DNA of 64,000 nt from assembly GCA_949296425.1 (NCBI GenBank), contig CASFPN010000041.1, forward strand, positions 1 to 64,000, written 5' to 3'. A model generated the notes under the pieces. The model was not told the DNA's origin, made no database searches, and saw only the letters and a program-made list of their open reading frames with translations. This DNA is from an uncultured bacterium. Lineage in GTDB: Bacteria > Cyanobacteriota > Vampirovibrionia > Gastranaerophilales > Gastranaerophilaceae. This document shows, one piece after another, positions 1-64,000 of this stretch (within the stretch, counting starts at the first letter, position 1; each line of letters begins with the position of its first letter). The position numbers and the translations under genes were made by a program.

Positions 1-264
1 ATAGTTGTGGATGTAAACAATTTTAATAATGGACCGAATCAATTCGGGCGCGATGTTTTTGTAATTCACGTATCATCAGATATTAAGAAGAATAAACATT
101 ATTTAGCCCCTGCCGGTTCAGAAAGTTTGTTTGACGAAATTTCGGCTCTTAATAATGCTGATTACGGTATCACAGGCTGTTCCAAAGATATTGGCAAACC
201 ATCATCAAACACCGTATACGAAGTTGCAGGCTCAGGTTGTTCGGCTAAGTATCTTTTGGAATAA
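1..264 (+). CDS. Type IV pilin-like protein, C-terminal fragment (5' end outside window)
   Basis: The frame is open from base 1 and stops at 262-264, so about 87 C-terminal residues are visible and the start lies upstream of the window. The segment IVVDVNNFNNGPNQFGRDVF resembles the closing part of the GFTLAEVLITLG-type prepilins of this lineage, where a V-D-x-N-G-P-N-x-x-G-x-D stretch precedes the C-terminal loop. Two cysteines (in TGCSKD and GSGCSA) may form the usual C-terminal disulphide. The N-terminal pilin signature cannot be seen here, so the call rests on this C-terminal pattern and on the several full prepilins elsewhere in the window. The gene converges on the thymidylate-kinase-like gene, leaving only 6 nt between the two stops. 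Confidence 0.6.
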   Translation: MVVDVNNFNNGPNQFGRDVFVIHVSSDIKKNKHYLAPAGSESLFDEISALNNADYGITGCSKDIGKPSSNTVYEVAGSGCSAKYLLE

Positions 265-270
265 GTATAT

Positions 271-942
271 TTAATACAAAACTCCGGAGTCCAGAATTTT
301 CTGGACTTCAAAGTTCATTATTGAATGAATTTCATCTATTGATTTTGTACCGTCTATGCTTATGAAATTGTATGTCGATTTCATTTTTTCGTACTGTTCA
401 AGACATTTGTTCTGATAAATTTCAAAACTCTTGTAAAAATCTGATGAAAAACCGACGTCCCGACCGCTTTCATAGTAATTTAAACCTGTAGTTCCTATAA
501 TTCTTTTCAAAAGAACATCAACCGGCATATCCAGATAAAATATTAAATCCGGCTCTGGAGCGTAATCATAGAGATTTTTAACCCAGTCAATATCCTGCCC
601 TCTTACAACATCACGTGCAAGAGCAGTGTAGTAGTATCTGTCCAAAAGTACGATGAATCCGGATTTTAAAGCGGGTATAATTGTGTTTTCAAGTCTGTCT
701 GCAAAATCTGCTGCGTAAAGAAGGCTGTATGTTGTTGCATTCAAAAGATTTCTTTCTTTTGCATCGTCAATTACATTTGCAATCAATCGTGATGTTTTCC
801 ATTCTGATATGATAACACCATAGGACTGTGCCTGAATCGATTTTTTCAAAAGCTGTAATTGTGTTGATTTGCCTGAACCGTCAGTTCCTTCTATAACAAT
901 AAGCAAACCTTCATATCCGTGTTTTGTTTTAAATTGTGCCAT
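271..942 (-). CDS. Thymidylate kinase-like P-loop kinase (paralogue 1)
   Basis: A 223-residue protein of the dTMP kinase fold, which phosphorylates dTMP to dTDP in the cytosol. The P-loop EGTDGSGKST lies at residues 18-27 and the DR motif at 101-102 (DRYYYTALARDVVRG). A standard Tmk has DR-Y-x-x-S-x-x-AYQG here, so the nucleoside-binding part is atypical. A C-terminal YYESGRD segment follows, where the LID would be. It overlaps the upstream paralogue by one base (TAATG), so the two are probably translationally coupled. It is the last gene of a leftward block YhaM-like, kinase 2, kinase 1. Another deoxynucleoside monophosphate could be the substrate. Confidence 0.8.
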   Translation of the reverse strand: MAQFKTKHGYEGLLIVIEGTDGSGKSTQLQLLKKSIQAQSYGVIISEWKTSRLIANVIDDAKERNLLNATTYSLLYAADFADRLENTIIPALKSGFIVLLDRYYYTALARDVVRGQDIDWVKNLYDYAPEPDLIFYLDMPVDVLLKRIIGTTGLNYYESGRDVGFSSDFYKSFEIYQNKCLEQYEKMKSTYNFISIDGTKSIDEIHSIMNFEVQKILDSGVLY

Positions 943-1616
943 TATATGTTCACTCCTTTGTTATTCAGAACTTCTCTCAGCATTTCTCTTATTCTGACCT
1001 GTTTTGAATGTATTGAATCCATTGCATCAAGTTTTATAAGTCCGAATTCATCGACCATTTTTTGATATTCTTTTATGACTCTTCCCTGAAAAATCATATA
1101 ACTTTCGTAAGGATCGTTGCTTAGTTTCAAATCCATTCCTGCTTCGTAGAATTTCGGGGCACGATTTGAGCAAATTCTTTCCATTGAATCTTTCGGGTCT
1201 ATATCAAAGTAGATGGCAAGATCCGGTTTTATTGCGAAATTATATACATTTCTAACCCACTGTGGATCAACACCTCGTGCGACATCTCTTGCAAAGGCTG
1301 TATATGCATACCTGTCAGCAAGTACAATGAACCCCGCTTTTAATGCCGGATCAATTACCTGTTTTAATCTGTCCGCGAAATCAACAGCGTGCAAAAGCGA
1401 GAAAGTTCTCGGGGATAGCATATTTTTCTTTTTTGCAAGTTTGGTTGTCTGGCTTATCAATTCTGAAGAATTCCATTCCGTAAAAATTACATCATGTCCG
1501 GTTGATTTCAGCCAGTCGCGTAAAAGTGCAAGCTGTGTTGATTTGCCTGAACCGTCTATCCCTTCAACACAAACAAGAGTCCCTTTGTAATTATGTTTTT
1601 CTGTTAATTTAGACAA
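942..1616 (-). CDS. tmk: Thymidylate kinase-like P-loop kinase (paralogue 2)
   Basis: A 224-residue relative of the next gene downstream, with P-loop EGIDGSGKST and the same altered DR motif DRYAYTAFARDVARG. The segment KFYEAGMDLKLSNDPYESY parallels the YYESGRD region of its neighbour. Both proteins have complete P-loops and no frameshift, so neither looks like a pseudogene. A single tmk is the norm, so the pair suggests that one copy has taken a different nucleotide substrate or that the two form a heterodimer; this is inference. The gene starts 3 nt after the stop of the YhaM-like gene, consistent with one operon. Which copy is the housekeeping Tmk cannot be decided from sequence. Confidence 0.8.
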   Translation of the reverse strand: MSKLTEKHNYKGTLVCVEGIDGSGKSTQLALLRDWLKSTGHDVIFTEWNSSELISQTTKLAKKKNMLSPRTFSLLHAVDFADRLKQVIDPALKAGFIVLADRYAYTAFARDVARGVDPQWVRNVYNFAIKPDLAIYFDIDPKDSMERICSNRAPKFYEAGMDLKLSNDPYESYMIFQGRVIKEYQKMVDEFGLIKLDAMDSIHSKQVRIREMLREVLNNKGVNI

Positions 1617-1619
1617 GTT

Positions 1620-2462
1620 TTATACTCCTTTTTCTTCTAAAATGCGGACGTTTATTTTTCCGAATTTCGCAGACAAATTATCTATAAGATGAATAAAATA
1701 AAGTTCCGGCTCCAGATCTTTCTGGTCAAGATCAATAATTGCCCCCCAATCGCTTCTTCCATGGTGTGCTGCAATCATTTTTGCAATTCTTTTAAAACCA
1801 TGCATCATGCAGATTGAAAAACCGTACTGGGAATGTGTAATCCATTCATTGCGGAAGTTTTCGTCATAATCAATTAATCCGGATTCCAAATCAATAGTGT
1901 ATTCAAAAATTTTACCAATATCATGAAGCATGCATGCTGCAATAATTTCATCGCGATTGAATTTATAATCGGACAACTCCATATTAGCTTCCGCATAACG
2001 CAGACACTCGAGGGTATGCACCATAAGACCTCCGATATAGTTGTGGTGCATAAGTTTTGCCGCCGGCATTATTTTAATTTTGTCTTTGTGTTCGGCAAAA
2101 TAACCTGCAAGAAATGCATTAAGCTTTTCATCCTTGATTGTGTCAATGTAGGAAATAAGTTCCTCATAAACTTTTTCACGTTCATTATCATCCAGTCCGG
2201 TTTTTGCCTCTTTGATTAACTGTAAAGAAGAAACAAGGCAATTGTTGTAACGTTCATTAAACGTGGCAGTTACAATTCTTACGATATTGCCTGTTCTGAA
2301 AATTTTGCTGTCGTAACGATTTAAGGTTTCTTCCCACAATATGCAGTTTAAAATAGAGTCATCTTTAAGATTTTTAAGCTGCAATTTTCCCATTTTAGTT
2401 CCGGCTTTTGTGTCGCCAATTGAAAATACTACTACTTCATAATCTATATCTGTATTAAACAT
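1620..2462 (-). CDS. YhaM-like 3'-5' exoribonuclease (OB fold plus HD domain)
   Basis: A 280-residue protein. The first ~85 residues look like an OB-fold nucleic-acid-binding domain. From about residue 139 there is an HD phosphohydrolase domain, with HHNYIGGLMVHTLECL, the metal-binding HDIGKIFEYT, then HHGRSDWG and HLIDNLSAK. This order and the HHNY-x-GG-L-x-HT motif match the YhaM/CBF1 family of Firmicutes, which degrades RNA and single-stranded DNA from the 3' end; usual length is about 310 residues. A GGAGA ribosome site precedes the ATG. It heads a leftward group with two nucleotide kinases, so a link between nucleic acid turnover and nucleotide recycling is plausible but inferred. Confidence 0.75.
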   Translation of the reverse strand: MFNTDIDYEVVVFSIGDTKAGTKMGKLQLKNLKDDSILNCILWEETLNRYDSKIFRTGNIVRIVTATFNERYNNCLVSSLQLIKEAKTGLDDNEREKVYEELISYIDTIKDEKLNAFLAGYFAEHKDKIKIMPAAKLMHHNYIGGLMVHTLECLRYAEANMELSDYKFNRDEIIAACMLHDIGKIFEYTIDLESGLIDYDENFRNEWITHSQYGFSICMMHGFKRIAKMIAAHHGRSDWGAIIDLDQKDLEPELYFIHLIDNLSAKFGKINVRILEEKGV

Positions 2463-2553
2463 TTCTTCTCCGTTTATAAGTATAAGAGTGGAAGCTTTAG
2501 AATAGTGTATTATTTCGTTATCTGTCTTCCAGACCTCTTGTTATGTCCTTTTA

Positions 2554-3594
<1,041 letters not shown>

Positions 3595-3636
3595 TCAATA
3601 TGTTTATTTTAACACAAATAAACAAAACGTATTAAA

Positions 3637-4623
3637 TTAATTTGAGGCGAGTTCGTTTTCTCCGAATAAAAATATTTGAAGCGCATTTTCGGGTTGTTTT
3701 TCAGGTTTGTAAAAATCTTTTACAAGGACACATTGAGTTTGTATGCAGTTTAAATTCCTTTCATGCAGGTATTTTTCAAGAATATCTGCTGTTTTAGTGT
3801 ATTGTCGGTGTTTTAGGAAAGCATAAAATTTTGTTTTTCTCCTTGATATTTCAGACAGTGCAAAGTTAATTATTTCATCATAAGAAATATTGTACCCGTC
3901 ATTTATTGACATATCTATTATGAAATTCAGGTTGTCGGATGTCGTAATTGAGAGATAGGCAATAATTTTATGGTTAGATGGTTCTTCAAGCACGTATCTG
4001 TTTTTATAAAAGTTTGAAAATCCTGCAAATACTGGTTCTTTGTATTCGTCTTTTGCTCTTTCGAGTGACGGTTTATAAAGATTATTGAGTTCACTGTTAT
4101 ATAATGCTGCAACTTTTAAAGCATCTGAATTTTGGCAATATCTGAATGCAGCTTTTTTATCGGTTTCAGGTTTGAAGTTTTCAAGTTTCCATAAATTTTC
4201 ATAGCTGCACTGCCTGAATCCGCAGCCTTTCATAAAAAGGTTTAACAACTCATCATGTGACTGATCAACAGTAACATTAAAAGATACTGCCCCCTTTGCT
4301 CCGAGCCGTGCTATTACAAAGTCTATAAGTCTTTTGCCTACATCATAAAGATTTTGTTGAAAAATCAGTCTGGTAATATTTATTTTGTAGGGATTCCCGT
4401 TTGTCGGTACAACAGTAATGAGCCCCAGTATTTCCTTATTTTCAAGAAGAATGTATGATACAGGCATGAATTTGTATTTCATTGGCAGCAAATTTTGGAG
4501 AATTATAAAAGCTTCATGACTCAGGGCTTTTGAAAATTTTTCACCGTCATCATTCCCCAGATATGAAATCATTTTTTTTATTTTAGGAGCATCAAAACAA
4601 TTTAATCTTCTAATGACTGTCAT
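3637..4623 (-). CDS. GNAT-like acetyltransferase, probably two-domain
   Basis: A 328-residue protein. The N-terminal half (about 1-145) reads like a GNAT fold: strands around YILLENKEILGLITVVP, then a helix after the ITRLIF strand (DVGKRLIDFVIARLGAKGA) and the terminal GCGFRQCSYENLWKL. The second half (160-300) repeats a similar alternation (KIIAYLSITTSDNLNFIIDMSI) and may be a second, degenerate GNAT domain. No substrate can be assigned and the Q/R-x-x-G-x-G/A acetyl-CoA loop is not clear. The start has no Shine-Dalgarno sequence but a TATAAT box ends 6 nt before the ATG, so the mRNA is probably leaderless. It is transcribed divergently from the alcohol dehydrogenases. Confidence 0.55.
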   Translation of the reverse strand: MTVIRRLNCFDAPKIKKMISYLGNDDGEKFSKALSHEAFIILQNLLPMKYKFMPVSYILLENKEILGLITVVPTNGNPYKINITRLIFQQNLYDVGKRLIDFVIARLGAKGAVSFNVTVDQSHDELLNLFMKGCGFRQCSYENLWKLENFKPETDKKAAFRYCQNSDALKVAALYNSELNNLYKPSLERAKDEYKEPVFAGFSNFYKNRYVLEEPSNHKIIAYLSITTSDNLNFIIDMSINDGYNISYDEIINFALSEISRRKTKFYAFLKHRQYTKTADILEKYLHERNLNCIQTQCVLVKDFYKPEKQPENALQIFLFGENELASN

Positions 4624-4629
4624 ATATGT

Positions 4630-4658
4630 ATTATATAATTTATTTTTAATCTTTTCAA
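4630..4658 (-). promoter_or_regulatory. Sigma70-type promoter for the GNAT-like gene (leaderless)
   Basis: On the minus strand TTGAAA (4658-4653), a 17-nt spacer and TATAAT (4635-4630) are followed after 6 nt by the ATG at 4623. The predicted transcription start falls on or next to the start codon. Confidence 0.65.
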
Positions 4659-4690
4659 GTTTGTGTTAAAATTTTTTTGAAAGGCTGAAT

Positions 4691-5683
4691 ATGAAAATAG
4701 CAGTTGTTGAAAATGACAAAATTTCAGTTAAAGAAGTTGAAACTTTAAAACTTGATAATAAAAAAGGAGCTCTCGTAAAGGTTTTGGGCTGCGGGCTCTG
4801 CGGTTCGGATATTGTTAAATTTATTCATAAAATAGCTAAAGACGGAACGGTTTTGGGACATGAAATTGTAGCACGAATAGTTGATATAAATTCAGATACA
4901 TCTTTTAAAAAAGGGGATGTAATAGTTACATCTCATCATATTCCCTGCGGTGAATGCGTGTATTGCAGACATGGAAATGTTTCGATGTGTAAGCATTTTA
5001 AAGCGACCAATCTTGTACCGGGCGGATTTTCGGAATACGTTTATTTAAGTGAAGAACATCTTAAAAATGTTGCTCATTTAAAACCTGAAAATCTTACGGA
5101 AATTGAAGCATCGTTTTATGAACCTCTAGGATGTATTGTAAGGGCTGTGAAACGGGCAAATTTGATTAAAGGTGATACTGCTCTTGTTGTGGGGCTTGGT
5201 TCCATTGGAATTTTAACGGCTCAAGCTTTAAAGGCATACGGTTATAATGTAATCGGCTGTGATTTGATAGATGAGCGGATCGAGTTTCTAAAATCGTTCG
5301 GGATTGATGCGTTTGATGCGGGACAGTTACCTGAAGATTTACAAGCTGACGGAATTTTTATGACATCAGGTGCAGACAGAGCTGTTGATACTGCTTTGAA
5401 ATATGTAAGAAATGGTGGCAAAATCCTTGTATTTTCCAGTACTCCGCATGATGCAACTTCTTATCCGAATAATGAGATTTATTATCGGGAATTGACTGTT
5501 CTGGGCAGTTATTCTCCGTCGCCGACTGATTTAAAAGATTCTCTGGAATTATTGAAAACAGGCAAAGTTAATGTAAACGAAATTTCAACAGAGTACAGGT
5601 TTGATGATATTCAAAAAGCTTTTGACGATACAATGTCTAACAAGATTATGAAAGCTTATATAAAAGTAAAGAGTGATGATTAA
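4691..5683 (+). CDS. Zinc-dependent medium-chain alcohol dehydrogenase
   Basis: A 330-residue MDR-superfamily oxidoreductase. Catalytic zinc ligands are in GCGLCGSDI and GHEI. The structural zinc loop CGECVYCRHGNVSMC has all four cysteines. The Rossmann glycines are in VVGLGSIGIL at about residues 165-175, and GCDLIDER beyond them carries an acidic residue that favours NAD(H). Such enzymes oxidise polyols, threonine or secondary alcohols; I cannot name the substrate. The AAAGG ribosome site is 6 nt before the ATG. The second MDR gene follows within 15 nt, so the two are almost certainly co-transcribed and may handle consecutive steps or related substrates. Confidence 0.8.
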   Translation: MKIAVVENDKISVKEVETLKLDNKKGALVKVLGCGLCGSDIVKFIHKIAKDGTVLGHEIVARIVDINSDTSFKKGDVIVTSHHIPCGECVYCRHGNVSMCKHFKATNLVPGGFSEYVYLSEEHLKNVAHLKPENLTEIEASFYEPLGCIVRAVKRANLIKGDTALVVGLGSIGILTAQALKAYGYNVIGCDLIDERIEFLKSFGIDAFDAGQLPEDLQADGIFMTSGADRAVDTALKYVRNGGKILVFSSTPHDATSYPNNEIYYRELTVLGSYSPSPTDLKDSLELLKTGKVNVNEISTEYRFDDIQKAFDDTMSNKIMKAYIKVKSDD

Positions 5684-5698
5684 AACAGGGTGTGTGTT

Positions 5699-6736
5699 AT
5701 GAAAGCTATTCAATACTATGGACCTCAAAATATAAAACTGGAAGAAGTTATGGTAAAACCGCCGGAAGAAGGAGAAGTTGTCGTAAAAATTATGTCTGCA
5801 TTAACATGCGGAACAGATGTAAAAACTTTCAGACGCGGGCATCCTGTGCTTATTAAATCAGTGCCTTCAGGATTCGGGCATGAGTTTGCAGGTATTGTTG
5901 AAAAAGTCGGGAAAGGTGTTGATAAATTTAAACCGGGTGATCGTGTTGTTGCTGCTAATTCTGCCCCCTGCGGGCGTTGTTTTTACTGTAAACGTCAAGA
6001 ATACAATTTGTGTGAAAATCTTGATTTGTTAAATGGGGCTTATGCGCAGTACATTACAGTCCCGGCTCGAATTGTTGAAAAAAATATGCTTATTTTACCT
6101 GATAATTTAAGTTTTGATAAAGCTGCATTTTGTGAACCGCTTGCAAATGTGGTTCATGGAGTTGAAAGAACCGGAATAAAAAAAGGCCAGACTGTCGGAA
6201 TTATCGGAATAGGACCGATAGGATTGATGTTTGCAAGGCTTGCGAAACTTAAAGGGGCAAATGTTATTGTCGCAGGCAGAAATCCGATAAAATTGAAAGC
6301 TGCCGAAGAATTTGCCCACGCTGACGAAATTGTTGACCTGACTAAATATACAAATCCTGAAAAAATATTCAGAGAATACACGGATGAACATAAAGGACTT
6401 GATGTTGCGGTTGAATGTGTAGGACTGCCGGAAATATGGGAACGAATATTCTCATGTGTTCGACCGGGCGGTACTGTTCATTTTTTTGGCGGGTGTAAAT
6501 CAGGTTCAACTGTTACTTTTGATACAACAAAGATGCATTACGGTGATATTACATTGATGAGTGTTTTTCATCATACCCCAAAATATTTCAGGATGGCGCT
6601 TGATTATATATCCTCATCTCAATTAGAAGTTGAAAAATTAATAACAGATACCCTGCCTCTTGATAAAGTTGAATGGGCAATGAATCAGCACATTGAAGGT
6701 AAAGCTATAAAATTTTTAATCAAACCGTGGTTGTAA
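5699..6736 (+). CDS. Zinc-dependent medium-chain dehydrogenase (sorbitol/threonine dehydrogenase-like)
   Basis: A 345-residue MDR enzyme. I place the start at the ATG at 5699 (MKAIQYYGPQNIKLEEV), which matches the family N terminus, rather than the in-frame GTG nine bases earlier. Catalytic zinc residues are in TCGTDVKTF and GHEFAG. The structural zinc cysteines are in CGRCFYCKRQEYNLC. The Rossmann loop is GIIGIGPIGL near residue 170. VAGRNPIKLKAA beyond it has Arg rather than Asp after the second strand, hinting at NADP(H). It forms an operon with the preceding dehydrogenase. Likely cytosolic polyol, sugar or amino-alcohol oxidation; substrate unknown. Confidence 0.8.
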   Translation: MKAIQYYGPQNIKLEEVMVKPPEEGEVVVKIMSALTCGTDVKTFRRGHPVLIKSVPSGFGHEFAGIVEKVGKGVDKFKPGDRVVAANSAPCGRCFYCKRQEYNLCENLDLLNGAYAQYITVPARIVEKNMLILPDNLSFDKAAFCEPLANVVHGVERTGIKKGQTVGIIGIGPIGLMFARLAKLKGANVIVAGRNPIKLKAAEEFAHADEIVDLTKYTNPEKIFREYTDEHKGLDVAVECVGLPEIWERIFSCVRPGGTVHFFGGCKSGSTVTFDTTKMHYGDITLMSVFHHTPKYFRMALDYISSSQLEVEKLITDTLPLDKVEWAMNQHIEGKAIKFLIKPWL

Positions 6737-6805
6737 TATATAAATCCCTTTGAAATGGGAGTTATATATATGTTTCCACCAAATATACTTAAGAGATAAA
6801 CATAA

Positions 6806-7561
6806 TGTCATTCCGAACTTGTTTCGGAATCTTACCACCGGCAAGACCCTGAAACAACTTCAGGGTGACAATTTTAGCCATTATTAGTGGAATTTGCTAT
6901 ATAAGTCCCTTTGAAATACACTTGAAAATTTGATAAAAATGTGCTACAATAATAGCAGTTAAAGTGTGAGGGTTAAGTGTATGGCAGGAATTAATTTTTT
7001 CTACAATTTTTCAAATCCTATAGAAAAGCAAAAAGAACAGCAAAAGGCTCGAAAAGATGCTTTAATAAAGAAAAATTATGACGAAATTTACGCTCATGAG
7101 CTTGCTCATAAAACTGCAGGCGGTTCTCTTGCCGGAAATATTGTCATTGAGAAAAACGCCGAAGGAATTCCTATTGGCGGGCATGTAAATATAAAAATGC
7201 CCTCTTTAAATAAGAATAATCCTCAAAAAACAATAGATGATGCAAATACTGTAATTCGTTCCGCGATGGCACCTATTGATCCGTCTGCTCAGGATTTTAG
7301 GGTTAAAGCGCAGGCTGAAAATATAAAAATGCGTGCTCAGGCTGTGAAAAATAAAGGTGTCGGCGAAAAATTTGATTATCAAGCATAAGGGGCTTATATA
7401 GCAAATTCCACTAATAAAAGCTAAAATTGTCACCCCTGAAATAAATTCAGCGCATGCTCTGAACTTGTTTGACTGCTTTTGCCAAAATTTTGATTTCGTG
7501 TGGAATGTCCCCGGGCAGGGGCTTGCCGGTGGTAAGATCCCGAAACAAGTTCGGGATGACA
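6806..7561. repeat. Nested inverted repeats bracketing the SprA-like gene
   Basis: Two pairs of inverted arms flank one small gene. Outer arms 6806-6845 and 7522-7561 match as reverse complements at 38 of 40 positions. Inner arms 6870-6909 and 7389-7428 match at 37 of 40. Each outer arm contains the palindromic core CCGAACTTGTTTCGG also found elsewhere in the window; the segment 6845-6870 is another copy of that core family. The right side has an extra block (7429-7521) that recurs around 47641 and, inverted, inside 19401-19470. The inner right arm starts directly after the stop codon of the gene. The intergenic DNA 7389-7750 holds only these repeats, a run of about nine G near 7702-7710 and a short palindrome after it. 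Confidence 0.8.
6981..7388 (+). CDS. SprA-related putative metalloprotease
   Basis: A 135-residue protein with the pattern of the SprA-related family (often annotated as putative metalloprotease CJM1_0395 family). The motif IYAHELAHKTAGG contains an HExxH zinc site. It is followed by the family glycines (GGHVNIKMPS), then APIDPSAQDFRVKAQAE with the conserved P-S-x-Q-D and an Ala-rich C-terminal helix. The ATG at 6981 is chosen because AGGGTT lies about 7 nt upstream; an in-frame GTG at 6966 is less likely. Proteolytic activity is inferred from HExxH only. No signal peptide is visible. The gene is enclosed by long inverted repeats (6806-7561), so it may travel as a small cassette. Confidence 0.75.
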   Translation: MAGINFFYNFSNPIEKQKEQQKARKDALIKKNYDEIYAHELAHKTAGGSLAGNIVIEKNAEGIPIGGHVNIKMPSLNKNNPQKTIDDANTVIRSAMAPIDPSAQDFRVKAQAENIKMRAQAVKNKGVGEKFDYQA

Positions 7562-7750
7562 AATAATAAATATAGAGTTATGCTGAATCTATTTAGAGCT
7601 CACTGCCATCTTTACTTGGTAATATTTTGTAGTCAGGCATATCAGCTGATTTGACAATTTTTACACCTTGAAAATATGGTAAATAATACTTTTCAACAAA
7701 GGGGGGGGGGCAATCTGAAAGATTGTGATATTAACATTTTTATCCTCTTT

Positions 7751-8824
7751 TTAAGCACTTGCCCCGAGTTGTCTTCTTAATTCTTCCGGTCTTGAAGATC
7801 TTTGCAGTGCATCTTCAATTGTAATAAGATTTTGTCGGTACAGATTGGCAAGCGCCATTTCCAGGGTCTGCATGCCTATTGCGGAATTCATTTGAATAGT
7901 AGAATAAATCTGGGCAGCTTTTGCTTCTCTGATAAGGTTTGCAATCGCAGGTGTAACAAGCATTATTTCCTGAGCCATAACACGTCCTTTTTTAGTTCCG
8001 TCAGGCTGGAGTTGTTGAAGCAGCGTTTGTGAAAATACCGCAACCAGAGAGTTTGCAAGCTGTACACGGATTTGCTGCTGCTGTCCTTCAGGGAAAACGT
8101 CTATGATACGGTCGATTGTCTGTGCAGCTGATGATGTATGCAAAGTTCCGAATACTAAGTGACCTGTTTCTGCTGCTGTCAGAGCTAAAGCAATTGTTTC
8201 ATGGTCTCTCATCTCACCTACCAGAATGATATCAGGGTCTTCACGGAGTGCTGATTTCAACGCGTTAGCAAAAGATCTTGTGTCCATGCCAAGTTCACGC
8301 TGGTGAATTATACTTTGTTTTGATGTATGCACAAATTCTATAGGGTCTTCAATTGTCAAAATGTGTTCAGCTCTGTTTGTGTTAATATAATCTATCATTG
8401 CGGCAAGCGTTGTAGATTTACCTGAACCTGTAGGGCCTGTTACAAGAATTAATCCTCTGGGTTTATCAGCCATTTTTCTTACAACTTCCGGCAGTCCGAG
8501 TTTATCAAACGAAGGTACTATTGAAGTAATTGTTCTGAATGCCGCAGCGTAGTTGCCTTTATCTTTATAAAAGTTAACCCTGAAACGGCTCAAACCTTCA
8601 ATCCCGTATGAAAAGTCAAGTTCCCATGTTTGTTCAAGGGTTCTTCTTTGTTCATTTGAAAGCATCGGGAATAATAAAGTTTCGACATCATCAGGGCTTA
8701 AAGCCGGATAATCATATCTTGTCAGATTTCCGTCAATACGGGCAACCGGCGGGAGGCCGCTTGAAATATGTAAGTCGGAACCGCCGTCTGCAACAAGTTT
8801 TTCTAAAAGTTCTTCAATTAACAT
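7751..8824 (-). CDS. pilT: Type IV pilus retraction ATPase PilT
   Basis: A 357-residue hexameric secretion ATPase that depolymerises the pilus from the cytoplasmic side of the inner membrane and powers twitching. The N-terminal PAS-like domain carries GSDLHISSGLPP. Walker A is GPTGSGKST at about 130-138. The Asp box is LTIEDPIEFVH, Walker B IILVGEMRD, and the His box GHLVFGTLHTSSAAQTIDRI. The AIRNLIRE-type retraction motif is seen as AIANLIREAKAAQ. Length matches the family. AAGGA lies before the ATG, and the 84-residue gene upstream ends 3 nt away, so the two are co-transcribed. Extension ATPase PilB, PilC and PilD are not in the window. Confidence 0.96.
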   Translation of the reverse strand: MLIEELLEKLVADGGSDLHISSGLPPVARIDGNLTRYDYPALSPDDVETLLFPMLSNEQRRTLEQTWELDFSYGIEGLSRFRVNFYKDKGNYAAAFRTITSIVPSFDKLGLPEVVRKMADKPRGLILVTGPTGSGKSTTLAAMIDYINTNRAEHILTIEDPIEFVHTSKQSIIHQRELGMDTRSFANALKSALREDPDIILVGEMRDHETIALALTAAETGHLVFGTLHTSSAAQTIDRIIDVFPEGQQQQIRVQLANSLVAVFSQTLLQQLQPDGTKKGRVMAQEIMLVTPAIANLIREAKAAQIYSTIQMNSAIGMQTLEMALANLYRQNLITIEDALQRSSRPEELRRQLGASA

Positions 8825-8827
8825 ATT

Positions 8828-9082
8828 TTATCCTTCCTGGAAGTTCATTAATGCATCATTTTCTTTCATAGCCGTTTCAATCAGCGTGTATGTCATATAG
8901 GCTCCGAGAGCAACAGCTTTAGGATCTAAATCCGTTTTGTTGGAAGCTTCTATAATAGCCGTATTGATTTCAGGATTTTCATCCTTTATATAGTGAATCA
9001 TTTTTTTTCGCCAGGCCGGCATATCCTTGAATATTTCGCTAAAGGCCTGTGCAGCATTCTCTTCTGAGATAATCGGTAACAT
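8828..9082 (-). CDS. Small protein of unknown function upstream of pilT
   Basis: An 84-residue, mostly helical, acidic protein with no signal peptide or membrane segment. I do not recognise a family. It ends 3 nt before the pilT start and has its own good ribosome site (AAGGA, 5 nt before the ATG), so it is a real gene and probably the first cistron of a pilT operon. A role in pilus retraction or its control is only a guess from position. DPKAVALGAYMTYTLIETA is the most ordered-looking segment. Confidence 0.7.
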   Translation of the reverse strand: MLPIISEENAAQAFSEIFKDMPAWRKKMIHYIKDENPEINTAIIEASNKTDLDPKAVALGAYMTYTLIETAMKENDALMNFQEG

Positions 9083-9150
9083 AGTACTTCCTTATTTTAT
9101 AATTTTATAGACATATTATATAAAAAATTTTTACATTAGTCTATATAAAA

Positions 9151-9178
9151 TTAAGAAATCATATATTTGGGGTATAAT
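9151..9178 (+). promoter_or_regulatory. Candidate recF promoter placing the start codon near +1
   Basis: TATAAT at 9173-9178 lies 6 nt before the recF ATG at 9185. TTAAGA at 9151-9156 (spacer 16) is a weak -35. No Shine-Dalgarno sequence is present. Confidence 0.55.
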
Positions 9179-9184
9179 TTTTTT

Positions 9185-10288
9185 ATGAAGTTGAGGGATT
9201 TAAAGCTTAAAAATTACCGTAACTGCAAGGATTTAGACTTAAATTTGAATTTTGGTAAGATTCTTATTATCGGAAAAAATGCACAGGGCAAAACAAATAT
9301 ACTGGAAAGTATTTGTATGCTTTCAACCTTGAAAAGCCCGAGAACTTCCAATAATGTTGAACTTATTAATTTCGAAGCGCAATCAACTGAAGTTAATGCA
9401 AATCTCTGGAAATCAAATACAGATATAGAACTTGATTATTCATATTCAAAAGAAAAGAAAAGGGAATTAAGGCTCAATGGGGTTAAAACTACTCCAAAGA
9501 ATTTTAAATCAGTATTATCAACTGTTTTATTTTCTACGTCAGATTTGCTTTTGCTTAGAGGGAATCCTTCAGACAGACGGGATTGGCTTGACAGAGCAAT
9601 TTCTCAAATTTACCCTGCTTATGACGACAGACTTTCAAAATATGACAAAATTCGTATACAAAAAAATAATTTTTTAAAGGATTACTTGAAAACAGGGAAT
9701 TCTAACGACACATTACTCGATGTATACAATGAACAGCTTGTGATAGCAGGAAGCAATATAATTTATCTGCGAAAGAAGTTTTTAAAAGAAATCGAACGTA
9801 TTGCCAAAGAAAAACACAGAGTTATAAGTAAAACTGAAAATTTAAGAATAGACTATGACTGTGGATTTTTGCAAGGGGAATGTGAGCTTGAAGAAATAGC
9901 ATCTGCTTTTAAATTATCTTTGGAAGAACGCAGAATTGAAGAATTGCGGCGCGGACAGTCTTGTGTAGGACCTCACAGAGATGATATAATTTTTTATATA
10001 AACGATAATGAAGCTACAAAATTTGCATCGCAGGGGCAGCAAAGGACGATTGTTTTGGCTTTGAAGTTATCGGAACTGGATATAATAACGCAAAAAACAG
10101 GTGATGAACCGATTTTGCTTTTAGATGATGTTCTGGCTGAACTTGATGATATAAGGCAAAATTATCTTTTAAAATCAATAAATGAAAACATCCAGACAAT
10201 AATAACTTCAGTTGATACAATTCTTTTTGAAGACGAATTTTTAAAAGATGTAAAGATATACAAAATAGAAAACGGACATATTTTATAA
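9185..10288 (+). CDS. recF: DNA replication/repair protein RecF
   Basis: A 367-residue SMC/ABC-like ATPase that with RecO and RecR loads RecA at gapped DNA. Walker A IGKNAQGKTN is at about 29-38. The family segment SPRTSNNVELINF and the RGNPSDRRDWLDRAI motif follow. The ABC signature region has ASQGQQRTIVLALKLSEL, and Walker B ILLLDDVLAELD is near residue 318. The ATG at 9185 (MKLRDLKLKNYRN) fits the family; an upstream in-frame TTG at 9167 would overlap the promoter. TATAAT ends 6 nt before the ATG and no ribosome site is seen, suggesting a leaderless mRNA. The stop codon lies inside the inverted terminus of a repeat element. dnaA and dnaN are not nearby. Confidence 0.93.
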   Translation: MKLRDLKLKNYRNCKDLDLNLNFGKILIIGKNAQGKTNILESICMLSTLKSPRTSNNVELINFEAQSTEVNANLWKSNTDIELDYSYSKEKKRELRLNGVKTTPKNFKSVLSTVLFSTSDLLLLRGNPSDRRDWLDRAISQIYPAYDDRLSKYDKIRIQKNNFLKDYLKTGNSNDTLLDVYNEQLVIAGSNIIYLRKKFLKEIERIAKEKHRVISKTENLRIDYDCGFLQGECELEEIASAFKLSLEERRIEELRRGQSCVGPHRDDIIFYINDNEATKFASQGQQRTIVLALKLSELDIITQKTGDEPILLLDDVLAELDDIRQNYLLKSINENIQTIITSVDTILFEDEFLKDVKIYKIENGHIL

Positions 10289-10648
10289 CATAAAGAATGT
10301 TATCGGAAGTACAACAATCTACTAAAGATACCTTGTTGGTACTTTCTTGTGCCGACAAGAAAGTACCGCAAAGAAACTCCCGGCTTTCACTCCGTTCACT
10401 AATCAATTGTAATTGCTCAACTTAAGCCGGCTAAACTCGCTCATATGTCACCCTGAACTTGTTTCAGGGTCTAATTAACTTTACGTTCAAACAATAGCCG
10501 GCTTGTTGTTGTTTCGCAAACATTGATTGTTCACTTCGCTAACAGCCGGATATTTTATATTTTTCGTGCGCATTTGCGCACAGTAAAGACTTATTCTCTT
10601 ATTCCACCTATTTACTTATTCACTTCCGATAACATGCTTTATGTTATA
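10284..10648. mobile_element. MITE-like element with 27-bp inverted termini (copy 1)
   Basis: The segment between the convergent recF and yraN genes begins and ends with inverted termini: 10284-10310 and 10622-10648 match as reverse complements at 26 of 27 positions. Each terminus is itself a small hairpin (ATAACAT-5 nt-ATGTTAT) followed by CGGAAGT. Both gene stops lie inside the termini. The interior has no plausible gene but holds a perfect 13-bp stem with 4-nt loop (10338-10350/10355-10367), a GTCACCCTGAACTTGTTTCAGGGT palindrome core at 10446-10472, and a GTGCGCA-TT-TGCGCAC hairpin at 10566-10581. The right subterminal region (GGAAGTGAATAA, AATAGGTG, AATAAGTC in order) is shared with the element at 19204. 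No transposase is encoded, so any mobility would need one in trans. Confidence 0.65.
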
Positions 10649-10991
10649 AATAAACATTCTTCAAATGCTCTATTTTTATCTCAGGTTTCAGGGTAATTCC
10701 TATTACATCTATTCTGTAATCTTTTACTTTGTTTTCTGACAGATAAAATTGAACGCCTTTTTTCAGGTTTTCAAACTTTGTTTTTGTAATTGCTTCAAAA
10801 GGGACACCGAAATTGTCTGTTTTTCGGGTTTTAACTTCTACAAATACAGTTGTGTTTTTGTATTGCGCAATAATATCAAGTTCGCAAAAACGCGAGTAAT
10901 GCTTGTTTCTTTCTAAAATTTTATACCCCTGTTTTTCCAAGTACCGGCATGCAAGATCTTCTCCTGCATTTCCGAATTTTCTGTTATTCAT
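10644..10991 (-). CDS. YraN/UPF0102 family nuclease-like protein
   Basis: A 115-residue member of the UPF0102 (YraN) family, which has a restriction-endonuclease-like fold. The N terminus NRKFGNAGEDLACRYLEKQG is diagnostic. The nuclease core is seen as CELDIIAQ (Asp) and FVEVKTRK (E-x-K), followed by FGVPFEAITKTKF. Length is typical (110-130). Its start overlaps the queF stop by one base, so it is coupled to queF. Its stop lies in the inverted terminus of the repeat element. Family members are thought to act in DNA processing, but activity is not established. Confidence 0.88.
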   Translation of the reverse strand: MNNRKFGNAGEDLACRYLEKQGYKILERNKHYSRFCELDIIAQYKNTTVFVEVKTRKTDNFGVPFEAITKTKFENLKKGVQFYLSENKVKDYRIDVIGITLKPEIKIEHLKNVYL

Positions 10992-11887
10992 TACTGCTTA
11001 ATACTTCCTCTTGCAAATTTGTTTACATCCCCTAAAGTTAAAACTTCATCAGGTTTGTAATTTTTACTCCGGCGCACAGGACAGATATCTATTCCTCCTC
11101 TGCGTGTGTAAAGTGCGCATACAAAGAGTTCATCATCGCTGTCAAGCAAATCATAAAGTCTTTTGAAAATCATTTCACAGCATTCTTCATGGAAATGGAA
11201 TTCAGAGCGGAAAGAGCTTAAATATTTTACAAGGCTGTTTTCTAAAATGTGTTTTTTAGATTTGTAGTATAAAAACAAATCCCCGAAATCAGGTTGGTGA
11301 GTAACCCTGCAGTTTGAACGCAGTGAGTCAAATTTTAAATAATAGCTTTTCTCTTCGTCTGTTTCTTTTGTTTCTAAAAGTTCGGGTGCTTCTTTGAATT
11401 TTTCGACTTTAAGAGTTTTTTCATCAACAAAATTCATTATGTTTTGAAAATTTTTAAATATTTCTTTGCGCTCGGCGCTGTTTTCAATAAAATTTGCGTC
11501 GATTTTGGTCTGCAGTTTTTCTGACAAATCTTTTTCAATAATATTTTTGCAGATTTCAAGGCATTCGTTAACGGTTGCACCGAAATTTGACATGTTGAAT
11601 GAGTTTAAATAAAGTTTGAGAGATTTTGATTCAACAAGAAATTTGCTTTTGCAGTCGTATTTAAGCTTTAAAAGTCTTGTAACAGGAACTCCGTTTCGGG
11701 TAAGTGCCGAAAACTCGTACGCATGCCACACATCAAACCCGTCAAACGGCAGACTGTTATCATTTATATTGTACTGTTTCCGGTTTTCGCATCGTGGAAT
11801 TGCAACAAGAAGCGACGGGTTGTAATTCTCGCTCCCTTGAGATTTTTTGCCTAAATGTGTTGCTGCAAGCTCGTCTGTTTTGCTCAT
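10991..11887 (-). CDS. queF: NADPH-dependent 7-cyano-7-deazaguanine reductase QueF
   Basis: A 298-residue QueF of the long, two-domain (T-fold) type, which reduces the nitrile of preQ0 to the amine preQ1 for queuosine in tRNA. The N-terminal half has FDVWHAYEFSALTRNGVP and the QueF helix around SKSLKLYLNSFNMSNFG. The catalytic segment is RSNCRVTHQPDFGD, with the thioimide-forming Cys. It is followed by SFRSEFHFHEECCEMIF with the substrate Glu. The end has TRRGGIDICPVR. Length and order match the E. coli enzyme (about 280). An AGGG site lies about 8 nt before the ATG. No other queuosine gene is in the window. Confidence 0.92.
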   Translation of the reverse strand: MSKTDELAATHLGKKSQGSENYNPSLLVAIPRCENRKQYNINDNSLPFDGFDVWHAYEFSALTRNGVPVTRLLKLKYDCKSKFLVESKSLKLYLNSFNMSNFGATVNECLEICKNIIEKDLSEKLQTKIDANFIENSAERKEIFKNFQNIMNFVDEKTLKVEKFKEAPELLETKETDEEKSYYLKFDSLRSNCRVTHQPDFGDLFLYYKSKKHILENSLVKYLSSFRSEFHFHEECCEMIFKRLYDLLDSDDELFVCALYTRRGGIDICPVRRSKNYKPDEVLTLGDVNKFARGSIKQ

Positions 11888-11922
11888 AACAAAACCCTAG
11901 CAGAAAAACTTAGGTTTGTAAA

Positions 11923-12390
11923 TTAGAAACCTCCAAATGGTCCATAATTTACTTTTATTTTTCCAATAGGGGCAATACTATTTTGTCCGTACACAGTGTA
12001 TGATGTCGGACGATTATCGTAAATTGGATTAGGTATTGTAGCCGATGGTGCTGCAATATAATATGACTGTTTTGGAACAGCAATTCTGCTTGCTGCTACA
12101 GTACCACCTGCAAGACCTCTAGCTATGTTGTTCCACATCTGTCGTTTTTTCTCCTGTTGGCGGACTTTGGCATTGAAAAGAGCATCGTTATATTTTGGCT
12201 GCATAGCTTCACAAAATATAGGATTTATTCCGCAAAATTCGTTCCAAAGTTTTTCCATTTTTTTAGGATTAGCTTTAATGTATGCATCATCAATTTTTTT
12301 TACTATATCTTCTCCGGGGTAACTTTCATAGGCAAATGCAGATAGTTGAACAGCTGCTATAAGCAGCAAGGTAATGTAAATCTTTTTCAT
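11923..12390 (-). CDS. Small secreted protein of unknown family (paralogue A)
   Basis: A 155-residue protein. The start chosen is the ATG at 12390, with AGGAG about 7 nt upstream. It gives a clear signal peptide, MKKIYITLLLIAAVQLSAFA, probably cut before YES. The mature part has two cysteines spaced like those of a neighbour (FCGINPIFC) and the segment KMEKLWNEFCG...YNDALFNAKVRQQEKK. The protein at 12868-13161 has the equivalent RMESTWEKLCE...FDKLLYDTKVRKQD, so the two are paralogues on either side of an XRE regulator gene. The C-terminal tail is rich in Pro, Gly, Tyr and Asn. Location is periplasm or outside; function unknown. Confidence 0.7.
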   Translation of the reverse strand: MKKIYITLLLIAAVQLSAFAYESYPGEDIVKKIDDAYIKANPKKMEKLWNEFCGINPIFCEAMQPKYNDALFNAKVRQQEKKRQMWNNIARGLAGGTVAASRIAVPKQSYYIAAPSATIPNPIYDNRPTSYTVYGQNSIAPIGKIKVNYGPFGGF

Positions 12391-12537
12391 ATATACTCCT
12401 TTATAATCAACAACAAATGAATAATATTTATGGCAAATAATGTATATAATTATTATATAACTTTTAACATCCTTTGTCAAGATGTTTAACATGGTTAGTT
12501 TATAAAAATTAACAATTTAAAATTATATAAAACAATT

Positions 12538-12864
12538 ATGAGAAATGATATTCAAATAAATTTAGGACAACGTATTAAAGACTTAAGAAAGATCAAAGGA
12601 TTAAGTCAGGAAGTATTTGCGGAAAAAATAGGCATAGCAACAAAAACTCTTAGCAGTATTGAAACCGGAAATGCTTTTATGACTTCCCAGACGCTGGAAA
12701 AAATTCTTGAAATTCTTGATATAACCCCGAATGAACTTTTTACATTTCCCGAACAGATGACTAATGACGATATGTATTCATATATTTTGAAAAAACTTGA
12801 ATTTGTCAAAAATGACAAAGAACTTTTAAAGATATTTTATAATTTCGCAAAAAGTTTGTATTAA
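12538..12864 (+). CDS. XRE-family helix-turn-helix transcriptional regulator
   Basis: A 108-residue protein with an N-terminal Cro/CI-type HTH: GQRIKDLRKIKGLSQEVFAEKIGIATKTLSSIETGNAF at about 8-45. A C-terminal helical region of about 40 residues may be for dimerisation. It is the same length and layout as the regulator at 23696-24022 (RIKEIRKFKGFTQEQLSEMIDI), so the two are paralogues. No ribosome site is visible; TATAAA ends 6 nt before the ATG. It lies between two related secreted-protein genes on the opposite strand and might control them, which is inference from position. Confidence 0.85.
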   Translation: MRNDIQINLGQRIKDLRKIKGLSQEVFAEKIGIATKTLSSIETGNAFMTSQTLEKILEILDITPNELFTFPEQMTNDDMYSYILKKLEFVKNDKELLKIFYNFAKSLY

Positions 12865-12867
12865 GAC

Positions 12868-13161
12868 TTATTTATACAAAGGCATTAAGTTATATATAAT
12901 TGTTTGCATATCTTGTTTGCGAACCTTTGTATCATACAGCAGTTTATCAAACCATTCCTGCTTTTCTTTACAGGTTTGAACATCGGTTTCGCATAACTTT
13001 TCCCAGGTGCTTTCCATTCGCTTTGTTCGCATCTTTATTGATTGCTTTTTTATGTATTCAATTTTTTCTTCTGTGGACGCATGCCTGCTTATTGCAAAAC
13101 ACGGAACAACTATTACGTTAAGTATACAAATTGCAGTTATTAATGTTATAAAGTTTTTCAT
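12868..13161 (-). CDS. Small secreted protein of unknown family (paralogue B)
   Basis: A 97-residue protein beginning at the ATG at 13161 (GAAGGA about 6 nt upstream). A signal peptide, MKNFITLITAICILNVIVVPCFA, is followed by a charged helical region. RMESTWEKLCETDVQTC and LLYDTKVRKQD align with the secreted protein at 11923-12390. It ends 4 nt from the stop of the convergent XRE gene. Its upstream end abuts the symporter gene, whose stop is only 20 nt away, so it may be read from the symporter promoter. Function unknown. Confidence 0.6.
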   Translation of the reverse strand: MKNFITLITAICILNVIVVPCFAISRHASTEEKIEYIKKQSIKMRTKRMESTWEKLCETDVQTCKEKQEWFDKLLYDTKVRKQDMQTIIYNLMPLYK

Positions 13162-13180
13162 TCTTATCCTTCTTTCATTT

Positions 13181-14503
13181 TTAAGCAATATCTTCATAAG
13201 CTTCAGGATTGTTAAACAGGTCATAATTGATTTCGTTTTCGTTATCCGCTATAGCTGCAACTACAACTGCATCTGATGCTACGTTTACAAGAGTTCTCAT
13301 CATATCTGTAATTCTTTCGATTGTAAACAGGAATGCAAATCCTGCAACTAGCTGTTCGGGGCTTAATCCCATTCCGTTAAGGATAAGAGCAATTGTTATC
13401 AAGCCTGCTCCCGGAATTCCAGCGCAGGTAGAAGACGCGATTATCGCAAGTAAGCATATTTCAATAATTAGGAAAGGAGTAAGTGCAACTCCGTATGCCT
13501 GTGCTAAAAATATAACGGCAACCGTCTGCAATAAAGCTGTTCCGTCCATATTAAGCGTTGCGCCTAAAGGCAGCACAAAGCTTGAAATCTTATGAGAAAT
13601 TCCGCGTTTTTCACAGCAGGCAACCGTTAAAGGCAGCGTAGCTGATGAACTTGCCGTTCCGAAAGCTACCATTAATGCTTCGGCTACGGCAGAATAAAGG
13701 ATTATTATATTTACTTTTGAGAAGAATTTTAAGAACAGCGGATAAACTACGCACAATTGAAGCATAAATCCGATGAAAAGTACCAGAAGATATTTTGAAA
13801 TGCTTGCGAAAATATCTATTCCGAAGCTGGAAACAGCGCTGGCAGTCAGTGCAAACACACCAGGAGCCGCAAAAAACATTATCCAGTCTGTTATTTTCAT
13901 TGTTGCAGCAAATACTGATTCAAAAAATGATACAATAGGTCTGTTTACATCGCCGACTTTTGCTAATGCAACGGCAAAGATTACCATAAATACAATAATC
14001 GGAACCATATCGCCTGATGCAAGCGAATGTATCGGATTGTTAGGTACAAAACCTAAAAATATGTTCAGAATATTTCCCTGCTGCTGCTGTACGGCTGCTG
14101 CAACAGATGCCTGAACTTCGCTTGCGGTATTTGCAGCTATATAGTGTGCTGCACCTATTCCCGGTTTAAAGATAAGTGACAGGGCTGCTCCGATTACAAC
14201 TGCTGCTACGGTTATTATACCGTAATATGTAATCATTTTTGTCCCAAATTTGCCTAACTGTCTGTTATCACCGACACTTGTTATACCGATAATTATTGCG
14301 GATACAACAAGCGGTATTACGACCATCTGTATTAATCTTATAAATACCTGTCCTATAAAGGTCAATAGAGTAGAAACAAGCGGATATTCATGAGAGTGTA
14401 AAAATATTCCGACTAAGATACCTAAAATAATTCCGAAAAAAATATGCCAGTTTCTTTTAATTCCAAGACCTAATGCAATTAGTATCTGCATGTGTAATTT
14501 CAT
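13181..14503 (-). CDS. Dicarboxylate/amino acid:cation symporter (DAACS family)
   Basis: A 440-residue inner-membrane transporter with about eight hydrophobic helices and the two re-entrant loops of the GltP/Glt-Ph family. Family motifs are present: the serine-rich hairpin loop FGTASSSATLPLT, the sodium-binding LNMDGTAL, and the second hairpin GIPGAG. Likely solutes are aspartate, glutamate, C4-dicarboxylates or cystine, taken up with Na+ or H+. An AAGAGGT site precedes the ATG. It is transcribed leftward and probably reads into the small secreted protein. The exact substrate cannot be told from sequence. Confidence 0.92.
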   Translation of the reverse strand: MKLHMQILIALGLGIKRNWHIFFGIILGILVGIFLHSHEYPLVSTLLTFIGQVFIRLIQMVVIPLVVSAIIIGITSVGDNRQLGKFGTKMITYYGIITVAAVVIGAALSLIFKPGIGAAHYIAANTASEVQASVAAAVQQQQGNILNIFLGFVPNNPIHSLASGDMVPIIVFMVIFAVALAKVGDVNRPIVSFFESVFAATMKITDWIMFFAAPGVFALTASAVSSFGIDIFASISKYLLVLFIGFMLQLCVVYPLFLKFFSKVNIIILYSAVAEALMVAFGTASSSATLPLTVACCEKRGISHKISSFVLPLGATLNMDGTALLQTVAVIFLAQAYGVALTPFLIIEICLLAIIASSTCAGIPGAGLITIALILNGMGLSPEQLVAGFAFLFTIERITDMMRTLVNVASDAVVVAAIADNENEINYDLFNNPEAYEDIA

Positions 14504-14694
14504 ATATAATAACCTCTTTTAATAATCGTTACCAGATGATTATACAACTTTTTACAGAAAATATCAAATATTTAATATAAAAATCATAGGATTGAGGGAG
14601 AAATTACTTTACAAATAATTTTTATCCGGATTTAAAATTATTTAATTTGTGGAAATAATGGCAAAAAATATTATTCATAGTTTTATAATAAGAT

Positions 14695-15369
14695 ATGGAT
14701 AAAATATCATTCGGTGCAAGTATTAAAATTGACTACCAAAAATTGCAAAAAGGACTTTTATGCGACAAGTATTTTTTAGCGGATGATGCTAAATCAAATA
14801 TTGTTGGTGTAATAAAACAAATTGAAAGATTCTCGGAAATGGAAGAACCTTCAATAGTAAATATAACTCCCAGATTGGATCATAATCAGCTGAATTTGAT
14901 ATGTTATGTGACTGACAGCACCGGGAATATAAAAGAAACTATCTGGGAGCGTTCCGGCCGAAAAATTGCAGATAATTCTGATTTTGCGGAAAGGTTTGTT
15001 TCAAATATAAAAATGGGGATTAAAAATGTTCAAATAGTACAAAGAGATTTAGAAGAAATTAAAAATATTATAAAACATTCAAAAACACTTATTGATAGCA
15101 ATTTTTCAAATCAGTTACCACGATTTATGTTAGACTATCTAAAAAAAGGTTACAACCCTAAAAAAAGGATTATTTCAATTTTGGAACAAATTGAAAATAA
15201 TTATCCTGAAACTCAAAATGTTATTTCAATTCAAAAATTACGTCTGCCTGTTGAAATAGGAAAGCAATCGCATATGCATTATTTTTTTTGTTTGGAAAAT
15301 AAAGAAGGTCTTAAAAAAATTTCTATGCCATCCTTTTTAAAAGATCCTTCGCTAAATTTATTTATTTAA
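14695..15369 (+). CDS. Lineage-specific protein of unknown function
   Basis: A 224-residue soluble protein that I do not recognise. It begins MDKISFGASIKIDY; similar short F-x-G/A patterns occur near the N termini of other orphan proteins here. The rest is mixed alpha/beta, with charged helices in the middle (about 100-150) and no signal peptide or membrane helix. TATAAT at 14684-14689 ends 5 nt before the ATG and no ribosome site is seen, so the mRNA is likely leaderless. It stands alone between the symporter promoter and the tRNA-Pro genes. Confidence 0.7.
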   Translation: MDKISFGASIKIDYQKLQKGLLCDKYFLADDAKSNIVGVIKQIERFSEMEEPSIVNITPRLDHNQLNLICYVTDSTGNIKETIWERSGRKIADNSDFAERFVSNIKMGIKNVQIVQRDLEEIKNIIKHSKTLIDSNFSNQLPRFMLDYLKKGYNPKKRIISILEQIENNYPETQNVISIQKLRLPVEIGKQSHMHYFFCLENKEGLKKISMPSFLKDPSLNLFI

Positions 15370-15390
15370 TAATTTATTTACAATAAAAAA

Positions 15391-15464
15391 TCGGGATGAC
15401 AAGATTCGAACTTGCGACCCCCGCGACCCGAACACGGTGCGCTACCAGACTGCGCTACATCCCG
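15391..15464 (-). tRNA. tRNA-Pro (anticodon CGG)
   Basis: Minus strand. Acceptor CGGGATG pairs with CATCCCG, D arm GTAGCGCAGTCTGGTAGCGC, anticodon loop TTCGGGT between CCGTG and CGCGG (one G-U pair), T arm with GGTTCGAATC-like loop (AGTTCGAATCTTG). The discriminator base is A and no CCA is encoded. The cloverleaf is complete. Confidence 0.93.
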
Positions 15465-15487
15465 ATTGTATTATTGTTTTGAAAAAA

Positions 15488-15561
15488 TCGGAACGACAGG
15501 ATTTGAACCTGCGACCTCTACCACCCCAAGGTAGCACGCTACCAAGCTGCGCCACGTCCCG
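15488..15561 (-). tRNA. tRNA-Pro (anticodon GGG)
   Basis: Minus strand. The acceptor is CGGGACG/CGTTCCG with one G-U pair. The anticodon stem CTACC/GGTAG encloses loop TTGGGGT, giving anticodon GGG. The T arm contains GGTTCAAATCC. The discriminator is A and no CCA is encoded. It lies 23 nt upstream of the tRNA-Pro(CGG), so both are probably one transcript. Its 5' end is duplicated about 110 bp upstream. Confidence 0.93.
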
Positions 15562-15675
15562 ATATTATTTTCAATTTTTGTGAACTTGGCAGCCTGGTAG
15601 CGTACGCTACCTAAGTCCCTCCTTCTTTTTCGATTATTAATCGAAAAAGCGGAGTCCTTGCCACGTCCCGATATT
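15551..15675 (-). repeat. Partial tRNA-Pro 5'-end duplication with inserted palindromes
   Basis: A 16-bp exact direct repeat covers the tRNA 5' end plus upstream bases: 15551-15566 and 15660-15675 (GCCACGTCCCGATATT). Between the copies lie a perfect 16-bp palindrome GGTAGCGTACGCTACC (15596-15611), whose halves resemble the tRNA D-arm and anticodon-arm bases, and a 12-bp stem (15625-15636/15638-15649) extended by CTCC/GGAG and AAG/CTT pairs. It reads as a decayed tRNA-Pro copy interrupted by a hairpin. It lies in the presumed promoter region of the tRNA pair. Confidence 0.6.
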
Positions 15676-15750
15676 TTGTTTAATGTACAGGTGACCGAAA
15701 TTATCCGGTACTTTTCTATTATACCACCTAAAAATTTTTTGCAAGTTTAA

Positions 15751-15779
15751 TTGCAATTTTTTTTCAAAAGTGTTAATAT
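15751..15779 (+). promoter_or_regulatory. Candidate promoter for the TPR membrane protein
   Basis: TTGCAA (15751-15756), a 17-nt spacer and TAATAT (15774-15779) are followed by 7 nt and the ATG at 15787. No ribosome site is present. Confidence 0.5.
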
Positions 15780-15786
15780 TATATCT

Positions 15787-16863
15787 ATGGATATTAATGA
15801 TTACAGAAAAAAAATATTTTTAAATTCTCAGTATTGTACTTATTATAATATAAATAATTATACCATTCTTGCCGGGATTATGAGGAGTTTTGGATACAGA
15901 TATTCTGTTATCATTCCGGAAGAAAAATTAAAGGAAATTAACAAAACTTACCGCAAGTTTACAGCGATTATGAATGCTGTTGTTGCCGTTGAAATTCTTT
16001 TATATATTTATTTTGTTGTTTTCCCGTTTTTTACGGAATTCATGAAAATACCGTTTTTTGCGGCCGTTTTAATTCTTTCGTTAATCCCCCTTGTCGGATT
16101 ATATGTTACATATATAGGGATTAATTATTTATATGAAAATTATTTGGTGAGATATGTCGGAACTTTTCAAAGAACTAAATTTAAACCAGAAATAAAGTAT
16201 ATTAATGAGAAAGCTTATTCGGAATATAAAAATACCCCGCGTAAAAGTGTTTATGTTTTGGCTCTTATAATCGTAATTTTTTGCTTGTATGCGTTTGTTC
16301 CGACATTGGTCGAAAAATTTAACATTGCTAAAAAATATAATGCTGCCCTCAAACTCGCTGATGCTTATTTAACGTTTGTACCTATTTCTCCGGAAGTTTA
16401 TGCAAACAGAGCTTTTGCAAAATTTAATCTTAAAAAATACAAAGAAGCTGAAAAAGATTATGAAAATGCGAACAAATACAGTTTGTCCGACAGTTTTTCC
16501 GATGATATTCTGGGAGTAAAAACTTATTATCTGGATAAAGATGCGATGCTAAAAGAATTTGACAGTGCCATAAATTCCGAAAAAGAAGAATCGGTTAAAT
16601 ATTTATTGAAATATGAAAAGGCAACCTATCTTTTGAAAAATAAAGATTATAAGTCTGCTGTTGATATTTATAATTCTATTTTATCGGCTTATGAAAAGAA
16701 AACAAAGGTATTTTTCTCGCCTGCAAAAGCTTATTATAACAGAAGTATAGCTAAACAGGCGCTCGGTGATATAGACGGTGCAAAATCAGATATGTTGTAT
16801 GCAACGAGGATGTGCCCTGAATGTAATTTTAATACAGATACCACTCTTATTCACAAACCGTAA
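15787..16863 (+). CDS. Membrane protein with C-terminal TPR-like repeats
   Basis: A 358-residue protein starting at the ATG at 15787; a TTG frame start 36 nt earlier would lie in the promoter. Two adjacent hydrophobic helices lie at about 60-115 (VVAVEILLYIYFVVF and ILSLIPLVGLYVTYIGI), and a third at about 155-175 (VYVLALIIVIFCLYAFV). The remaining ~170 residues have tetratricopeptide-like helices: YANRAFAKFNLKKYKEAEKDYENA, then KATYLLKNKDYKSAVDIYNSIL and AYYNRSIAKQALGDIDGAKSD. TPRs usually bind protein partners. No enzymatic domain is seen and the side of the membrane is uncertain. Confidence 0.7.
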   Translation: MDINDYRKKIFLNSQYCTYYNINNYTILAGIMRSFGYRYSVIIPEEKLKEINKTYRKFTAIMNAVVAVEILLYIYFVVFPFFTEFMKIPFFAAVLILSLIPLVGLYVTYIGINYLYENYLVRYVGTFQRTKFKPEIKYINEKAYSEYKNTPRKSVYVLALIIVIFCLYAFVPTLVEKFNIAKKYNAALKLADAYLTFVPISPEVYANRAFAKFNLKKYKEAEKDYENANKYSLSDSFSDDILGVKTYYLDKDAMLKEFDSAINSEKEESVKYLLKYEKATYLLKNKDYKSAVDIYNSILSAYEKKTKVFFSPAKAYYNRSIAKQALGDIDGAKSDMLYATRMCPECNFNTDTTLIHKP

Positions 16864-16936
16864 TTATATTAACCTGTTATGGTATTGAGATTTTAGTTTA
16901 TTTAATATATTCTCATTTATGGAAAGGGAGAAATTG

Positions 16937-18214
16937 ATGCTTATTTTAGAAGACTTGAAAGAAATTAATGATGTTATAAAAGACCTTGCCGAATTTATTC
17001 AAAAAGATGAAACAGTAAGACCCGATTTTGAGGAATATTTAAAGACTATAGGGCAAAATACCATGAATTTTCAATCGGCATGCTTTAACTATATTTTTGA
17101 AAGGAATTTGAGTAACAAAAGTATATTGCAAATGTACCTTGAAAATACAAAAAAAATACCGGCATCTGTCAAAAAGATTGTGAAAGCTCTTATGAAATCA
17201 ATTTCTTCTATATTTGAGATTAAAAGAGTTTTACAAAACGGTTTTGAACTTAATAATATAATAAATGAAAAAATATACAATGTAGTGTCATTGGTAAAGA
17301 TGACGACTTTCCGCGGTATGGCATCAGGACAGTATGTTGTTGCAAGAATTTTTAAGTTTGAAGAGGCTTATTATCTTTTGGAAATATCCGGAGTTTTGCC
17401 GGCTACCAGAAGAGATGATGCTTTGAGATATTCGGTTGCTAAGATAATTCAAAATCCTGAACTTGTATATATTGACAACCCGCAAAAACAAAAAGAGATA
17501 GAAAAAGAAATAAAAGATATTTATAATAAATTTGTTGACTTTTTCAATACTGATGAAATAGTAACAACTAACAAGTTTGCGGATGATTTAATCGGAGCAT
17601 TCAATGATTTTGCCGAAGGCGGTGAGAAAGTTGATATTCAGGATAAAATTCAAACGTTGGAAACATATAAATTTTTTAATGTTTCAGAATTTAATAATTC
17701 TTATGAGAACTTCCTTGAAAATTCTCTGGGCGGCTTTTCCTCTCATAAGGAAATTTACGATGTAGGAATTATTTTTGACAAAGAGCTCGGGCTTTATGCT
17801 GTTCCTTTTTATGAAACGTTTAACAAAATTTTTGAAAATCCTGACAGTGTAGAAAACGCAAAAGAATGTGCAGAATTTTTCCTGAATAATGACAAATTTT
17901 CTGCAAACATAATCAAACGTGTTGCTGACAGGCATGAAAATTTCATGGAGGTTATAAACAGTCTTTTAGGCACAAGCTATACTCTTGATGAACTTTTACA
18001 AACTTATAAATCAAGATACCTTGAAAACAAGATATTTTCGTCAACAACGGTTCTTTATAAGTCAAAAGCATTCTCAAAGACGCTTGGTATAATCGAAGAA
18101 GATGTAGAAAAACCAGATCTTGAAGGGATAGACCTGCGCAAAGTCGGAAGAAACGATCCTTGTCCTTGCGGCAGCGGCAAAAAGTTTAAAAAATGCTGTG
18201 GTGCTAATTTATAA
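16937..18214 (+). CDS. SEC-C motif protein of unknown function
   Basis: A 425-residue cytosolic protein whose last 20 residues form a SEC-C zinc motif ([18 protein letters not shown]) as found in SecA C termini and many unrelated proteins. The preceding ~400 residues are mainly helical and unfamiliar to me. The ATG at 16937 has GGGAG 6 nt upstream; an in-frame ATG at 16919, near a TATATT box, is an alternative that would add six residues. The 3' end overlaps the convergent maf gene by 6 nt. The motif may bring the protein to SecB, ribosomes or another partner, but this is not established. Confidence 0.7.
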
Positions 18215-18766
18215 TAAATCAAGTAGCGCCTTTGAACTCATTCCTATAATATTTTCAAGATCTCCCGTATAAGATTTTATGTATCCTGCGGGCATTTCCT
18301 GAATACCGTATGAACCGGCTTTGTCAAACGGTTTGTAATTATTTATATAGAACCAAATTTGTTCATCTGAAAGATTTTCAAACGTGACATAGCTTGTTGT
18401 TGAATTTTTTTTGTATTTTCGGGTTTTAGAATCCATAACAACAATGCTGGTTACAACAAAGTGAGTTCTGCCTGAAAGTTTTTTAAGCATTTCAAAAGCC
18501 CTTTGAGCTCCTTGTGGTTTGCCGAGAATTTCGTTATCAAGAACAACAACTGTATCTGCCCCGACAATTTCTGCAGGTTCTTTTAACATCGGAATAACCG
18601 CTTTAGCTTTATTGTAGGCAAGATTTTCGATAAACTCATAAGAAAAAACCGTCGTCGTATGATCTTCGATATACGGGGACGGTATAATTTCAAATTTAAC
18701 TTTAGCTTTTGTCATAATATCGGCTCTTCTGGGAGAAGAAGATGCCAGGACAATTTTTCCCACCAT
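18209..18766 (-). CDS. maf: Maf-like nucleotide pyrophosphatase
   Basis: A 185-residue Maf family enzyme, hydrolysing non-canonical or canonical nucleoside triphosphates to monophosphates (house-cleaning). The diagnostic N terminus [15 protein letters not shown], the E-N-x-A-x-x-KA helix ([11 protein letters not shown]), the catalytic [16 protein letters not shown] and the [11 protein letters not shown] segment are all present. Length is normal (about 190-200). It converges on the SEC-C gene with a 6-nt overlap of the 3' ends. The subfamily (dTTP/UTP-type or m7GTP-type) cannot be fixed with certainty. Confidence 0.93.
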
Positions 18767-18828
18767 TTGTTCTCACTTTCTTTTTTAGTATTGTAACTCA
18801 AAAAAAGTGAGAACGAAACCTTATTTTA

Positions 18829-19065
18829 TCAGTACCTTGATGTTTTGTTGTATCTGGCATTTCTTGCATTAACCGCGTAACATGCGATATTTAACCTTTG
18901 TTTAAGGTTCATCATGTTACGGTACATGCTTGCATAATCGTTCATGGCATCCATCATTTTTTTAGGATCAACCATTGATTCCATGTTATCATGATTGTCA
19001 ACTTTTTCTTCTGCGTATTTTTTGACCAGAAGCTGGTCGATGTAATCCTCAGCACCTATTGCCAT
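18829..19065 (-). CDS. Small protein of unknown function
   Basis: A 78-residue helical protein, rich in Met, Asn and Tyr (MVDPKKMMDAMNDYASMYRN). No family is recognised, and there is no signal peptide or membrane segment. A very strong ribosome site (GGGAGGA about 6 nt before the ATG) supports it as a real and well-translated gene. The upstream 690-bp intergenic region carries a MITE-like element. It precedes maf by about 60 nt on the same strand. Confidence 0.65.
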   Translation of the reverse strand: MAIGAEDYIDQLLVKKYAEEKVDNHDNMESMVDPKKMMDAMNDYASMYRNMMNLKQRLNIACYAVNARNARYNKTSRY

Positions 19066-19203
19066 TGGTGTCCTCCCTAAATTTAATTGTAATCCTATTG
19101 ATTGGTGAGAAAGTGTTAAAACTTATCCTATATCCTATATATATACTAAGTATTTCTTTCCCAAAAAATTGCTTATTTTTACAAAAATACTTAACATTTG
19201 TTT

Positions 19204-19748
19204 ACATAATAAATATTATTGGAAGTGAATAAATAGGTGAATAAGCTAATAAGTCCTTAAGGTGAGGCTGAAGCGCACAAAATATTATCTTCCTCTCCCC
19301 TTGCGGGAGAGGGTTAGGGTGAGGGGTATAATAATCTGCATTTAATGAGACAGCAACAAAGCGGATGCTGTTTGAGCGGTAAAAAGATGCTGCGGAAAAT
19401 CGGACATTTTGCACAAAATCAATAGATTTTGGCAAAAGCAGTCAAACGAGTACAGCATGACGTGATAATATAGCGAGTTCATCCGCTAGGGTTGAATTTA
19501 GTGCAGATTAAACGGTCAGCGTGTTTCTTTTTCTTTTCATCGCAAAAAAAACGGATTGCGAGCTGAGGCTGGCGTGGCGGATGCGTTGAGCATTCGACAC
19601 GCAACGCCGTTAATCGCGAGCAACCAAGTGAAAAAAGAATATTTGGTGCGGGGCGCGGGGACGCATAGTTCCCGGCATAACAAAACCCTCTCCCTTAATC
19701 CCTCTCCCAGGGAGAGGGAAAATTAACTTCACATAATATTTATTATGT
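19204..19748. mobile_element. MITE-like element with perfect 16-bp inverted termini (copy 2)
   Basis: The inverted termini 19204-19219 and 19733-19748 (ACATAATAAATATTAT and its complement) match at 16 of 16 positions. Just inside the left end, GGAAGTGAATAA, AATAGGTG and AATAAGTC occur in the same order as at the right end of the 10284-10648 element, so the two are relatives. The interior (about 510 bp) has no credible gene. It contains CCTCTCCCC...GAGAGGG palindromic tracts at about 19290-19324 and 19686-19720, a block at 19401-19470 homologous in inverse to 7452-7510, and a GC-richer stretch at about 19555-19670. The right terminus abuts the -10 box of the next gene. The remaining intergenic flanks are AT-rich with nothing recognisable. 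Confidence 0.6.
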
Positions 19749-19760
19749 TATAATGAATTT

Positions 19761-21404
19761 ATGGGAAGTATAAAAATAGTTTCACCGGTCAAAAAACCTG
19801 AAGATATTGACGTTTTTGCAAAAGAAACCTCTTGCAGAGAGTATTATGTCTATTACAAAAAGTTTTTAAACAACAATTTTGAATACGTCAATGAATTTGT
19901 AGAAGCTGCAAAACGCAATAAATGCGAGATTTATATAAATTTTAAACACGATATAACTGAAGAGAACCTGCCTGAGATAAAAAAGATGCTAAGGTTTTTG
20001 AAAACAGCCGGTATAGACGGAATTTTTATAAACAGCTTTGCTATTTTAGAAGCTATTAAGGTTTTTAACCTGCCGTTTAAGGTTATAGCAGATTCATATT
20101 TTGATATTCATAACCTTGCAGGCATTGATTTTATCAATAATTTTCACAAGGTTGATGAAATTATTATTACTGAAGAAATTTATATGAAAAATATTTCTAA
20201 AATAAAGAAATATACCAAATTACCTCTGGCAATAGACAGCGACAATCTTCCTTACTGTGCCGAAGATATTAAAAAACTAAGAGCAATAGACAGTGTTGTG
20301 ATTAAAGGTAAATTTAACAATTCCGATGAAATTCTGGAAGCTATTGAACTCATACAAAAGATTTTGGATAAACCAAAACTTTTCAAGCACCAAAAATTAC
20401 CGTTTAAACATGTTCGCAAGAGTATTTACAGTACAAATCATTTTCTTGGTGTTGTAGTGAGTGCAGAAGGCAGAGATTTTAAATTCAGCCGCAACATAAA
20501 GAATTTTGAATGGGATATTAAAAGCCCGCGTATAAAAAAAGATATTGATTATTCGAAAAAGGATATTTACCGTATAAACCTGCGTCTGTCTCAGCTTGCG
20601 CAAGTAAAGGAGCTTGAAAAATATATAAAAAAAATCGGGACAAATCCCATTTATTCGATAGAATACGGTGAAATTTTGGCTACAGGCGACCTTGCAACAA
20701 GCAGTTTTAACGATATAATTATAAAAGTTAAAAAATTCTGTACGAAATACGGGATAAAATTCCAGCTTTCTACCCCGAGAATACTTATTGAAAGGGATTT
20801 TGACAGAGTATATGAATATGAAAAACAGATATTGCTTGATAATCCGGCGCCTGATAGTCTGATAATTAATAATATCGGATATTTTTGGAATGCGATAAAT
20901 GATCCTGATATAAACAATATTCCTATAGAAATCGGTCAGGGGATAAATTTGTTAAACAGCCTTTCCATAAAGTGTTTGAATGATTTGTGGCCGATAAGCA
21001 CCATTGATTTTACATCATTTTCTGACATTGAAAGTACAATAAAGACAATAAAGAAAATAAAGAACGAGATTCCGAACCGAAAATATACAATAGCCGGTAA
21101 TATCCGGGTTCCGAGTCTTGGCTTATGTCCGTTGAATAATGACAGTGCAATAATTTCCCGTCTTTCCTGCAAAGCTCCGTGCCACAAAGGCGATTACGCG
21201 CTGCATGACCCGTCGTTGAATAAGCTTTTCCCGTTTACTTGCGATGGTTTTTGTCGTATGCATATGTTTGAAGATCGTATACTTGAACAGTTTGACAGGG
21301 TTGAGGAGCTGTATAAAGCCGGAGTAAATGAATTTGTTTTTGACTTCAGTGCACTAAATGCAAAATTTGTTCCGGTGCTTTTGAATAAGTTTTTTATGGA
21401 GTAA
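19761..21404 (+). CDS. Divergent U32-peptidase-like protein
   Basis: A 547-residue protein. The first ~200 residues read as a TIM-barrel-like alpha/beta series (INFKHDITEENLPEIKKML, AGIDGIFINSFAILEA) similar to U32 family proteins. A second barrel-like part runs from about 275. The four-cysteine cluster near the C terminus (LGLCPLNND, SCKAPCHKGDYALHD, FTCDGFCRMHMF) resembles the Fe-S or metal-binding cysteines of U32/TrhP/UbiU-type proteins. Overall it is longer than, and quite different from, the canonical U32 protein at 52567. TATAAT ends 6 nt before the ATG and no ribosome site is seen. A role in tRNA or cofactor hydroxylation would be the family analogy; unproven. Confidence 0.55.
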   Translation: MGSIKIVSPVKKPEDIDVFAKETSCREYYVYYKKFLNNNFEYVNEFVEAAKRNKCEIYINFKHDITEENLPEIKKMLRFLKTAGIDGIFINSFAILEAIKVFNLPFKVIADSYFDIHNLAGIDFINNFHKVDEIIITEEIYMKNISKIKKYTKLPLAIDSDNLPYCAEDIKKLRAIDSVVIKGKFNNSDEILEAIELIQKILDKPKLFKHQKLPFKHVRKSIYSTNHFLGVVVSAEGRDFKFSRNIKNFEWDIKSPRIKKDIDYSKKDIYRINLRLSQLAQVKELEKYIKKIGTNPIYSIEYGEILATGDLATSSFNDIIIKVKKFCTKYGIKFQLSTPRILIERDFDRVYEYEKQILLDNPAPDSLIINNIGYFWNAINDPDINNIPIEIGQGINLLNSLSIKCLNDLWPISTIDFTSFSDIESTIKTIKKIKNEIPNRKYTIAGNIRVPSLGLCPLNNDSAIISRLSCKAPCHKGDYALHDPSLNKLFPFTCDGFCRMHMFEDRILEQFDRVEELYKAGVNEFVFDFSALNAKFVPVLLNKFFME

Positions 21405-21464
21405 AATTAACCGTTACTCACACCTATACCTTTACTTGCAAAGGAGAGGTAGAAAATACTTTCC

Positions 21465-21600
21465 TCCTCTCCAAGGGGAGGGGAAATAAAAATATTCTGT
21501 CATCCTGAACTTGTTTCAGGATCTCTTATCTTTAAATTTCTGCAATCCCTCCGCCCCTAAACTTACCCTCTCCCCTATCCCCTCCCCCAGGGGAGGGGGA
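21465..21600. repeat. Intergenic palindromic repeats downstream of prepilin A
   Basis: The 273-bp gap contains a CCTCTCC...GGGGAGGGGA tract (about 21465-21486), the TGTCATCCTGAACTTGTTTC-AGGATCT core (21499-21525), and another CCCTCTCCCCTATCCCCTCC...GGGGAGGGGG tract (about 21565-21600). The same order and nearly the same sequence recur at 22585-22690. Confidence 0.75.
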
Positions 21601-21610
21601 ATAAATAAAA

Positions 21611-21649
21611 AACACGAAAAAACACGACCTGCGAATTTTCGCAGGTCGT
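21611..21649 (-). terminator. Intrinsic terminator of prepilin A
   Basis: A perfect 12-bp stem (21624-21635/21638-21649, core CGACCTGCGAA) is followed on the minus strand by GTTTTTTCGTGTTTTTT. It lies about 30 nt after the stop. Confidence 0.85.
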
Positions 21650-21677
21650 TTGGTTACTATCATTTTTAATATTCTGA

Positions 21678-22319
21678 TTACTTACCGTACAATACAGCTT
21701 TAGCAGCTTGAGAGTTCGGAAGTATTGTTTGGTCATAGTAAACTACAGGATAAATATCTGTCGGGTTTTTAACTTCGCAATCAGCTGTATGCTGCGCAGC
21801 ATCAACACCTGCAGCTTGAGCATTTGAGCATTCTACAACTTTGTTAGGGCCTTTTAATCCGTTTACGTCAACGAAACCTTTACATTTTTCCCCGTTGCTT
21901 ATGCCGGAATCCTGATCAGGATCTGAGCAAACTTTGCCGGCAGTAGGGCCAGCAAAACTAAATACAATACCGTCACTGAAGTATAATGTATAGTTGTTAG
22001 CACCTTGAGTTAAAAGAGTAGGAGCTGTTTCATAAGGAATAGTACCTACTTCATCAGCACCGTTAACAACGTTCATTCTTGCAGCTAAAATGTCTTTTAT
22101 GCCTTCTGCAGTTGTAACATCAGCAAAGCTGTTTCCGTCCAAAGCAACGTTCAATGTAACACCCTGAGCAATAGCTGATAAAGCTTTTTTGTAAGCAGCT
22201 TTGTACTGAGCGCCCTGAGTAGAATTCATCAATGTAGGCATTGTCATTGCAGCTACAACACCGATGATACCTAAAGTAATCAACACTTCTGCGAGTGTAA
22301 AGCCGAATCTTTTTGTCAT
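21678..22319 (-). CDS. Type IV pilin-like prepilin A
   Basis: A 213-residue prepilin. A very short leader, MTKRFG, is followed by FTLAEVLITLGIIGVVAAMT with the invariant Glu5 and a hydrophobic helix, so prepilin peptidase would cut after Gly6. The globular part has the features of this lineage (YTLYFSDGIVFSFAGP, FVDVNGLKGPNKVVECS) and cysteines that may pair. It is a close paralogue of the gene at 22835-23461: the first ~75 residues and the C-terminal YDQTILPNSQAAKAVLYGK are nearly identical. AAGGTG lies before the ATG and a strong terminator follows, so it is probably monocistronic. It may be a major or minor pilin, or a pseudopilin. Confidence 0.9.
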   Translation of the reverse strand: MTKRFGFTLAEVLITLGIIGVVAAMTMPTLMNSTQGAQYKAAYKKALSAIAQGVTLNVALDGNSFADVTTAEGIKDILAARMNVVNGADEVGTIPYETAPTLLTQGANNYTLYFSDGIVFSFAGPTAGKVCSDPDQDSGISNGEKCKGFVDVNGLKGPNKVVECSNAQAAGVDAAQHTADCEVKNPTDIYPVVYYDQTILPNSQAAKAVLYGK

Positions 22320-22834
22320 AATCTTTTCACCTTTCTTTTTTGTAAAACTTTCTGATTTCTCAAAATGCTTTACGCTTTTTATCTCTCTATCCTAAATTAT
22401 CATTCATCGAATCTTTTTGTTAATATTGCGGATACGCATAAAAAACTTTTGAAAAATCTTTTTGTACTTTCATTTTAAATTATGTTTCAAAAAATGTCAA
22501 TAGGTTTACAAAAATTATTAATTAATTTTAACTAATTCTGAAGGATTAGAAAGTGAAAAATCATACGAACGGATGAGATTTTACCCTCTCCCCTAACCCC
22601 TCCCCCGGGGGAGGGGAAATAAAAATATTCTGTCATCCTGAACTTGTTTCAGGATCTCTCATTCTTAAACTTCTGCAATCTCCCCGCTCTAATTAATGCA
22701 TAAAAAAACGGCGGGGTGAAAACTCCGCCGACAAAAAGATTCGAACTTTTTATATGTCATCCTGAGCAAAGCGAAGGATCGCAATGATGTTTGGATTATG
22801 CGATTTTTCGGACTTCGCCCTCAGAATGGCTTGA
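22320..22834. other. 515-bp intergenic region between the two prepilins
   Basis: The first ~240 bp are AT-rich and presumably hold the promoter of prepilin A. The remainder carries repeats: CCTCTCCCCTAACCCCTCCC...GGGGAGGGGA (about 22585-22617), TGTCATCCTGAACTTGTTTC-AGGATCT (22632-22658) and a variant TGTCATCCTGAGCAAAGCGA-AGGATC (22755-22781). No gene is seen. Confidence 0.7.
22702..22730 (-). terminator. Intrinsic terminator of prepilin B
   Basis: An 8-bp GC-rich stem with one G-U pair (22709-22716/22723-22730, core CGGCGG) is followed by a seven-T tract on the minus strand. It lies about 105 nt after the stop, beyond a repeat. Confidence 0.75.
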
Positions 22835-23461
22835 TTATTTACCGTACAATACAGCTTTAGCAGCTTGAGAGTTCGGAAGTATTGTTTGGTCATAGAATAC
22901 TACAGGATAAATATCTGTCGGATTTTTAACTTCACAATCTTCTGCGTTAGTTGAACCATCTGTACAAGTTACCATTTTGTTAGGTCCTTTTAATCCGTTA
23001 ACATCAATAAATCCTAAACATTTTTCTGCATTAGTTATACCAGAATCTGTATTATCTGGATCTGAGCAAACATGGTTGGCAGTAGGGCCAGCAAAACTAA
23101 ATACAATACCATCGCTGAAGTATAATGTGTAATTAGTATCGCTTTGTGTTACACCATCTGGATCTCCGCCTTCATAATCAATAGTACCTGCTTCATCAGC
23201 ACCTTTTACAACGTTCATTCTTGTAGCTAAAATATCTTTTATGCCCGCAACGTTAGACACATCAGCAAAGCTACTTCCGTCCAAAGCAACGTTCAATGTT
23301 ACACCCTGTGCTATTGCAGATAAAGCTTTTTTGTAAGCGGCTTTATATTGTGCACCCTGTGTAGAGTTCATCAATGTCGGCATAGTCATTGCTGCAACTA
23401 CCCCGATAATACCTAAAGTAATCAACACTTCTGCGAGTGTAAAGCCAAAACTTTTTTTCAT
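22835..23461 (-). CDS. Type IV pilin-like prepilin B
   Basis: A 208-residue prepilin with leader MKKSFG and FTLAEVLITLGIIGVVAAMT, almost identical to prepilin A in the first ~75 residues (QGAQYKAAYKKALSAIAQG) and at the C terminus. The middle (about 75-175) diverges, for example YEGGDPDGVTQSDTNYTLYF and VTCTDGSTNAEDCEVKN, so the exposed loops differ while the fibre-packing parts are kept. Cysteines flank the variable loops. An AAGGTG ribosome site is shared in sequence with prepilin A, showing that the duplication included the leader region. It has its own terminator, so it is separately transcribed. Confidence 0.9.
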   Translation of the reverse strand: MKKSFGFTLAEVLITLGIIGVVAAMTMPTLMNSTQGAQYKAAYKKALSAIAQGVTLNVALDGSSFADVSNVAGIKDILATRMNVVKGADEAGTIDYEGGDPDGVTQSDTNYTLYFSDGIVFSFAGPTANHVCSDPDNTDSGITNAEKCLGFIDVNGLKGPNKMVTCTDGSTNAEDCEVKNPTDIYPVVFYDQTILPNSQAAKAVLYGK

Positions 23462-23695
23462 AATCTTTTCACCTTTCTTTTTTTGTAAAACTTACTCTCT
23501 TGTAACTACTCTATGTTATTGTTCATTGTTATCCTCAAAAGTATTAGTTTTTATTAAAACTAATTGTTGTACACTTATTTTAAACTATTTTTAAGTGATT
23601 GTCAAGGGGTATTAAGTGTTTATTACGTTATTTAAATTAAAAAACGTGTTGTTATAACTTATTTTTATACAGAAAAAAAGGTATGATATAAGCTT

Positions 23696-24022
23696 ATGGA
23701 CAATAAAAAATTATTAGGAAAACGGATTAAAGAAATCAGAAAATTTAAAGGATTTACCCAGGAGCAATTGTCGGAAATGATTGATATTGAAACTTCCTCT
23801 TTATCAGGCATTGAATCGGGAAGATTTTTCCCGTCTTTACATGTTCTGGATAAAATTGCTGCGGTTCTTGATGTTGAACTTATTGAGTTTTTCCGCTTTT
23901 CATCGGTTAACATTCCAAAAGATTTAGATAAAGAAATATTAAGTATTATCAATAAGCTGGATGATAAAAATAAGCAGATTGTTTATAAATTTTTGGTGGC
24001 TGCGTTTACGGTTATAAATTGA
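23696..24022 (+). CDS. XRE-family helix-turn-helix transcriptional regulator
   Basis: A 108-residue regulator with an N-terminal HTH (GKRIKEIRKFKGFTQEQLSEMIDIETSSLSGIE, in part) and a helical C-terminal half (DLDKEILSIINKLDDKNKQI). It has the same length as the regulator at 12538-12864 and shares the pattern of E-x-G-R/N-x-F and L-D-K-I after the HTH, so the two are paralogues. TATGAT lies 8 nt before the ATG with no ribosome site. It is divergent from prepilin B across a 234-bp AT-rich gap that must carry both promoters, and it could regulate the prepilins; that is inference. Confidence 0.85.
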   Translation: MDNKKLLGKRIKEIRKFKGFTQEQLSEMIDIETSSLSGIESGRFFPSLHVLDKIAAVLDVELIEFFRFSSVNIPKDLDKEILSIINKLDDKNKQIVYKFLVAAFTVIN

Positions 24023-24109
24023 TTGGAACTTTTTACGCTTTGCACCGCTCTTTGTCATCAAGGTGATGGAAAATTAATAAGTCTTATTTTTTCAGGTTTC
24101 GGGAGAAAT

Positions 24110-25471
24110 TTATTTTTCAAAATATTTTTCTAAGCTGTCGGCTATTGCTTTGGCGTACTGCTTTTGAAATTCAGGGTTAATTAAATTGGCATTATCTTCC
24201 GGATTTATAAGGTATGATACTTCTATCAAAAGGCTTATGGCATTTGTGTTACGAACAACAGCTAAGCTGCCTTGTCTTACTTTATCATTCGGAACTCCGA
24301 TTTCCGATGTAACTGTATCCATAATAATATCAGCAAGAGGTTTTGCCTGCGGGTAATAGTAATAGATGCTTGTTCCCCTGTTTTTATTCGGATCGGCCCC
24401 GTCGGGAAGTGCATTCCCGTGAATGCTTAAAAATACAACTGCATTTCCGTAATTGGCGATTTCCACTCTGTCTTTTAGGCTGACGTAATTATCTGCCCTT
24501 CTTGTCATAATGACTTTGGCGCCCCGCTTTTTTAGTTCTGTTTCAAGATATTTGGCAATAGATAAATTTATATCTTTTTCCTTATTGCCAAGGCAGCCTG
24601 TTGCTCCGTTTTCCGAACCGCCGTGTCCTGCGTCAATAGCTATTCTTATATTATGCAGAGGTCGTAATGAATAAGTATGTACAGGCTTTCTTATTTTTAA
24701 TACAAAATCATTATCTTTATATTCTCCGCTGTAGCCCAAAAGCTGACGTCCGCTTAATGAATCTTTCACAGGAATTTTCATAACATAAGTATTATCCGGC
24801 TGGTCTTTTACATTGTAAAATTTCATAAGAAAAGTGTCACCTTCAATCATTTCAAACGGTACTCTTTTATCAAAATGGAAAACAAATGTATAAAAATCTT
24901 TACTGTCAACATATTCATAGCCAAATAAAACAGCCTCAAAACCTAATTGAGTATTCAAAACTTTTACATTCGATTTTGAAATCCAGCCGGATTTGTTTTT
25001 CCCGAGTTGTATTCTGTAAAAACCGTTCTGTTCGCCGTCTGCAACTAGTTCTATATTGCGCGGTAAATGCGCTATCCGGTTGATGCCGCCGTCAACCGGA
25101 GTCGAACGCAGCGGCGCATCTTGTGTTGTTACGCTAAATATTTTTTTATCCTTATAAGGTATGAAAACTGAAGGTTTGGAAGCGGAAGGTTTTATGTCCG
25201 GACGTGTTATAACAAAAATTTGTTTTTCGTTATCGGATTGCAAAACAAAAGTATTTTCGCCGATATTGAGATTAACTACATAAGCAAAAGCTCCGCTGGG
25301 GTGCAAAACAACATCCTGCCCGTTTATTTTTAAAGGTTTATCCGACGAGCCGACAAAAAATGTTGAATCCGCATTAATAATTATGTCTGTTTTAGACGGG
25401 TATACAATGTTAAATGCTAAAACCTGAGAACCAAATAACAACAACCCTAAGATTAAAATAAATTTTTTCAT
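24110..25471 (-). CDS. Exported N-acetylmuramoyl-L-alanine amidase with SH3-like domain
   Basis: A 453-residue cell-wall hydrolase. A signal peptide (MKKFILILGLLLFGSQVLA) is followed by a beta-rich region of about 100 residues, an SH3-type domain (about 115-170, APLRSTPVDGG...GWISKSNVKVL) and a further beta region. The C-terminal Amidase_3 domain starts near residue 277, with zinc ligands in IDAGHGG, GNKEKDINL and FLSIHGNA and the catalytic Glu in LLIEVSYL. It cleaves the amide between MurNAc and the stem peptide in the periplasm, usually for daughter cell separation. TATAAT ends 6 nt before the ATG with no ribosome site. It is divergent from ftsI, fitting a division role. Confidence 0.92.
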   Translation of the reverse strand: MKKFILILGLLLFGSQVLAFNIVYPSKTDIIINADSTFFVGSSDKPLKINGQDVVLHPSGAFAYVVNLNIGENTFVLQSDNEKQIFVITRPDIKPSASKPSVFIPYKDKKIFSVTTQDAPLRSTPVDGGINRIAHLPRNIELVADGEQNGFYRIQLGKNKSGWISKSNVKVLNTQLGFEAVLFGYEYVDSKDFYTFVFHFDKRVPFEMIEGDTFLMKFYNVKDQPDNTYVMKIPVKDSLSGRQLLGYSGEYKDNDFVLKIRKPVHTYSLRPLHNIRIAIDAGHGGSENGATGCLGNKEKDINLSIAKYLETELKKRGAKVIMTRRADNYVSLKDRVEIANYGNAVVFLSIHGNALPDGADPNKNRGTSIYYYYPQAKPLADIIMDTVTSEIGVPNDKVRQGSLAVVRNTNAISLLIEVSYLINPEDNANLINPEFQKQYAKAIADSLEKYFEK

Positions 25472-25560
25472 AATTAAATTATACTACAAAGTTAAAATTA
25501 TTTAATATTTATTTATTTTAAAACTTGTTATGCTAAAATAAATAAAGAGAGGGATATGTT

Positions 25561-27306
25561 TTGAGAAGAAGATTGCGCAATGAGCCGGAAAATGAAATAG
25601 AAAAACGCAGCAAAACTTTTGATCAGGTAGTAGGTTTTTTACACATATTTTTTATATGTTTTATGGTTTTGCTTGTAATTTATCTGTTTTTTATACAGGT
25701 AATTGATGTGAGAAAATACAGAGCCAGAGCGAGAAGTCAGCGTGTTGGCAGAATTTTTTCAATGCGCGGAGATATTTTTGACAGAAACGGAATAAAACTT
25801 GCAACAGATAAGGTTTATTCGGATGTTTATGCGCACCCGGCTGATTATGACCATTCGCCTGAAGAGCTCGCAAAAATGCTTGCACCTATACTAAAAATGC
25901 CAAAAGATTCTCTTTTGCAAAAACTTAAAAAACCTGGCCCGGTTATTACCTTAAAAAAAGATATTGACAGAAATGCAGCAAAAGAAATATCTAAGTTGCA
26001 TTTGCGCGAAATAAGTCTTGGTAAAAAAAATACAAGAGAATATCCTCAGGGTACACTTGCTGCGCATGTATTGGGTTATTATAACTTTGATGCGGATATT
26101 GCAAACGGGGTCGAATTTACGGCAAAAGATAGGCTGGAACACGTAATCAATACGGTAAAATATCAAAAAACACGCGACGGAAAAATAATTTACGATTTTA
26201 CAACCGATCCTGTTGCTACAACAACAAATCCTAAAGGTGAAAATGTAACTCTCACAATTGATGCAGCTATACAGCATGTTTGTGAAAAAGAAATTGAAAA
26301 GATGGTTAAGGAAAAAGAAGCAGAACGCGGAACCGTTATTGTTATGAATCCTAAAACCGGTGAAATTCTGGCATACGCAGTTTATCCGACTTTTGATCCT
26401 AATAATTACAAGAAAGCTACCCCTCAGCAGCTTAAAAATTGGACACTAACTGATGTTTTTCCGCCAGGCTCAACTTTCAAAACTGTTACGGTTGCAAGTG
26501 CTATGGATTTAGGCAAAATTAACGAAAATTCAAAGATTCTGGACACCGGAAAAACCACAATAGGAAAATGGGAAATAAAAAACTATGATTATGATGTTCA
26601 CCCCTATCCGGGAGAAATTTCGCTTGAATACCTGTTTGAGCACTCCAGTAACATCGGCTCTATCAATGTCGCGCGAACAATGAATCCTGCAGAATTTTAT
26701 ACGGTATTAAAAAAATTCGGTTTCGGAGAAAAAACAGGAATAGACCTGCCTGGTGAATCCGTCGGTTTATTGCCTTATTGGAGCCACTGGGATCAGGGAA
26801 TACACGCTACAATGGCTTACGGATACGGAACATCTGTTACCGCTATTCAGATGATTTCGGCAGTTCAGGCTCTTGCCAACAATGGTGTAAGAGTTACTCC
26901 CCATGTCATTAAATATACTTCTCAGGAAGAATATGACAACAAAATTCACCATATTCAAGTTATAAAACCCGAAACTGCCCAAACAATTACTAAACTTCTG
27001 GCTGCATCCGTTAATAACGGCCGTTCGGTAATAAAAATGGATAAATATAACGTCGCAGCTAAAACAGGAACCTCAAGAAAACCAAAAGAAGGTGGGGCTG
27101 GTTACACGCCGTATATGTACACGTCAACAATCGGGTATTTCCCGGCATCTGATCCGCAGGTGCTTATATATGTTATGGTGGACAGCGCTAAAGTAGGTGC
27201 TATATGGGGTAATACGGTTGCAGGCCCCGTTTTCCATGAAGTAGCTGTTCAGGTTGCCAGAATTTTAAATTTAAAACCCGATAAAGCACCCGCAAAAAAG
27301 AATTAA
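25561..27306 (+). CDS. ftsI: Class B penicillin-binding protein (FtsI/PBP3-like transpeptidase)
   Basis: A 581-residue septal transpeptidase. A cytoplasmic tail is followed by one membrane helix (about 27-50, HIFFICFMVLLVIYLFFI), the PBP dimerisation domain (SMRGDIFDRNG, NTREYPQGTLAAHVLGY) and the transpeptidase domain. Active-site motifs are SxxK in GSTFKT (Ser about 304), SxN in HSSNIGS (about 362) and KTGTS (about 501). A TTG start is used: GAGAGGG is about 8 nt upstream and no in-frame ATG lies near. No C-terminal PASTA domain is present. It is followed 25 nt later by murE, a dcw-type ftsI-murE pair making and crosslinking septal peptidoglycan. Confidence 0.93.
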   Translation: MRRRLRNEPENEIEKRSKTFDQVVGFLHIFFICFMVLLVIYLFFIQVIDVRKYRARARSQRVGRIFSMRGDIFDRNGIKLATDKVYSDVYAHPADYDHSPEELAKMLAPILKMPKDSLLQKLKKPGPVITLKKDIDRNAAKEISKLHLREISLGKKNTREYPQGTLAAHVLGYYNFDADIANGVEFTAKDRLEHVINTVKYQKTRDGKIIYDFTTDPVATTTNPKGENVTLTIDAAIQHVCEKEIEKMVKEKEAERGTVIVMNPKTGEILAYAVYPTFDPNNYKKATPQQLKNWTLTDVFPPGSTFKTVTVASAMDLGKINENSKILDTGKTTIGKWEIKNYDYDVHPYPGEISLEYLFEHSSNIGSINVARTMNPAEFYTVLKKFGFGEKTGIDLPGESVGLLPYWSHWDQGIHATMAYGYGTSVTAIQMISAVQALANNGVRVTPHVIKYTSQEEYDNKIHHIQVIKPETAQTITKLLAASVNNGRSVIKMDKYNVAAKTGTSRKPKEGGAGYTPYMYTSTIGYFPASDPQVLIYVMVDSAKVGAIWGNTVAGPVFHEVAVQVARILNLKPDKAPAKKN

Positions 27307-27331
27307 AAGAACAATACAGGAGATTTAAACA

Positions 27332-28807
27332 ATGAAACTCGATGAATTAATTGAATATTTAGATTACAAAGATTTAATAAATTTTAAAAATGTTAATATT
27401 ACAGGTATTTCATATAACTCTAAAACCACCAAAAAGGGTGATATATTTGTTTGCCTTGTGGGAGAACACACAGACGGGCATGAATTTGCTCAAAATGCGA
27501 TAGATAACGGTGCTACGGCTCTGCTTGTCGAAAAAAAAGTCGAAGGAACTAAAATTCCGCAGGTTGTTGTGTCTTCTACACGTCACAAGATCGCAGATAT
27601 AGCCGACAGATTTTATTCAAGCCCTTCCAAAGGGATTAATCTTATCGGTATCACGGGAACTAATGGTAAAACTACAGTTACTCACTTAATTCAAAAAATA
27701 TTTGAAGAAAATGGAGAAAAGTGTGCTCTTATAGGGACACTCGGATATAAACTGTCATCAAATGGTGAATATCGTGATGCAAAACATACTACTCCGCAGG
27801 CTCCTGAACTTCAGGCTACACTTCGAATGATAAAAGATGTTGAAAAGATTGATAATGTTGTAATGGAAGTTAGTTCGCACGCGCTTGACCAAAATCGTGT
27901 TGGCGGATGCAGGTTCAACGGCGCTGTTCTGACTAATTTAACTCAGGATCACCTTGATTACCATATAACTATGGAAAACTATTTTAAAGCTAAAGCTCTG
28001 CTTTTTGAAAGACTTAAAGAAGGAAATTTCGCAGTAATAAATGCGGATGACGAGTACGGTGACAAATTTATAAGCGTTGTGCCGGAAGGTGTAAAAGTAT
28101 ATACCTACGGCGTCAGACAACAAAGTGACGTAATGGCGCATGATATAAACTTTTCATTAAATGGTGCTGAATTTACTCTGGTTGCAAATGCGAAAGCATA
28201 CAAGGTTAATCTCCACATGAACGGAATGTTTAGTGTTTATAATGTTCTTGCTGCCGTCACAACAGCACTTGCAATGGGAATTGATATAGAAATTGCTCTG
28301 AAAGCTTTGCAAAACGTAAAAGGTGTTGCAGGCAGATTTGAAGTGGTCGTAAAAAAACCGCTTGTAATTGTGGATTATGCACACACACCTGACGGTCTGG
28401 AAAATGTTTTAAAATCCGCAAGAGAAATTACACCGCAAGATGGTAAACTTATCTGTCTTTTCGGATGCGGAGGCGACAGGGATGCTACTAAAAGACCTAA
28501 AATGGGGGCAATAGCCGAAAAACTCGCTGATAAAATTGTTATTACAAGTGACAATCCGCGTTCTGAAGACCCCCAGGTTATTATAACCGACATTATTGCA
28601 GGATTAAAATCAGTAAACACTGATAAAGTTATTGTTGAACCTGACAGAGGAACTGCAATTGCATTATTAAGAACAATTGCAAACAACAATGATGTTGTCG
28701 TTATTGCCGGAAAAGGTCATGAGGATTATCAAATACTCAAAGACAAAACAATACACTTTGATGACAGAGAAGAAGCACGAAAGGTCTTTGAAGTAAGCGT
28801 AATATAA
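27332..28807 (+). CDS. murE: UDP-N-acetylmuramoyl-L-alanyl-D-glutamate--2,6-diaminopimelate ligase
   Basis: A 491-residue Mur ligase that adds the third amino acid to UDP-MurNAc-Ala-Glu in the cytosol. The N-terminal UDP-binding domain has ISYNSKTTKKGDIFVCL. The ATP-binding loop is GITGTNGKTT (about 105). The segment HTTPQAPELQ and the carbamylated-Lys region near FKAKALLFERL are present. The C-terminal domain carries SDNPRSEDP; DNPR is the signature of enzymes selecting meso-diaminopimelate, so the peptidoglycan is predicted to be DAP type. An AGGAG ribosome site is present. Co-transcribed with ftsI. Confidence 0.96.
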   Translation: MKLDELIEYLDYKDLINFKNVNITGISYNSKTTKKGDIFVCLVGEHTDGHEFAQNAIDNGATALLVEKKVEGTKIPQVVVSSTRHKIADIADRFYSSPSKGINLIGITGTNGKTTVTHLIQKIFEENGEKCALIGTLGYKLSSNGEYRDAKHTTPQAPELQATLRMIKDVEKIDNVVMEVSSHALDQNRVGGCRFNGAVLTNLTQDHLDYHITMENYFKAKALLFERLKEGNFAVINADDEYGDKFISVVPEGVKVYTYGVRQQSDVMAHDINFSLNGAEFTLVANAKAYKVNLHMNGMFSVYNVLAAVTTALAMGIDIEIALKALQNVKGVAGRFEVVVKKPLVIVDYAHTPDGLENVLKSAREITPQDGKLICLFGCGGDRDATKRPKMGAIAEKLADKIVITSDNPRSEDPQVIITDIIAGLKSVNTDKVIVEPDRGTAIALLRTIANNNDVVVIAGKGHEDYQILKDKTIHFDDREEARKVFEVSVI

Positions 28808-28817
28808 ACTGAATAAA

Positions 28818-28844
28818 CTACCCTCTACCTACGGAAGAGGGTAG
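28818..28844 (+). other. Hairpin between murE and nagA
   Basis: A perfect 9-bp stem CTACCCTCT/AGAGGGTAG (28818-28826/28836-28844) with a 9-nt loop lies 10 nt after the murE stop. No U tract follows, so it may be an mRNA end or processing structure rather than a full terminator. The arms resemble the CCCTCT intergenic repeats seen elsewhere. Confidence 0.5.
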
Positions 28845-28890
28845 AATTTCAACACAACGAACGCGCGTTAAAAATTCGGGAGAGTGTTAT

Positions 28891-29796
28891 ATGAAAACAA
28901 AACTTTTAATAGAACAACATTTCCACGGGTGTTTCGGAATTGACTTTAATAAAGCCTCGGTAGATGATGTATTATATCTTTCAAAAGAGATTTTAAAATG
29001 CGGTATCGGCGGAATTTTTCCGACACTTGTCACAGATACCATCCAAAATACAAAGCATGCAATTTCTGTGATTAAAGAGGCTTCAAAACGTCAGACACCT
29101 GATATGGCACGTATTCTCGGAATACATCTGGAAGGAATATTCCTAAATCCGGAGAAAAAAGGAATTCATAATTCTGAATATTTTTTAAAACCAACAAAAG
29201 AAAATTATAAATTAATTGAGGATACTTCCATCAAAATCGTAACTCTTGCACCTGAATTTGATGAAGGTTTAATTACTTATTTATCTGATAAAAATATCAA
29301 AATTCAGGCAGGACACTGTATGGGCGGAGATTTAACAGGATGCACGGGAGTAACGCATCTTTTCAACGCTATGTCTGGAATTACACACAGAGGTGAATCA
29401 ACTGCGCTTTCTTCACTAATTAGTGACAATATTTATACTGAAATTATAGGAGATGGTGTGCACGTTTCTGATCAAGCTTTGGAATTAACCTTTAAGGCAA
29501 AACCTGAGGATAAATTAATTTTAATCAGCGACTGTTTGCCAATAACTAAGAGTGACTTGAAAGCAATGATTTTTGCCGGAGAAAAAGTTTATTACGACGG
29601 GATAAAAGCAACCTCTAAAGGAGGAACGCTTGCAGGAAGCACAACATTGCTGCCCGACATAATAAAGCGGCTTGCTAAACGAAATTTGTTTAATCCTGAA
29701 TATATCAACAACCCTTACAAATATCATAATATAGATTTAGAAGGATATGTTGAATGGGATGATGCGTGGAATATTATAAAGGTTATAAAAAAATGA
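28891..29796 (+). CDS. nagA: N-acetylglucosamine-6-phosphate deacetylase, short form
   Basis: A 301-residue amidohydrolase. Metal and substrate motifs are recognisable: [11 protein letters not shown] near the N terminus, [49 protein letters not shown] and the catalytic Asp in [19 protein letters not shown] is close to the NagA C-terminal core. Typical NagA is about 380 residues; this one lacks most of the N- and C-terminal beta-sandwich, leaving the barrel. It would deacetylate GlcNAc-6-P during cell-wall recycling or amino sugar use. The GGGAGAG site precedes the ATG. Its stop overlaps the ilvD start (ATGA). No nagB is seen in the window. Confidence 0.88.
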
Positions 29797-31442
29797 AAAG
29801 CGACAATATAAAAAAAGGAATAGCCAGAACTCCTCACCGCGGGCTTTTAATGGCAACAGGCGTCAGTAAAAAAAATATGAATGCACCGTTTATCGGAATA
29901 GCAAGTTCTTTTTCAGATCTTGTCCCGGGACATATAGGAATGCGAGATCTTGAACGCCAGATTGAGAAAGGAATACATACCGGCGGCGGTCAGGCATTTG
30001 TGTTTGGTGTACCCGCAATTTGTGACGGCATTGCAATGGGGCACAGCGGAATGAGGTACTCACTTCCTTCTCGCGATTTAATTGCTGATTGTGTAGAAAC
30101 AGTAGCTGCAGCTCATCAATTTGACGGAATTGTCCTGCTTTCGAACTGCGACAAAATTACCCCAGGAATGCTCATCGGCGCATTACGTTTAAATATTCCG
30201 GCAATCCTTGTTACAGCTGGTCCGATGCTCGACGGGGAGTGCAGGGGACATCACAAATTAACAATGGTAACAGGTTCTTTCGAAGCTGTCGGACAATACA
30301 GAAAGGGAGAAATTCCAGAAGAAGAACTTTTAGCTCTGGAAGAAGAATCCTGCCCTTCTGCAGGAGCATGTCAGGGGATGTACACCGCAAACACAATGGC
30401 ATGTCTGGCAGAGATTATGGGGATGAGCCTGCCTTACTGTTCTTCAGCTTCCGCTGTTTCCGCAAAAAAAAGAAGAATTGCTTTTGAAAGTGGTATGCAA
30501 ATAGTTGAACTTATAAAAAATGATATTAAACCGTCAGATATTATAACACGTGACAGCTTAAGAAACGCTATTACCGCAGATTTAGCTCTTGGAGGTTCTA
30601 CAAACACATTTTTGCATCTTCTTGCAATCGCAAATGCAGGGAATATTGATATTACCTTAAAAGATTTTGAACAAATAAGTGAATATATTCATCAAATAGT
30701 GAAGATTAACCCGTCTTCAACTTTAACAATGGCAGATTTTCATAATGCAGGTGGTATACCGGCAGTTATAAAATCTCTGAAAAAGTTTCTTAAAGATACT
30801 AAAACAGTAAGCGGATTAACAATAAATGACATATCTGAAAGTGCATGGGCTGACACAAACGTTATTCCCGAATATGATAAATCAACATATACGCAGCCCG
30901 GTTTAAGTATATTATACGGAAACCTTGCAAAAGACGGATGTGTAATAAAAACGTCAGGAGTTGCACCTGAATGTTATACATTTGAAGGCTCAGCAAAAAC
31001 TTTTGACAGCGAAGAAGCTGCTATGCTAGCTCTTGAAAATGACGAAATTAAAGAAGGTGATGTAATGGTAATTCGTTATGAAGGTCCGAAAGGCAGCCCC
31101 GGAATGCGGGAAATGCTTGCGCCGACATCACTTCTTGTCGGTAAAGGGCTCGGTACAAAGTGCGCACTCATAACAGACGGACGTTTTTCCGGAGCAACCA
31201 GAGGGATTTGCGCAGGACATATCTGTCCTGAGGCCGCAAACGGCGGAACAATAGCTCTTGTAGAAAACGGCGATAAGATTAAAATTGATATTCCAAATCG
31301 CCGAATAGATTTGCTTGTCGATGAAAAAATGCTTGAAAAACGGCGAAAAAATCTCAAACCATTTGAACCGAAAGTTAAATCCGGTTATTTATACAAGTAT
31401 TCTCAAAACGTTCAAGATGCCTCACATGGAGCTATTGTATAA
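29793..31442 (+). CDS. ilvD: Dihydroxy-acid dehydratase
   Basis: A 549-residue IlvD/Edd family enzyme that dehydrates the product of IlvC to the 2-keto acid. Cluster cysteines lie in [11 protein letters not shown] and in [16 protein letters not shown], and the first region has [19 protein letters not shown]. The C-terminal domain shows [31 protein letters not shown] and [12 protein letters not shown] start at the ATG at 29793, which overlaps the nagA stop; the family N terminus ([18 protein letters not shown]) begins right there. Translational coupling to nagA is likely. Length is normal. Confidence 0.96.
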
Positions 31443-31445
31443 AAC

Positions 31446-32522
31446 ATGAATGAATTAAAAGACTTTGCCAGTGATATTAATAAATGTTCCAAATGCGGAC
31501 TGTGCCAGTCTGTTTGTCCTGTTTATAAAGAAACAGGTAATGACTGCGCCGTATCTCGCGGGAAATTTGTAATGCTGGACGGAGTTTTAAAAGGAGATTT
31601 AAAACTCAACAAAAATATTAACAAATATCTTGATCTGTGTCTTAAATGCGGTAAATGTTCTGATTTCTGCCCGAGCGGAATAGACGTTTGCAAAATTTTT
31701 GAAACTGCAAAATATCAATATGCAAAAAATACTTTAACAGGAAAAATAATCTTTTTTCTTCAATCAAAAGTTGTTTTCGGCAATTTTATCAATTTTTTTA
31801 AATTTTTAACAAAACCGTTCAGAAAAAAAATAAAAGGTAAAACTCAAAACAGGCTGAAACTTCTTTATTTTAAAGGATGTGTCAATAATTTATGCCCGAA
31901 AAATGATAATTATCTGAATAAAATTTTTAAAAATTCCGAAGTTGAAATTATTGAAAAAGATTTTGATTGCTGTGGTCTGCCGTTTTTGTCCAGCGGTAAT
32001 CTTGAAAGATTTGAGCAGGTAAAAAAACATAACCTAAAAATGCTTGATTGTGATTTTGACTACATTTTAACAGACTGCGCAAGCTGTGAAAGTACATTAA
32101 AACAATATATGAATGCAAAATTCATAAATCTCGGAGAATTAATGAATCTGCTGGGCATAAAATTTAGATTTTCAAAACCTTTAAAAGTGACATTTCATAA
32201 GCCCTGCCATCTTGAAAACGATAAATTTTTTAAACCTTTGATTGAAAATTGTGAAAATGTTGAATATATTGAAATGAATAATTATGACAGTTGCTGCGGT
32301 TTTGCAGGAGAATTTGCGCTTAAAAATCACAAAATATCAAAATCAATTTCTTTGAACAAAGCTGAAAATATTATAAAAACAGTAGCAGATTACGTGTTAA
32401 CGACCTGTCCCGGTTGTATATTAGGAATAAAACAGGGACTAATTTTTTCCGGGAAACAATCTAAAAAACCAGTGGTTAAAAGTTTAGCCGAATTTTTAGC
32501 ATCTGCTGACAAAATTATTTAG
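31446..32522 (+). CDS. (Fe-S)-binding oxidoreductase subunit, GlcF-like
   Basis: A 358-residue protein with two 4Fe-4S motifs near the N terminus (CSKCGLCQSVCPVYK and CLKCGKCSDFCPSG). Two CCG domains follow: FKGCVNN...DCCGLPFLSSGN...DCASCE, and FHKPCHLEN...DSCCGFAGEF...TTCPGC. This layout matches glycolate oxidase subunit GlcF and relatives of heterodisulfide reductase HdrB/D. The flavin subunit (GlcD/GlcE) that would normally be next to it is not in the window. It starts 3 nt after ilvD, so nagA-ilvD-this gene form a tight operon. Substrate, probably a 2-hydroxy acid, is not determined. Confidence 0.82.
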   Translation: MNELKDFASDINKCSKCGLCQSVCPVYKETGNDCAVSRGKFVMLDGVLKGDLKLNKNINKYLDLCLKCGKCSDFCPSGIDVCKIFETAKYQYAKNTLTGKIIFFLQSKVVFGNFINFFKFLTKPFRKKIKGKTQNRLKLLYFKGCVNNLCPKNDNYLNKIFKNSEVEIIEKDFDCCGLPFLSSGNLERFEQVKKHNLKMLDCDFDYILTDCASCESTLKQYMNAKFINLGELMNLLGIKFRFSKPLKVTFHKPCHLENDKFFKPLIENCENVEYIEMNNYDSCCGFAGEFALKNHKISKSISLNKAENIIKTVADYVLTTCPGCILGIKQGLIFSGKQSKKPVVKSLAEFLASADKII

Positions 32523-32525
32523 AGA

Positions 32526-33818
32526 TTATTTTGTCAATAGCATACTTAAATTAGGCAGTCCGGCACCGCACCAGTTAGGCAGTTGAAAATTAAAACCTTT
32601 TCCACCGGGTCTTAATGGGTCAATAAAGCTTGAATCTCCTATATCAACAACTTTTAAAACTCCGTCTTGTTCAATAAAATTGCTGTCACTGGCATCATTA
32701 TAGTAAATCCCGAGCCTGTTTAAATCGGTCAATTTTTGGTTTGCGGCAAACTGATTGTTTAACCCATGCGGATGATTGCCTGCTTGAAATTCGTATATAG
32801 ATATATTTGAACCATAATCATAATAATACATTTTAGGAGAATTTTCACAGTTATTAAGTGTTAAATAATAATCTATTTGCGCATTTGTAAATGTTGAATC
32901 AGAACGATAAGCCAGACATTCCTTAGCGTAATTTGAATGACATCCCCATTTTTGTTGGATTTTTATTACATATTCTTTTTTATCATTACCGTTTAAAAAT
33001 TTTATTTTGTATGGCGTTTTACATGATTTTCCGTTAGATAAAGAAGTTACTTCCATATGTATACCGCTGTACTCTAACGTTTTAGGCTCACCTATTTTAT
33101 AGTCATGGCTTTTCAGCCATTCGATAAAATGGTTGAAATCATAAAGTTTTTCAAATGTTTCAGGCAATTTCCCTATATGGAAATTTTCTTTGCCGTTTCG
33201 TAAAATATGAACATGCCAATTGGGAGAAATCCTCAAGAGGGTATCTGTGTCTGATTTATCAAGAGCCTCATGCGCAATTTTGATAATATATCTGTCATAA
33301 GCCTCATTGTAGCCTTTAGGTGCCTGAAGCCATTCAATAAGATTATTTTCTCCGCCGATTTTTTCTTTTAAGATTTTTAGATTATATGATGATTTGCGTG
33401 GGTCAGATATAACTTCATTAATAAAATCAACGCTTATTTTTTTATCAGCAGTTATTGCAAATAAAAATTCTTTCACTTTTGATGGTTCACTATTTAGTGA
33501 AGAAAGAAATGAAATGAATCCTGTTTTGGATTTTTCAAATGCACTGTAAAGTTTGGTCTTTGTAAAGTCTACAATTTTATAAGGCAGTAATGAGTCTGCA
33601 TCGGCACATTTGTTTTGATTTTGTAACAGCCGGTTAATTTTATTTCTCTGGTATATTGCAACAATTGCCAAGCCGGCAATGCCTGCCCCCATGAGAGTTG
33701 TTTGAAGCATACGGGAATTTTTTTTAGTGTGTGAGTGTGGCTTGTCTTTTTTTACTTCTTCTCTTTTGGGGATTATATAGTTATTTACCGGGGTTTTAAA
33801 ATTTTCTATTTTAGTCAT
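32526..33818 (-). CDS. Membrane-anchored protein with a divergent kinase-like domain
   Basis: A 430-residue protein. A short basic N terminus is followed by one hydrophobic helix (about 38-55, QTTLMGAGIAGLAIVAIY), a helical middle and a C-terminal ~180 residues with the landmarks of a protein-kinase-like fold in the right order: Lys286 in EYVIKIQQ, Glu300 in NYAKECLAY, a hinge-like IYEFQAG (341-347), a catalytic-loop-like NDASDSN with Asp375 and Asn380 (D-x4-N), and Asp392-Ile-Gly394 in place of DFG. The glycine-rich loop is not obvious. If real, it is an ATP-dependent kinase or pseudokinase. The gene converges on the Fe-S gene. I know no named family; the kinase call is inference from spacing. 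Confidence 0.5.
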   Translation of the reverse strand: MTKIENFKTPVNNYIIPKREEVKKDKPHSHTKKNSRMLQTTLMGAGIAGLAIVAIYQRNKINRLLQNQNKCADADSLLPYKIVDFTKTKLYSAFEKSKTGFISFLSSLNSEPSKVKEFLFAITADKKISVDFINEVISDPRKSSYNLKILKEKIGGENNLIEWLQAPKGYNEAYDRYIIKIAHEALDKSDTDTLLRISPNWHVHILRNGKENFHIGKLPETFEKLYDFNHFIEWLKSHDYKIGEPKTLEYSGIHMEVTSLSNGKSCKTPYKIKFLNGNDKKEYVIKIQQKWGCHSNYAKECLAYRSDSTFTNAQIDYYLTLNNCENSPKMYYYDYGSNISIYEFQAGNHPHGLNNQFAANQKLTDLNRLGIYYNDASDSNFIEQDGVLKVVDIGDSSFIDPLRPGGKGFNFQLPNWCGAGLPNLSMLLTK

Positions 33819-33890
33819 AGTTAGTTAATATTATATGTTCACAGGAGTAATAAATCCTCAAAATAAAAATTTTTGCGGTTTTGTTAACAA

Positions 33891-34703
33891 TTATTTACCT
33901 AATTCTGCAGCCTTCTGTGCAGTTTTTGAAATGACATCATAGAAAAGTTTTTCGGAATTTTCTTCACTCATGACTGACACTCCTACAAAAGTACATCCGC
34001 CTTTTGTTGCAACGTTATCAATAAGTTTTTGAACAGAAATTTCTCCGCGTTCAAAAACCATTTTTGCAGAACCTGCCGCTGTTTGAGCTGCTAAAAGCAG
34101 AGATTTTTCATAATCCAGTCCGAGTTTTTGACCGGCACGCGCCATATCTTCAATTACTTTGTAGAAAAATGCCGGGCCTGAGCCTGAAATAGCTGTTACA
34201 ATATCCATTTGTTCTTCGGCAACTTCAATACATTTCCCGATATTGGAGAGCAATTCCGTAACAAATTTTGCATCTTCGTCCGTTGCATAAGCGCCTTTAC
34301 ATATTCCGCTCATACCCTCCATAACAAGTGCCGGCGTATTCGGCATTACACGAACTACCCTGTTTCTGCCGATTATGTTTTCAATTTTTTCGGTTGAAAC
34401 TCCAGCAGCAATCGATACAATAAGTTTTTCAGGGGTTAGTTCCTCTTTAATTTCTTCCAGAACCTCTGCAACATAATTTGGTTTTGTTGCAATGAAAATT
34501 ACATCGCTATCCATAACAAGATATTTATTATCTGTCAAAACTTCAATCCCGAGCCGTTTTTGAGCAGTTTCGGCGGCATTACAGTCAATTTCAGAACCTT
34601 TTATATTTTCTTTCAAAATAAATTTTGAAGAAATAGTTCCTTTTATGATTGCACTTGCCATTTTGCCGCAGCCGATAAAGCCGATTTTATATTTTTTGTT
34701 CAT
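33891..34703 (-). CDS. proC: Pyrroline-5-carboxylate reductase
   Basis: A 270-residue enzyme for the last step of proline synthesis, reducing pyrroline-5-carboxylate with NAD(P)H. The Rossmann motif IGFIGCGKMASAI is at the N terminus. FIATKPNYV, SIAAGVSTEKIE and RVMPNTPALVMEGMSG follow. The C-terminal signature region has TAISGSGPAFFY and GQKLGLDYEKS. Length is typical. AGGGTCAGG lies before the ATG. It is separated from the kinase-like gene by about 70 nt and may lead into it. Confidence 0.96.
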   Translation of the reverse strand: MNKKYKIGFIGCGKMASAIIKGTISSKFILKENIKGSEIDCNAAETAQKRLGIEVLTDNKYLVMDSDVIFIATKPNYVAEVLEEIKEELTPEKLIVSIAAGVSTEKIENIIGRNRVVRVMPNTPALVMEGMSGICKGAYATDEDAKFVTELLSNIGKCIEVAEEQMDIVTAISGSGPAFFYKVIEDMARAGQKLGLDYEKSLLLAAQTAAGSAKMVFERGEISVQKLIDNVATKGGCTFVGVSVMSEENSEKLFYDVISKTAQKAAELGK

Positions 34704-34799
34704 ATTATTTAACCTGACCCTCTTTTTGTGTTGACTAATATTTTTTTTTTATTTAACATTTGAATTATACGACAAATATAAATTAAAAGGAATAAAAAA

Positions 34800-34952
34800 A
34801 TGAGACGTACACTAGAAGGAACAAAAGTAAAAAGGCAAAAAGTAAGCGGTTTTAGAGCTAGAATGGCAACTCCCGGCGGACAGGAAGTATTGAACAGACG
34901 TCGTGCAAAAGGCCGTCATAAATTAGCTATCAACGCTAAAAAACGTGCATAA
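34800..34952 (+). CDS. rpmH: 50S ribosomal protein L34
   Basis: A 50-residue basic protein, too short for many gene callers. It opens [20 protein letters not shown], continues [20 protein letters not shown] and ends [10 protein letters not shown]. The SGFRARM and [10 protein letters not shown] segments are invariant L34 features. The RTL-x-GT start resembles cyanobacterial L34 (most bacteria have MKRTYQPS), which supports the taxonomic guess. AAAGGA lies about 8 nt before the ATG. It precedes rnpA, the conserved rpmH-rnpA order. Confidence 0.96.
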
Positions 34953-34978
34953 ATAGCAAAATTAAAAGATATGAATTA

Positions 34979-35015
34979 AACACAGCAGGCCGGGATATCT
35001 TTGGCGTGCTGTGTT
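34979..35015 (+). other. Intercistronic stem-loop between rpmH and rnpA
   Basis: A perfect 9-bp stem, AACACAGCA/TGCTGTGTT (34979-34987/35007-35015), encloses a 19-nt loop. It has no U tract, so it is not a classical terminator. It ends 13 nt before the rnpA start, which lacks a clear ribosome site, so it may control rnpA expression or mark RNA processing. Confidence 0.55.
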
Positions 35016-35028
35016 GTTCTGAAAAAAT

Positions 35029-35385
35029 ATGCTAAAAAAACAATACAGATTAAAAAGCAGAGCTGCATTTTCTGCAACATACAGAGCAAAACACTCTTTT
35101 CACAAAGGAGGGATAACTTTGTTTGCGGGAATTTTAAAAAAGGATGAAAATTTCTTAACCCGTGCAGGTTTTGTTGTAAGTAAAAAGACGCACAAAAGAG
35201 CAGTCAAACGAAATAGGCTTAAAAGGCTTATGCGGGAAAGTTACAGACTTATTTTAAAATCAGGGCAACTATACAATTCGCACAAATATATGTCTTTGAT
35301 ATTTGTTGGCGGAGAGCACGCACTTGATAAAAATTTTGAAGAAGTTCAAAATATCATTAAAAATCTTTTGCAGAGGCTTGAATAA
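35029..35385 (+). CDS. rnpA: Ribonuclease P protein component
   Basis: A 118-residue basic protein that binds RNase P RNA for tRNA 5' maturation. It begins LKKQYRLKSRAAFSATYRAK, has the strand GFVVSKKTHKRAVKRNRLKRLMRE with the family RNR-x-KR-x-x-RE signature, and the late FVGGEHALDKNFEEVQNII. Length is normal. No ribosome site is obvious at the ATG. It follows rpmH after a stem-loop and overlaps the next gene by one base. Confidence 0.94.
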   Translation: MLKKQYRLKSRAAFSATYRAKHSFHKGGITLFAGILKKDENFLTRAGFVVSKKTHKRAVKRNRLKRLMRESYRLILKSGQLYNSHKYMSLIFVGGEHALDKNFEEVQNIIKNLLQRLE

Positions 35386-35906
35386 TGTTTGAAGGAATGT
35401 ATGTAGAAAAAGTTCTGACCCATAAATATATCCGCCCTTACCCGCAGCAGCCGCAGGAAACAGCAGGTTATAATATTGGAAGCCAGGCAATTTACAGATA
35501 TTCTTTAAAAGATTCCGAATATCCGGCATTGATAATTCCCGATCCTATTTACGACGGTTCAGGAGGAATTATAAAACCCGGACATTATGAAGTTGCGCTT
35601 TCTGATTCAATGGAATTTTTGATTCTTTTGGAATCAAAAAAACCGATTGCTATAATTCCTGTTATAAAAGTTGAAGAAGATGCAACGGAAAAAGTACGGC
35701 TTAATAATAAGAAAGTAAAAAAAGAATTAAAAAAAGAAAAAAAGTTAAGAGAAGACACAAACAAAAAACGTGCTAAAACAGGCATGCCGCCGGATGAACC
35801 TAAAATATTTACGGAAGCATCGTTAGAATTTGTACCTGATGGGGAATACTATTTAATAAAATATCAGAAGGGCACCATAAAAGCCTGGGGTGCGTTTAAA
35901 GGATAA
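35385..35906 (+). CDS. Protein of unknown function coupled to rnpA
   Basis: A 173-residue protein whose ATG overlaps the rnpA stop (TAATG), so translation is coupled. It is beta-rich at the start (TAGYNIGSQAIYRYSLKD, ALIIPDPIYDGSGGIIKPG), then has a strongly basic, coiled-coil-like helix at about 107-135 (NNKKVKKELKKEKKLREDTN), then a short beta end. No signal peptide or membrane helix. I do not recognise the family. In most bacteria yidD and yidC follow rnpA; neither is here. Confidence 0.7.
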   Translation: MFEGMYVEKVLTHKYIRPYPQQPQETAGYNIGSQAIYRYSLKDSEYPALIIPDPIYDGSGGIIKPGHYEVALSDSMEFLILLESKKPIAIIPVIKVEEDATEKVRLNNKKVKKELKKEKKLREDTNKKRAKTGMPPDEPKIFTEASLEFVPDGEYYLIKYQKGTIKAWGAFKG

Positions 35907-36022
35907 ATTCATCTTTACATTTCTTAAAATTTTCTAAAGTTTAGCAATTTTTGTGCCGTAAATTACTTTATTATAGTATGTGCAATAATTTAGGATATTA
36001 ATTTTTTGAGAAAAGTAAAGAA

Positions 36023-36044
36023 AAGGAGTATCAAAATGGGTTAA
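36023..36044 (+). promoter_or_regulatory. Two-codon minimal ORF with perfect ribosome site upstream of the adhesin
   Basis: AAGGAG (36023-36028), a 7-nt spacer, then ATG GGT TAA TAA (36036-36047). The motif stands about 145 nt before the adhesin start, which has its own AAGGAG-TATTTT-ATG. The rest of the 275-bp upstream region is AT-rich and shows no gene. Confidence 0.5.
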
Positions 36045-36181
36045 TAAAAAAGAACTTAATATTTATTCACAAATGCGCAAATTAATTTTTTTTTGTGCGT
36101 TTTATAGATATACTTAATTATAAGTAAGTATATTTTAAATATGTAAATACAATACAAGCAGCTAACATAAAGGAGTATTTT

Positions 36182-38818
36182 ATGAACAAAAAGCTTATGA
36201 TTGCAGCAGTTGCAGCATTCTTGTCAGTGACAAGTGTGTATGCTACTGACATTTCTGGAGTAACTGGAAGTGGCGGGATTTTCAACATTGATCCTACACA
36301 TGCCAACGGTGATGTCGGTTTCAGACAATATGGCAATTTCCAGTTGAGTGAAGGTGATATTGCAAACCTGATTTACAAATATGGTGACAGAGCAATTGAA
36401 ACCTTTGTAAACCTTGTTGATAACAAAATTGATATCAACGGTATCGTAAATACAATGCGTGACGGTAATTTCTATAACGGTCATGCTATATTTATTTCTC
36501 CGAACGGTCTGACTGTCGGAGCAAGCGGTGTGTTAAACGTTGGTACTTTATCAGTAATCACACCGGAACAAGGAAAATATAACTCATTAAAAGATGATCT
36601 TGGAAATAATATTTATGATAATATCAGCCAGATTTCCAAACTAAAACAGGACAGCAATGCACCTATTAATATTGATGGTCAGATTTTTGCAAGAAACGGT
36701 GTTGATCTCCGTGGTACAGATATTAATATCGCAGGCGGAATCGTTAACGGCGTTACTGACATGAATCAGATAACTACTAATAGACAGGCTGAAACTTTAT
36801 TCAACAGTCTTGTTAATACAGACGGTATTAATCCTTCTGCAAATGCTGTTGAAAACGGCAGCTTAATCCTTATCAGATCCGATAATAAATCAGGTGCCGG
36901 TATTACTGTTTCAGGTAAAATTGCTAACCTCGGTGAAACAATTGCTCATGGTGATGATGGCGGTGTTAGCAGCGGTATCTTCTTAACTAATAAAGGTAAT
37001 AATGGGCTTAAAATAGAAGACGGCGCTGTTATTGCTTCTAATAACAGAGTACAATTATATAACTATAAAGGTGATTTGACTGTTAATGGTAATGTTTCAA
37101 ACAAAAATGACACATTAATCGTTACAAACAGAGAATCCGGCGCTGACTTAAATATCGGCGGCAAACTTACAACTGATAATGAACTTGCTGTATCAAATGT
37201 AGGTACTGGCAAATTAACAGTTTCTGGCACAACTTCTTCAGTAGGAAGAACCGATATTGTTAATGAAGGAGCCGGCGGTATGGAAATTTCAGGTACGGTT
37301 GGCGATACCTCTGTTGATAAAGTAAGAATTATTAACCGTGGTGGTGAGTTAGTTTTTGCAAGTGGTGCAAATGTAAATGCCGGCAGCGTATTACAAGTTG
37401 AAAATACAGGTGATGACGGTTTGACAGTTGAAGAAGATGCAACACTGACTTCTCAAGGTGATTTCGGTTTGAAAAACAAAGCTGGTAATATGACTATCGG
37501 CGGTAAAGTCGGAGTTGTTGACGGTGATATGAACGTTTGGAACGAAGGAACAGACGGCTCACAACTTACATTAGCGTTAAATGGCCAAATTAACGGTCAC
37601 GGTGACCTTTCAATTAAAAATACCGGCAAAAATGGTATGACTCTTAACGGTACAATTACAAATGAAGGTGAAACCGCTATTAACAACTATGAAGGTAAAA
37701 TGACACTTAATGGCGTTATTAATAATACCGGCAACATGGGTATTATTAACAAAAGAAACGGTACCGGACTTGATATTCTTCAAAATGCAGATATCCGAAA
37801 CGAAGGTGACCTAAACATAGTTAATAATTCCGGCGCTGAAGGTATGAACATTGTCGGTAAAGTTGACAATACCGGTAATATGCGTGTATACAACGAGAAC
37901 GGACATTTAACTGTCGCAAATAATTCTGATTTATCCAAACATGGTTCTTTGGCTAACCATGAAGGTTATATGTACATCTTCTCAAGAAAAAATTCTACCG
38001 GTATAACAGCTCAGACAGATACAAATATTTCAAATGAAATGGGTAACCTCGCCATTAAACATGAAGGCAAGACAACTGCCGGAGAAAGAGGCATGAATCT
38101 TCAGGGTAATATTACAAACTCTGATGGTGACACAGCTATCAATAACTATAGTGGTGATATGTATGTTTCAGGTAAAATCAATGTTACTGACGGCAACCTT
38201 GGTATAATTAACAGACAAGGCGGCGGTGAAGCAATGTTTGCAAGTGCCGGTCAAATTAATCAATCAGGTACTGGAGCAACAAACATCAAAAACTACGGTT
38301 CAGGTGATATGACTGTTAACAACGAAATTTCTCATGAAGGCAGATTAAATATCTTAGGCAACACAAATCACCTCTACCTTGGCGGTAAAATCCATAACAA
38401 TGGCGGAGATTACACATACGCTGCTTCAAGAGAAAACGGTACCGGTTTGACAGCTTCTGAAAACTTCAAAGTTGACGGTTCAGGTAATATCTTAATTAAA
38501 AACATTACAGGTTCTGACGGCTTAGACTTCAACGGAACTATTGAAAACGAAGACGGTACACAGTCAGCTCTTGTTAACCACAAAGGTGATATGAATATCT
38601 CAGGTGATATTACAAATACAGGTTCTACTGAAGCACCTATAATCATCTCTAACAAAGGTGACGGTTTAAATATCACTGAAGATAGTACATTGACAAATGA
38701 TGCTCAGGTAAAAATCGTTAACACCGGCAGCAAGGCTGCAGTAAATAACGGTAAAGTTAACGCTCCTGACGATCAATATAGCTTTATTGAAAAATTAAAA
38801 AATCTTTTAAATTTATAA
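36182..38818 (+). CDS. Large repetitive exported adhesin with haemagglutinin-type N terminus
   Basis: An 878-residue protein with a signal peptide (MNKKLMIAAVAAFLSVTSVYA). The N-terminal ~150 residues carry KIDINGIVNTMRDGNFYNGH and AIFISPNGLTVGASGVLNVG, the pattern of filamentous-haemagglutinin/TPS-type domains as in LktA-like filamentous adhesins. From about residue 200 to 860 are many ~20-residue beta-helix turns built on N-x-G, G-x-I-x-N and T-I-x-N-Y-x-G, rich in Asn, Gly, Thr and Asp and almost without Cys. It ends with a short amphipathic segment (DQYSFIEKLKNLLNL), not a beta-barrel, so it is not an autotransporter. No TpsB-like porter is adjacent. A strong AAGGAG site and a strong terminator suggest a highly expressed single gene. 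Confidence 0.8.
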   Translation: MNKKLMIAAVAAFLSVTSVYATDISGVTGSGGIFNIDPTHANGDVGFRQYGNFQLSEGDIANLIYKYGDRAIETFVNLVDNKIDINGIVNTMRDGNFYNGHAIFISPNGLTVGASGVLNVGTLSVITPEQGKYNSLKDDLGNNIYDNISQISKLKQDSNAPINIDGQIFARNGVDLRGTDINIAGGIVNGVTDMNQITTNRQAETLFNSLVNTDGINPSANAVENGSLILIRSDNKSGAGITVSGKIANLGETIAHGDDGGVSSGIFLTNKGNNGLKIEDGAVIASNNRVQLYNYKGDLTVNGNVSNKNDTLIVTNRESGADLNIGGKLTTDNELAVSNVGTGKLTVSGTTSSVGRTDIVNEGAGGMEISGTVGDTSVDKVRIINRGGELVFASGANVNAGSVLQVENTGDDGLTVEEDATLTSQGDFGLKNKAGNMTIGGKVGVVDGDMNVWNEGTDGSQLTLALNGQINGHGDLSIKNTGKNGMTLNGTITNEGETAINNYEGKMTLNGVINNTGNMGIINKRNGTGLDILQNADIRNEGDLNIVNNSGAEGMNIVGKVDNTGNMRVYNENGHLTVANNSDLSKHGSLANHEGYMYIFSRKNSTGITAQTDTNISNEMGNLAIKHEGKTTAGERGMNLQGNITNSDGDTAINNYSGDMYVSGKINVTDGNLGIINRQGGGEAMFASAGQINQSGTGATNIKNYGSGDMTVNNEISHEGRLNILGNTNHLYLGGKIHNNGGDYTYAASRENGTGLTASENFKVDGSGNILIKNITGSDGLDFNGTIENEDGTQSALVNHKGDMNISGDITNTGSTEAPIIISNKGDGLNITEDSTLTNDAQVKIVNTGSKAAVNNGKVNAPDDQYSFIEKLKNLLNL

Positions 38819-38836
38819 TTAAAGCTTAATAAAATT

Positions 38837-38877
38837 ATAAGTCCGGATTTATTTAAAGTCCGGACTTATTTTTTTTT
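38837..38877 (+). terminator. Intrinsic terminator of the adhesin gene
   Basis: An 11-bp stem (38837-38847/38859-38869, core AAGTCCGGA) with an 11-nt loop is followed by nine T. It lies about 20 nt after the stop. Confidence 0.92.
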
Positions 38878-38961
38878 GATGTGATGGCAAAATTTATTTT
38901 TAGGTTTTTTATATATATAGGCATTATTGTGATAAAATTATGTAAAAAGGTAATTAAAATA

Positions 38962-39609
38962 ATGTTGTCATCTGTTTCAGGATCAAGAGTAGAATATGAT
39001 ATAAGAGCATATAGAAATCACAGGAAAATAATCCCTGAGAAATCTGAAGCATCGTTAAAATTTAAAATAGCTGCGGGTTCTGTTGCGGGAACTATTTTAC
39101 CGATGATATTTCTTGCAAAGAGGCAAAATACCAAACTTTACAATATAAAATACGGATTAAAAGAATTGATATATTTAAGTACCTGCGGCATTGCAGGAGG
39201 TACTGCTGCAGGTGTTATATTTGATAAAAAAGAGCACCGCAAACAAAAAATAAATGAAGGAGTCTTTCAGTTTATGAACGCAACAGTACCTACTGTTTTA
39301 TGCGGTGGATTATTTCATTTGAGTAAAAAATTTCCGTTGTTTAACAACAACTTGTTTAAAATAGGAAGCACAATTGTAGGGTTGTTTGCCGGAATGCATA
39401 TTGCAGCGGCCCTGTCAAACAAAATTAATGATCCGTATGACAAGGTCCCTGACAGAAAACTTACTATACTTGATTCTCTTGCAAATGTGGATGATGCTTT
39501 AGGAGTTCTTATACTGGCTAAAGTTCCGATAGCCGAAAAATTGCATATTGAAAAGGTTTTACCTGTAATATTCAGCTGGTGCGGCTACAGGGCCGGCATG
39601 AGTAATTAA
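38962..39609 (+). CDS. Membrane protein of unknown function
   Basis: A 215-residue protein if started at the ATG at 38962 (MLSSVSGSRVEYDIRAYRN, AAAGG upstream). The frame is open back to 38881, immediately after the adhesin terminator, and a start there would add 27 hydrophobic and basic residues; no room for a promoter would remain, so I prefer 38962. Hydrophobic stretches lie near AAGSVAGTILPMIFLA, LSTCGIAGGTAAGVIF and STIVGLFAGMHIAAAL. A glycine-rich, repeated GG-T/GA pattern suggests helix packing. Family unknown. It converges on the small secreted protein, with stops overlapping by 4 nt. Confidence 0.6.
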   Translation: MLSSVSGSRVEYDIRAYRNHRKIIPEKSEASLKFKIAAGSVAGTILPMIFLAKRQNTKLYNIKYGLKELIYLSTCGIAGGTAAGVIFDKKEHRKQKINEGVFQFMNATVPTVLCGGLFHLSKKFPLFNNNLFKIGSTIVGLFAGMHIAAALSNKINDPYDKVPDRKLTILDSLANVDDALGVLILAKVPIAEKLHIEKVLPVIFSWCGYRAGMSN

Positions 39610-39893
39610 TGCCCGGTTTCATCACTTTCTATTTTTATTTCACCGTTTTCTTCAACAAATTTTTTCTTATTAAACAATTTGTTTATTAAAGATTCTTTCG
39701 GAGCAGTTTTTTTCTCAAATCTTGCCTTTTCGGTTTCGACGTCATTGTAATCATTTAAAACATCCTGTCTGAATCTTTGCTCATTAATCATTTGCATATC
39801 ATGAACCTGTATTATTGCTGCATCCGGCGCAGCCACGGAAAATGCAGGCAGTGCAACGGATATGAATAATATGGTTAAACAAATCTTTTTCAT
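39606..39893 (-). CDS. Small exported protein of unknown function
   Basis: A 95-residue protein with a signal peptide (MKKICLTILFISVALPAFSVA) followed by a charged, helical and probably flexible mature part (about 74 residues) rich in Glu, Lys and Asp. A GGAGGT ribosome site lies before the ATG. It follows the SIMPL-domain gene by 16 nt on the same strand and is likely co-transcribed with it. Function unknown. Confidence 0.65.
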   Translation of the reverse strand: MKKICLTILFISVALPAFSVAAPDAAIIQVHDMQMINEQRFRQDVLNDYNDVETEKARFEKKTAPKESLINKLFNKKKFVEENGEIKIESDETGH

Positions 39894-39909
39894 AATATTA
39901 CCTCCGGAT

Positions 39910-40629
39910 TTATTTTATACGGAACACAACATTTGCCACTGCAGTGACTTTTTTGTCAACAGTAGTTGTATCGTTAATACCCATATCGGAAACATTTGTC
40001 GAATCAACCGGAGTAATCTGGAAAACTCCCATACGTACTGACTGTATTTTACCCGGTTTATTATGAGTTGCCTTTAACATTGCAGTTGCTCTGTCTTTGG
40101 CATCTGTCGTTGCCTGTTGAAGAAGATCGACTTTTAAATCTCCGAGTTTTGAATAAAAATATTCAGGAGAGCGAACAGTTATATCAATCCCTTTGTCTAA
40201 AAGTTGTTGTATATCAGTAGATATTTCTTTTATTTTTTCGACATCGTCAGATTTTATAACAACAAGCTGGGAAAGATTGTAATATGCAATATCATTTGTC
40301 ATATTGCCGTTTGCGGTATATTTATAAGTGTTATAACCGCTTGCAGCTTTTACTTCGATATCCGTTATCCCTTTGTCTTTAAGATATTTCATAACCATTG
40401 GAAGCTGGTTTTTAACAGTGTTATAGGCACTTTGTTTATCAGGTTTTCTGGCGTTAAGCTCTATTTCCAACCGGCCGGAATCCGACTTTACTATTTGGTA
40501 AGCAGAACCCGTTACTGTAATACTGTCTTTTGAAACGCTGCTTGTACCGATTTTAACGGCAAAAATAAGACCTAAAGCCAAAATTAATGCTAACCAAACC
40601 AATTGTAATTTTTCAAATTTTTCAGACAT
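39910..40629 (-). CDS. SIMPL (DUF541) domain envelope protein
   Basis: A 239-residue protein. The ATG at 40629 (MSEKFEKLQ) has AAGGAG about 7 nt upstream and is preferred to an in-frame ATG 30 nt earlier. One N-terminal helix (about 9-25, LVWLALILALGLIFAV) anchors or exports it. The rest is a SIMPL domain: VTGSAYQIVKSDSGRLEIEL, SAYNTVKNQLPMVMKYLKDKG, then LLQQATTDAKDRATAMLKAT and the final VTAVANVVFRIK. Family members (such as Brucella BP26 and E. coli YggE) lie in the periplasm and some are linked to oxidative stress tolerance. Activity unknown. Confidence 0.82.
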   Translation of the reverse strand: MSEKFEKLQLVWLALILALGLIFAVKIGTSSVSKDSITVTGSAYQIVKSDSGRLEIELNARKPDKQSAYNTVKNQLPMVMKYLKDKGITDIEVKAASGYNTYKYTANGNMTNDIAYYNLSQLVVIKSDDVEKIKEISTDIQQLLDKGIDITVRSPEYFYSKLGDLKVDLLQQATTDAKDRATAMLKATHNKPGKIQSVRMGVFQITPVDSTNVSDMGINDTTTVDKKVTAVANVVFRIK

Positions 40630-40740
40630 ATATACACTCCTTAAAAAAACTATAGTCATATTATAAACGATTTTTATTAAAAATCAATTGCATATTATGA
40701 AATAATATGTTACAATTTATTACAAATAAGCAGGTGTTTT

Positions 40741-42090
40741 ATGAATGAATATTTAAAAAAAGTATTAAACGGAGTTAGAGAAAAGAATTTATATGAACCG
40801 GAATACCTACAGGCGGTTGAAGAAGTTTTAACGTCAATAGAGCCTGTTATCAATCAGCATCCAGAATATGAAAAAATTGCATTACTGGAAAGAATGATTG
40901 AACCCGAAAGAATAGTAATCTTTAGAGTCCCTTATGTTATGGATAACGGACAGACTGTTGTTCATAGAGGTTACAGAGTTCAGTTCAGCAGCCTTATAGG
41001 TCCGTATAAAGGCGGATTAAGATTTCATCCGAGCGTTAACCAGAGTATAATAAAATTTTTGGGATTTGAACAAATTTTTAAAAATGCATTGACCGGCCTT
41101 CCGATAGGTGGCGGAAAGGGCGGCAGTGATTTTGACCCCAAGGGAAAATCCGATGATGAAATTATGAGATTTTGTCAGAGTTTTATGACCGAACTGCAAA
41201 GACATATTGGTCAGGATATTGACATTCCGGCAGGTGACATAGGGGTCGGAGAAAGAGAAATCGGATACTTATTCGGTCAATACAAGAGAATTAAAGATAT
41301 ATATGAAGGCGGGGTTTTGACCGGTAAAGGGCTTTCTTACGGCGGCTCGCTTGTGAGAAAAGAAGCTACCGGATTCGGATTAATATACTTTATGCGTGAA
41401 ATGCTTGCTGAAAATAAACAATCTCTTGCCGGAAAAACCGTTACAATTTCAGGAGCAGGCAATGTTGCGATTTATGCCTGCCAAAAAGCTCTTGAATACG
41501 GGGCGAATGTTGTTGCTATGAGTGATTCAAAGGGCTGTATCTATGACAAAAACGGCATTGACTTAAATTTGATTAAACAAATCAAAGAAGTTGAGCGCGG
41601 AAGAATTTTTGAATACTTAAAAAAACACCCGAAAGCAGAATATATTGAATGTAATGGGGAAGTTTCTCCAATATGGGAAATAAAAACCGACATTGCACTT
41701 CCATGTGCAACACAGAATGAAGTTACGCTCAATGCAGCTAAAAGACTTGCTGAAAATGGAGCAATAGCAGTCGGAGAAGGTGCGAATATGCCTTGTACTA
41801 AAGAAGCTGCTGAATATTTGATAAATAACGGAATTTTACTGGCACCTTCAAAAGCTGCAAACGCCGGCGGAGTCGCAATATCTGCGGTTGAGATGAGTCA
41901 AAACAGTATGAGATATTACCTCTCATTTGATGAAGTGGATAAAAAACTTAATGAAATTATGACTAATATTTTCAAATCCTGTAAATCTGCCGCAAATCAA
42001 TATAATTTGGGAAATAATTATACTGCAGGAGCTAATATTGCGGCATTTAATAAACTGGCACAGGCAATGATTGCTCAGGGAATAGTTTAA
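40741..42090 (+). CDS. gdhA: NADP-specific glutamate dehydrogenase
   Basis: A 449-residue hexameric enzyme that aminates 2-oxoglutarate to glutamate. Family motifs include VPYVMDNGQTVVHRGYRVQ, GPYKGGLRFHPSVN, the catalytic-Lys loop LPIGGGKGGSDFDPKGKSD, IPAGDIGVGEREIGYLFG and the Rossmann motif ISGAGNVAIYACQ with VAMSDSKG beyond it, the NADP type. The C-terminal NAGGVAISAVEMSQNS is standard. Length equals that of E. coli GdhA. CAGGTG lies 7 nt before the ATG. It converges on a small exported protein, the stops being 2 nt apart. Confidence 0.97.
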   Translation: MNEYLKKVLNGVREKNLYEPEYLQAVEEVLTSIEPVINQHPEYEKIALLERMIEPERIVIFRVPYVMDNGQTVVHRGYRVQFSSLIGPYKGGLRFHPSVNQSIIKFLGFEQIFKNALTGLPIGGGKGGSDFDPKGKSDDEIMRFCQSFMTELQRHIGQDIDIPAGDIGVGEREIGYLFGQYKRIKDIYEGGVLTGKGLSYGGSLVRKEATGFGLIYFMREMLAENKQSLAGKTVTISGAGNVAIYACQKALEYGANVVAMSDSKGCIYDKNGIDLNLIKQIKEVERGRIFEYLKKHPKAEYIECNGEVSPIWEIKTDIALPCATQNEVTLNAAKRLAENGAIAVGEGANMPCTKEAAEYLINNGILLAPSKAANAGGVAISAVEMSQNSMRYYLSFDEVDKKLNEIMTNIFKSCKSAANQYNLGNNYTAGANIAAFNKLAQAMIAQGIV

Positions 42091-42092
42091 AA

Positions 42093-42536
42093 TTATTTTT
42101 CAAATATTTGATTTATACTTGCATGAGAACAAGCATTAATATTTTTTGTATATTTGAAAGTGTTATATTTACAATACTCGTTAATTATTGCTCTGTAAGT
42201 TTCAATTTCTCTATTGTTTATATCAATTATAAAATTTGAAACCAAAACCGGATAGTCATCTTTGTAATTTTCGTCTTCCACATTATTTACACTCGGGAAA
42301 ACAGATTCAATAAGTCTTTGTCTTTCCGACTGGAAAAGCAGGCAGGTTGATCTTATATAACCGGTAAATCTGTGATCCCGGCGAAAATTATCCGCGGCTC
42401 TTTGACAAACATCATTATGATGTTTTTGACTTTCAATCATAGCCTTGTAGGCTTTTTTCTGAGTATCTCTGTCAGCAGCAGCAAATGCACAGCCTGTAAA
42501 ACTCAATAAAATGATTACTGACAACAATTTTTTCAT
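42093..42536 (-). CDS. Small exported protein, possible lipoprotein
   Basis: A 147-residue protein starting at the ATG at 42536. It has a signal peptide (MKKLLSVIILLSFTGCAFAA) that is either a lipoprotein type (SFTG-Cys) or ordinary. The mature part is helical with four further cysteines (DVCQRAADNFRRDHRF, STCLLFQSERQRLIESVFPS, NEYCKYN, ACSHAS), suggesting disulphides. It may be distantly similar to the secreted proteins near 12 kb, but this is weak. TATAAT ends 7 nt before the ATG and no ribosome site is seen; the promoter lies in the 3' end of the histidine kinase gene. Function unknown. Confidence 0.65.
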   Translation of the reverse strand: MKKLLSVIILLSFTGCAFAAADRDTQKKAYKAMIESQKHHNDVCQRAADNFRRDHRFTGYIRSTCLLFQSERQRLIESVFPSVNNVEDENYKDDYPVLVSNFIIDINNREIETYRAIINEYCKYNTFKYTKNINACSHASINQIFEK

Positions 42537-42555
42537 GACAAATATTATATAACTT

Positions 42556-43854
42556 TTAATTTGTAATGGCAGGAATTTTACATTCGTTAATACAAGGAAG
42601 TTCAATATTATAAATATTATAATTTGATTCCTTGCTTTCGGCATAAATAATCCCGTTGTGTGCATTTATAATTTGTTTGGCCAGATAAAGTCCCAGACCA
42701 CTCCCAACTTTTCCCATTTTTTCAGCAGCTGTTGCATAGCGTTTGAATAAATTCTCAATCTGTTCGGATGTAATATACGGACTTTCAAAGCCTAGTGACA
42801 TAAAAACGTTTTTGCCGCAGTGCGTTTTTTTTATATCGCATACTATTTCGGTATTTTCATATGCGCTTGAGATACAATGATCAATTAGGTTTTCAAATGC
42901 TTTTTTTATCTGGCATTTATCTGCATAAACCGCAAAAAATTTTTCTTTTGCTTTTACCTTAATACGAATATTTTTATGATGCATGGATTTCACGTATTTG
43001 TGAAAACATTCATCCATGAGTTTCATGATTTGTATTTTTTCATAAGTCAATGTAATATCTTTATTTTCATATTTGTATGCTGATAAAAGAGTTGATAACA
43101 TATCATACATATATCTGCAGGAATCAAGAGTAAGATTAAGCACCTCTTTTTGCATTTTATTAACTTTTCCGAGATTTCCGCTTATCAGCAGTTCAAGAGC
43201 GCGAATCTGAGCAAGTGTCGGAATTTTTAAGTCGTGACTCAATGTTGATATATATGTTTCTCTTTGTTTTTGGGCAGCTTTTTCAATATCAATATTTCTG
43301 CCAAAAATAACAAAACCTTTTACATCATCAGAATCGTTTAAAATCGGTACTTTTCGAATGTTAAACCAATTTTGTCTGCCTGATTTTAATTTTACTATTT
43401 TATCCGTAACAAAAGGTTCCTTATTTTGGATTATAAGTTTGTTTTCTTCGCGTATCATTTCTAAAGTATCTTTTTCAAAAACAGTTTCCGGATATCTTAG
43501 CTGTTCAATATTGTTTTCAACGCCAAAAAATTTTATAGCTTCTGAGTTTCCTGTTATAAAGCGGCATTCAGTGTCTATGATGTAAGCAACAAGAGGCAAG
43601 TTGCTGATTATTGTCGTCAAATGCTTTGAGCTGTATTCTATTTGTTTAATCAGTTTATTTTCGCGTTCTTCATTTTCCCGTTCAATTTGCTTTTCGGAAA
43701 TATGTAAAACAAAATAAGTATTAATCAAACAGCATAAAATAATAAAACAAAGTATGTGTAAAGAATATTTAAAATTAAGGATAAAACATAAAGATGTGCT
43801 TATTGTTACGGTTGCAACTGCACAAATTATATAATTTTTCAAAGAATTCGGCAT
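42556..43854 (-). CDS. PAS-domain sensor histidine kinase (orphan, atypical ATPase domain)
   Basis: A 432-residue kinase. Two N-terminal membrane helices (about 8-27 and 30-51) with almost no periplasmic loop are followed by a coiled coil, a PAS domain (about 80-190, LPLVAYIIDTECRFITGNSE), the HisKA domain with phospho-acceptor His207 in STLSHDLKIP and a HATPase domain. In the last, the N box reads NLIDHC (His326 where Asn is usual) and the DxGxG G1 box is replaced by GFESPYIT. The G2 box GSGLGLYLAKQI is intact. A GAGGA ribosome site is present. No response regulator gene is adjacent. Signal unknown; the tiny sensor loop suggests a membrane or internal cue. Confidence 0.85.
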   Translation of the reverse strand: MPNSLKNYIICAVATVTISTSLCFILNFKYSLHILCFIILCCLINTYFVLHISEKQIERENEERENKLIKQIEYSSKHLTTIISNLPLVAYIIDTECRFITGNSEAIKFFGVENNIEQLRYPETVFEKDTLEMIREENKLIIQNKEPFVTDKIVKLKSGRQNWFNIRKVPILNDSDDVKGFVIFGRNIDIEKAAQKQRETYISTLSHDLKIPTLAQIRALELLISGNLGKVNKMQKEVLNLTLDSCRYMYDMLSTLLSAYKYENKDITLTYEKIQIMKLMDECFHKYVKSMHHKNIRIKVKAKEKFFAVYADKCQIKKAFENLIDHCISSAYENTEIVCDIKKTHCGKNVFMSLGFESPYITSEQIENLFKRYATAAEKMGKVGSGLGLYLAKQIINAHNGIIYAESKESNYNIYNIELPCINECKIPAITN

Positions 43855-43934
43855 ACTTTCCTCTATTTCCCAAATAGCATTTAAAATACTAAATTAAGAA
43901 ATAAAAAAATACATTCCCCGACTGTACAATTCTA

Positions 43935-44819
43935 TTATTCGCAGTTACATTTTTTTGTGCTTACAGGACTGCCGAAAATGAGTCTTAAACCACCAAAGGG
44001 TTTTTTCATTGTACAATTTAAACCTTCTGTCATTTCATCGATATTACATAAAACTCTGTTTATTTCATTAATTGTACATCCGATTTGAGGGACTGTTTTG
44101 CTGAATTCATCTGTCATAATTTTTACATTATTGCCTACAGCCAGTAGATCCTCATTAGCCGAATTCATTGATTGTTTATCAAAGGTTCCGTTTATGTTGC
44201 CGGTTACTGAACTTACGTTTTCTGATATTTTTACGAAATTGCCGCTGCTGTCTTTTAAATCAGATGATGCCTGTACAACATTAGGCTTGACATCCTCTGC
44301 TATGGAATTAATTGTTCCGAATAAATCGCCGAGAGCCTGAACAGTTATATTCAAATTTTTTACTGTTTGTGCAAAATCTTCTTTAATATCATCCAATGAA
44401 TCAGGATCCTGATTTGAAAGATATGAATCCAATTCAACACTTGATTTACCCGCAATTCTATCTCCGTCTTTGATTAAAAACCATGACGGATTCTGCGGAT
44501 AAATTATATCGATATAATCGTATTTATCATTCTTTTTATTTTTTTCTCGTTTTAAATTTGCCGTAATATTTACAGGGAGTTTCAAATCCATAGGATGAAG
44601 CCTTAAGGTTACAATAGTTGCCGTATATGTTTTGTTAGGCCGAACTTTTACGACTTTTCCTATTTTAAATCCGTTATAATAAATTGGAGCCCTGTCATGA
44701 AAAGGCCGAAGATTTTTAAATTCCGCTGTTATATAAGTACGGGTTCTATAAAAATAGTAAGAAACGCCTATGGAAATTAATATTGCCGACAAAATCAAAT
44801 ATTTTAATAAATTGTTCAT
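43935..44819 (-). CDS. MCE/MlaD-family lipid transport protein
   Basis: A protein of 294 residues from the ATG at 44819 (MNNLLKYLILSAILISIG). One N-terminal membrane helix is followed by an MlaD domain (about 25-110, RAPIYYNGFKIGKVVKV, VTLRLHPMDLKLPVNITANL). A long helical tail follows, with many V-x-N heptad-like repeats and C-terminal cysteines (STKKCNCE). Such proteins form periplasmic rings or tubes moving phospholipid between membranes, with MlaE and MlaF partners that are not in this window. TAATAT ends 7 nt before this ATG; an in-frame ATG at 44855 would add 12 residues and is an alternative. It is divergent from the next gene. Confidence 0.82.
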   Translation of the reverse strand: MNNLLKYLILSAILISIGVSYYFYRTRTYITAEFKNLRPFHDRAPIYYNGFKIGKVVKVRPNKTYTATIVTLRLHPMDLKLPVNITANLKREKNKKNDKYDYIDIIYPQNPSWFLIKDGDRIAGKSSVELDSYLSNQDPDSLDDIKEDFAQTVKNLNITVQALGDLFGTINSIAEDVKPNVVQASSDLKDSSGNFVKISENVSSVTGNINGTFDKQSMNSANEDLLAVGNNVKIMTDEFSKTVPQIGCTINEINRVLCNIDEMTEGLNCTMKKPFGGLRLIFGSPVSTKKCNCE

Positions 44820-44890
44820 ATTAGAAATATTATTTCCGTTAAAATAAAAACGCATTCCCGAACAGATTAATTTTATAGTACAATATGATT

Positions 44891-45352
44891 ATGGAAAATA
44901 TATATTCAGAAAAAGCAGGAAAATTCTTCAAAGAAGGTTATAACTGTGCGCAATCCGTATTTTGTACATTCTCAGATGAACTCGGGCTGGATTTTGAAAC
45001 GGCATTAAAACTGTCCTCCTCTTTCGGCGGTGGAATGGGAAGGCTTAGAGAAGTTTGCGGAGCTGTAAGCGCAATGTTTATGATTGCAGGATTAAAATAC
45101 GGTTACATAACTCCGAATAATGATGAAATAAAAGGTGAACATTATACAAGGATACAAGAGCTTGCGAAAGAATTTATAAAAAATCATAACACGATTATCT
45201 GCCGTGAACTTTTAGGGCTTGATACAAAATTCGACAGCCCTATACCTTCCAAAAGAACTGAACAATATTACAAAGACCGTCCATGTGAGGACATAATTCG
45301 GGATGCAGCAAGAATAATATCTGAATATATATCTTCAAAAAAATGCTCATGA
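44891..45352 (+). CDS. C-GCAxxG-C-C family redox/metal protein
   Basis: A 153-residue protein of the C_GCAxxG_C_C family. Conserved cysteines lie in EGYNCAQSVFCTF, REVCGAVSAM and further downstream in TIICRELLG and RPCEDI, with SSFGGGMGRL between. Members may bind a metal or act in redox chemistry, and are often near membrane proteins or oxidoreductases; the role is unproven. TACAAT (44879-44884) lies 6 nt before the ATG at 44891; an in-frame ATG at 44885 also exists. No ribosome site is seen. It is divergent from the MlaD-like gene across about 70 bp. Confidence 0.85.
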   Translation: MENIYSEKAGKFFKEGYNCAQSVFCTFSDELGLDFETALKLSSSFGGGMGRLREVCGAVSAMFMIAGLKYGYITPNNDEIKGEHYTRIQELAKEFIKNHNTIICRELLGLDTKFDSPIPSKRTEQYYKDRPCEDIIRDAARIISEYISSKKCS

Positions 45353-45413
45353 TTTTTTTGTAACAAATTTATAAATAAAATTAAATTACCTGACGGTTGA
45401 TTATACTTTATAC

Positions 45414-45501
45414 TATAATGACATTATCAAAATGAATAATATTTTGAGTTACATTGCCTGATTTGTTAATTGTAATGCGGAAATCTGATGTTACAATTAA
45501 C
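45414..45501 (+). promoter_or_regulatory. Promoter -10 box and leader stem-loop of the exported GH13 gene
   Basis: TATAAT at 45414-45419 has only weak -35 candidates near 45390. In the ~110-nt leader there is a perfect 11-bp inverted repeat, GTTAATTGTAA (45465-45475) and TTACAATTAAC (45491-45501), with a 15-nt centre. It ends 29 nt before the ATG. It could be an operator for a dimeric regulator or an RNA hairpin. Confidence 0.55.
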
Positions 45502-45530
45502 CATTGTATCAAATAAATAGAGGTAAAATA

Positions 45531-47567
45531 ATGAAAAAACTTTTAGCAAGTATATTAGCACTCCTGTTGTTGTTAAATATTTGTCCAACAGCATTTGCAA
45601 TCACGTCACAATCCGCTTTACAGATTTCCCAAACGGAAGAAAATGCCGTAATACCGTCAAAATTGGAAAAAGAAATAAAAACATCGCTTGCTAAAGTATA
45701 CGGGGCTGAAAATGTTGATGGTATATATTCAAATATTTTACAAATAGCACGGGAGGCAAAAGCTAAAAGGTCTGCCAATCTTATTGCTGAAGATTTGTCC
45801 AGACCCTCCGACTGGTACAAAGATGAAGTTATTTATATGTTTTATGCAAACCACTTTGGTGTAAAAAATCCTGACAAAGCAAATACTTTTAAAGATGATA
45901 TCCACATGCTTGATTATCTTAAAACTCTCGGGGTAACAACTATTTATATTTTGCCGTTTGTGGATTCTCCGATGGAAGATGCCGGCTTTGATATTAGAAA
46001 TCCGCGTGGAATAAGAGCTGATCTGGGCGGAATGTTTGAATTTCAAAAATTTATTGCCGCAGCAAGAGAAAAGGGATTTAAAATTAAGGCTGATTTAGTT
46101 CTTAATCATTTTTCCGATCAACATGAATGGTTTCAACAGGTATTAAAAGGTGATATGTCAAAAATTAATTACTTTGTTGTAAGAGAACAAATGCCTGAAT
46201 ATACAAAATACAAAGATGAAAAACTCGGTTGGGTTGCAGAATACAAAGAACCGAACGGAAAGATTTCAAAAAGAAGAATTATTTTTCCTGAAATAACTGA
46301 CAATAACTACAGAAAAGTTACTGTTAAAAATAAAGATTACTATTTTTATCACACTTTTTATCCGTTCCAGTTAGACATAAACTGGAAAAATCCGGAAGTT
46401 CTTTACTATAATCTTGAGACAATAGCATTTTGGGCTAATCAGGGTGTGGATATATTCAGAATGGATGCTATACCCTATCTTATGAAAGAAGATGGAACAA
46501 ATGCTGAAAATTTAGAAGATACACACAGAATTATAAAAATTTTGAGTGCTTTTATTCAGGCTGTTGCTCCGCGTTCGGTTATTCAGGCTGAAGCATGTCA
46601 AATGCCTAATAAAATTCTTCCTTATTTCGGGGCTGAAAGAAAAATTAAAGAAACAATAAAGGGCGAAGAAAAAGAATTAACAAGAACAGATGAAGTTCAA
46701 ATAGCTTATCATTTCCCGTATATGCCGGCTATATGGGCATCTCTTGTAACTGCAGATAACAGTTATTTTTGGAAGGCTTACAAACAAACTCCGCAAATCC
46801 CATCCTCCGCTTCTTGGGCTATATTTTTGAGAGTTCATGATGAATTAACCCTTGAAATGGTTAACGAAAAAACAAGAGAAATTCTTTTTGAAGATTTGGC
46901 GCCTAAAGGTGCATCATTCAGAAAGGGATTCGGAATTTCCGGGAGAATGGCAAACTTTTTAGATAAGAATCCTGACAGAATAGGAATGGCGTTTTCTATT
47001 TTAATGTCACTGCCCGGAATTCCTATTATATATTATGGTGATGAAATTGGTATTCAAAACAACTTTGCAAACGCCAACAAAAGCGCTAAACTTCGTGAAG
47101 CAAAACAAAAAAGAGACAAAGATGTTAAAAATAAAGTAAAAATGCTGAGCTATTTTGACAGCCGTGATATAAACAGAGGACCGATAACCCAGAAAACTTT
47201 TGAAGATGCGGTAAATCATAAAGGCACATATAACAACAGAGTTTATGAACGCGTAAAACAATTAATAAAAGTCCGCAAGCAATATCCTGTAATAACAAGA
47301 GGTTCTTTTGTTGAATTGAAAACTAAATCACCGGAAGTATTTGCCTATGTCAGAGCTACGGATACAGACAGAGTTGTTGTAATAAATAATCTTTCCGATG
47401 ATAAAATCAAAGCTACGGTTATATTTACCGATGACAATTTTGGTAAAAAAGGCAAAGATATCTACCTGAAAAACTTGCTGACAGACAAAATGGTTCGTGC
47501 AAGAGTTGAAAATAAAGAATTAACAGTAAGGTTAAATGCTTATGATGCCATGTGGCTTAAAATGTAA
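45531..47567 (+). CDS. Exported GH13 alpha-amylase-family enzyme, trehalose-synthase-like
   Basis: A 678-residue protein. The ATG at 45531 has AGAGGT about 6 nt upstream and gives a signal peptide (MKKLLASILALLLLLNICPTAFA). The (beta/alpha)8 barrel begins near DWYKDEVIYMFYANHFGVKN. GH13 regions are LVLNHFSDQHEWF, nucleophile Asp312 in DIFRMDAIP, acid/base Glu354 in VIQAEACQ and Asp437 in FLRVHDELTLEMV. HDELTLEM and NHFSDQHEWF are closest to TreS (maltose/trehalose transglucosylase) and related glucosidases. A C-terminal beta domain closes it. A periplasmic location is unusual for TreS, so it may instead hydrolyse or transglycosylate incoming oligosaccharides. The GH77 gene follows. Confidence 0.85.
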   Translation: MKKLLASILALLLLLNICPTAFAITSQSALQISQTEENAVIPSKLEKEIKTSLAKVYGAENVDGIYSNILQIAREAKAKRSANLIAEDLSRPSDWYKDEVIYMFYANHFGVKNPDKANTFKDDIHMLDYLKTLGVTTIYILPFVDSPMEDAGFDIRNPRGIRADLGGMFEFQKFIAAAREKGFKIKADLVLNHFSDQHEWFQQVLKGDMSKINYFVVREQMPEYTKYKDEKLGWVAEYKEPNGKISKRRIIFPEITDNNYRKVTVKNKDYYFYHTFYPFQLDINWKNPEVLYYNLETIAFWANQGVDIFRMDAIPYLMKEDGTNAENLEDTHRIIKILSAFIQAVAPRSVIQAEACQMPNKILPYFGAERKIKETIKGEEKELTRTDEVQIAYHFPYMPAIWASLVTADNSYFWKAYKQTPQIPSSASWAIFLRVHDELTLEMVNEKTREILFEDLAPKGASFRKGFGISGRMANFLDKNPDRIGMAFSILMSLPGIPIIYYGDEIGIQNNFANANKSAKLREAKQKRDKDVKNKVKMLSYFDSRDINRGPITQKTFEDAVNHKGTYNNRVYERVKQLIKVRKQYPVITRGSFVELKTKSPEVFAYVRATDTDRVVVINNLSDDKIKATVIFTDDNFGKKGKDIYLKNLLTDKMVRARVENKELTVRLNAYDAMWLKM

Positions 47568-47640
47568 AATATGAGCTGTTTTACCAGTGATTCAAATCGA
47601 AACGGGTTAATCGCGACTTATATCGTATTTTACACTAAAA

Positions 47641-47706
47641 ATGGATAAAATCGTCACCTCTGCAATAAATTCAGGGCAGGCTCTGGACTTGCTTGACTGC
47701 TTTTCA
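47641..47706. repeat. Dispersed intergenic repeat copy
   Basis: About 58 nt (TAAAATCGTCACC...TTGACTGCTTTT) match 7422-7484 with about eight mismatches, and the TTGACTGCTTTTG part recurs inverted at 19401-19470. It sits in the 248-bp gap before the GH77 gene; the rest of that gap shows nothing else recognisable. Confidence 0.6.
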
Positions 47707-47815
47707 AGAATATCTAATGTAAATTGCTATACATATCCAAAAAATCTCAGGTTGAATTTTCAGTTTTATCATGTTATTATTAATGTGTTGATATATAAGA
47801 AGAGAAGGGGTAATT

Positions 47816-49705
47816 ATGACTTGTGTATTAGAAAATAAGTCTAATCTTTTAGACGAAAAAGCAAAAAAAACGATTCGTAAAGCTTTAAAAGTTTTAGGTA
47901 AAAAAAATCTTGCATTTATAATGCACAGCGGTAGTTTTCCGTCTGCACCGAACCAGAACACAGGTTTTGGAAGCATTAACAGTGATGGCGGAAAAGAATT
48001 TATTGAATATGTATCAGGGCTTTTTGACGCAATTCAACTTGGACCTGCTGGTAAAACAAAGTCATGTGACGCTTCTCCATACACGGGGACTATTTTTTCA
48101 GGTAACCCTTTATTCATTGATTTGAAAGAGCTTACAACAAAAGCTTGGGGTAATATTCTCTCAGAAGATACTTATAACAGAATCGTTGCTGAAAATCCCA
48201 ATAAAGATATTAATAAAACAGCATACTCATATATTTACAAACGTCAAGATGAGGCATTACAGGAAGCTTGGAATAATTTTAAGACAAATCCTGCAACCAA
48301 ACTTGAAAAAGAATTCAGGCAGTTTAAGTCAGAAAACAGTTTTTGGCTTGATAAAGACGGGCTCTATGAAGCTTTGTCAATAGAACATGGTAATGATTAC
48401 TGGCCTTTATGGGATTCTGAAACTGATAAAAATCTTTTTAATCCGTCATCTATTGAACAACAGATCCAATTCGGCAGCCGTATTAAAGAGGTTGAAAGTA
48501 AATATTATGATGAAATAGAAAGATATAAATTTATACAATTTATTATTTCCAAACAAAATGAAGAAACACTGAAATATGCAGAAAAACACGGAATCAAAAT
48601 GATTGCGGATAGACAGGTTGCATTTTCCGACCGTGATACCTGGGCATACCAGTCATTGTTCTTAAAAGGTTGGTGTTTAGGCTGTCCTCCTGACTATTTT
48701 TCAAAAGACGGTCAGGCATGGGGGTTCCCTGTTATGGATCCTGAAAGACTTTACAATGCTGATGGTTCTTTAGATGAAGGCGGAATTTTACTCAAAAATC
48801 TTTATAAAAAAATGTTTAAAGAAAATCCGGGCGGTGTACGAATTGATCATATCGTAGGACTTATTGACCCGTGGGTTTACAAAGAAGGCAAAAAACCGAA
48901 AATAGAAGAAGGTGCAGGCAGATTATATTCTTCTCCCGAACATTCAGAACTTTCAAAATATGCTATTGCAAAATTAGAAGATTTGGATACGGAACTTACT
49001 GCCGACAAAGAAAAAAGGGTTAAAAAATTAACAAAGCAGCAGATAAAGGATTACGGCAGACTTATTGAAAAAATAGTTATTGCGGCTGCAAAAGAAGAAG
49101 GTTTGGACAAAGATGCAATTGTTTGCGAAGATTTGGGTACTTTAACAAATCCGGTTGCGTCTGTTATGAATGCTTACGGGCTTCAGGGAATGAAATTAAC
49201 ACAGTTTGTTGAGGCTGATAAACCTGAAGATCCTTACCGCTGCTGCAATATCGGTAAAAAGTGTTGGGCAATGGTAGGAACGCATGATAATGAACCGATA
49301 AAAATGTGGGCTGACCAAAATATCCATACTCATATTGGTTATCTTCACGCAAAAAATCTGGTGGATGATTTATTTGCTGAGGCGGAGAATAAAGACGACA
49401 TTATTGTAAGACTTACTGATGATGCGGAATTTCTTGCTCAGACAAAGCTTGTAGAACTTTTTGCATCACAGGCTGAAAATATTCAGATTTTCTTTACTGA
49501 TTACTTTAATGTCTATGATGTTTATAACAGGCCGGGTACATCAGGCGATGCCAATTGGAGTTTAAGACTTCCTGATAATTATAGACAACTGAATGCAATA
49601 AATCTTGCAAATATTCTAAAATTAGCTATAATTGCAAGAGGGCATGAATTTGCCGATAAAAATAAAAAACTTATAGAAAAACTTGACGAAGTAATTAACA
49701 ATTAG
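47816..49705 (+). CDS. malQ: 4-alpha-glucanotransferase (GH77 amylomaltase)
   Basis: A 629-residue cytosolic enzyme that transfers 1,4-glucan segments. GH77 motifs are AIQLGPAGKTKSCDASPYTG, GNPLFIDLKEL, IMADRQVAFSDRDTWA-like (IKMIADRQVAF), WGFPVMDPE, nucleophile Asp in GGVRIDHIVGL, acid/base Glu in IVCEDLGTLT and Asp in MVGTHDNEPI. It is longer than bacterial MalQ (about 500-525), with inserted helical regions at about 100-200 and 370-400. AGAAGGGG lies about 6 nt before the ATG. Together with the exported GH13 upstream it forms an alpha-glucan or glycogen branch of metabolism. Confidence 0.92.
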   Translation: MTCVLENKSNLLDEKAKKTIRKALKVLGKKNLAFIMHSGSFPSAPNQNTGFGSINSDGGKEFIEYVSGLFDAIQLGPAGKTKSCDASPYTGTIFSGNPLFIDLKELTTKAWGNILSEDTYNRIVAENPNKDINKTAYSYIYKRQDEALQEAWNNFKTNPATKLEKEFRQFKSENSFWLDKDGLYEALSIEHGNDYWPLWDSETDKNLFNPSSIEQQIQFGSRIKEVESKYYDEIERYKFIQFIISKQNEETLKYAEKHGIKMIADRQVAFSDRDTWAYQSLFLKGWCLGCPPDYFSKDGQAWGFPVMDPERLYNADGSLDEGGILLKNLYKKMFKENPGGVRIDHIVGLIDPWVYKEGKKPKIEEGAGRLYSSPEHSELSKYAIAKLEDLDTELTADKEKRVKKLTKQQIKDYGRLIEKIVIAAAKEEGLDKDAIVCEDLGTLTNPVASVMNAYGLQGMKLTQFVEADKPEDPYRCCNIGKKCWAMVGTHDNEPIKMWADQNIHTHIGYLHAKNLVDDLFAEAENKDDIIVRLTDDAEFLAQTKLVELFASQAENIQIFFTDYFNVYDVYNRPGTSGDANWSLRLPDNYRQLNAINLANILKLAIIARGHEFADKNKKLIEKLDEVINN

Positions 49706-49726
49706 TCTTGAACTTAGGGTATATTT

Positions 49727-50578
49727 ATGAAAAAATTAATAATTGCATTATGTATACTGGCTAATATGGGTTTTGCTTATGCGGCAGAACCCGTTCAGCC
49801 GTATGAACCTTCTACGGAAGCTAAACTTCAATACAATCAAGGGGTTGACTATTACAAAGTTGGTCAGTATGATCAGGCAATGGCTGCTTTCAGACAAGCT
49901 ATAACTCTTGATCCGAATTATATTGACGCATATTATAATCTCGGGTCAATTCTTGAATATCTGAGACAAGATGAAGCTGCTCTCGCTGTTTTTAAACAGG
50001 TTATTGTCAGAAAACCTGATGATTACGAATCAGTTTATAAAGCTGCAAATTTAAGTTATAAATTAGGTTTAACAGATAAAGCAAAAACTTATTTGTCTTT
50101 AATACCTCCGGAAAGTACAGTTTATTCCAGTGCTAAAGCTCTGGCTTCCAATTTAAATACGGATATGCAGACCATTAAAGCTCAAAAAGAACAAGAAACA
50201 AAGCCGGTTCAAATTGAACAGACAAATGGTATGTATAATAATATTCCAAGTCCTACGGGAATTACAACTGATGGGAGTGGTAATGTTTTTGTCGCCTGCT
50301 TTTCTGATAATATGATTTATAAAATTTCTCCGGATGGTAAGAAGGTTATTTTTGTTAAAACTCCGAAGCTGAACGGCCCTATTGCAATGGCCAGCGATGC
50401 CGCAGGAAATATTTATGTTTCAAACTATAATGCTGATAATGTTATAAAAATAACGCCGACCGGCGAGATTACAACTCTTGTTTCAAATATCAAAAAGCCA
50501 TACGGTATGCATATTAAAGGAAATCTTTTATTTGTTTCATCTCAAGGCTCAAATTCCGTGTTGAGGTATAAGTTGTAA
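49727..50578 (+). CDS. Exported TPR and NHL-repeat protein
   Basis: A 283-residue protein. A signal peptide (MKKLIIALCILANMGFAYA) is followed by three TPR motifs (about 33-140: YNQGVDYYKVGQYDQAMAAF, AYYNLGSILEYLRQDEAALA, VYKAANLSYKLGLTDKAKTY). After a linker come NHL/beta-propeller blades (about 175-283): PTGITTDGSGNVFVACFSDN, PIAMASDAAGNIYVSNYNAD, PYGMHIKGNLLFVSSQGSN. Only about three blades are present, so a full propeller would need oligomerisation. Probably a periplasmic scaffold. It begins 21 nt after malQ, so it is likely in the same operon. Function unknown. Confidence 0.82.
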   Translation: MKKLIIALCILANMGFAYAAEPVQPYEPSTEAKLQYNQGVDYYKVGQYDQAMAAFRQAITLDPNYIDAYYNLGSILEYLRQDEAALAVFKQVIVRKPDDYESVYKAANLSYKLGLTDKAKTYLSLIPPESTVYSSAKALASNLNTDMQTIKAQKEQETKPVQIEQTNGMYNNIPSPTGITTDGSGNVFVACFSDNMIYKISPDGKKVIFVKTPKLNGPIAMASDAAGNIYVSNYNADNVIKITPTGEITTLVSNIKKPYGMHIKGNLLFVSSQGSNSVLRYKL

Positions 50579-50626
50579 TCATAAAACATAATGATAACTG
50601 GTTGTTTTTTTATGATATAACTTGTG

Positions 50627-51451
50627 TTATTCTTTTACTCCGCCTTGCAAAATATCGGAGATAAAATATTTTTTGCCGAGTAAAAAAACTCCGATTACCG
50701 GAACTGTGCAGATGACAGAACAGGCTAAAAGTTCTCCCCACAAAGTAATTTCCCTAAAGCTACCTTTATAAATCGCAAGTCCGACCGGCAGTGTTCTCAT
50801 ACTCTCGCTGTTTGTAACAATTAAGGGCCACATAAAACTGTTCCAGGTTGTCACAAATGTAAATATCGAAAGAGTTGCAACGGCCGGAAGTGCCAAAGGT
50901 AAGGCTATTTTAAAAAAAGATTCAAATAAATTACATCCGTCAATTTTAGCAGATTCTTCCAAATCTTTCGGCAGTCCTAAAAAATACTGCCGCATTAAAA
51001 ATATTCCGAATCCGCCAAACAAACCCGGCAAAATTAATGCCTGATAAGTGTCTATTAAATGCAGCTCCCTCATTAAAAAGAATAATGGAATAATATTTAC
51101 CTGCGGCGGAATTAACATAGTAATAAGAATAATAAGAAATAATGCATTTTTATATTTAAAATTCATTCTCGCAAAAGCATAGCCGGCTAAGGAGGCAAAG
51201 ATAACCTGACCGATTGTCGTAATTAAAGCTACAACAAGACTGTTCAAAAAATATAAACTAAGCGGAATGTCATTAAAAACATTTTTATAATTATCCAAAG
51301 TCATATCGGGATGAAAAATTCTGCCCGCATGAGAAAAAATCTCACTGTTATCAACAAATGATAAGTTAATCATTGCAAAAAAAGGATATAACATGCTTAT
51401 CGCAATTAGAATAAGAACCGAATAACCTAAAAATATCCTGAATTTTCTCAT
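50627..51451 (-). CDS. Carbohydrate ABC transporter permease, MalG-type
   Basis: A 274-residue inner-membrane protein with six predicted helices. The conserved EAA loop that contacts the ATPase is LPKDLEESAKIDGCNLFESF, followed by KIALPLALPAVATL. The N terminus (ILIAISMLYPFFAMINLSFV) and TTWNSFMWPLIVTNSESMRT match the MalG family of sugar importers (CUT1). The partners (MalF-type permease, binding protein, ATPase) are not adjacent, unless they lie upstream beyond the oppositely directed prepilin. TATAAT ends 6 nt before the ATG and no ribosome site is seen. Its proximity to GH13 and GH77 genes suggests a maltodextrin-type substrate, by inference. Confidence 0.92.
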   Translation of the reverse strand: MRKFRIFLGYSVLILIAISMLYPFFAMINLSFVDNSEIFSHAGRIFHPDMTLDNYKNVFNDIPLSLYFLNSLVVALITTIGQVIFASLAGYAFARMNFKYKNALFLIILITMLIPPQVNIIPLFFLMRELHLIDTYQALILPGLFGGFGIFLMRQYFLGLPKDLEESAKIDGCNLFESFFKIALPLALPAVATLSIFTFVTTWNSFMWPLIVTNSESMRTLPVGLAIYKGSFREITLWGELLACSVICTVPVIGVFLLGKKYFISDILQGGVKE

Positions 51452-51502
51452 ATATTAATTATAACAGATAAACATAAGTATATTGCAAAATATGGTAATA
51501 TA

Positions 51503-51530
51503 TTGTAAAATTAATATGTTGGTATATAAT
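51503..51530 (+). promoter_or_regulatory. Candidate promoter upstream of the poly-G prepilin
   Basis: TTGTAA (51503-51508), a 16-nt spacer and TATAAT (51525-51530) predict a transcript start near 51537. That lies after the ATG at 51531 and before the ATG at 51544. Confidence 0.5.
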
Positions 51531-52253
51531 ATGGAGAATTGTAATGCAAGTATTAAGAAATATAAAGAAGTCCGGGGGGGGGGCATTTTAGGCTTTACCC
51601 TTGCAGAAGTGTTAATTACTTTGGGTATTATCGGGGTTGTTGCGGCTTTAACTTTACCGACTCTTGTTTCTAAATACCAGCATAAAGTAAGAGAAACAGA
51701 GTTTAAAAAAGCATATTCATCTTTGCAGCAGGCTATTTATTCCATTGATCCGGCTTATATCTCTGCTTGGACCGGTTCTGCGGGAAATACAGAACTGGAA
51801 TTTTATACTGAGTTGTACAGTAAATATAAGGTTATTTCTGATAAAGATGTTAAAAATTTATATAAAAAGAACAATAAAATTTTAATAAAAAATTATAATA
51901 AAAAAGAAGGAGATATGGATCTGTGCGCACAGCTTCCTACAAGAATTGCCGCAGACGGATCTGCAATTAGCGGAGTGTATAATTGTTTCGGAAACTGGAT
52001 CGTAATTGATACGAACGGCCCGAAGCGTGAGCCAAATGCTCTGGGACATGATATTTTTTATTTTGCGCTTAATCAAAATAAATTAATTCCTGTCGGTTCT
52101 CCGCAATATACTCACTGGCAAATGAAACCTAATTCAACTTATTGTTCAAAAAATTCGGATAATAAAACAAACGGCGGATCATGCGCTTATTTTGCAGTCG
52201 CAAATATATGTCCTGATGACGAATCAAAGACATATTGGGAATGCCTTCCCTAG
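51531..52253 (+). CDS. Type IV pilin-like prepilin with ten-G tract before the pilin signature
   Basis: A prepilin of about 240 residues in the present frame. The body begins GFTLAEVLITLGIIGVVAAL with Glu5, followed by a globular domain with FGNWIVIDTNGPKREPNALG and cysteine pairs near the end. Its N terminus is unusual: in the observed frame it would start at the ATG at 51531 (MENCNASIKKYKEVRGGG), with no ribosome site. A second ATG at 51544, with GGAG 7 nt upstream, is out of frame because the intervening tract has ten G (51574-51583) and meets TAG at 51589. With 8 or 11 G it would read straight into GFTLAEV. Expression therefore may depend on tract length. It is divergent from the MalG-type gene. 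Confidence 0.8.
   Translation: MENCNASIKKYKEVRGGGILGFTLAEVLITLGIIGVVAALTLPTLVSKYQHKVRETEFKKAYSSLQQAIYSIDPAYISAWTGSAGNTELEFYTELYSKYKVISDKDVKNLYKKNNKILIKNYNKKEGDMDLCAQLPTRIAADGSAISGVYNCFGNWIVIDTNGPKREPNALGHDIFYFALNQNKLIPVGSPQYTHWQMKPNSTYCSKNSDNKTNGGSCAYFAVANICPDDESKTYWECLP
51574..51583 (+). repeat. Ten-G homopolymer in the prepilin leader
   Basis: Ten consecutive G lie between TCC and CATTTTAGG, just before the codons for GFTLAEV. Tracts of this length are prone to slippage; a change of one base shifts the frame of the pilin. Confidence 0.9.
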
Positions 52254-52566
52254 ATTACAAAATATAAAAGTGCGAACATTACACAAAGTGATAATGAACT
52301 CAAAACAAACCAAGTATGCATTACAGGATGCTGGTAGTCCCAGATTTCTTTTAATGTGGTTGCGGCATTTTCAATTGTTTGCATCTTTCTTCTCCAATAA
52401 CATATTTATGCTCGTCATTATGAACTTTTCCCGAATCTCTTTGAGATACTGAAATTAATTCAGTATGACAGAAAACTTTTTTCTATATTTATATCTTATG
52501 CATTAATCATTTTCGGACATCACCTAATCGGTTGATTATTTGTAATCTTTAGGATAATATACACTT
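52254..52566. other. 313-bp intergenic region with decayed palindromic repeat
   Basis: The segment 52414-52470 (GTCATTATGAAC...GAATCTC...GAGATACTGAAA...CAGTATGACA) is a degraded inverted pair of the CCTGAACTTGTTTCAGG repeat family. GATAAT at 52553-52558 is the likely -10 of the next gene. Nothing else is seen. Confidence 0.6.
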
Positions 52567-53820
52567 ATGCGTGATGTAGAACTTTTAATGCCAGCAGGCA
52601 ATTTAGAAAAACTTGAATATGCGGTAAAATACGGAGCTGATGCTGTTTATCTGGGTGTTGTGGATTTCAGCCTTCGTGCATTGCGCAAAGGCAGTCTTAT
52701 TACAATGGAAAATATAAAAGAGGCTGTGGATTTAGCTCATTTGCTGGGCGCAAAGGCTTATGTGACAATAAATATATTTGCTTTTAACAGTGATATAAAA
52801 CTTTTGGAAGCATCATTAGAAAGATTTAAAGATGCAAATCCGGATGCATTTATTATCAGTGATTACGGGATTTTAAACTTAATAAAACGTAATATACCGG
52901 ATGTTCCGCTTCACATAAGTACACAAACTAATACATTAAACTATGAAAGTGTAAAATTTTGGCGTGATTTAGGTGCAAGTAGGGTAATACTTGCACGCGA
53001 GCTTCCAATTTCTGATATTGCGGAAATTAGGCGGCAGGTTCCTGATATTGAGCTTGAATGTTTTGTACATGGCGCACAGTGTGTTTCTTTTTCAGGGAGA
53101 TGCCTTTTAAGTGATTATTTTTCAAAGGGCGAGAGAAAAGCCAATCACGGAAACTGTACACAGCCTTGCAGATGGAGTTACAAGCTCGTTGAAGAAACAC
53201 GGCCGGGTGAATATTTAGAGATTAATCAGGATGACAGAGGGTCACATATTTTAAGCCCGAAAGATTTATGCCTTGTAAAACAGCTTCCTCAATTGATTGA
53301 AGCTGGAGTTGATTCTTTAAAAGTTGAAGGACGTACAAAAAGTCTTTATTATGTTTCTGCTGTTGCAAAGGCTTACAGACAGGCAATTGATGAGGTTTTG
53401 AAAAATCCTTCTGCTGATTTGGATAAATACTTTATTGAGCTGCAAAAAGTTGGAAATCGCGGTTATACTCAAGGATTTGCACTTGGTGATAATAACGGAG
53501 AAAGTTACAGCTATAATATTTCAAAAGGTTTGGCTGGCGCTGATTTTTTATGTGAATTTAAAGCGTGCTGTATGGAGTCAGGTTTAGCAGAAAATTATTT
53601 TCCTGTAAAGATTAAAAATAAAATGCTAGTTGGTGACGATGTTGAAATAATTACACCTGATGAGCAGTTTTGTGCAAAAGTTGAAAGTATTAAAAATGAA
53701 GATGGTGATGACTTGTTGCTCGGTAATACAAACGACGATGTTTATGTAAAATTTTCAAAACAGCCAAAAGATCCCCAATATGCATTAGTTCGTACTATAG
53801 GAGTAAAAAATGTTCATTAA
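52567..53820 (+). CDS. U32 family peptidase/TrhP-like tRNA hydroxylation protein
   Basis: A 417-residue U32 protein. Signature parts are ELLMPAGNLEKLEYAVKYGA, ADAVYLG, SDYGILNLIKRNIPDVPLHI, STQTNTLNYESVKFWRDLGA and RVILARELPISDI. The cysteine region is ELECFVHGAQCVSFSGRCLL, followed by HGNCTQPCRWSYKL. The later SLKVEGRTKSLYYVSAVAKAYR is typical of the TrhP (YegQ) branch, which with a flavin reductant hydroxylates U34 in tRNAs; those cysteines bind an Fe-S cluster in relatives. Many genomes call it a collagenase-like protease. GATAAT lies 8 nt before the ATG and no ribosome site is seen. It overlaps the YqeG-like gene by 11 nt. Confidence 0.9.
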   Translation: MRDVELLMPAGNLEKLEYAVKYGADAVYLGVVDFSLRALRKGSLITMENIKEAVDLAHLLGAKAYVTINIFAFNSDIKLLEASLERFKDANPDAFIISDYGILNLIKRNIPDVPLHISTQTNTLNYESVKFWRDLGASRVILARELPISDIAEIRRQVPDIELECFVHGAQCVSFSGRCLLSDYFSKGERKANHGNCTQPCRWSYKLVEETRPGEYLEINQDDRGSHILSPKDLCLVKQLPQLIEAGVDSLKVEGRTKSLYYVSAVAKAYRQAIDEVLKNPSADLDKYFIELQKVGNRGYTQGFALGDNNGESYSYNISKGLAGADFLCEFKACCMESGLAENYFPVKIKNKMLVGDDVEIITPDEQFCAKVESIKNEDGDDLLLGNTNDDVYVKFSKQPKDPQYALVRTIGVKNVH

Positions 53821-54292
53821 ACCTGATTATGATTTAAAAAGCATCTATGATATAAATCTTGAAGAACTTAAAAACAAAGGGATAAAAGCCCTGCTGTTTG
53901 ATTTGGACAGTACATTAATGGGTTCAAAAACAGGCTGTTATACGGAAAAAACACTTAATTGGCTTGAAAACGTTAAAAAAGATTTTTTTGTAGGAGTTGT
54001 TTCCAATAATAATAACCCTGAGTATATTGAAAAAGTTCAGGCTTGTACTGATTTCCCTGTAGTGTTTCGTGCACATAAACCTGATATAAAAGTTACAAAA
54101 GATTTTATGCAACAATACAGTCTGAGACCTGAAACAACCTGCTTTGTCGGTGACAGACCGCTTACAGATGTTTTATGCGGGAAAAATCTCGGTTGTACAA
54201 CGATTCTGGTTGATTCAATTACGGCCGATATTGAAAAACCTATTGTCCGCTTTGCAAGATGGCTTGAAAGATGCAGTGTAAAGAAATGTTAA
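53810..54292 (+). CDS. YqeG-family HAD phosphatase
   Basis: A 160-residue HAD-superfamily IIIA protein. Motif I is LLFDLDSTLMG, with Ser instead of the usual Asn in DxDNT. Motif II is GVVSNNN, motif III has a Lys in FRAHKPD, and motif IV is CFVGDRPLTDVLCG. FRAHKP and GDRPLTDV are typical of YqeG. The family is close to mitochondrial PTPMT/GEP4-like phosphatidylglycerophosphate phosphatases, so a lipid phosphate substrate is possible. Coupled to the U32 gene through an 11-nt overlap. Cytosolic. Confidence 0.85.
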   Translation: MFIKPDYDLKSIYDINLEELKNKGIKALLFDLDSTLMGSKTGCYTEKTLNWLENVKKDFFVGVVSNNNNPEYIEKVQACTDFPVVFRAHKPDIKVTKDFMQQYSLRPETTCFVGDRPLTDVLCGKNLGCTTILVDSITADIEKPIVRFARWLERCSVKKC

Positions 54293-54375
54293 TAATTCCC
54301 AAATGCAGGGGCAAAATTTTTTATTTACGAGTTTTCATATAATGGAAAATTTTAAGAAATTAAGGAAAGCAGGCT

Positions 54376-55341
54376 ATGTCACATATTATTACAACAGATA
54401 ACGGAAATTCTTATAGTACTCCAGGCTTTTGGCCAACAACCGGTGCAGTTCTTGCCGGCTCTTTGGTATCATCAGTTGCTAGTTTGCCGGGCCAAATGCT
54501 AAATGACTATATGCTTAAGAAACTGCCGGAAATATCTCAAGGTTGTGATAAGCAGGTTTTGCGTTCAGCTATAAATGATGCATTTATTTCATCAGGATTG
54601 AAAGAAAAAGGGGTTAAAATTATTGATGTAAACGAACTGTCAAAACCGCATAAAAAAGTGTGTGAGATTCTTAAGGAAACATTGCAAGGAACTGATAAAG
54701 AAGTTTATAATATTATTACGGACGAATTGCCGGAAGCAAATCAACAATTGCGTAACGCTTTAAAGATGGAATTACCAAAAGTTATAAGGAATTCTTCTAT
54801 AGCTGATTTAGTTGTTAACGTTCTTAGCAGTACTTTGGAAAGAGGTGAGAATGCTGCATATTTGCCTAATGCTAAAGCAATAGGTATAAATATTGACAAA
54901 ATAGGAACTGCTGCTTTTCATGAAATGGGGCATGCGATAAATGCCAATAATAGTTTGCTCTTGAAAAGTATACAAAAATTAAGACGTCCTTTAATGCTTA
55001 CAAGTGGATTGTTTGCGTTTACAGCATTATTCAAACGTAAGAAAGTTGAAGGTGAACAACCGGTCAATGCATTTGACAAAGCTACAACATTTATTAAAAA
55101 TAATGTCGGTAAACTTGTCTTTGTTCCGTTTGTGCCGATCATAGCAGAAGAATTGGTGGCAACTTACAGAGGCAATAAAATGGCCGGACGGCTTCTGCCT
55201 TCAAATATGTTAGCTAAGGTTAAGAAAGGTAACAGGTTAGGTGCACTGACTTATATTTCAGCTGCTGTAGTTACAGCTCTTACAGCCTTTGCAGCATCAA
55301 AAACACGTGATGCAATTGCCAAACCGAAATTGATTAGTTAG
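54376..55341 (+). CDS. Membrane zinc metalloprotease-like protein
   Basis: A 321-residue protein. An N-terminal hydrophobic region (about 14-40, TTGAVLAGSLVSSVASLPGQ) is followed by a helical domain. The metalloprotease motif AAFHEMGHAIN is at about 178-188 (HExxH), preceded by YLPNAKAIGINIDKIG. Two more hydrophobic segments follow (LTSGLFAFTALF and ALTYISAAVVTALTAFAA). IIAEELVATYRGNKMAG at about 258 could supply the third zinc ligand (Glu), like E-x-x-x-D motifs in M48-type enzymes. I cannot assign a named family. AAGGAAAG lies before the ATG. It may be grouped with the PHP gene 125 nt downstream. Confidence 0.6.
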   Translation: MSHIITTDNGNSYSTPGFWPTTGAVLAGSLVSSVASLPGQMLNDYMLKKLPEISQGCDKQVLRSAINDAFISSGLKEKGVKIIDVNELSKPHKKVCEILKETLQGTDKEVYNIITDELPEANQQLRNALKMELPKVIRNSSIADLVVNVLSSTLERGENAAYLPNAKAIGINIDKIGTAAFHEMGHAINANNSLLLKSIQKLRRPLMLTSGLFAFTALFKRKKVEGEQPVNAFDKATTFIKNNVGKLVFVPFVPIIAEELVATYRGNKMAGRLLPSNMLAKVKKGNRLGALTYISAAVVTALTAFAASKTRDAIAKPKLIS

Positions 55342-55465
55342 TGTAATCTTTTAGTATGATGATATCCTAAAAATTCTGAGTTATATTATTATCGTAACAA
55401 AAATTCACACTTTGCAGAATTATCAATTTTGTCGTAAAATTAAAACAGGTCTTTTAGGGTGTTAA

Positions 55466-56839
55466 ATGAGAATTAATTCTGTTCAAAATAGTATTAATAG
55501 CAGAGTTTATTTTTCCGGCTATGCTGAAAAAAAAGTATCTCAAATAAATAAAAAAGAAGCTGCGGCAGCGTCAGCAGTAGCTTTAGGAACGCTTGTTTCT
55601 TCAGTTGCCGTTTTTGCAAAACTTAAAAGACCGTCCTTAAAACCATTTTCTAAATTTATTCAAAATCTGGCTGACGGTTTATATGAAATCAGCGGACGAA
55701 GAGTTAACCAGAGAGCTCTTTCCTGTGTTATGGATAAAACAGAATTTATAAATGAAATATCAAAATTAAAAAAATCGGATTATACATATAATTTTGAAAA
55801 TTTTGAGCGTTACGGATTTAGTGCTGATTTCCATATGCATACAAATTACTCGGACGGTGATATAGAAGTTGCGGATCTTTTAGATGAAATATCCCGTTAT
55901 GCTGATAATTTGTTTAAGAGAACCGGAAAGAAATTTATATTTTCAATAACAGATCATGATTCCGTAGAAGGAGTTAAAGAGGCATTATCAATTATCGCAG
56001 ACAATCCTGAACAGTTCAGGAACGTTAAATTTATACCTGGTGTGGAATTAAGCTTTACGCACCGTTCTCCAAAGTCTTCAAATCCGTTTGAAATTTCCGA
56101 AGTTCTTGCATATGGTATAAATCCTTTTAAGTTTGATAAATTCTGCCAAAATCTTCAGGCAAAACGCAGCAGATTTATTGATGATATGCTTGATGATATT
56201 CAAAAAGCATACCCTAAAAACCACTATAATCGCGAAGAATTGATTCAATTTTACGGTCTTAATCCGGATTGCTTAATGATGAATTGCCACTGGCCTGTTT
56301 ACCATTATGCACAAACTAAAACATTATTGACTATTCAGGCTGTAAGAAGGGGTTTTGACTCTGATAAATTTTACAGAGATACAATGCTTAGTATTCCGCT
56401 GAAAGACAGGAATGTATGGTATCTGAAGGAACATAACTTGCTGGATTCGGATTTGAACGAAATGGATATTATCAAGTTTATAAGACGATTCCATGAACCG
56501 CATATTGAAAACGGAAAACTGGTTACGTCATCGGAAAACAGATTTGAAGACTTGATAGATATACTTAGTAAAGATGATAATGTTGTATTGTCATTCGCAC
56601 ATCCGTATTTTACGGCAGAAAAAGCAATTGATCCGCAAAAGTCATTAAACGAATTTGTAAGAAATTCTAAAGGTTTGATACAAATTTCCGAAGGATATCA
56701 TCAGGCTTACCCTGAGCATGTTAAAATGAATGAAGTAGAAAAGGTCAATGGTTATCTGAAAGATCTTATTCAAATTGGAGGCTCAGATAACCATAGTTCA
56801 ATATATATAGGAGCAATTTATGAGGGTAGACAGTATTAA
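55466..56839 (+). CDS. PHP-domain phosphoesterase with N-terminal extension
   Basis: A 457-residue protein. The first ~110 residues are an extension with a short motif (INSRVYFSGYAEKK) and a hydrophobic helix (AASAVALGTLVSSVAVF, about 32-48). The PHP domain begins near residue 125: FSADFHMHTNYSDGD, then FSITDHDSVEGVKEAL, FIPGVELSFTH, VLSFAHPYF and IGGSDNHSSIYIG, together supplying the metal-binding His, Asp and Glu residues. PHP proteins hydrolyse phosphoesters (nucleotides, histidinol-P, or act as polymerase exonucleases). AGGGTG lies about 7 nt before the ATG. It overlaps the next gene by 20 nt, so the two products likely act together. Confidence 0.82.
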   Translation: MRINSVQNSINSRVYFSGYAEKKVSQINKKEAAAASAVALGTLVSSVAVFAKLKRPSLKPFSKFIQNLADGLYEISGRRVNQRALSCVMDKTEFINEISKLKKSDYTYNFENFERYGFSADFHMHTNYSDGDIEVADLLDEISRYADNLFKRTGKKFIFSITDHDSVEGVKEALSIIADNPEQFRNVKFIPGVELSFTHRSPKSSNPFEISEVLAYGINPFKFDKFCQNLQAKRSRFIDDMLDDIQKAYPKNHYNREELIQFYGLNPDCLMMNCHWPVYHYAQTKTLLTIQAVRRGFDSDKFYRDTMLSIPLKDRNVWYLKEHNLLDSDLNEMDIIKFIRRFHEPHIENGKLVTSSENRFEDLIDILSKDDNVVLSFAHPYFTAEKAIDPQKSLNEFVRNSKGLIQISEGYHQAYPEHVKMNEVEKVNGYLKDLIQIGGSDNHSSIYIGAIYEGRQY

Positions 56840-57950
56840 TTATGGATTTGAAAGGAAACGAAAACCGTGTTTCAACGGAATAACACAGAGAATGCCGCAA
56901 TTTGCATTAAACACATTTGAGAATTTGCGCAGTCAGTATGAACTATGCCGTTATGCAAAATATTATGAGGCTCTTGATGATAAAATTTATCCGCAAAACA
57001 AACATATAAGGCTGGAGAATTTGTCTTTTCTTGACAGGATACCTGATTTTTTAAAGGCGAAATTTATCGAGTTGTATAAAATTTTAACAAGCTTTCCGTA
57101 TCTATCTGTTACATCCGGCAAAATTGAACAGGAATTTATTAAACAGATAAAACATGCTGATAATTCTTATGCACGTGCTGTAATGGCAGGTTATGACCCT
57201 GTATGTTCGGTTGGGCTGCAAAGGGCTTTCCCCGGAAGCGATCTTGATAAAGCATACATTATTCTGGAAACCCCAAAAAGTAATACAACTTATCAGGATT
57301 GGGAAATTGTTGCAAGATATAAGGGTTCTTTGTGGGATAACACGGATCAGAGAATTTTAAGCCTAAATAATGAAAATACTTTTCCCGAAATTTATACGAT
57401 TGATCAGACTTTTAATATATTAGATATACTTGACAGATTAACGCGAAGAGCAGGGCTGGACAAAAATATGGATTATTTTTTTGCAAAACGTGAATTTGAT
57501 ATAAACCCTGTTTCTGCCGGAGAATTTAATATTAAGCTTGCTCAGGCTAATGACGAAAGTGAAATTTCAAAGATTGATGCGAAAAATTTTGCATATTTTA
57601 TTGAGTCTGTCAGAGACGGTAAACTTATTTATAATCCCGATGATGATTTTAATAAGCTTATTAACCAAAGAATTTATGCATCACCTTTTGCGCGAATGTC
57701 AAACGTTACCCAAATGGGTGCACATGTGAACCTCATCCGTTCGCACATGAAGCCTATTAAAAGTAAATTTATATACCGTGAAATGCTTGCTGGAATTTTT
57801 GACAATTATACATTAGACCATCAATTTGATATAGTAAAAGATTTGGTAAAGTCTGTTTCCAAAGATCAAAGCGGAAAATACAAGGAACTTTTTGAAAATG
57901 ATGATGATATAGGAAAACGATTTGACAGACTTAATGTTCTTCTAATTTAG
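56820..57950 (+). CDS. Unknown protein coupled to the PHP gene; possible nucleotidyltransferase-like fold
   Basis: A 376-residue protein without a recognised family. It starts MRVDSINYGFERKRKPCFNG, an N-terminal pattern like that of the PHP protein (MRINSVQ...YFSG). A segment at about 130-150 (SVGLQRAFPGSDLDKAYIIL) resembles the G-S-x-D-x-D metal loop of nucleotidyltransferases. It is followed by WEIVARYKGSLWDN and other strands, but this is only a motif-level resemblance. The second half is helical. The reading frame starts within the PHP gene's last 20 nt, with GGAG a few bases upstream of the ATG. No membrane segment. It converges on the metal permease gene with a 4-nt overlap. Confidence 0.6.
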   Translation: MRVDSINYGFERKRKPCFNGITQRMPQFALNTFENLRSQYELCRYAKYYEALDDKIYPQNKHIRLENLSFLDRIPDFLKAKFIELYKILTSFPYLSVTSGKIEQEFIKQIKHADNSYARAVMAGYDPVCSVGLQRAFPGSDLDKAYIILETPKSNTTYQDWEIVARYKGSLWDNTDQRILSLNNENTFPEIYTIDQTFNILDILDRLTRRAGLDKNMDYFFAKREFDINPVSAGEFNIKLAQANDESEISKIDAKNFAYFIESVRDGKLIYNPDDDFNKLINQRIYASPFARMSNVTQMGAHVNLIRSHMKPIKSKFIYREMLAGIFDNYTLDHQFDIVKDLVKSVSKDQSGKYKELFENDDDIGKRFDRLNVLLI

Positions 57951-58891
57951 AACAATTGGATTATCATTCCGGAAATTATGCTTATGCTAAGCAAGATTCC
58001 TATAATCTTTATTGTATCTTTTATATTTTCGTTATGTCTGAATAAAATAAGTATGCCTAATCCGGCATTTGACAAAAGTCCGGACATTACGGCACCAAAG
58101 CTTATTGAACCTTTAATAAGTAGCATAGTCAGTGCGATTGATACGGCACAATTAGGAATAAGTCCGATAAATGCGGTTATTACAGGTTCCAGAAGCTTAA
58201 TTTTTCCGAGCAATGTATGCAGCATTGCATATTTACCGTATACAAAAATTAAAAAGTTAAGAAGTACTGTAATAATAAGAATAAAAGCAAATATATTTAA
58301 TGTATGTTTAAGCGGGTGAATAATAAGTTCCCGTTTTCTTTTTTGAGATACGCTGTGTTTGCAGCAGCCTTCGTGTTCTTCATTATTCGTTTCCTGTGCA
58401 ATTGGAATATATTTATCATCTTTTAAAATAAAATCAATTAAATATCCTGCACAAATACCTATAACAAGTTTTATTCCTATAATAGGAATTACAAAATGGG
58501 TTTGTTCCGGAGCTGCAAGAAGTATCGGAATTGCTTCATCGGATGTTGCAAGATATATTGCAATAAGTGTGCCTTTTGTTATAAATTTTCTTATATAAAG
58601 TGTGCTTGCAATAACAGAAAAGCCGCACTGCGGAATGATTGCGGCCAAACTCCCGATAATTGGAGAAGCTTTTTCAGTATTTCTCATAAAGTTGTTAATT
58701 TTTTCAGCATAGAAATATTCAATAAATTCAATAAAAACAAATACTATAAACAATAAAGGCAAAACATGAAAACTGTCAATAATTGCATCACACAACCAGT
58801 CAGGCATTCCAAAATGTTCTACAAACGAGTCAAAGCCCGCAAACATATTTTCATTTATTGAATTTATTTTGTTGAGTATATCTATAAGCAT
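57947..58891 (-). CDS. Putative metal/arsenic efflux permease (ArsP_2-like, 10 TM)
   Basis: A 314-residue inner-membrane protein with eight to ten helices arranged as two similar halves. Each half has a Pro-Cys loop: GSLAAIIPQCGFSVIAS and FIGLIPNCAVSIALTML. Between them lies a cytosolic loop with EEHEGCCKHS, which may bind metal. This layout matches the family annotated as arsenic efflux protein or putative manganese transporter. TATTAT lies about 9 nt before the ATG and there is no ribosome site. It is 26 nt downstream of the tolC-like stop on the same strand. Substrate uncertain. Confidence 0.7.
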   Translation of the reverse strand: MLIDILNKINSINENMFAGFDSFVEHFGMPDWLCDAIIDSFHVLPLLFIVFVFIEFIEYFYAEKINNFMRNTEKASPIIGSLAAIIPQCGFSVIASTLYIRKFITKGTLIAIYLATSDEAIPILLAAPEQTHFVIPIIGIKLVIGICAGYLIDFILKDDKYIPIAQETNNEEHEGCCKHSVSQKRKRELIIHPLKHTLNIFAFILIITVLLNFLIFVYGKYAMLHTLLGKIKLLEPVITAFIGLIPNCAVSIALTMLLIKGSISFGAVMSGLLSNAGLGILILFRHNENIKDTIKIIGILLSISIISGMIIQLF

Positions 58892-58917
58892 AATTTAATG
58901 ATAATATAAACAAACTA

Positions 58918-60411
58918 TTATAGTGTTTGTTCTTTTTTCAATTTCTTATGTTTTTGCTTTGTTTCCTTTTCATCGCAGCCGAGCACTCTGTTCAGATGCT
59001 GAATAAGTTCATCCGAGTGATATTGTATTGCATGTTCTGACCTGTGATGAATATCAACCAGATGGTAATGCATTGCCATTTCGACCTGAATAAGTGCAAT
59101 GTTATAATTATACAGTGAATTTATGTATTCCGTAAGCGCCTGAATATATTCTTTTCTGGCATTTTGAAGCGCAACATAATTTAATGTATCTGATTTATAT
59201 TGCGATTCAACAAGTTTAAGATTTTCAAGCGATTGTTCGGCTTCCATCCTTGCTGTCGGGATTTGACTTTGAGCCTTTTCTACGTTGTTTAGTGCTCTTT
59301 TTACTTCAAAATACAAATCCTTTTTGAAAAGCAGAATTTCATTGTTTGCTAGATTAACCTGTGCATCAGCCCCTTTGATACTGTGCTTTAATTCCATTAA
59401 ATTTACGGATGAAGTAAGATTTACTCCGACATGGAAACTGTTATTGTTTGTCTGGTTTGTATGATTTAGCCCGTATCCGGCATCAGCGGTTAAATCAGGC
59501 AGATAAGTCTTTTTTATATAAGCGAGTGATTGTTCCATTGCTTTTTTTGTTGAAATTAAAACGTTTAAATCGGGACTGTTGTCATAAGCAATTTGCACTG
59601 CCCTGTCTACGGGAAATGTGAAAGTTTCAGGCATAAAAGCTATTTTTTCAGAGGGGGTATCAGTGTATGCAAAATCGTTAGCATAAGCAAATGTATAAGT
59701 GTTTTTAATATCGTAATCAGGCTGATTATCTAAATACATTGAATTATTCAAATCAACCTTTGCATTTTTGTAATTATTTTTGGCTTCTATGAGTTTTACT
59801 TTTGCATTGCTTAAATTTAATTCTGCTGTCGTAAGATCAGTTTTGTTTTTACTTTTGGCGAGTTTAATAAATTTTTCATTGATTTTAACGTTATTTTCGG
59901 CAACTTCTAGCATTGCTTTAGTTTTTAAAAGGTTGTAATATTTGAGTTTTATATCAAACAGAGTGGAACATAAGCTGTCCATAAATTCGTATTCAGCGCC
60001 GATTTTATAAAATTCTTCCATTTTTATATAGGCGGTTGTTTTACCGAAATTCCAGATAAGTTTGTTGATCGTAACGCCAATTGTAGGCAGTTCTCTGTAA
60101 TTCGAGTTATAGTAGACATTATCCGTATTATTTTCATTATAGAAACCGGCTCCGGCACTTATTACCGGAAAATATTGTGATTTTGCAATCCCCAAATTAC
60201 TTTTTGCAATATCAAGGTTGTATTTTTGCCGTCTTATTTTCGGGCTGTTTTGAAATGCAGCAGCCACACAATCAGCAATAGATAATGTCATGCCGTCTTT
60301 TACTTCTATAGGTTTGAAAAGATCATCTTCATCTTCAATAGCCAAAGCATTCCCTGCAGTCCAAAACATAAAACTGACAAGAAAAAGGATTAGTATTTTT
60401 TTTATGTCCAT
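58918..60411 (-). CDS. TolC-family outer membrane efflux protein
   Basis: A 497-residue protein. A signal peptide (MDIKKILILFLVSFMFWTAGNALA) is followed by two repeats of the outer membrane efflux protein fold. Each repeat has long coiled-coil helices, for example SIADCVAAAFQNSPKIRRQK in the first half and VDRAVQIAYDNSPDLNVLIS in the second. It would form a trimeric barrel and periplasmic tunnel for export. A Lys/His-rich C-terminal tail (EKETKQKHKKLKKEQTL) is an added feature. TATAAT ends 6 nt before the ATG and no ribosome site is seen. The inner-membrane pump and adaptor are not adjacent; the metal permease follows, which might hint at metal efflux. Confidence 0.92.
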   Translation of the reverse strand: MDIKKILILFLVSFMFWTAGNALAIEDEDDLFKPIEVKDGMTLSIADCVAAAFQNSPKIRRQKYNLDIAKSNLGIAKSQYFPVISAGAGFYNENNTDNVYYNSNYRELPTIGVTINKLIWNFGKTTAYIKMEEFYKIGAEYEFMDSLCSTLFDIKLKYYNLLKTKAMLEVAENNVKINEKFIKLAKSKNKTDLTTAELNLSNAKVKLIEAKNNYKNAKVDLNNSMYLDNQPDYDIKNTYTFAYANDFAYTDTPSEKIAFMPETFTFPVDRAVQIAYDNSPDLNVLISTKKAMEQSLAYIKKTYLPDLTADAGYGLNHTNQTNNNSFHVGVNLTSSVNLMELKHSIKGADAQVNLANNEILLFKKDLYFEVKRALNNVEKAQSQIPTARMEAEQSLENLKLVESQYKSDTLNYVALQNARKEYIQALTEYINSLYNYNIALIQVEMAMHYHLVDIHHRSEHAIQYHSDELIQHLNRVLGCDEKETKQKHKKLKKEQTL

Positions 60412-60450
60412 ATCTTAATTATACAACATTTGTCAAGCCTTAATGTTAGA

Positions 60451-61347
60451 TTATTTTACCATAGACTGTATTGCAGATAAAATCAAATCATAATCAAGAT
60501 TTTCGAATATGCCGACATTCTCACGAATTACATGTCCATTGTCGTCGAGTGGATTTTTAAATTGTAATATTTTTTTGAATACATCAATCTCTAACTTCTC
60601 TGGATGTTCGGCAAGTTTCATTACATCTTTTTGTAACGGTGTAAATTCTGCAGTTGGAGAAATAAAAGATATTGCCATTTTTGCACCTGGCGTCATACAT
60701 TCATCATCTTTGATTTCAAGACATACAACTTTATTATCCAAATCGCCTACTGTTCCCTTGCGTATAACTATACCTCGGGTTTGATCACCGAAATGTACTT
60801 CATTCGGGGCTTCATGTATAGATTTACTTACAATGCGAGGTAGTCTTACGCCTGGCGTATTCTCCAGAATTCCGGTTTTACCTACAGCTTCGTATTTGTA
60901 ACCGTTAACAGATCGACAAACCACTACTACAGGATACTCTTGTGCGATATCATAGTTATGAGGTTTGATTGTTGAATTTTCTCCCAGAATATTTGTTATT
61001 GTTTTCTGAATTGTATCACCGGCATGCTCAGATTTTGTTGTTTTAAATTTTTTCAATAACGCACAATCTTGCTCATATTGCTGTGCTAATTTCTTTGAAA
61101 TATTTTTACCTTTAGTCATGAGCAATATTCCGGCTGTAGCAAGAGCTGCCAGACCTAAACCTATACAAACTGCTTTAAAAGTATTGTTTTTTCTTTTATT
61201 TTTACGTGAATCGGAAAGCTCAAGCCTGTCAGTATTCGGTTGTGTATGCATTTTTGCCGTAAAAACCGGATAGCTGTTTTTTACTGAATTAGATATTACA
61301 GGTTGTGTTCCGCTTGATTGTATATTAATTTTTAAATCAGATACCAT
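60451..61347 (-). CDS. Membrane-anchored protein of unknown function
   Basis: A 298-residue protein. The N-terminal ~55 residues are polar, with a short motif NSYPVFTAKMHTQPN, followed by one membrane helix (about 56-78, FKAVCIGLGLAALATAGILLM). The C-terminal ~210 residues are mixed alpha/beta (YPVVVVCRSVNGYKYEAVGK, ARTRGI-like QTRGIVIRKGTVGDL, KVVCLEIKDDECMTPGAKMA). No family is recognised and no catalytic motif is evident. AGAGGTT lies before the ATG. The architecture, polar N terminus then single helix then domain, resembles the kinase-like protein at 32526-33818. Same strand as tolC, 40 nt upstream. Confidence 0.65.
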   Translation of the reverse strand: MVSDLKINIQSSGTQPVISNSVKNSYPVFTAKMHTQPNTDRLELSDSRKNKRKNNTFKAVCIGLGLAALATAGILLMTKGKNISKKLAQQYEQDCALLKKFKTTKSEHAGDTIQKTITNILGENSTIKPHNYDIAQEYPVVVVCRSVNGYKYEAVGKTGILENTPGVRLPRIVSKSIHEAPNEVHFGDQTRGIVIRKGTVGDLDNKVVCLEIKDDECMTPGAKMAISFISPTAEFTPLQKDVMKLAEHPEKLEIDVFKKILQFKNPLDDNGHVIRENVGIFENLDYDLILSAIQSMVK

Positions 61348-61502
61348 ACACTAAACCTCTTACTAATAATATAAAATAAAATAATAAAATATTTTGCGCA
61401 TTTAATTTAAAAAAGTTACAAAATTTAATTAAAATTTAGTTCTATAATTGCATTAATATACACTATCAGCTAAAATAATTCTAATATTGAAGGAGATATT
61501 TT

Positions 61503-63641
61503 ATGTTAGCTGTTGTTTTATGCTTAATTATTATATGGCTGTTTATTATTCAAGCAAAACTTATGGAACTTTCAGATACTTTGAAAGAATTAAAAACACA
61601 TATTATAAAAGATAAACTTAATTCAAATCTCGAAACTGTAAAAGCAAATACGTATGATAATTATAAAAACAACATCCAAGAAACAGAAGAACAGCCGCTT
61701 ATTGAGAATATTACAGAAGAAATTGTTCCTTCCGCAGCGGAGCAAAAATTACCTGAATATATTGAAAATAAATTAAAAGACAAAACAGAAAAATCTTTTG
61801 AGAATATATTTTTAGGGAATGTATTTAATAAAGTCGGCGCACTGGCTATTTTAATCGGACTTATTATCCTTATAAAAATAGTATCACCATATTTTGTATT
61901 CACTCCGGAATTGAAAATCACACTCGGTTATCTGGCGGGAATTGTGATGACGATCTGGGCGTTGAAAATCCATTACAAAGAAAATTTAAAAAATTTCTCG
62001 GAAGTTCTTTTAGGAACGGGATTTGGTGCAATGTTTATTTCAACATACTGCGCGAGTGCTCTTTTTAACCTCTTTAATATGCCTGTAACAATCACTGTTG
62101 CAACAGCACTTCTGCTTGCAGCGTTTTATCTGGCAGATAAACTTAAAACAGTATCAATGCTTGTTATAAGTCTGATTGCAGCATACATTAATCCGATTTT
62201 TTTCAACTCGGAATTTACTGTATTCCCTGATTTTATGTTCGGGTATTTCATCTTTATAAACCTGCTTTCAATAATTTTTACATACAGAAATTCCTCCAGA
62301 AGTATAATAAATACAATAAACCTATGTATTACATTTTTAGCTTCATTGATATACTGCAAAGATATAAATATTGCAGGCCCGATAATTCTGTGGGCATCAT
62401 ATATAACTTATGATATGATTACCCGTAAAATATCCGGATCTGATAAAATTTTGAATTACCTTAACTTTTTTGTATTTATCGGAATTTTATTGAATATATA
62501 TCCTGACGAACATAAAATTATAGGTTATTGTGCCATTGGATGCACATTTGTATATGCACTTATAACATATTTAATTAAATCAGACAGAGAAGTTTTCAAA
62601 AACTATCTGCAGATGACTTTTATTGCAGCATTGATTTTTGTTTACTTTATCTGTGAAAATGATCCGTCTATAAGATGCTATATATGGACGGCAGAGGCTG
62701 TTATTCTTTGTTATTTCGCTTACAGATATAGATTCAAAATTCCTGCTGCCTGGGCAGTGGGTGTCTGGGGTGCTGCATACTGTTCAATGCTTCCTGTTGA
62801 CGGAGTATTTGCAATAAAAAATATTTCGGGATTTGTGCCTGTCTGGAATATCCGACTTGCGATGTTTGCGCCTGTTATAATATCTTCTGCGGTATCGTAT
62901 TTATTCCTGAAAAAATCTGACAAAAAAAGTTTATTAAATTTATCAGAATTTTTTAACTTTGCCTGTATTACTTCAATTTATCTTTATATCGGACTTGAGT
63001 TGAATAATATAATAAATTTTTACTACATGGGCATTAACACTTCATCTCAATTTATAAGCAATATGACAAATTCAATTTTAGGATTTGTTTATACTGTAAA
63101 TTTGAAAAGATTTCAGAAAACAATATCTGATTCGTATTCAATTATTTCCGTAATTGCATTTTTAACAGGAATATCCGCATTGACAATACTTATATTTTCA
63201 GGCTCCCATTACAAACCTATAGATGCTTATATTCCGTTAATTAATATTCGAACTGCCGCATTTTTATCGGGGGTTGCAGCTTCAATACTTTATGCAAAGT
63301 GGACTCAAAAACAGATTTTTAAATATTTTGCGATTATTTTGGGATTCATCTTTGTGCACTATGAAATCGTTGATGTTATCTCAAAATATGTTATTACAAA
63401 CGGAAGTTATCTTGTATCTTTAAGCTGGATTTTGTATTCGGGAATTGTAACTGCTGTCGGAATTATAAAAAACAAAAATTATTTAAAAAATTGCGGCATA
63501 GGATTATGTATTTTATCAATAATCAGAATATTCTTATATGACCTTGCAAATATCGACATGTTTTATAAGTTCATTGCAATTCTTTCTCTTGGTATAATCC
63601 TGATGATTTTATCATACCTATATAACAAAAAAATCAAATAG
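61503..63641 (+). CDS. DUF2339-type polytopic membrane protein
   Basis: A 712-residue protein. One N-terminal helix (LAVVLCLIIIWLFIIQAKLM) and a coiled, charged linker (about 20-110) are followed by about 18-20 hydrophobic helices to the end. The first membrane block (GNVFNKVGALAILIGLIILI, then LGYLAGIVMTIWAL and LGTGFGAMFISTYCASALFN) matches DUF2339 membrane proteins, which share this N-terminal coil and long series of helices; their function is not known. A GAAGGAGAT ribosome site is 7 nt before the ATG. Likely single gene: a consensus promoter for the next gene starts just after its stop. Confidence 0.85.
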   Translation: MLAVVLCLIIIWLFIIQAKLMELSDTLKELKTHIIKDKLNSNLETVKANTYDNYKNNIQETEEQPLIENITEEIVPSAAEQKLPEYIENKLKDKTEKSFENIFLGNVFNKVGALAILIGLIILIKIVSPYFVFTPELKITLGYLAGIVMTIWALKIHYKENLKNFSEVLLGTGFGAMFISTYCASALFNLFNMPVTITVATALLLAAFYLADKLKTVSMLVISLIAAYINPIFFNSEFTVFPDFMFGYFIFINLLSIIFTYRNSSRSIINTINLCITFLASLIYCKDINIAGPIILWASYITYDMITRKISGSDKILNYLNFFVFIGILLNIYPDEHKIIGYCAIGCTFVYALITYLIKSDREVFKNYLQMTFIAALIFVYFICENDPSIRCYIWTAEAVILCYFAYRYRFKIPAAWAVGVWGAAYCSMLPVDGVFAIKNISGFVPVWNIRLAMFAPVIISSAVSYLFLKKSDKKSLLNLSEFFNFACITSIYLYIGLELNNIINFYYMGINTSSQFISNMTNSILGFVYTVNLKRFQKTISDSYSIISVIAFLTGISALTILIFSGSHYKPIDAYIPLINIRTAAFLSGVAASILYAKWTQKQIFKYFAIILGFIFVHYEIVDVISKYVITNGSYLVSLSWILYSGIVTAVGIIKNKNYLKNCGIGLCILSIIRIFLYDLANIDMFYKFIAILSLGIILMILSYLYNKKIK

Positions 63642-63648
63642 CTTTTTA

Positions 63649-63677
63649 TTGACAAGTAAAATATTGACCTATATAAT
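63649..63677 (+). promoter_or_regulatory. Perfect consensus sigma70 promoter
   Basis: TTGACA (63649-63654), a 17-nt spacer and TATAAT (63672-63677) are both exact matches. The ATG of the acyltransferase gene is at 63686, 8 nt after the -10 box, so the transcript should begin at or next to the start codon. The -35 box starts 8 nt after the previous stop. Confidence 0.9.
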
Positions 63678-63685
63678 TTTAAATT

Positions 63686-64000
63686 ATGATTAAATTAATA
63701 TCCTGCCTTATTCCAATAAAATCCTTAAGAATTAAGTTTCGGCAGTTTTGTAACAGTATTCAGATTATATTTACCGCAAAATCGATCGGGAAAGATTTTG
63801 ATTGCAGCAAATTTTCAACCGTTAACAGAAACACGATTATAAAAAATCATGTGAAATTGAACGGGCTTCATATCAGCGGTGGAGGTAACGTAACTTTAGG
63901 CAATTATTTTGTTGCCGGTTTTGATACTTTAATCATATCAAACAGCCATAATTATGAAGGGAATGACATTCCTTATGACAATACAGCATTGAATAAAGAT
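63686..64000 (+). CDS. Hexapeptide-repeat acyltransferase, N-terminal fragment (runs off window)
   Basis: 105 codons are visible and the frame is open at the window end. The first ~45 residues are basic and hydrophobic (MIKLISCLIPIKSLRIKFRQ). From about 50 the left-handed beta-helix pattern of hexapeptide transferases appears: NTIIKNHVKLNGLHISGGGN, VTLGNYFVAGFDTLII, then SNSHNYEG with the conserved His region, and GNDIPYD. This is the serine/galactoside/maltose O-acetyltransferase type (CatB/LbetaH), often acting on surface polysaccharides. A consensus promoter lies 8 nt upstream and no ribosome site is present. Substrate unknown. Confidence 0.8.
   Translation, partial: MIKLISCLIPIKSLRIKFRQFCNSIQIIFTAKSIGKDFDCSKFSTVNRNTIIKNHVKLNGLHISGGGNVTLGNYFVAGFDTLIISNSHNYEGNDIPYDNTALNKD

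Follow-up and report, generated by a model that had tools for sequence, protein, structure and literature searches.

Poly-G tracts at the starts of type IV prepilin genes suggest a repertoire of phase-variable pilins in an uncultured genus of Gastranaerophilaceae

In a prepilin gene of an uncultured bacterium of the Gastranaerophilaceae (Cyanobacteriota), a run of ten G separates a start codon from the codons of the mature pilin, which raises the question of whether the length of this tract decides if the pilin is made. The gene lies on contig CASFPN010000041.1 (GenBank assembly GCA_949296425.1), of which positions 1 to 64,000, referred to here as the window, were analyzed; the features discussed are compiled in Table 1. 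The tract is located just 5' of the GFTLAEV codons, as had been read from the letters of the sequence, and translations at each tract length agree with the original prediction that ATG 51544, which is preceded by GGAG, meets a TAG (51589-51591) at ten G, but enters the signature once the tract comprises 8 or 11 G. From the start that has a ribosome-binding site, the window pilin is OFF as assembled. Its signature is of the [G/A]FTLxE type and is followed by a hydrophobic stretch; the match to PF07963 (51591-51653) scores 18.9 bits, below the cut-off of 21.2 bits.

The original prediction also held that a one-base slip would swap which of two starts can make the pilin, ATG 51531 being in the pilin frame at ten G. 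This is correct for the window sequence; however, in the orthologues L125 and L127 the frame equivalent to that of the 51531 start meets a stop before it reaches the tract. Since ATG 51531 moreover lacks a ribosome-binding site and directly follows a -10-like box, it was not relied on, and the locus is better described as an on/off switch than as a swap of starts.

Table 1. Features of the window that relate to the two G10 tracts
Feature	Position	Strand	Remarks
TATAAT box	51525-51530		Adjoins ATG 51531
GGAG, likely ribosome-binding site for ATG 51544	51533..51536	+	Position confirmed
Leader ORF at ten G: MQVLRNIKKSGGGAF, then TAG (OFF state)	51544..51591	+	Translation of each tract length
Prepilin gene	51544..52253	+	Continuous only at 8 or 11 G; at ten G open only from ATG 51531
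Flanking DNA motif, G strand: TCC-G10-CATTTTAGGC in the window copy	51571..51593	+	Genus consensus TTC-G10-C[AG]NYYY..RGC
G10 tract, proposed switch	51574..51583	+	Length and one-base offset shared by four orthologues
Prepilin signature GFTLAEV, start of mature pilin	51591..51611	+	Sequence and PF07963
Probable pilin remnant: C10 preceded by RBS-ATG (7735-7737) and followed by FVEKYYLPYFQGVKIVKSADMPDYKILPSKDGSEL, which ten C leave out of frame	7596..7737	-	
Second G10 tract (C10 on coding strand)	7701..7710	+	
PilT-like ATPase gene	7751-8824		T2SSE domain

Runs of more than five G occur just twice in the window, at 7701 and 51574, each being exactly ten; the window has six overlapping matches to G8, compared to 0.22 expected by chance. 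The region 7593-7740, next to the gene of the PilT-like ATPase, is probably a deleted pilin locus: the remnant on the minus strand weakly resembles a pilin-like C-terminal stretch (46% over 24 amino acids; E value of 0.006 in a small database). Two further prepilin signatures in the window, at 22304 and 23446, have ordinary short leaders and no tract. The first 132 bases of the window (1-132) recur, reverse-complemented, at the starts of the contigs C1 and C46 and constitute a contig-edge repeat.

The source genome (2.0 Mb in 46 contigs) contains 94 runs of at least eight G, comprising 74 of ten, seven of eleven, five of nine, four of eight and four of twelve. At least 60 tracts have a start codon on one side and a type IV prepilin signature on the other, and about 62 have such a signature in the 470 nt after them. 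Since PF07963 matches 104 signatures in this genome (97 above the 21.2-bit cut-off), about 60% of its prepilin signatures carry a tract; many of the tract-free prepilins have ordinary short leaders. The G10 run is on the coding strand in some genes (G-type), whereas others have C10 on the coding strand (C-type), and in nearly all family members of both types an ATG with a ribosome-binding site lies about 18-48 nt, usually 20-35 nt, upstream of the tract. The frame between tract and signature is open over up to 466 nt. At many loci of the source genome, L031, L038 and L044 among them, leaders of up to about 150 residues, which is unusual among type IV prepilins, consist of dispersed genomic repeats, yet are open in the pilin frame. 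At L057:12313 the tract is interrupted, with a total length of ten and the same frame offset, representing a locked copy. At L054, L070, L088 (15265) and L279, G10 is located inside long non-pilin ORFs which are in frame at ten, and phase variation may therefore reach beyond pili.

We counted the frame from the ATG with ribosome-binding site in 161 deduplicated pilin tracts of the source and other species; 144 of these require 8 or 11 G (p = 8e-50 versus one third). The rule spans all three tract phases and both gene orientations, and the same one-base offset is observed with G10 or C10 in the mRNA. Because the codon phase of the tract and its distance to the signature vary, the offset appears to have been selected rather than merely inherited with the flanks. 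From tract to signature (42 loci, 10,595 nt), the pilin frame contains no stop codon, compared to 281 and 257 in the other two frames; selection of the loci itself demanded an open frame, a demand that excluded just 3 of about 65 candidates. The absence of stops over 10.6 kb, together with the conserved one-base offset, argues for continuing selection on translation. It also renders hardly credible the view that these are decayed, never-expressed pilin copies in which nothing switches, as might be suggested by most copies being out of frame and by the remnant-like tract at 7701.

As assembled, 147 of the 161 pilin tracts are OFF. The original prediction had expected length differences among relatives; what was found is mostly ten (140/161, 87%) and about 6% eleven, the latter nearly all in frame. 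With the ATG that has a ribosome-binding site, 14 of 16 pilins at G11 are in frame, as opposed to 6 of 140 at G10 (Fisher p = 1e-13), where 134 are OFF. Motif tracts of eleven G number 39 over 32 genomes (0-4 each) and are present in most genomes. Lengths from 9 to 12 are found, and among 66 pairs of similar loci, 7 are unequal in length. Both ON and OFF lengths are present among homologues, a change in length shifting the frame of expression. Upstream identity of the pair at L083 stops after 49 nt, and its interpretation as one locus at two lengths was rejected.

The arrangement extends across most of the genus. Among relatives, compared as one genome per species, 22 of 23 other same-genus genomes have 4 to 158 runs of at least eight G, and in the order's other families, 15 genomes have 0-10. 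Named matches place the lineage in Candidatus Gastranaerophilales. The tight motif TTC-G10-CR occurs 46 times in the source genome and is present in 19 of 22 same-genus genomes; the rest of the family rarely has it (14 in G382), other Cyanobacteriota hardly ever do, and the reversed motif, used as control, was near zero in all genomes searched. In viral contigs, the longer motif had no exact match and the shorter motif had 37 matches, none of them leading to a pilin, so that this source yielded no strain variants. In G044, G045, G047 and G010, the orthologue of the window pilin (79, 71, 65 and 62% identity) carries G10 in every case and would come into frame at 8 or 11 G; the flanks have diverged, and the gap between tract and signature is 124, 20, 10 and 13 nt, respectively, versus 7 nt in the window. 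Most of the genus looks alike in its assembled sequences, with many pilins OFF at ten and few ON at eleven. Two genomes of the same genus, G022 and G013, possess prepilins and almost no tracts; in G022, four tracts contrast with at least 135 prepilin signatures, and most of the copies inspected there have normal short leaders.

Tract orientation follows replication rather than transcription. In contigs with at least two motif tracts, 66 of 66 tracts have the same orientation within the contig, and this holds even for six contigs that encode pilins on both strands. Among the C-preceded tracts of G044, a near-complete genome, the orientation flips only twice, once between 35 and 212 kb of C1 and once between 210 and 305 kb of C2, and these flips would divide the genome into arms of similar size. 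In the source genome, GC skew is positive on the G strand in 65 of 73 cases, and most of the exceptions are short loci whose skew is near zero. We infer from this skew, and from a gene bias that is slight (about 53-55% of the long ORFs), that the G strand is the leading strand. The dnaA gene of G044, at C1:658 kb, lies off the orientation flip and was rejected as origin marker, so that the replication polarity rests on the GC skew. The consensus of the G strand (128 G-type and 43 C-type tracts) is TTC 5' of the tract, C[AG]NYYY 3' of it, and RGC at about +8 to +11. It reads the same whatever the direction of the gene and hence belongs to the DNA rather than to the codons; no hairpin around the tract was evident by eye in the consensus. 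That the orientation tracks replication polarity and not transcription points to a process at the DNA level.

Phase variation by slippage is favored by the frame rule and the G11 copies in combination with an orientation and a motif that act at the level of DNA, and we consider it probable, at roughly two in three, that the tracts are poly-G contingency switches in which replication slippage turns a repertoire of prepilins ON at G11 and OFF at G10. The original prediction of a phase-variable prepilin accordingly holds as the best reading on comparative grounds, widened to dozens of genes across the genus. Translation from ATG 51544 would run through the tract and yield the prepilin only if this comprises 8 or 11 G; ten G, the usual length, would halt the ribosome after 15 codons, and a +1 slip during DNA replication would produce eleven G and the ON state. 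With about 60 prepilin loci in the source genome, dozens in most species of the genus and one layout, few pilins would be on per cell, and each cell might thus vary its surface against hosts, phages or competitors. Several findings weigh against slippage. The tract length is unusually uniform; MutS1, found in 31 of 32 genomes, should lower slippage, and its presence also led us to reject loss of mismatch repair as a cause; and assembled lengths of G tracts can be wrong (PMC9187656). As a more specific and tentative version, TTC-G10-CR...RGC might be a dedicated two-state DNA switch, in which a replication-coupled process acting in one orientation would hold the tract at ten and make the +1 form, leaving dozens of copies silent and few on.

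The conserved length of ten leaves room for programmed recoding, which we regard as rather unlikely. Here the tract would be fixed at ten, and either slippage of RNA polymerase (+1 base) or -1 ribosomal frameshifting would constantly make some full-length pilin. A slippery homopolymer with the downstream frame offset by one is present, the length and the offset are kept in orthologues despite diverged flanks, and the offset is identical for G10 and C10 mRNA. However, an RNA mechanism predicts neither that orientation is set by replication instead of the coding strand nor that the motif is on the G strand in both gene orientations; besides, G11 copies, which are in frame unaided, occur in most genomes, and ten G leave a few genes other than pilins in frame.

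Miscalled tract lengths would offer another account, in which the tracts commonly have eleven G that assemblies report as ten, and the pilins would just be ON. The tracts nearly always fall short by a single base, and a tract of Bifidobacterium breve annotated as G11 was G12 in 60% of cells (PMC9187656). This account is nevertheless improbable to a high degree, because the pattern occurs in more than 20 separately assembled species, runs of 9, 11, 12 and more G were assembled in the same genomes, and the point-mutated tract GGGGGGAGGG of L057:12313, which is harder to miscount, is still ten and off frame.

Recombination has probably contributed to the family, since the sequences on the two sides of the tract suggest that exchange at or near it spread the arrangement. 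Whether G10 and its motif serve mainly as a junction for the exchange or conversion of modules, with a start on the 5' side and a pilin on the 3' side, in the manner of pilin antigenic variation, is a separate question, and we think this very doubtful. The two sides assort independently (213 locus pairs of the source genome share the 3' side only, 15 the 5' side only, and 7 both), and of a 78-nt module found 3' of the tract, 26 of the 29 strong copies abut an intact tract. The excess of 3' sharing is, however, largely due to one repeat family of the source genome and is weaker in G004, no recombinase is linked, and the frame rule would be left unexplained. The start-less silent cassettes of pilE-type gene conversion were not encountered; nearly every tract pilin has its own ribosome-binding site and ATG. 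L043:4462, L069:3979 and L069:9384 are mosaics joined at the tract, sharing the 5' side with different 3' sides and vice versa. Many contigs of the source genome, among them C3, C5, C17, C21, C27, C29, C31, C42 and C45, end about 200 nt or less from a tract; several such ends have near-identical repeats, indicating either that shared flanks broke the assembly or real rearrangements.

Several known systems come close to the one proposed here. Neisseria varies its type IV pili by poly-G in pilC or by recombination into pilE from silent copies; the genus studied here resembles it in combining type IV pilins and G tracts, but each gene has its own tract and start, and no expression locus was identified. 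KOPS and Chi are G-rich motifs which are skewed to one replication strand and spread through the genome; the motif described here shares the strand skew, but is largely confined to the starts of prepilin genes. The poly-G genes of Campylobacter likewise have intragenic tracts of 8-12 G, many per genome, in surface genes with frame-based ON/OFF states (PMC6321876). Their lengths are spread, mostly 9 (53%) and then 10 (26%), with a median of 20 tracts (PMC6321876), unlike the prepilin tracts, which are 87% at ten. In B. breve, replication slippage at G10/G11 tracts gates pilus genes (PMC9187656). Its sortase-dependent pilus clusters, in a gut commensal and with a G10/G11 tract, are OFF as annotated and turned ON by one indel (PMC9187656), and may be regarded as a close functional precedent, with the difference that B. 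breve has one or two loci and sortase pili, as compared to dozens of type IV prepilin-like genes here. In contrast to the poly-G switches compared, the G strand always matches the G-rich replication strand, and the flanking motif is conserved in both gene orientations.

A search of the literature found no description of phase variation in this lineage. If the proposed reading is true, an uncultured gut lineage of the Cyanobacteriota would possess what is, to our knowledge, one of the largest homopolymer-switched pilus repertoires. Its strict replication orientation and shared flanking motif would provide a testable case for replication-coupled control of slippage, with a bearing on poly-G switches generally.
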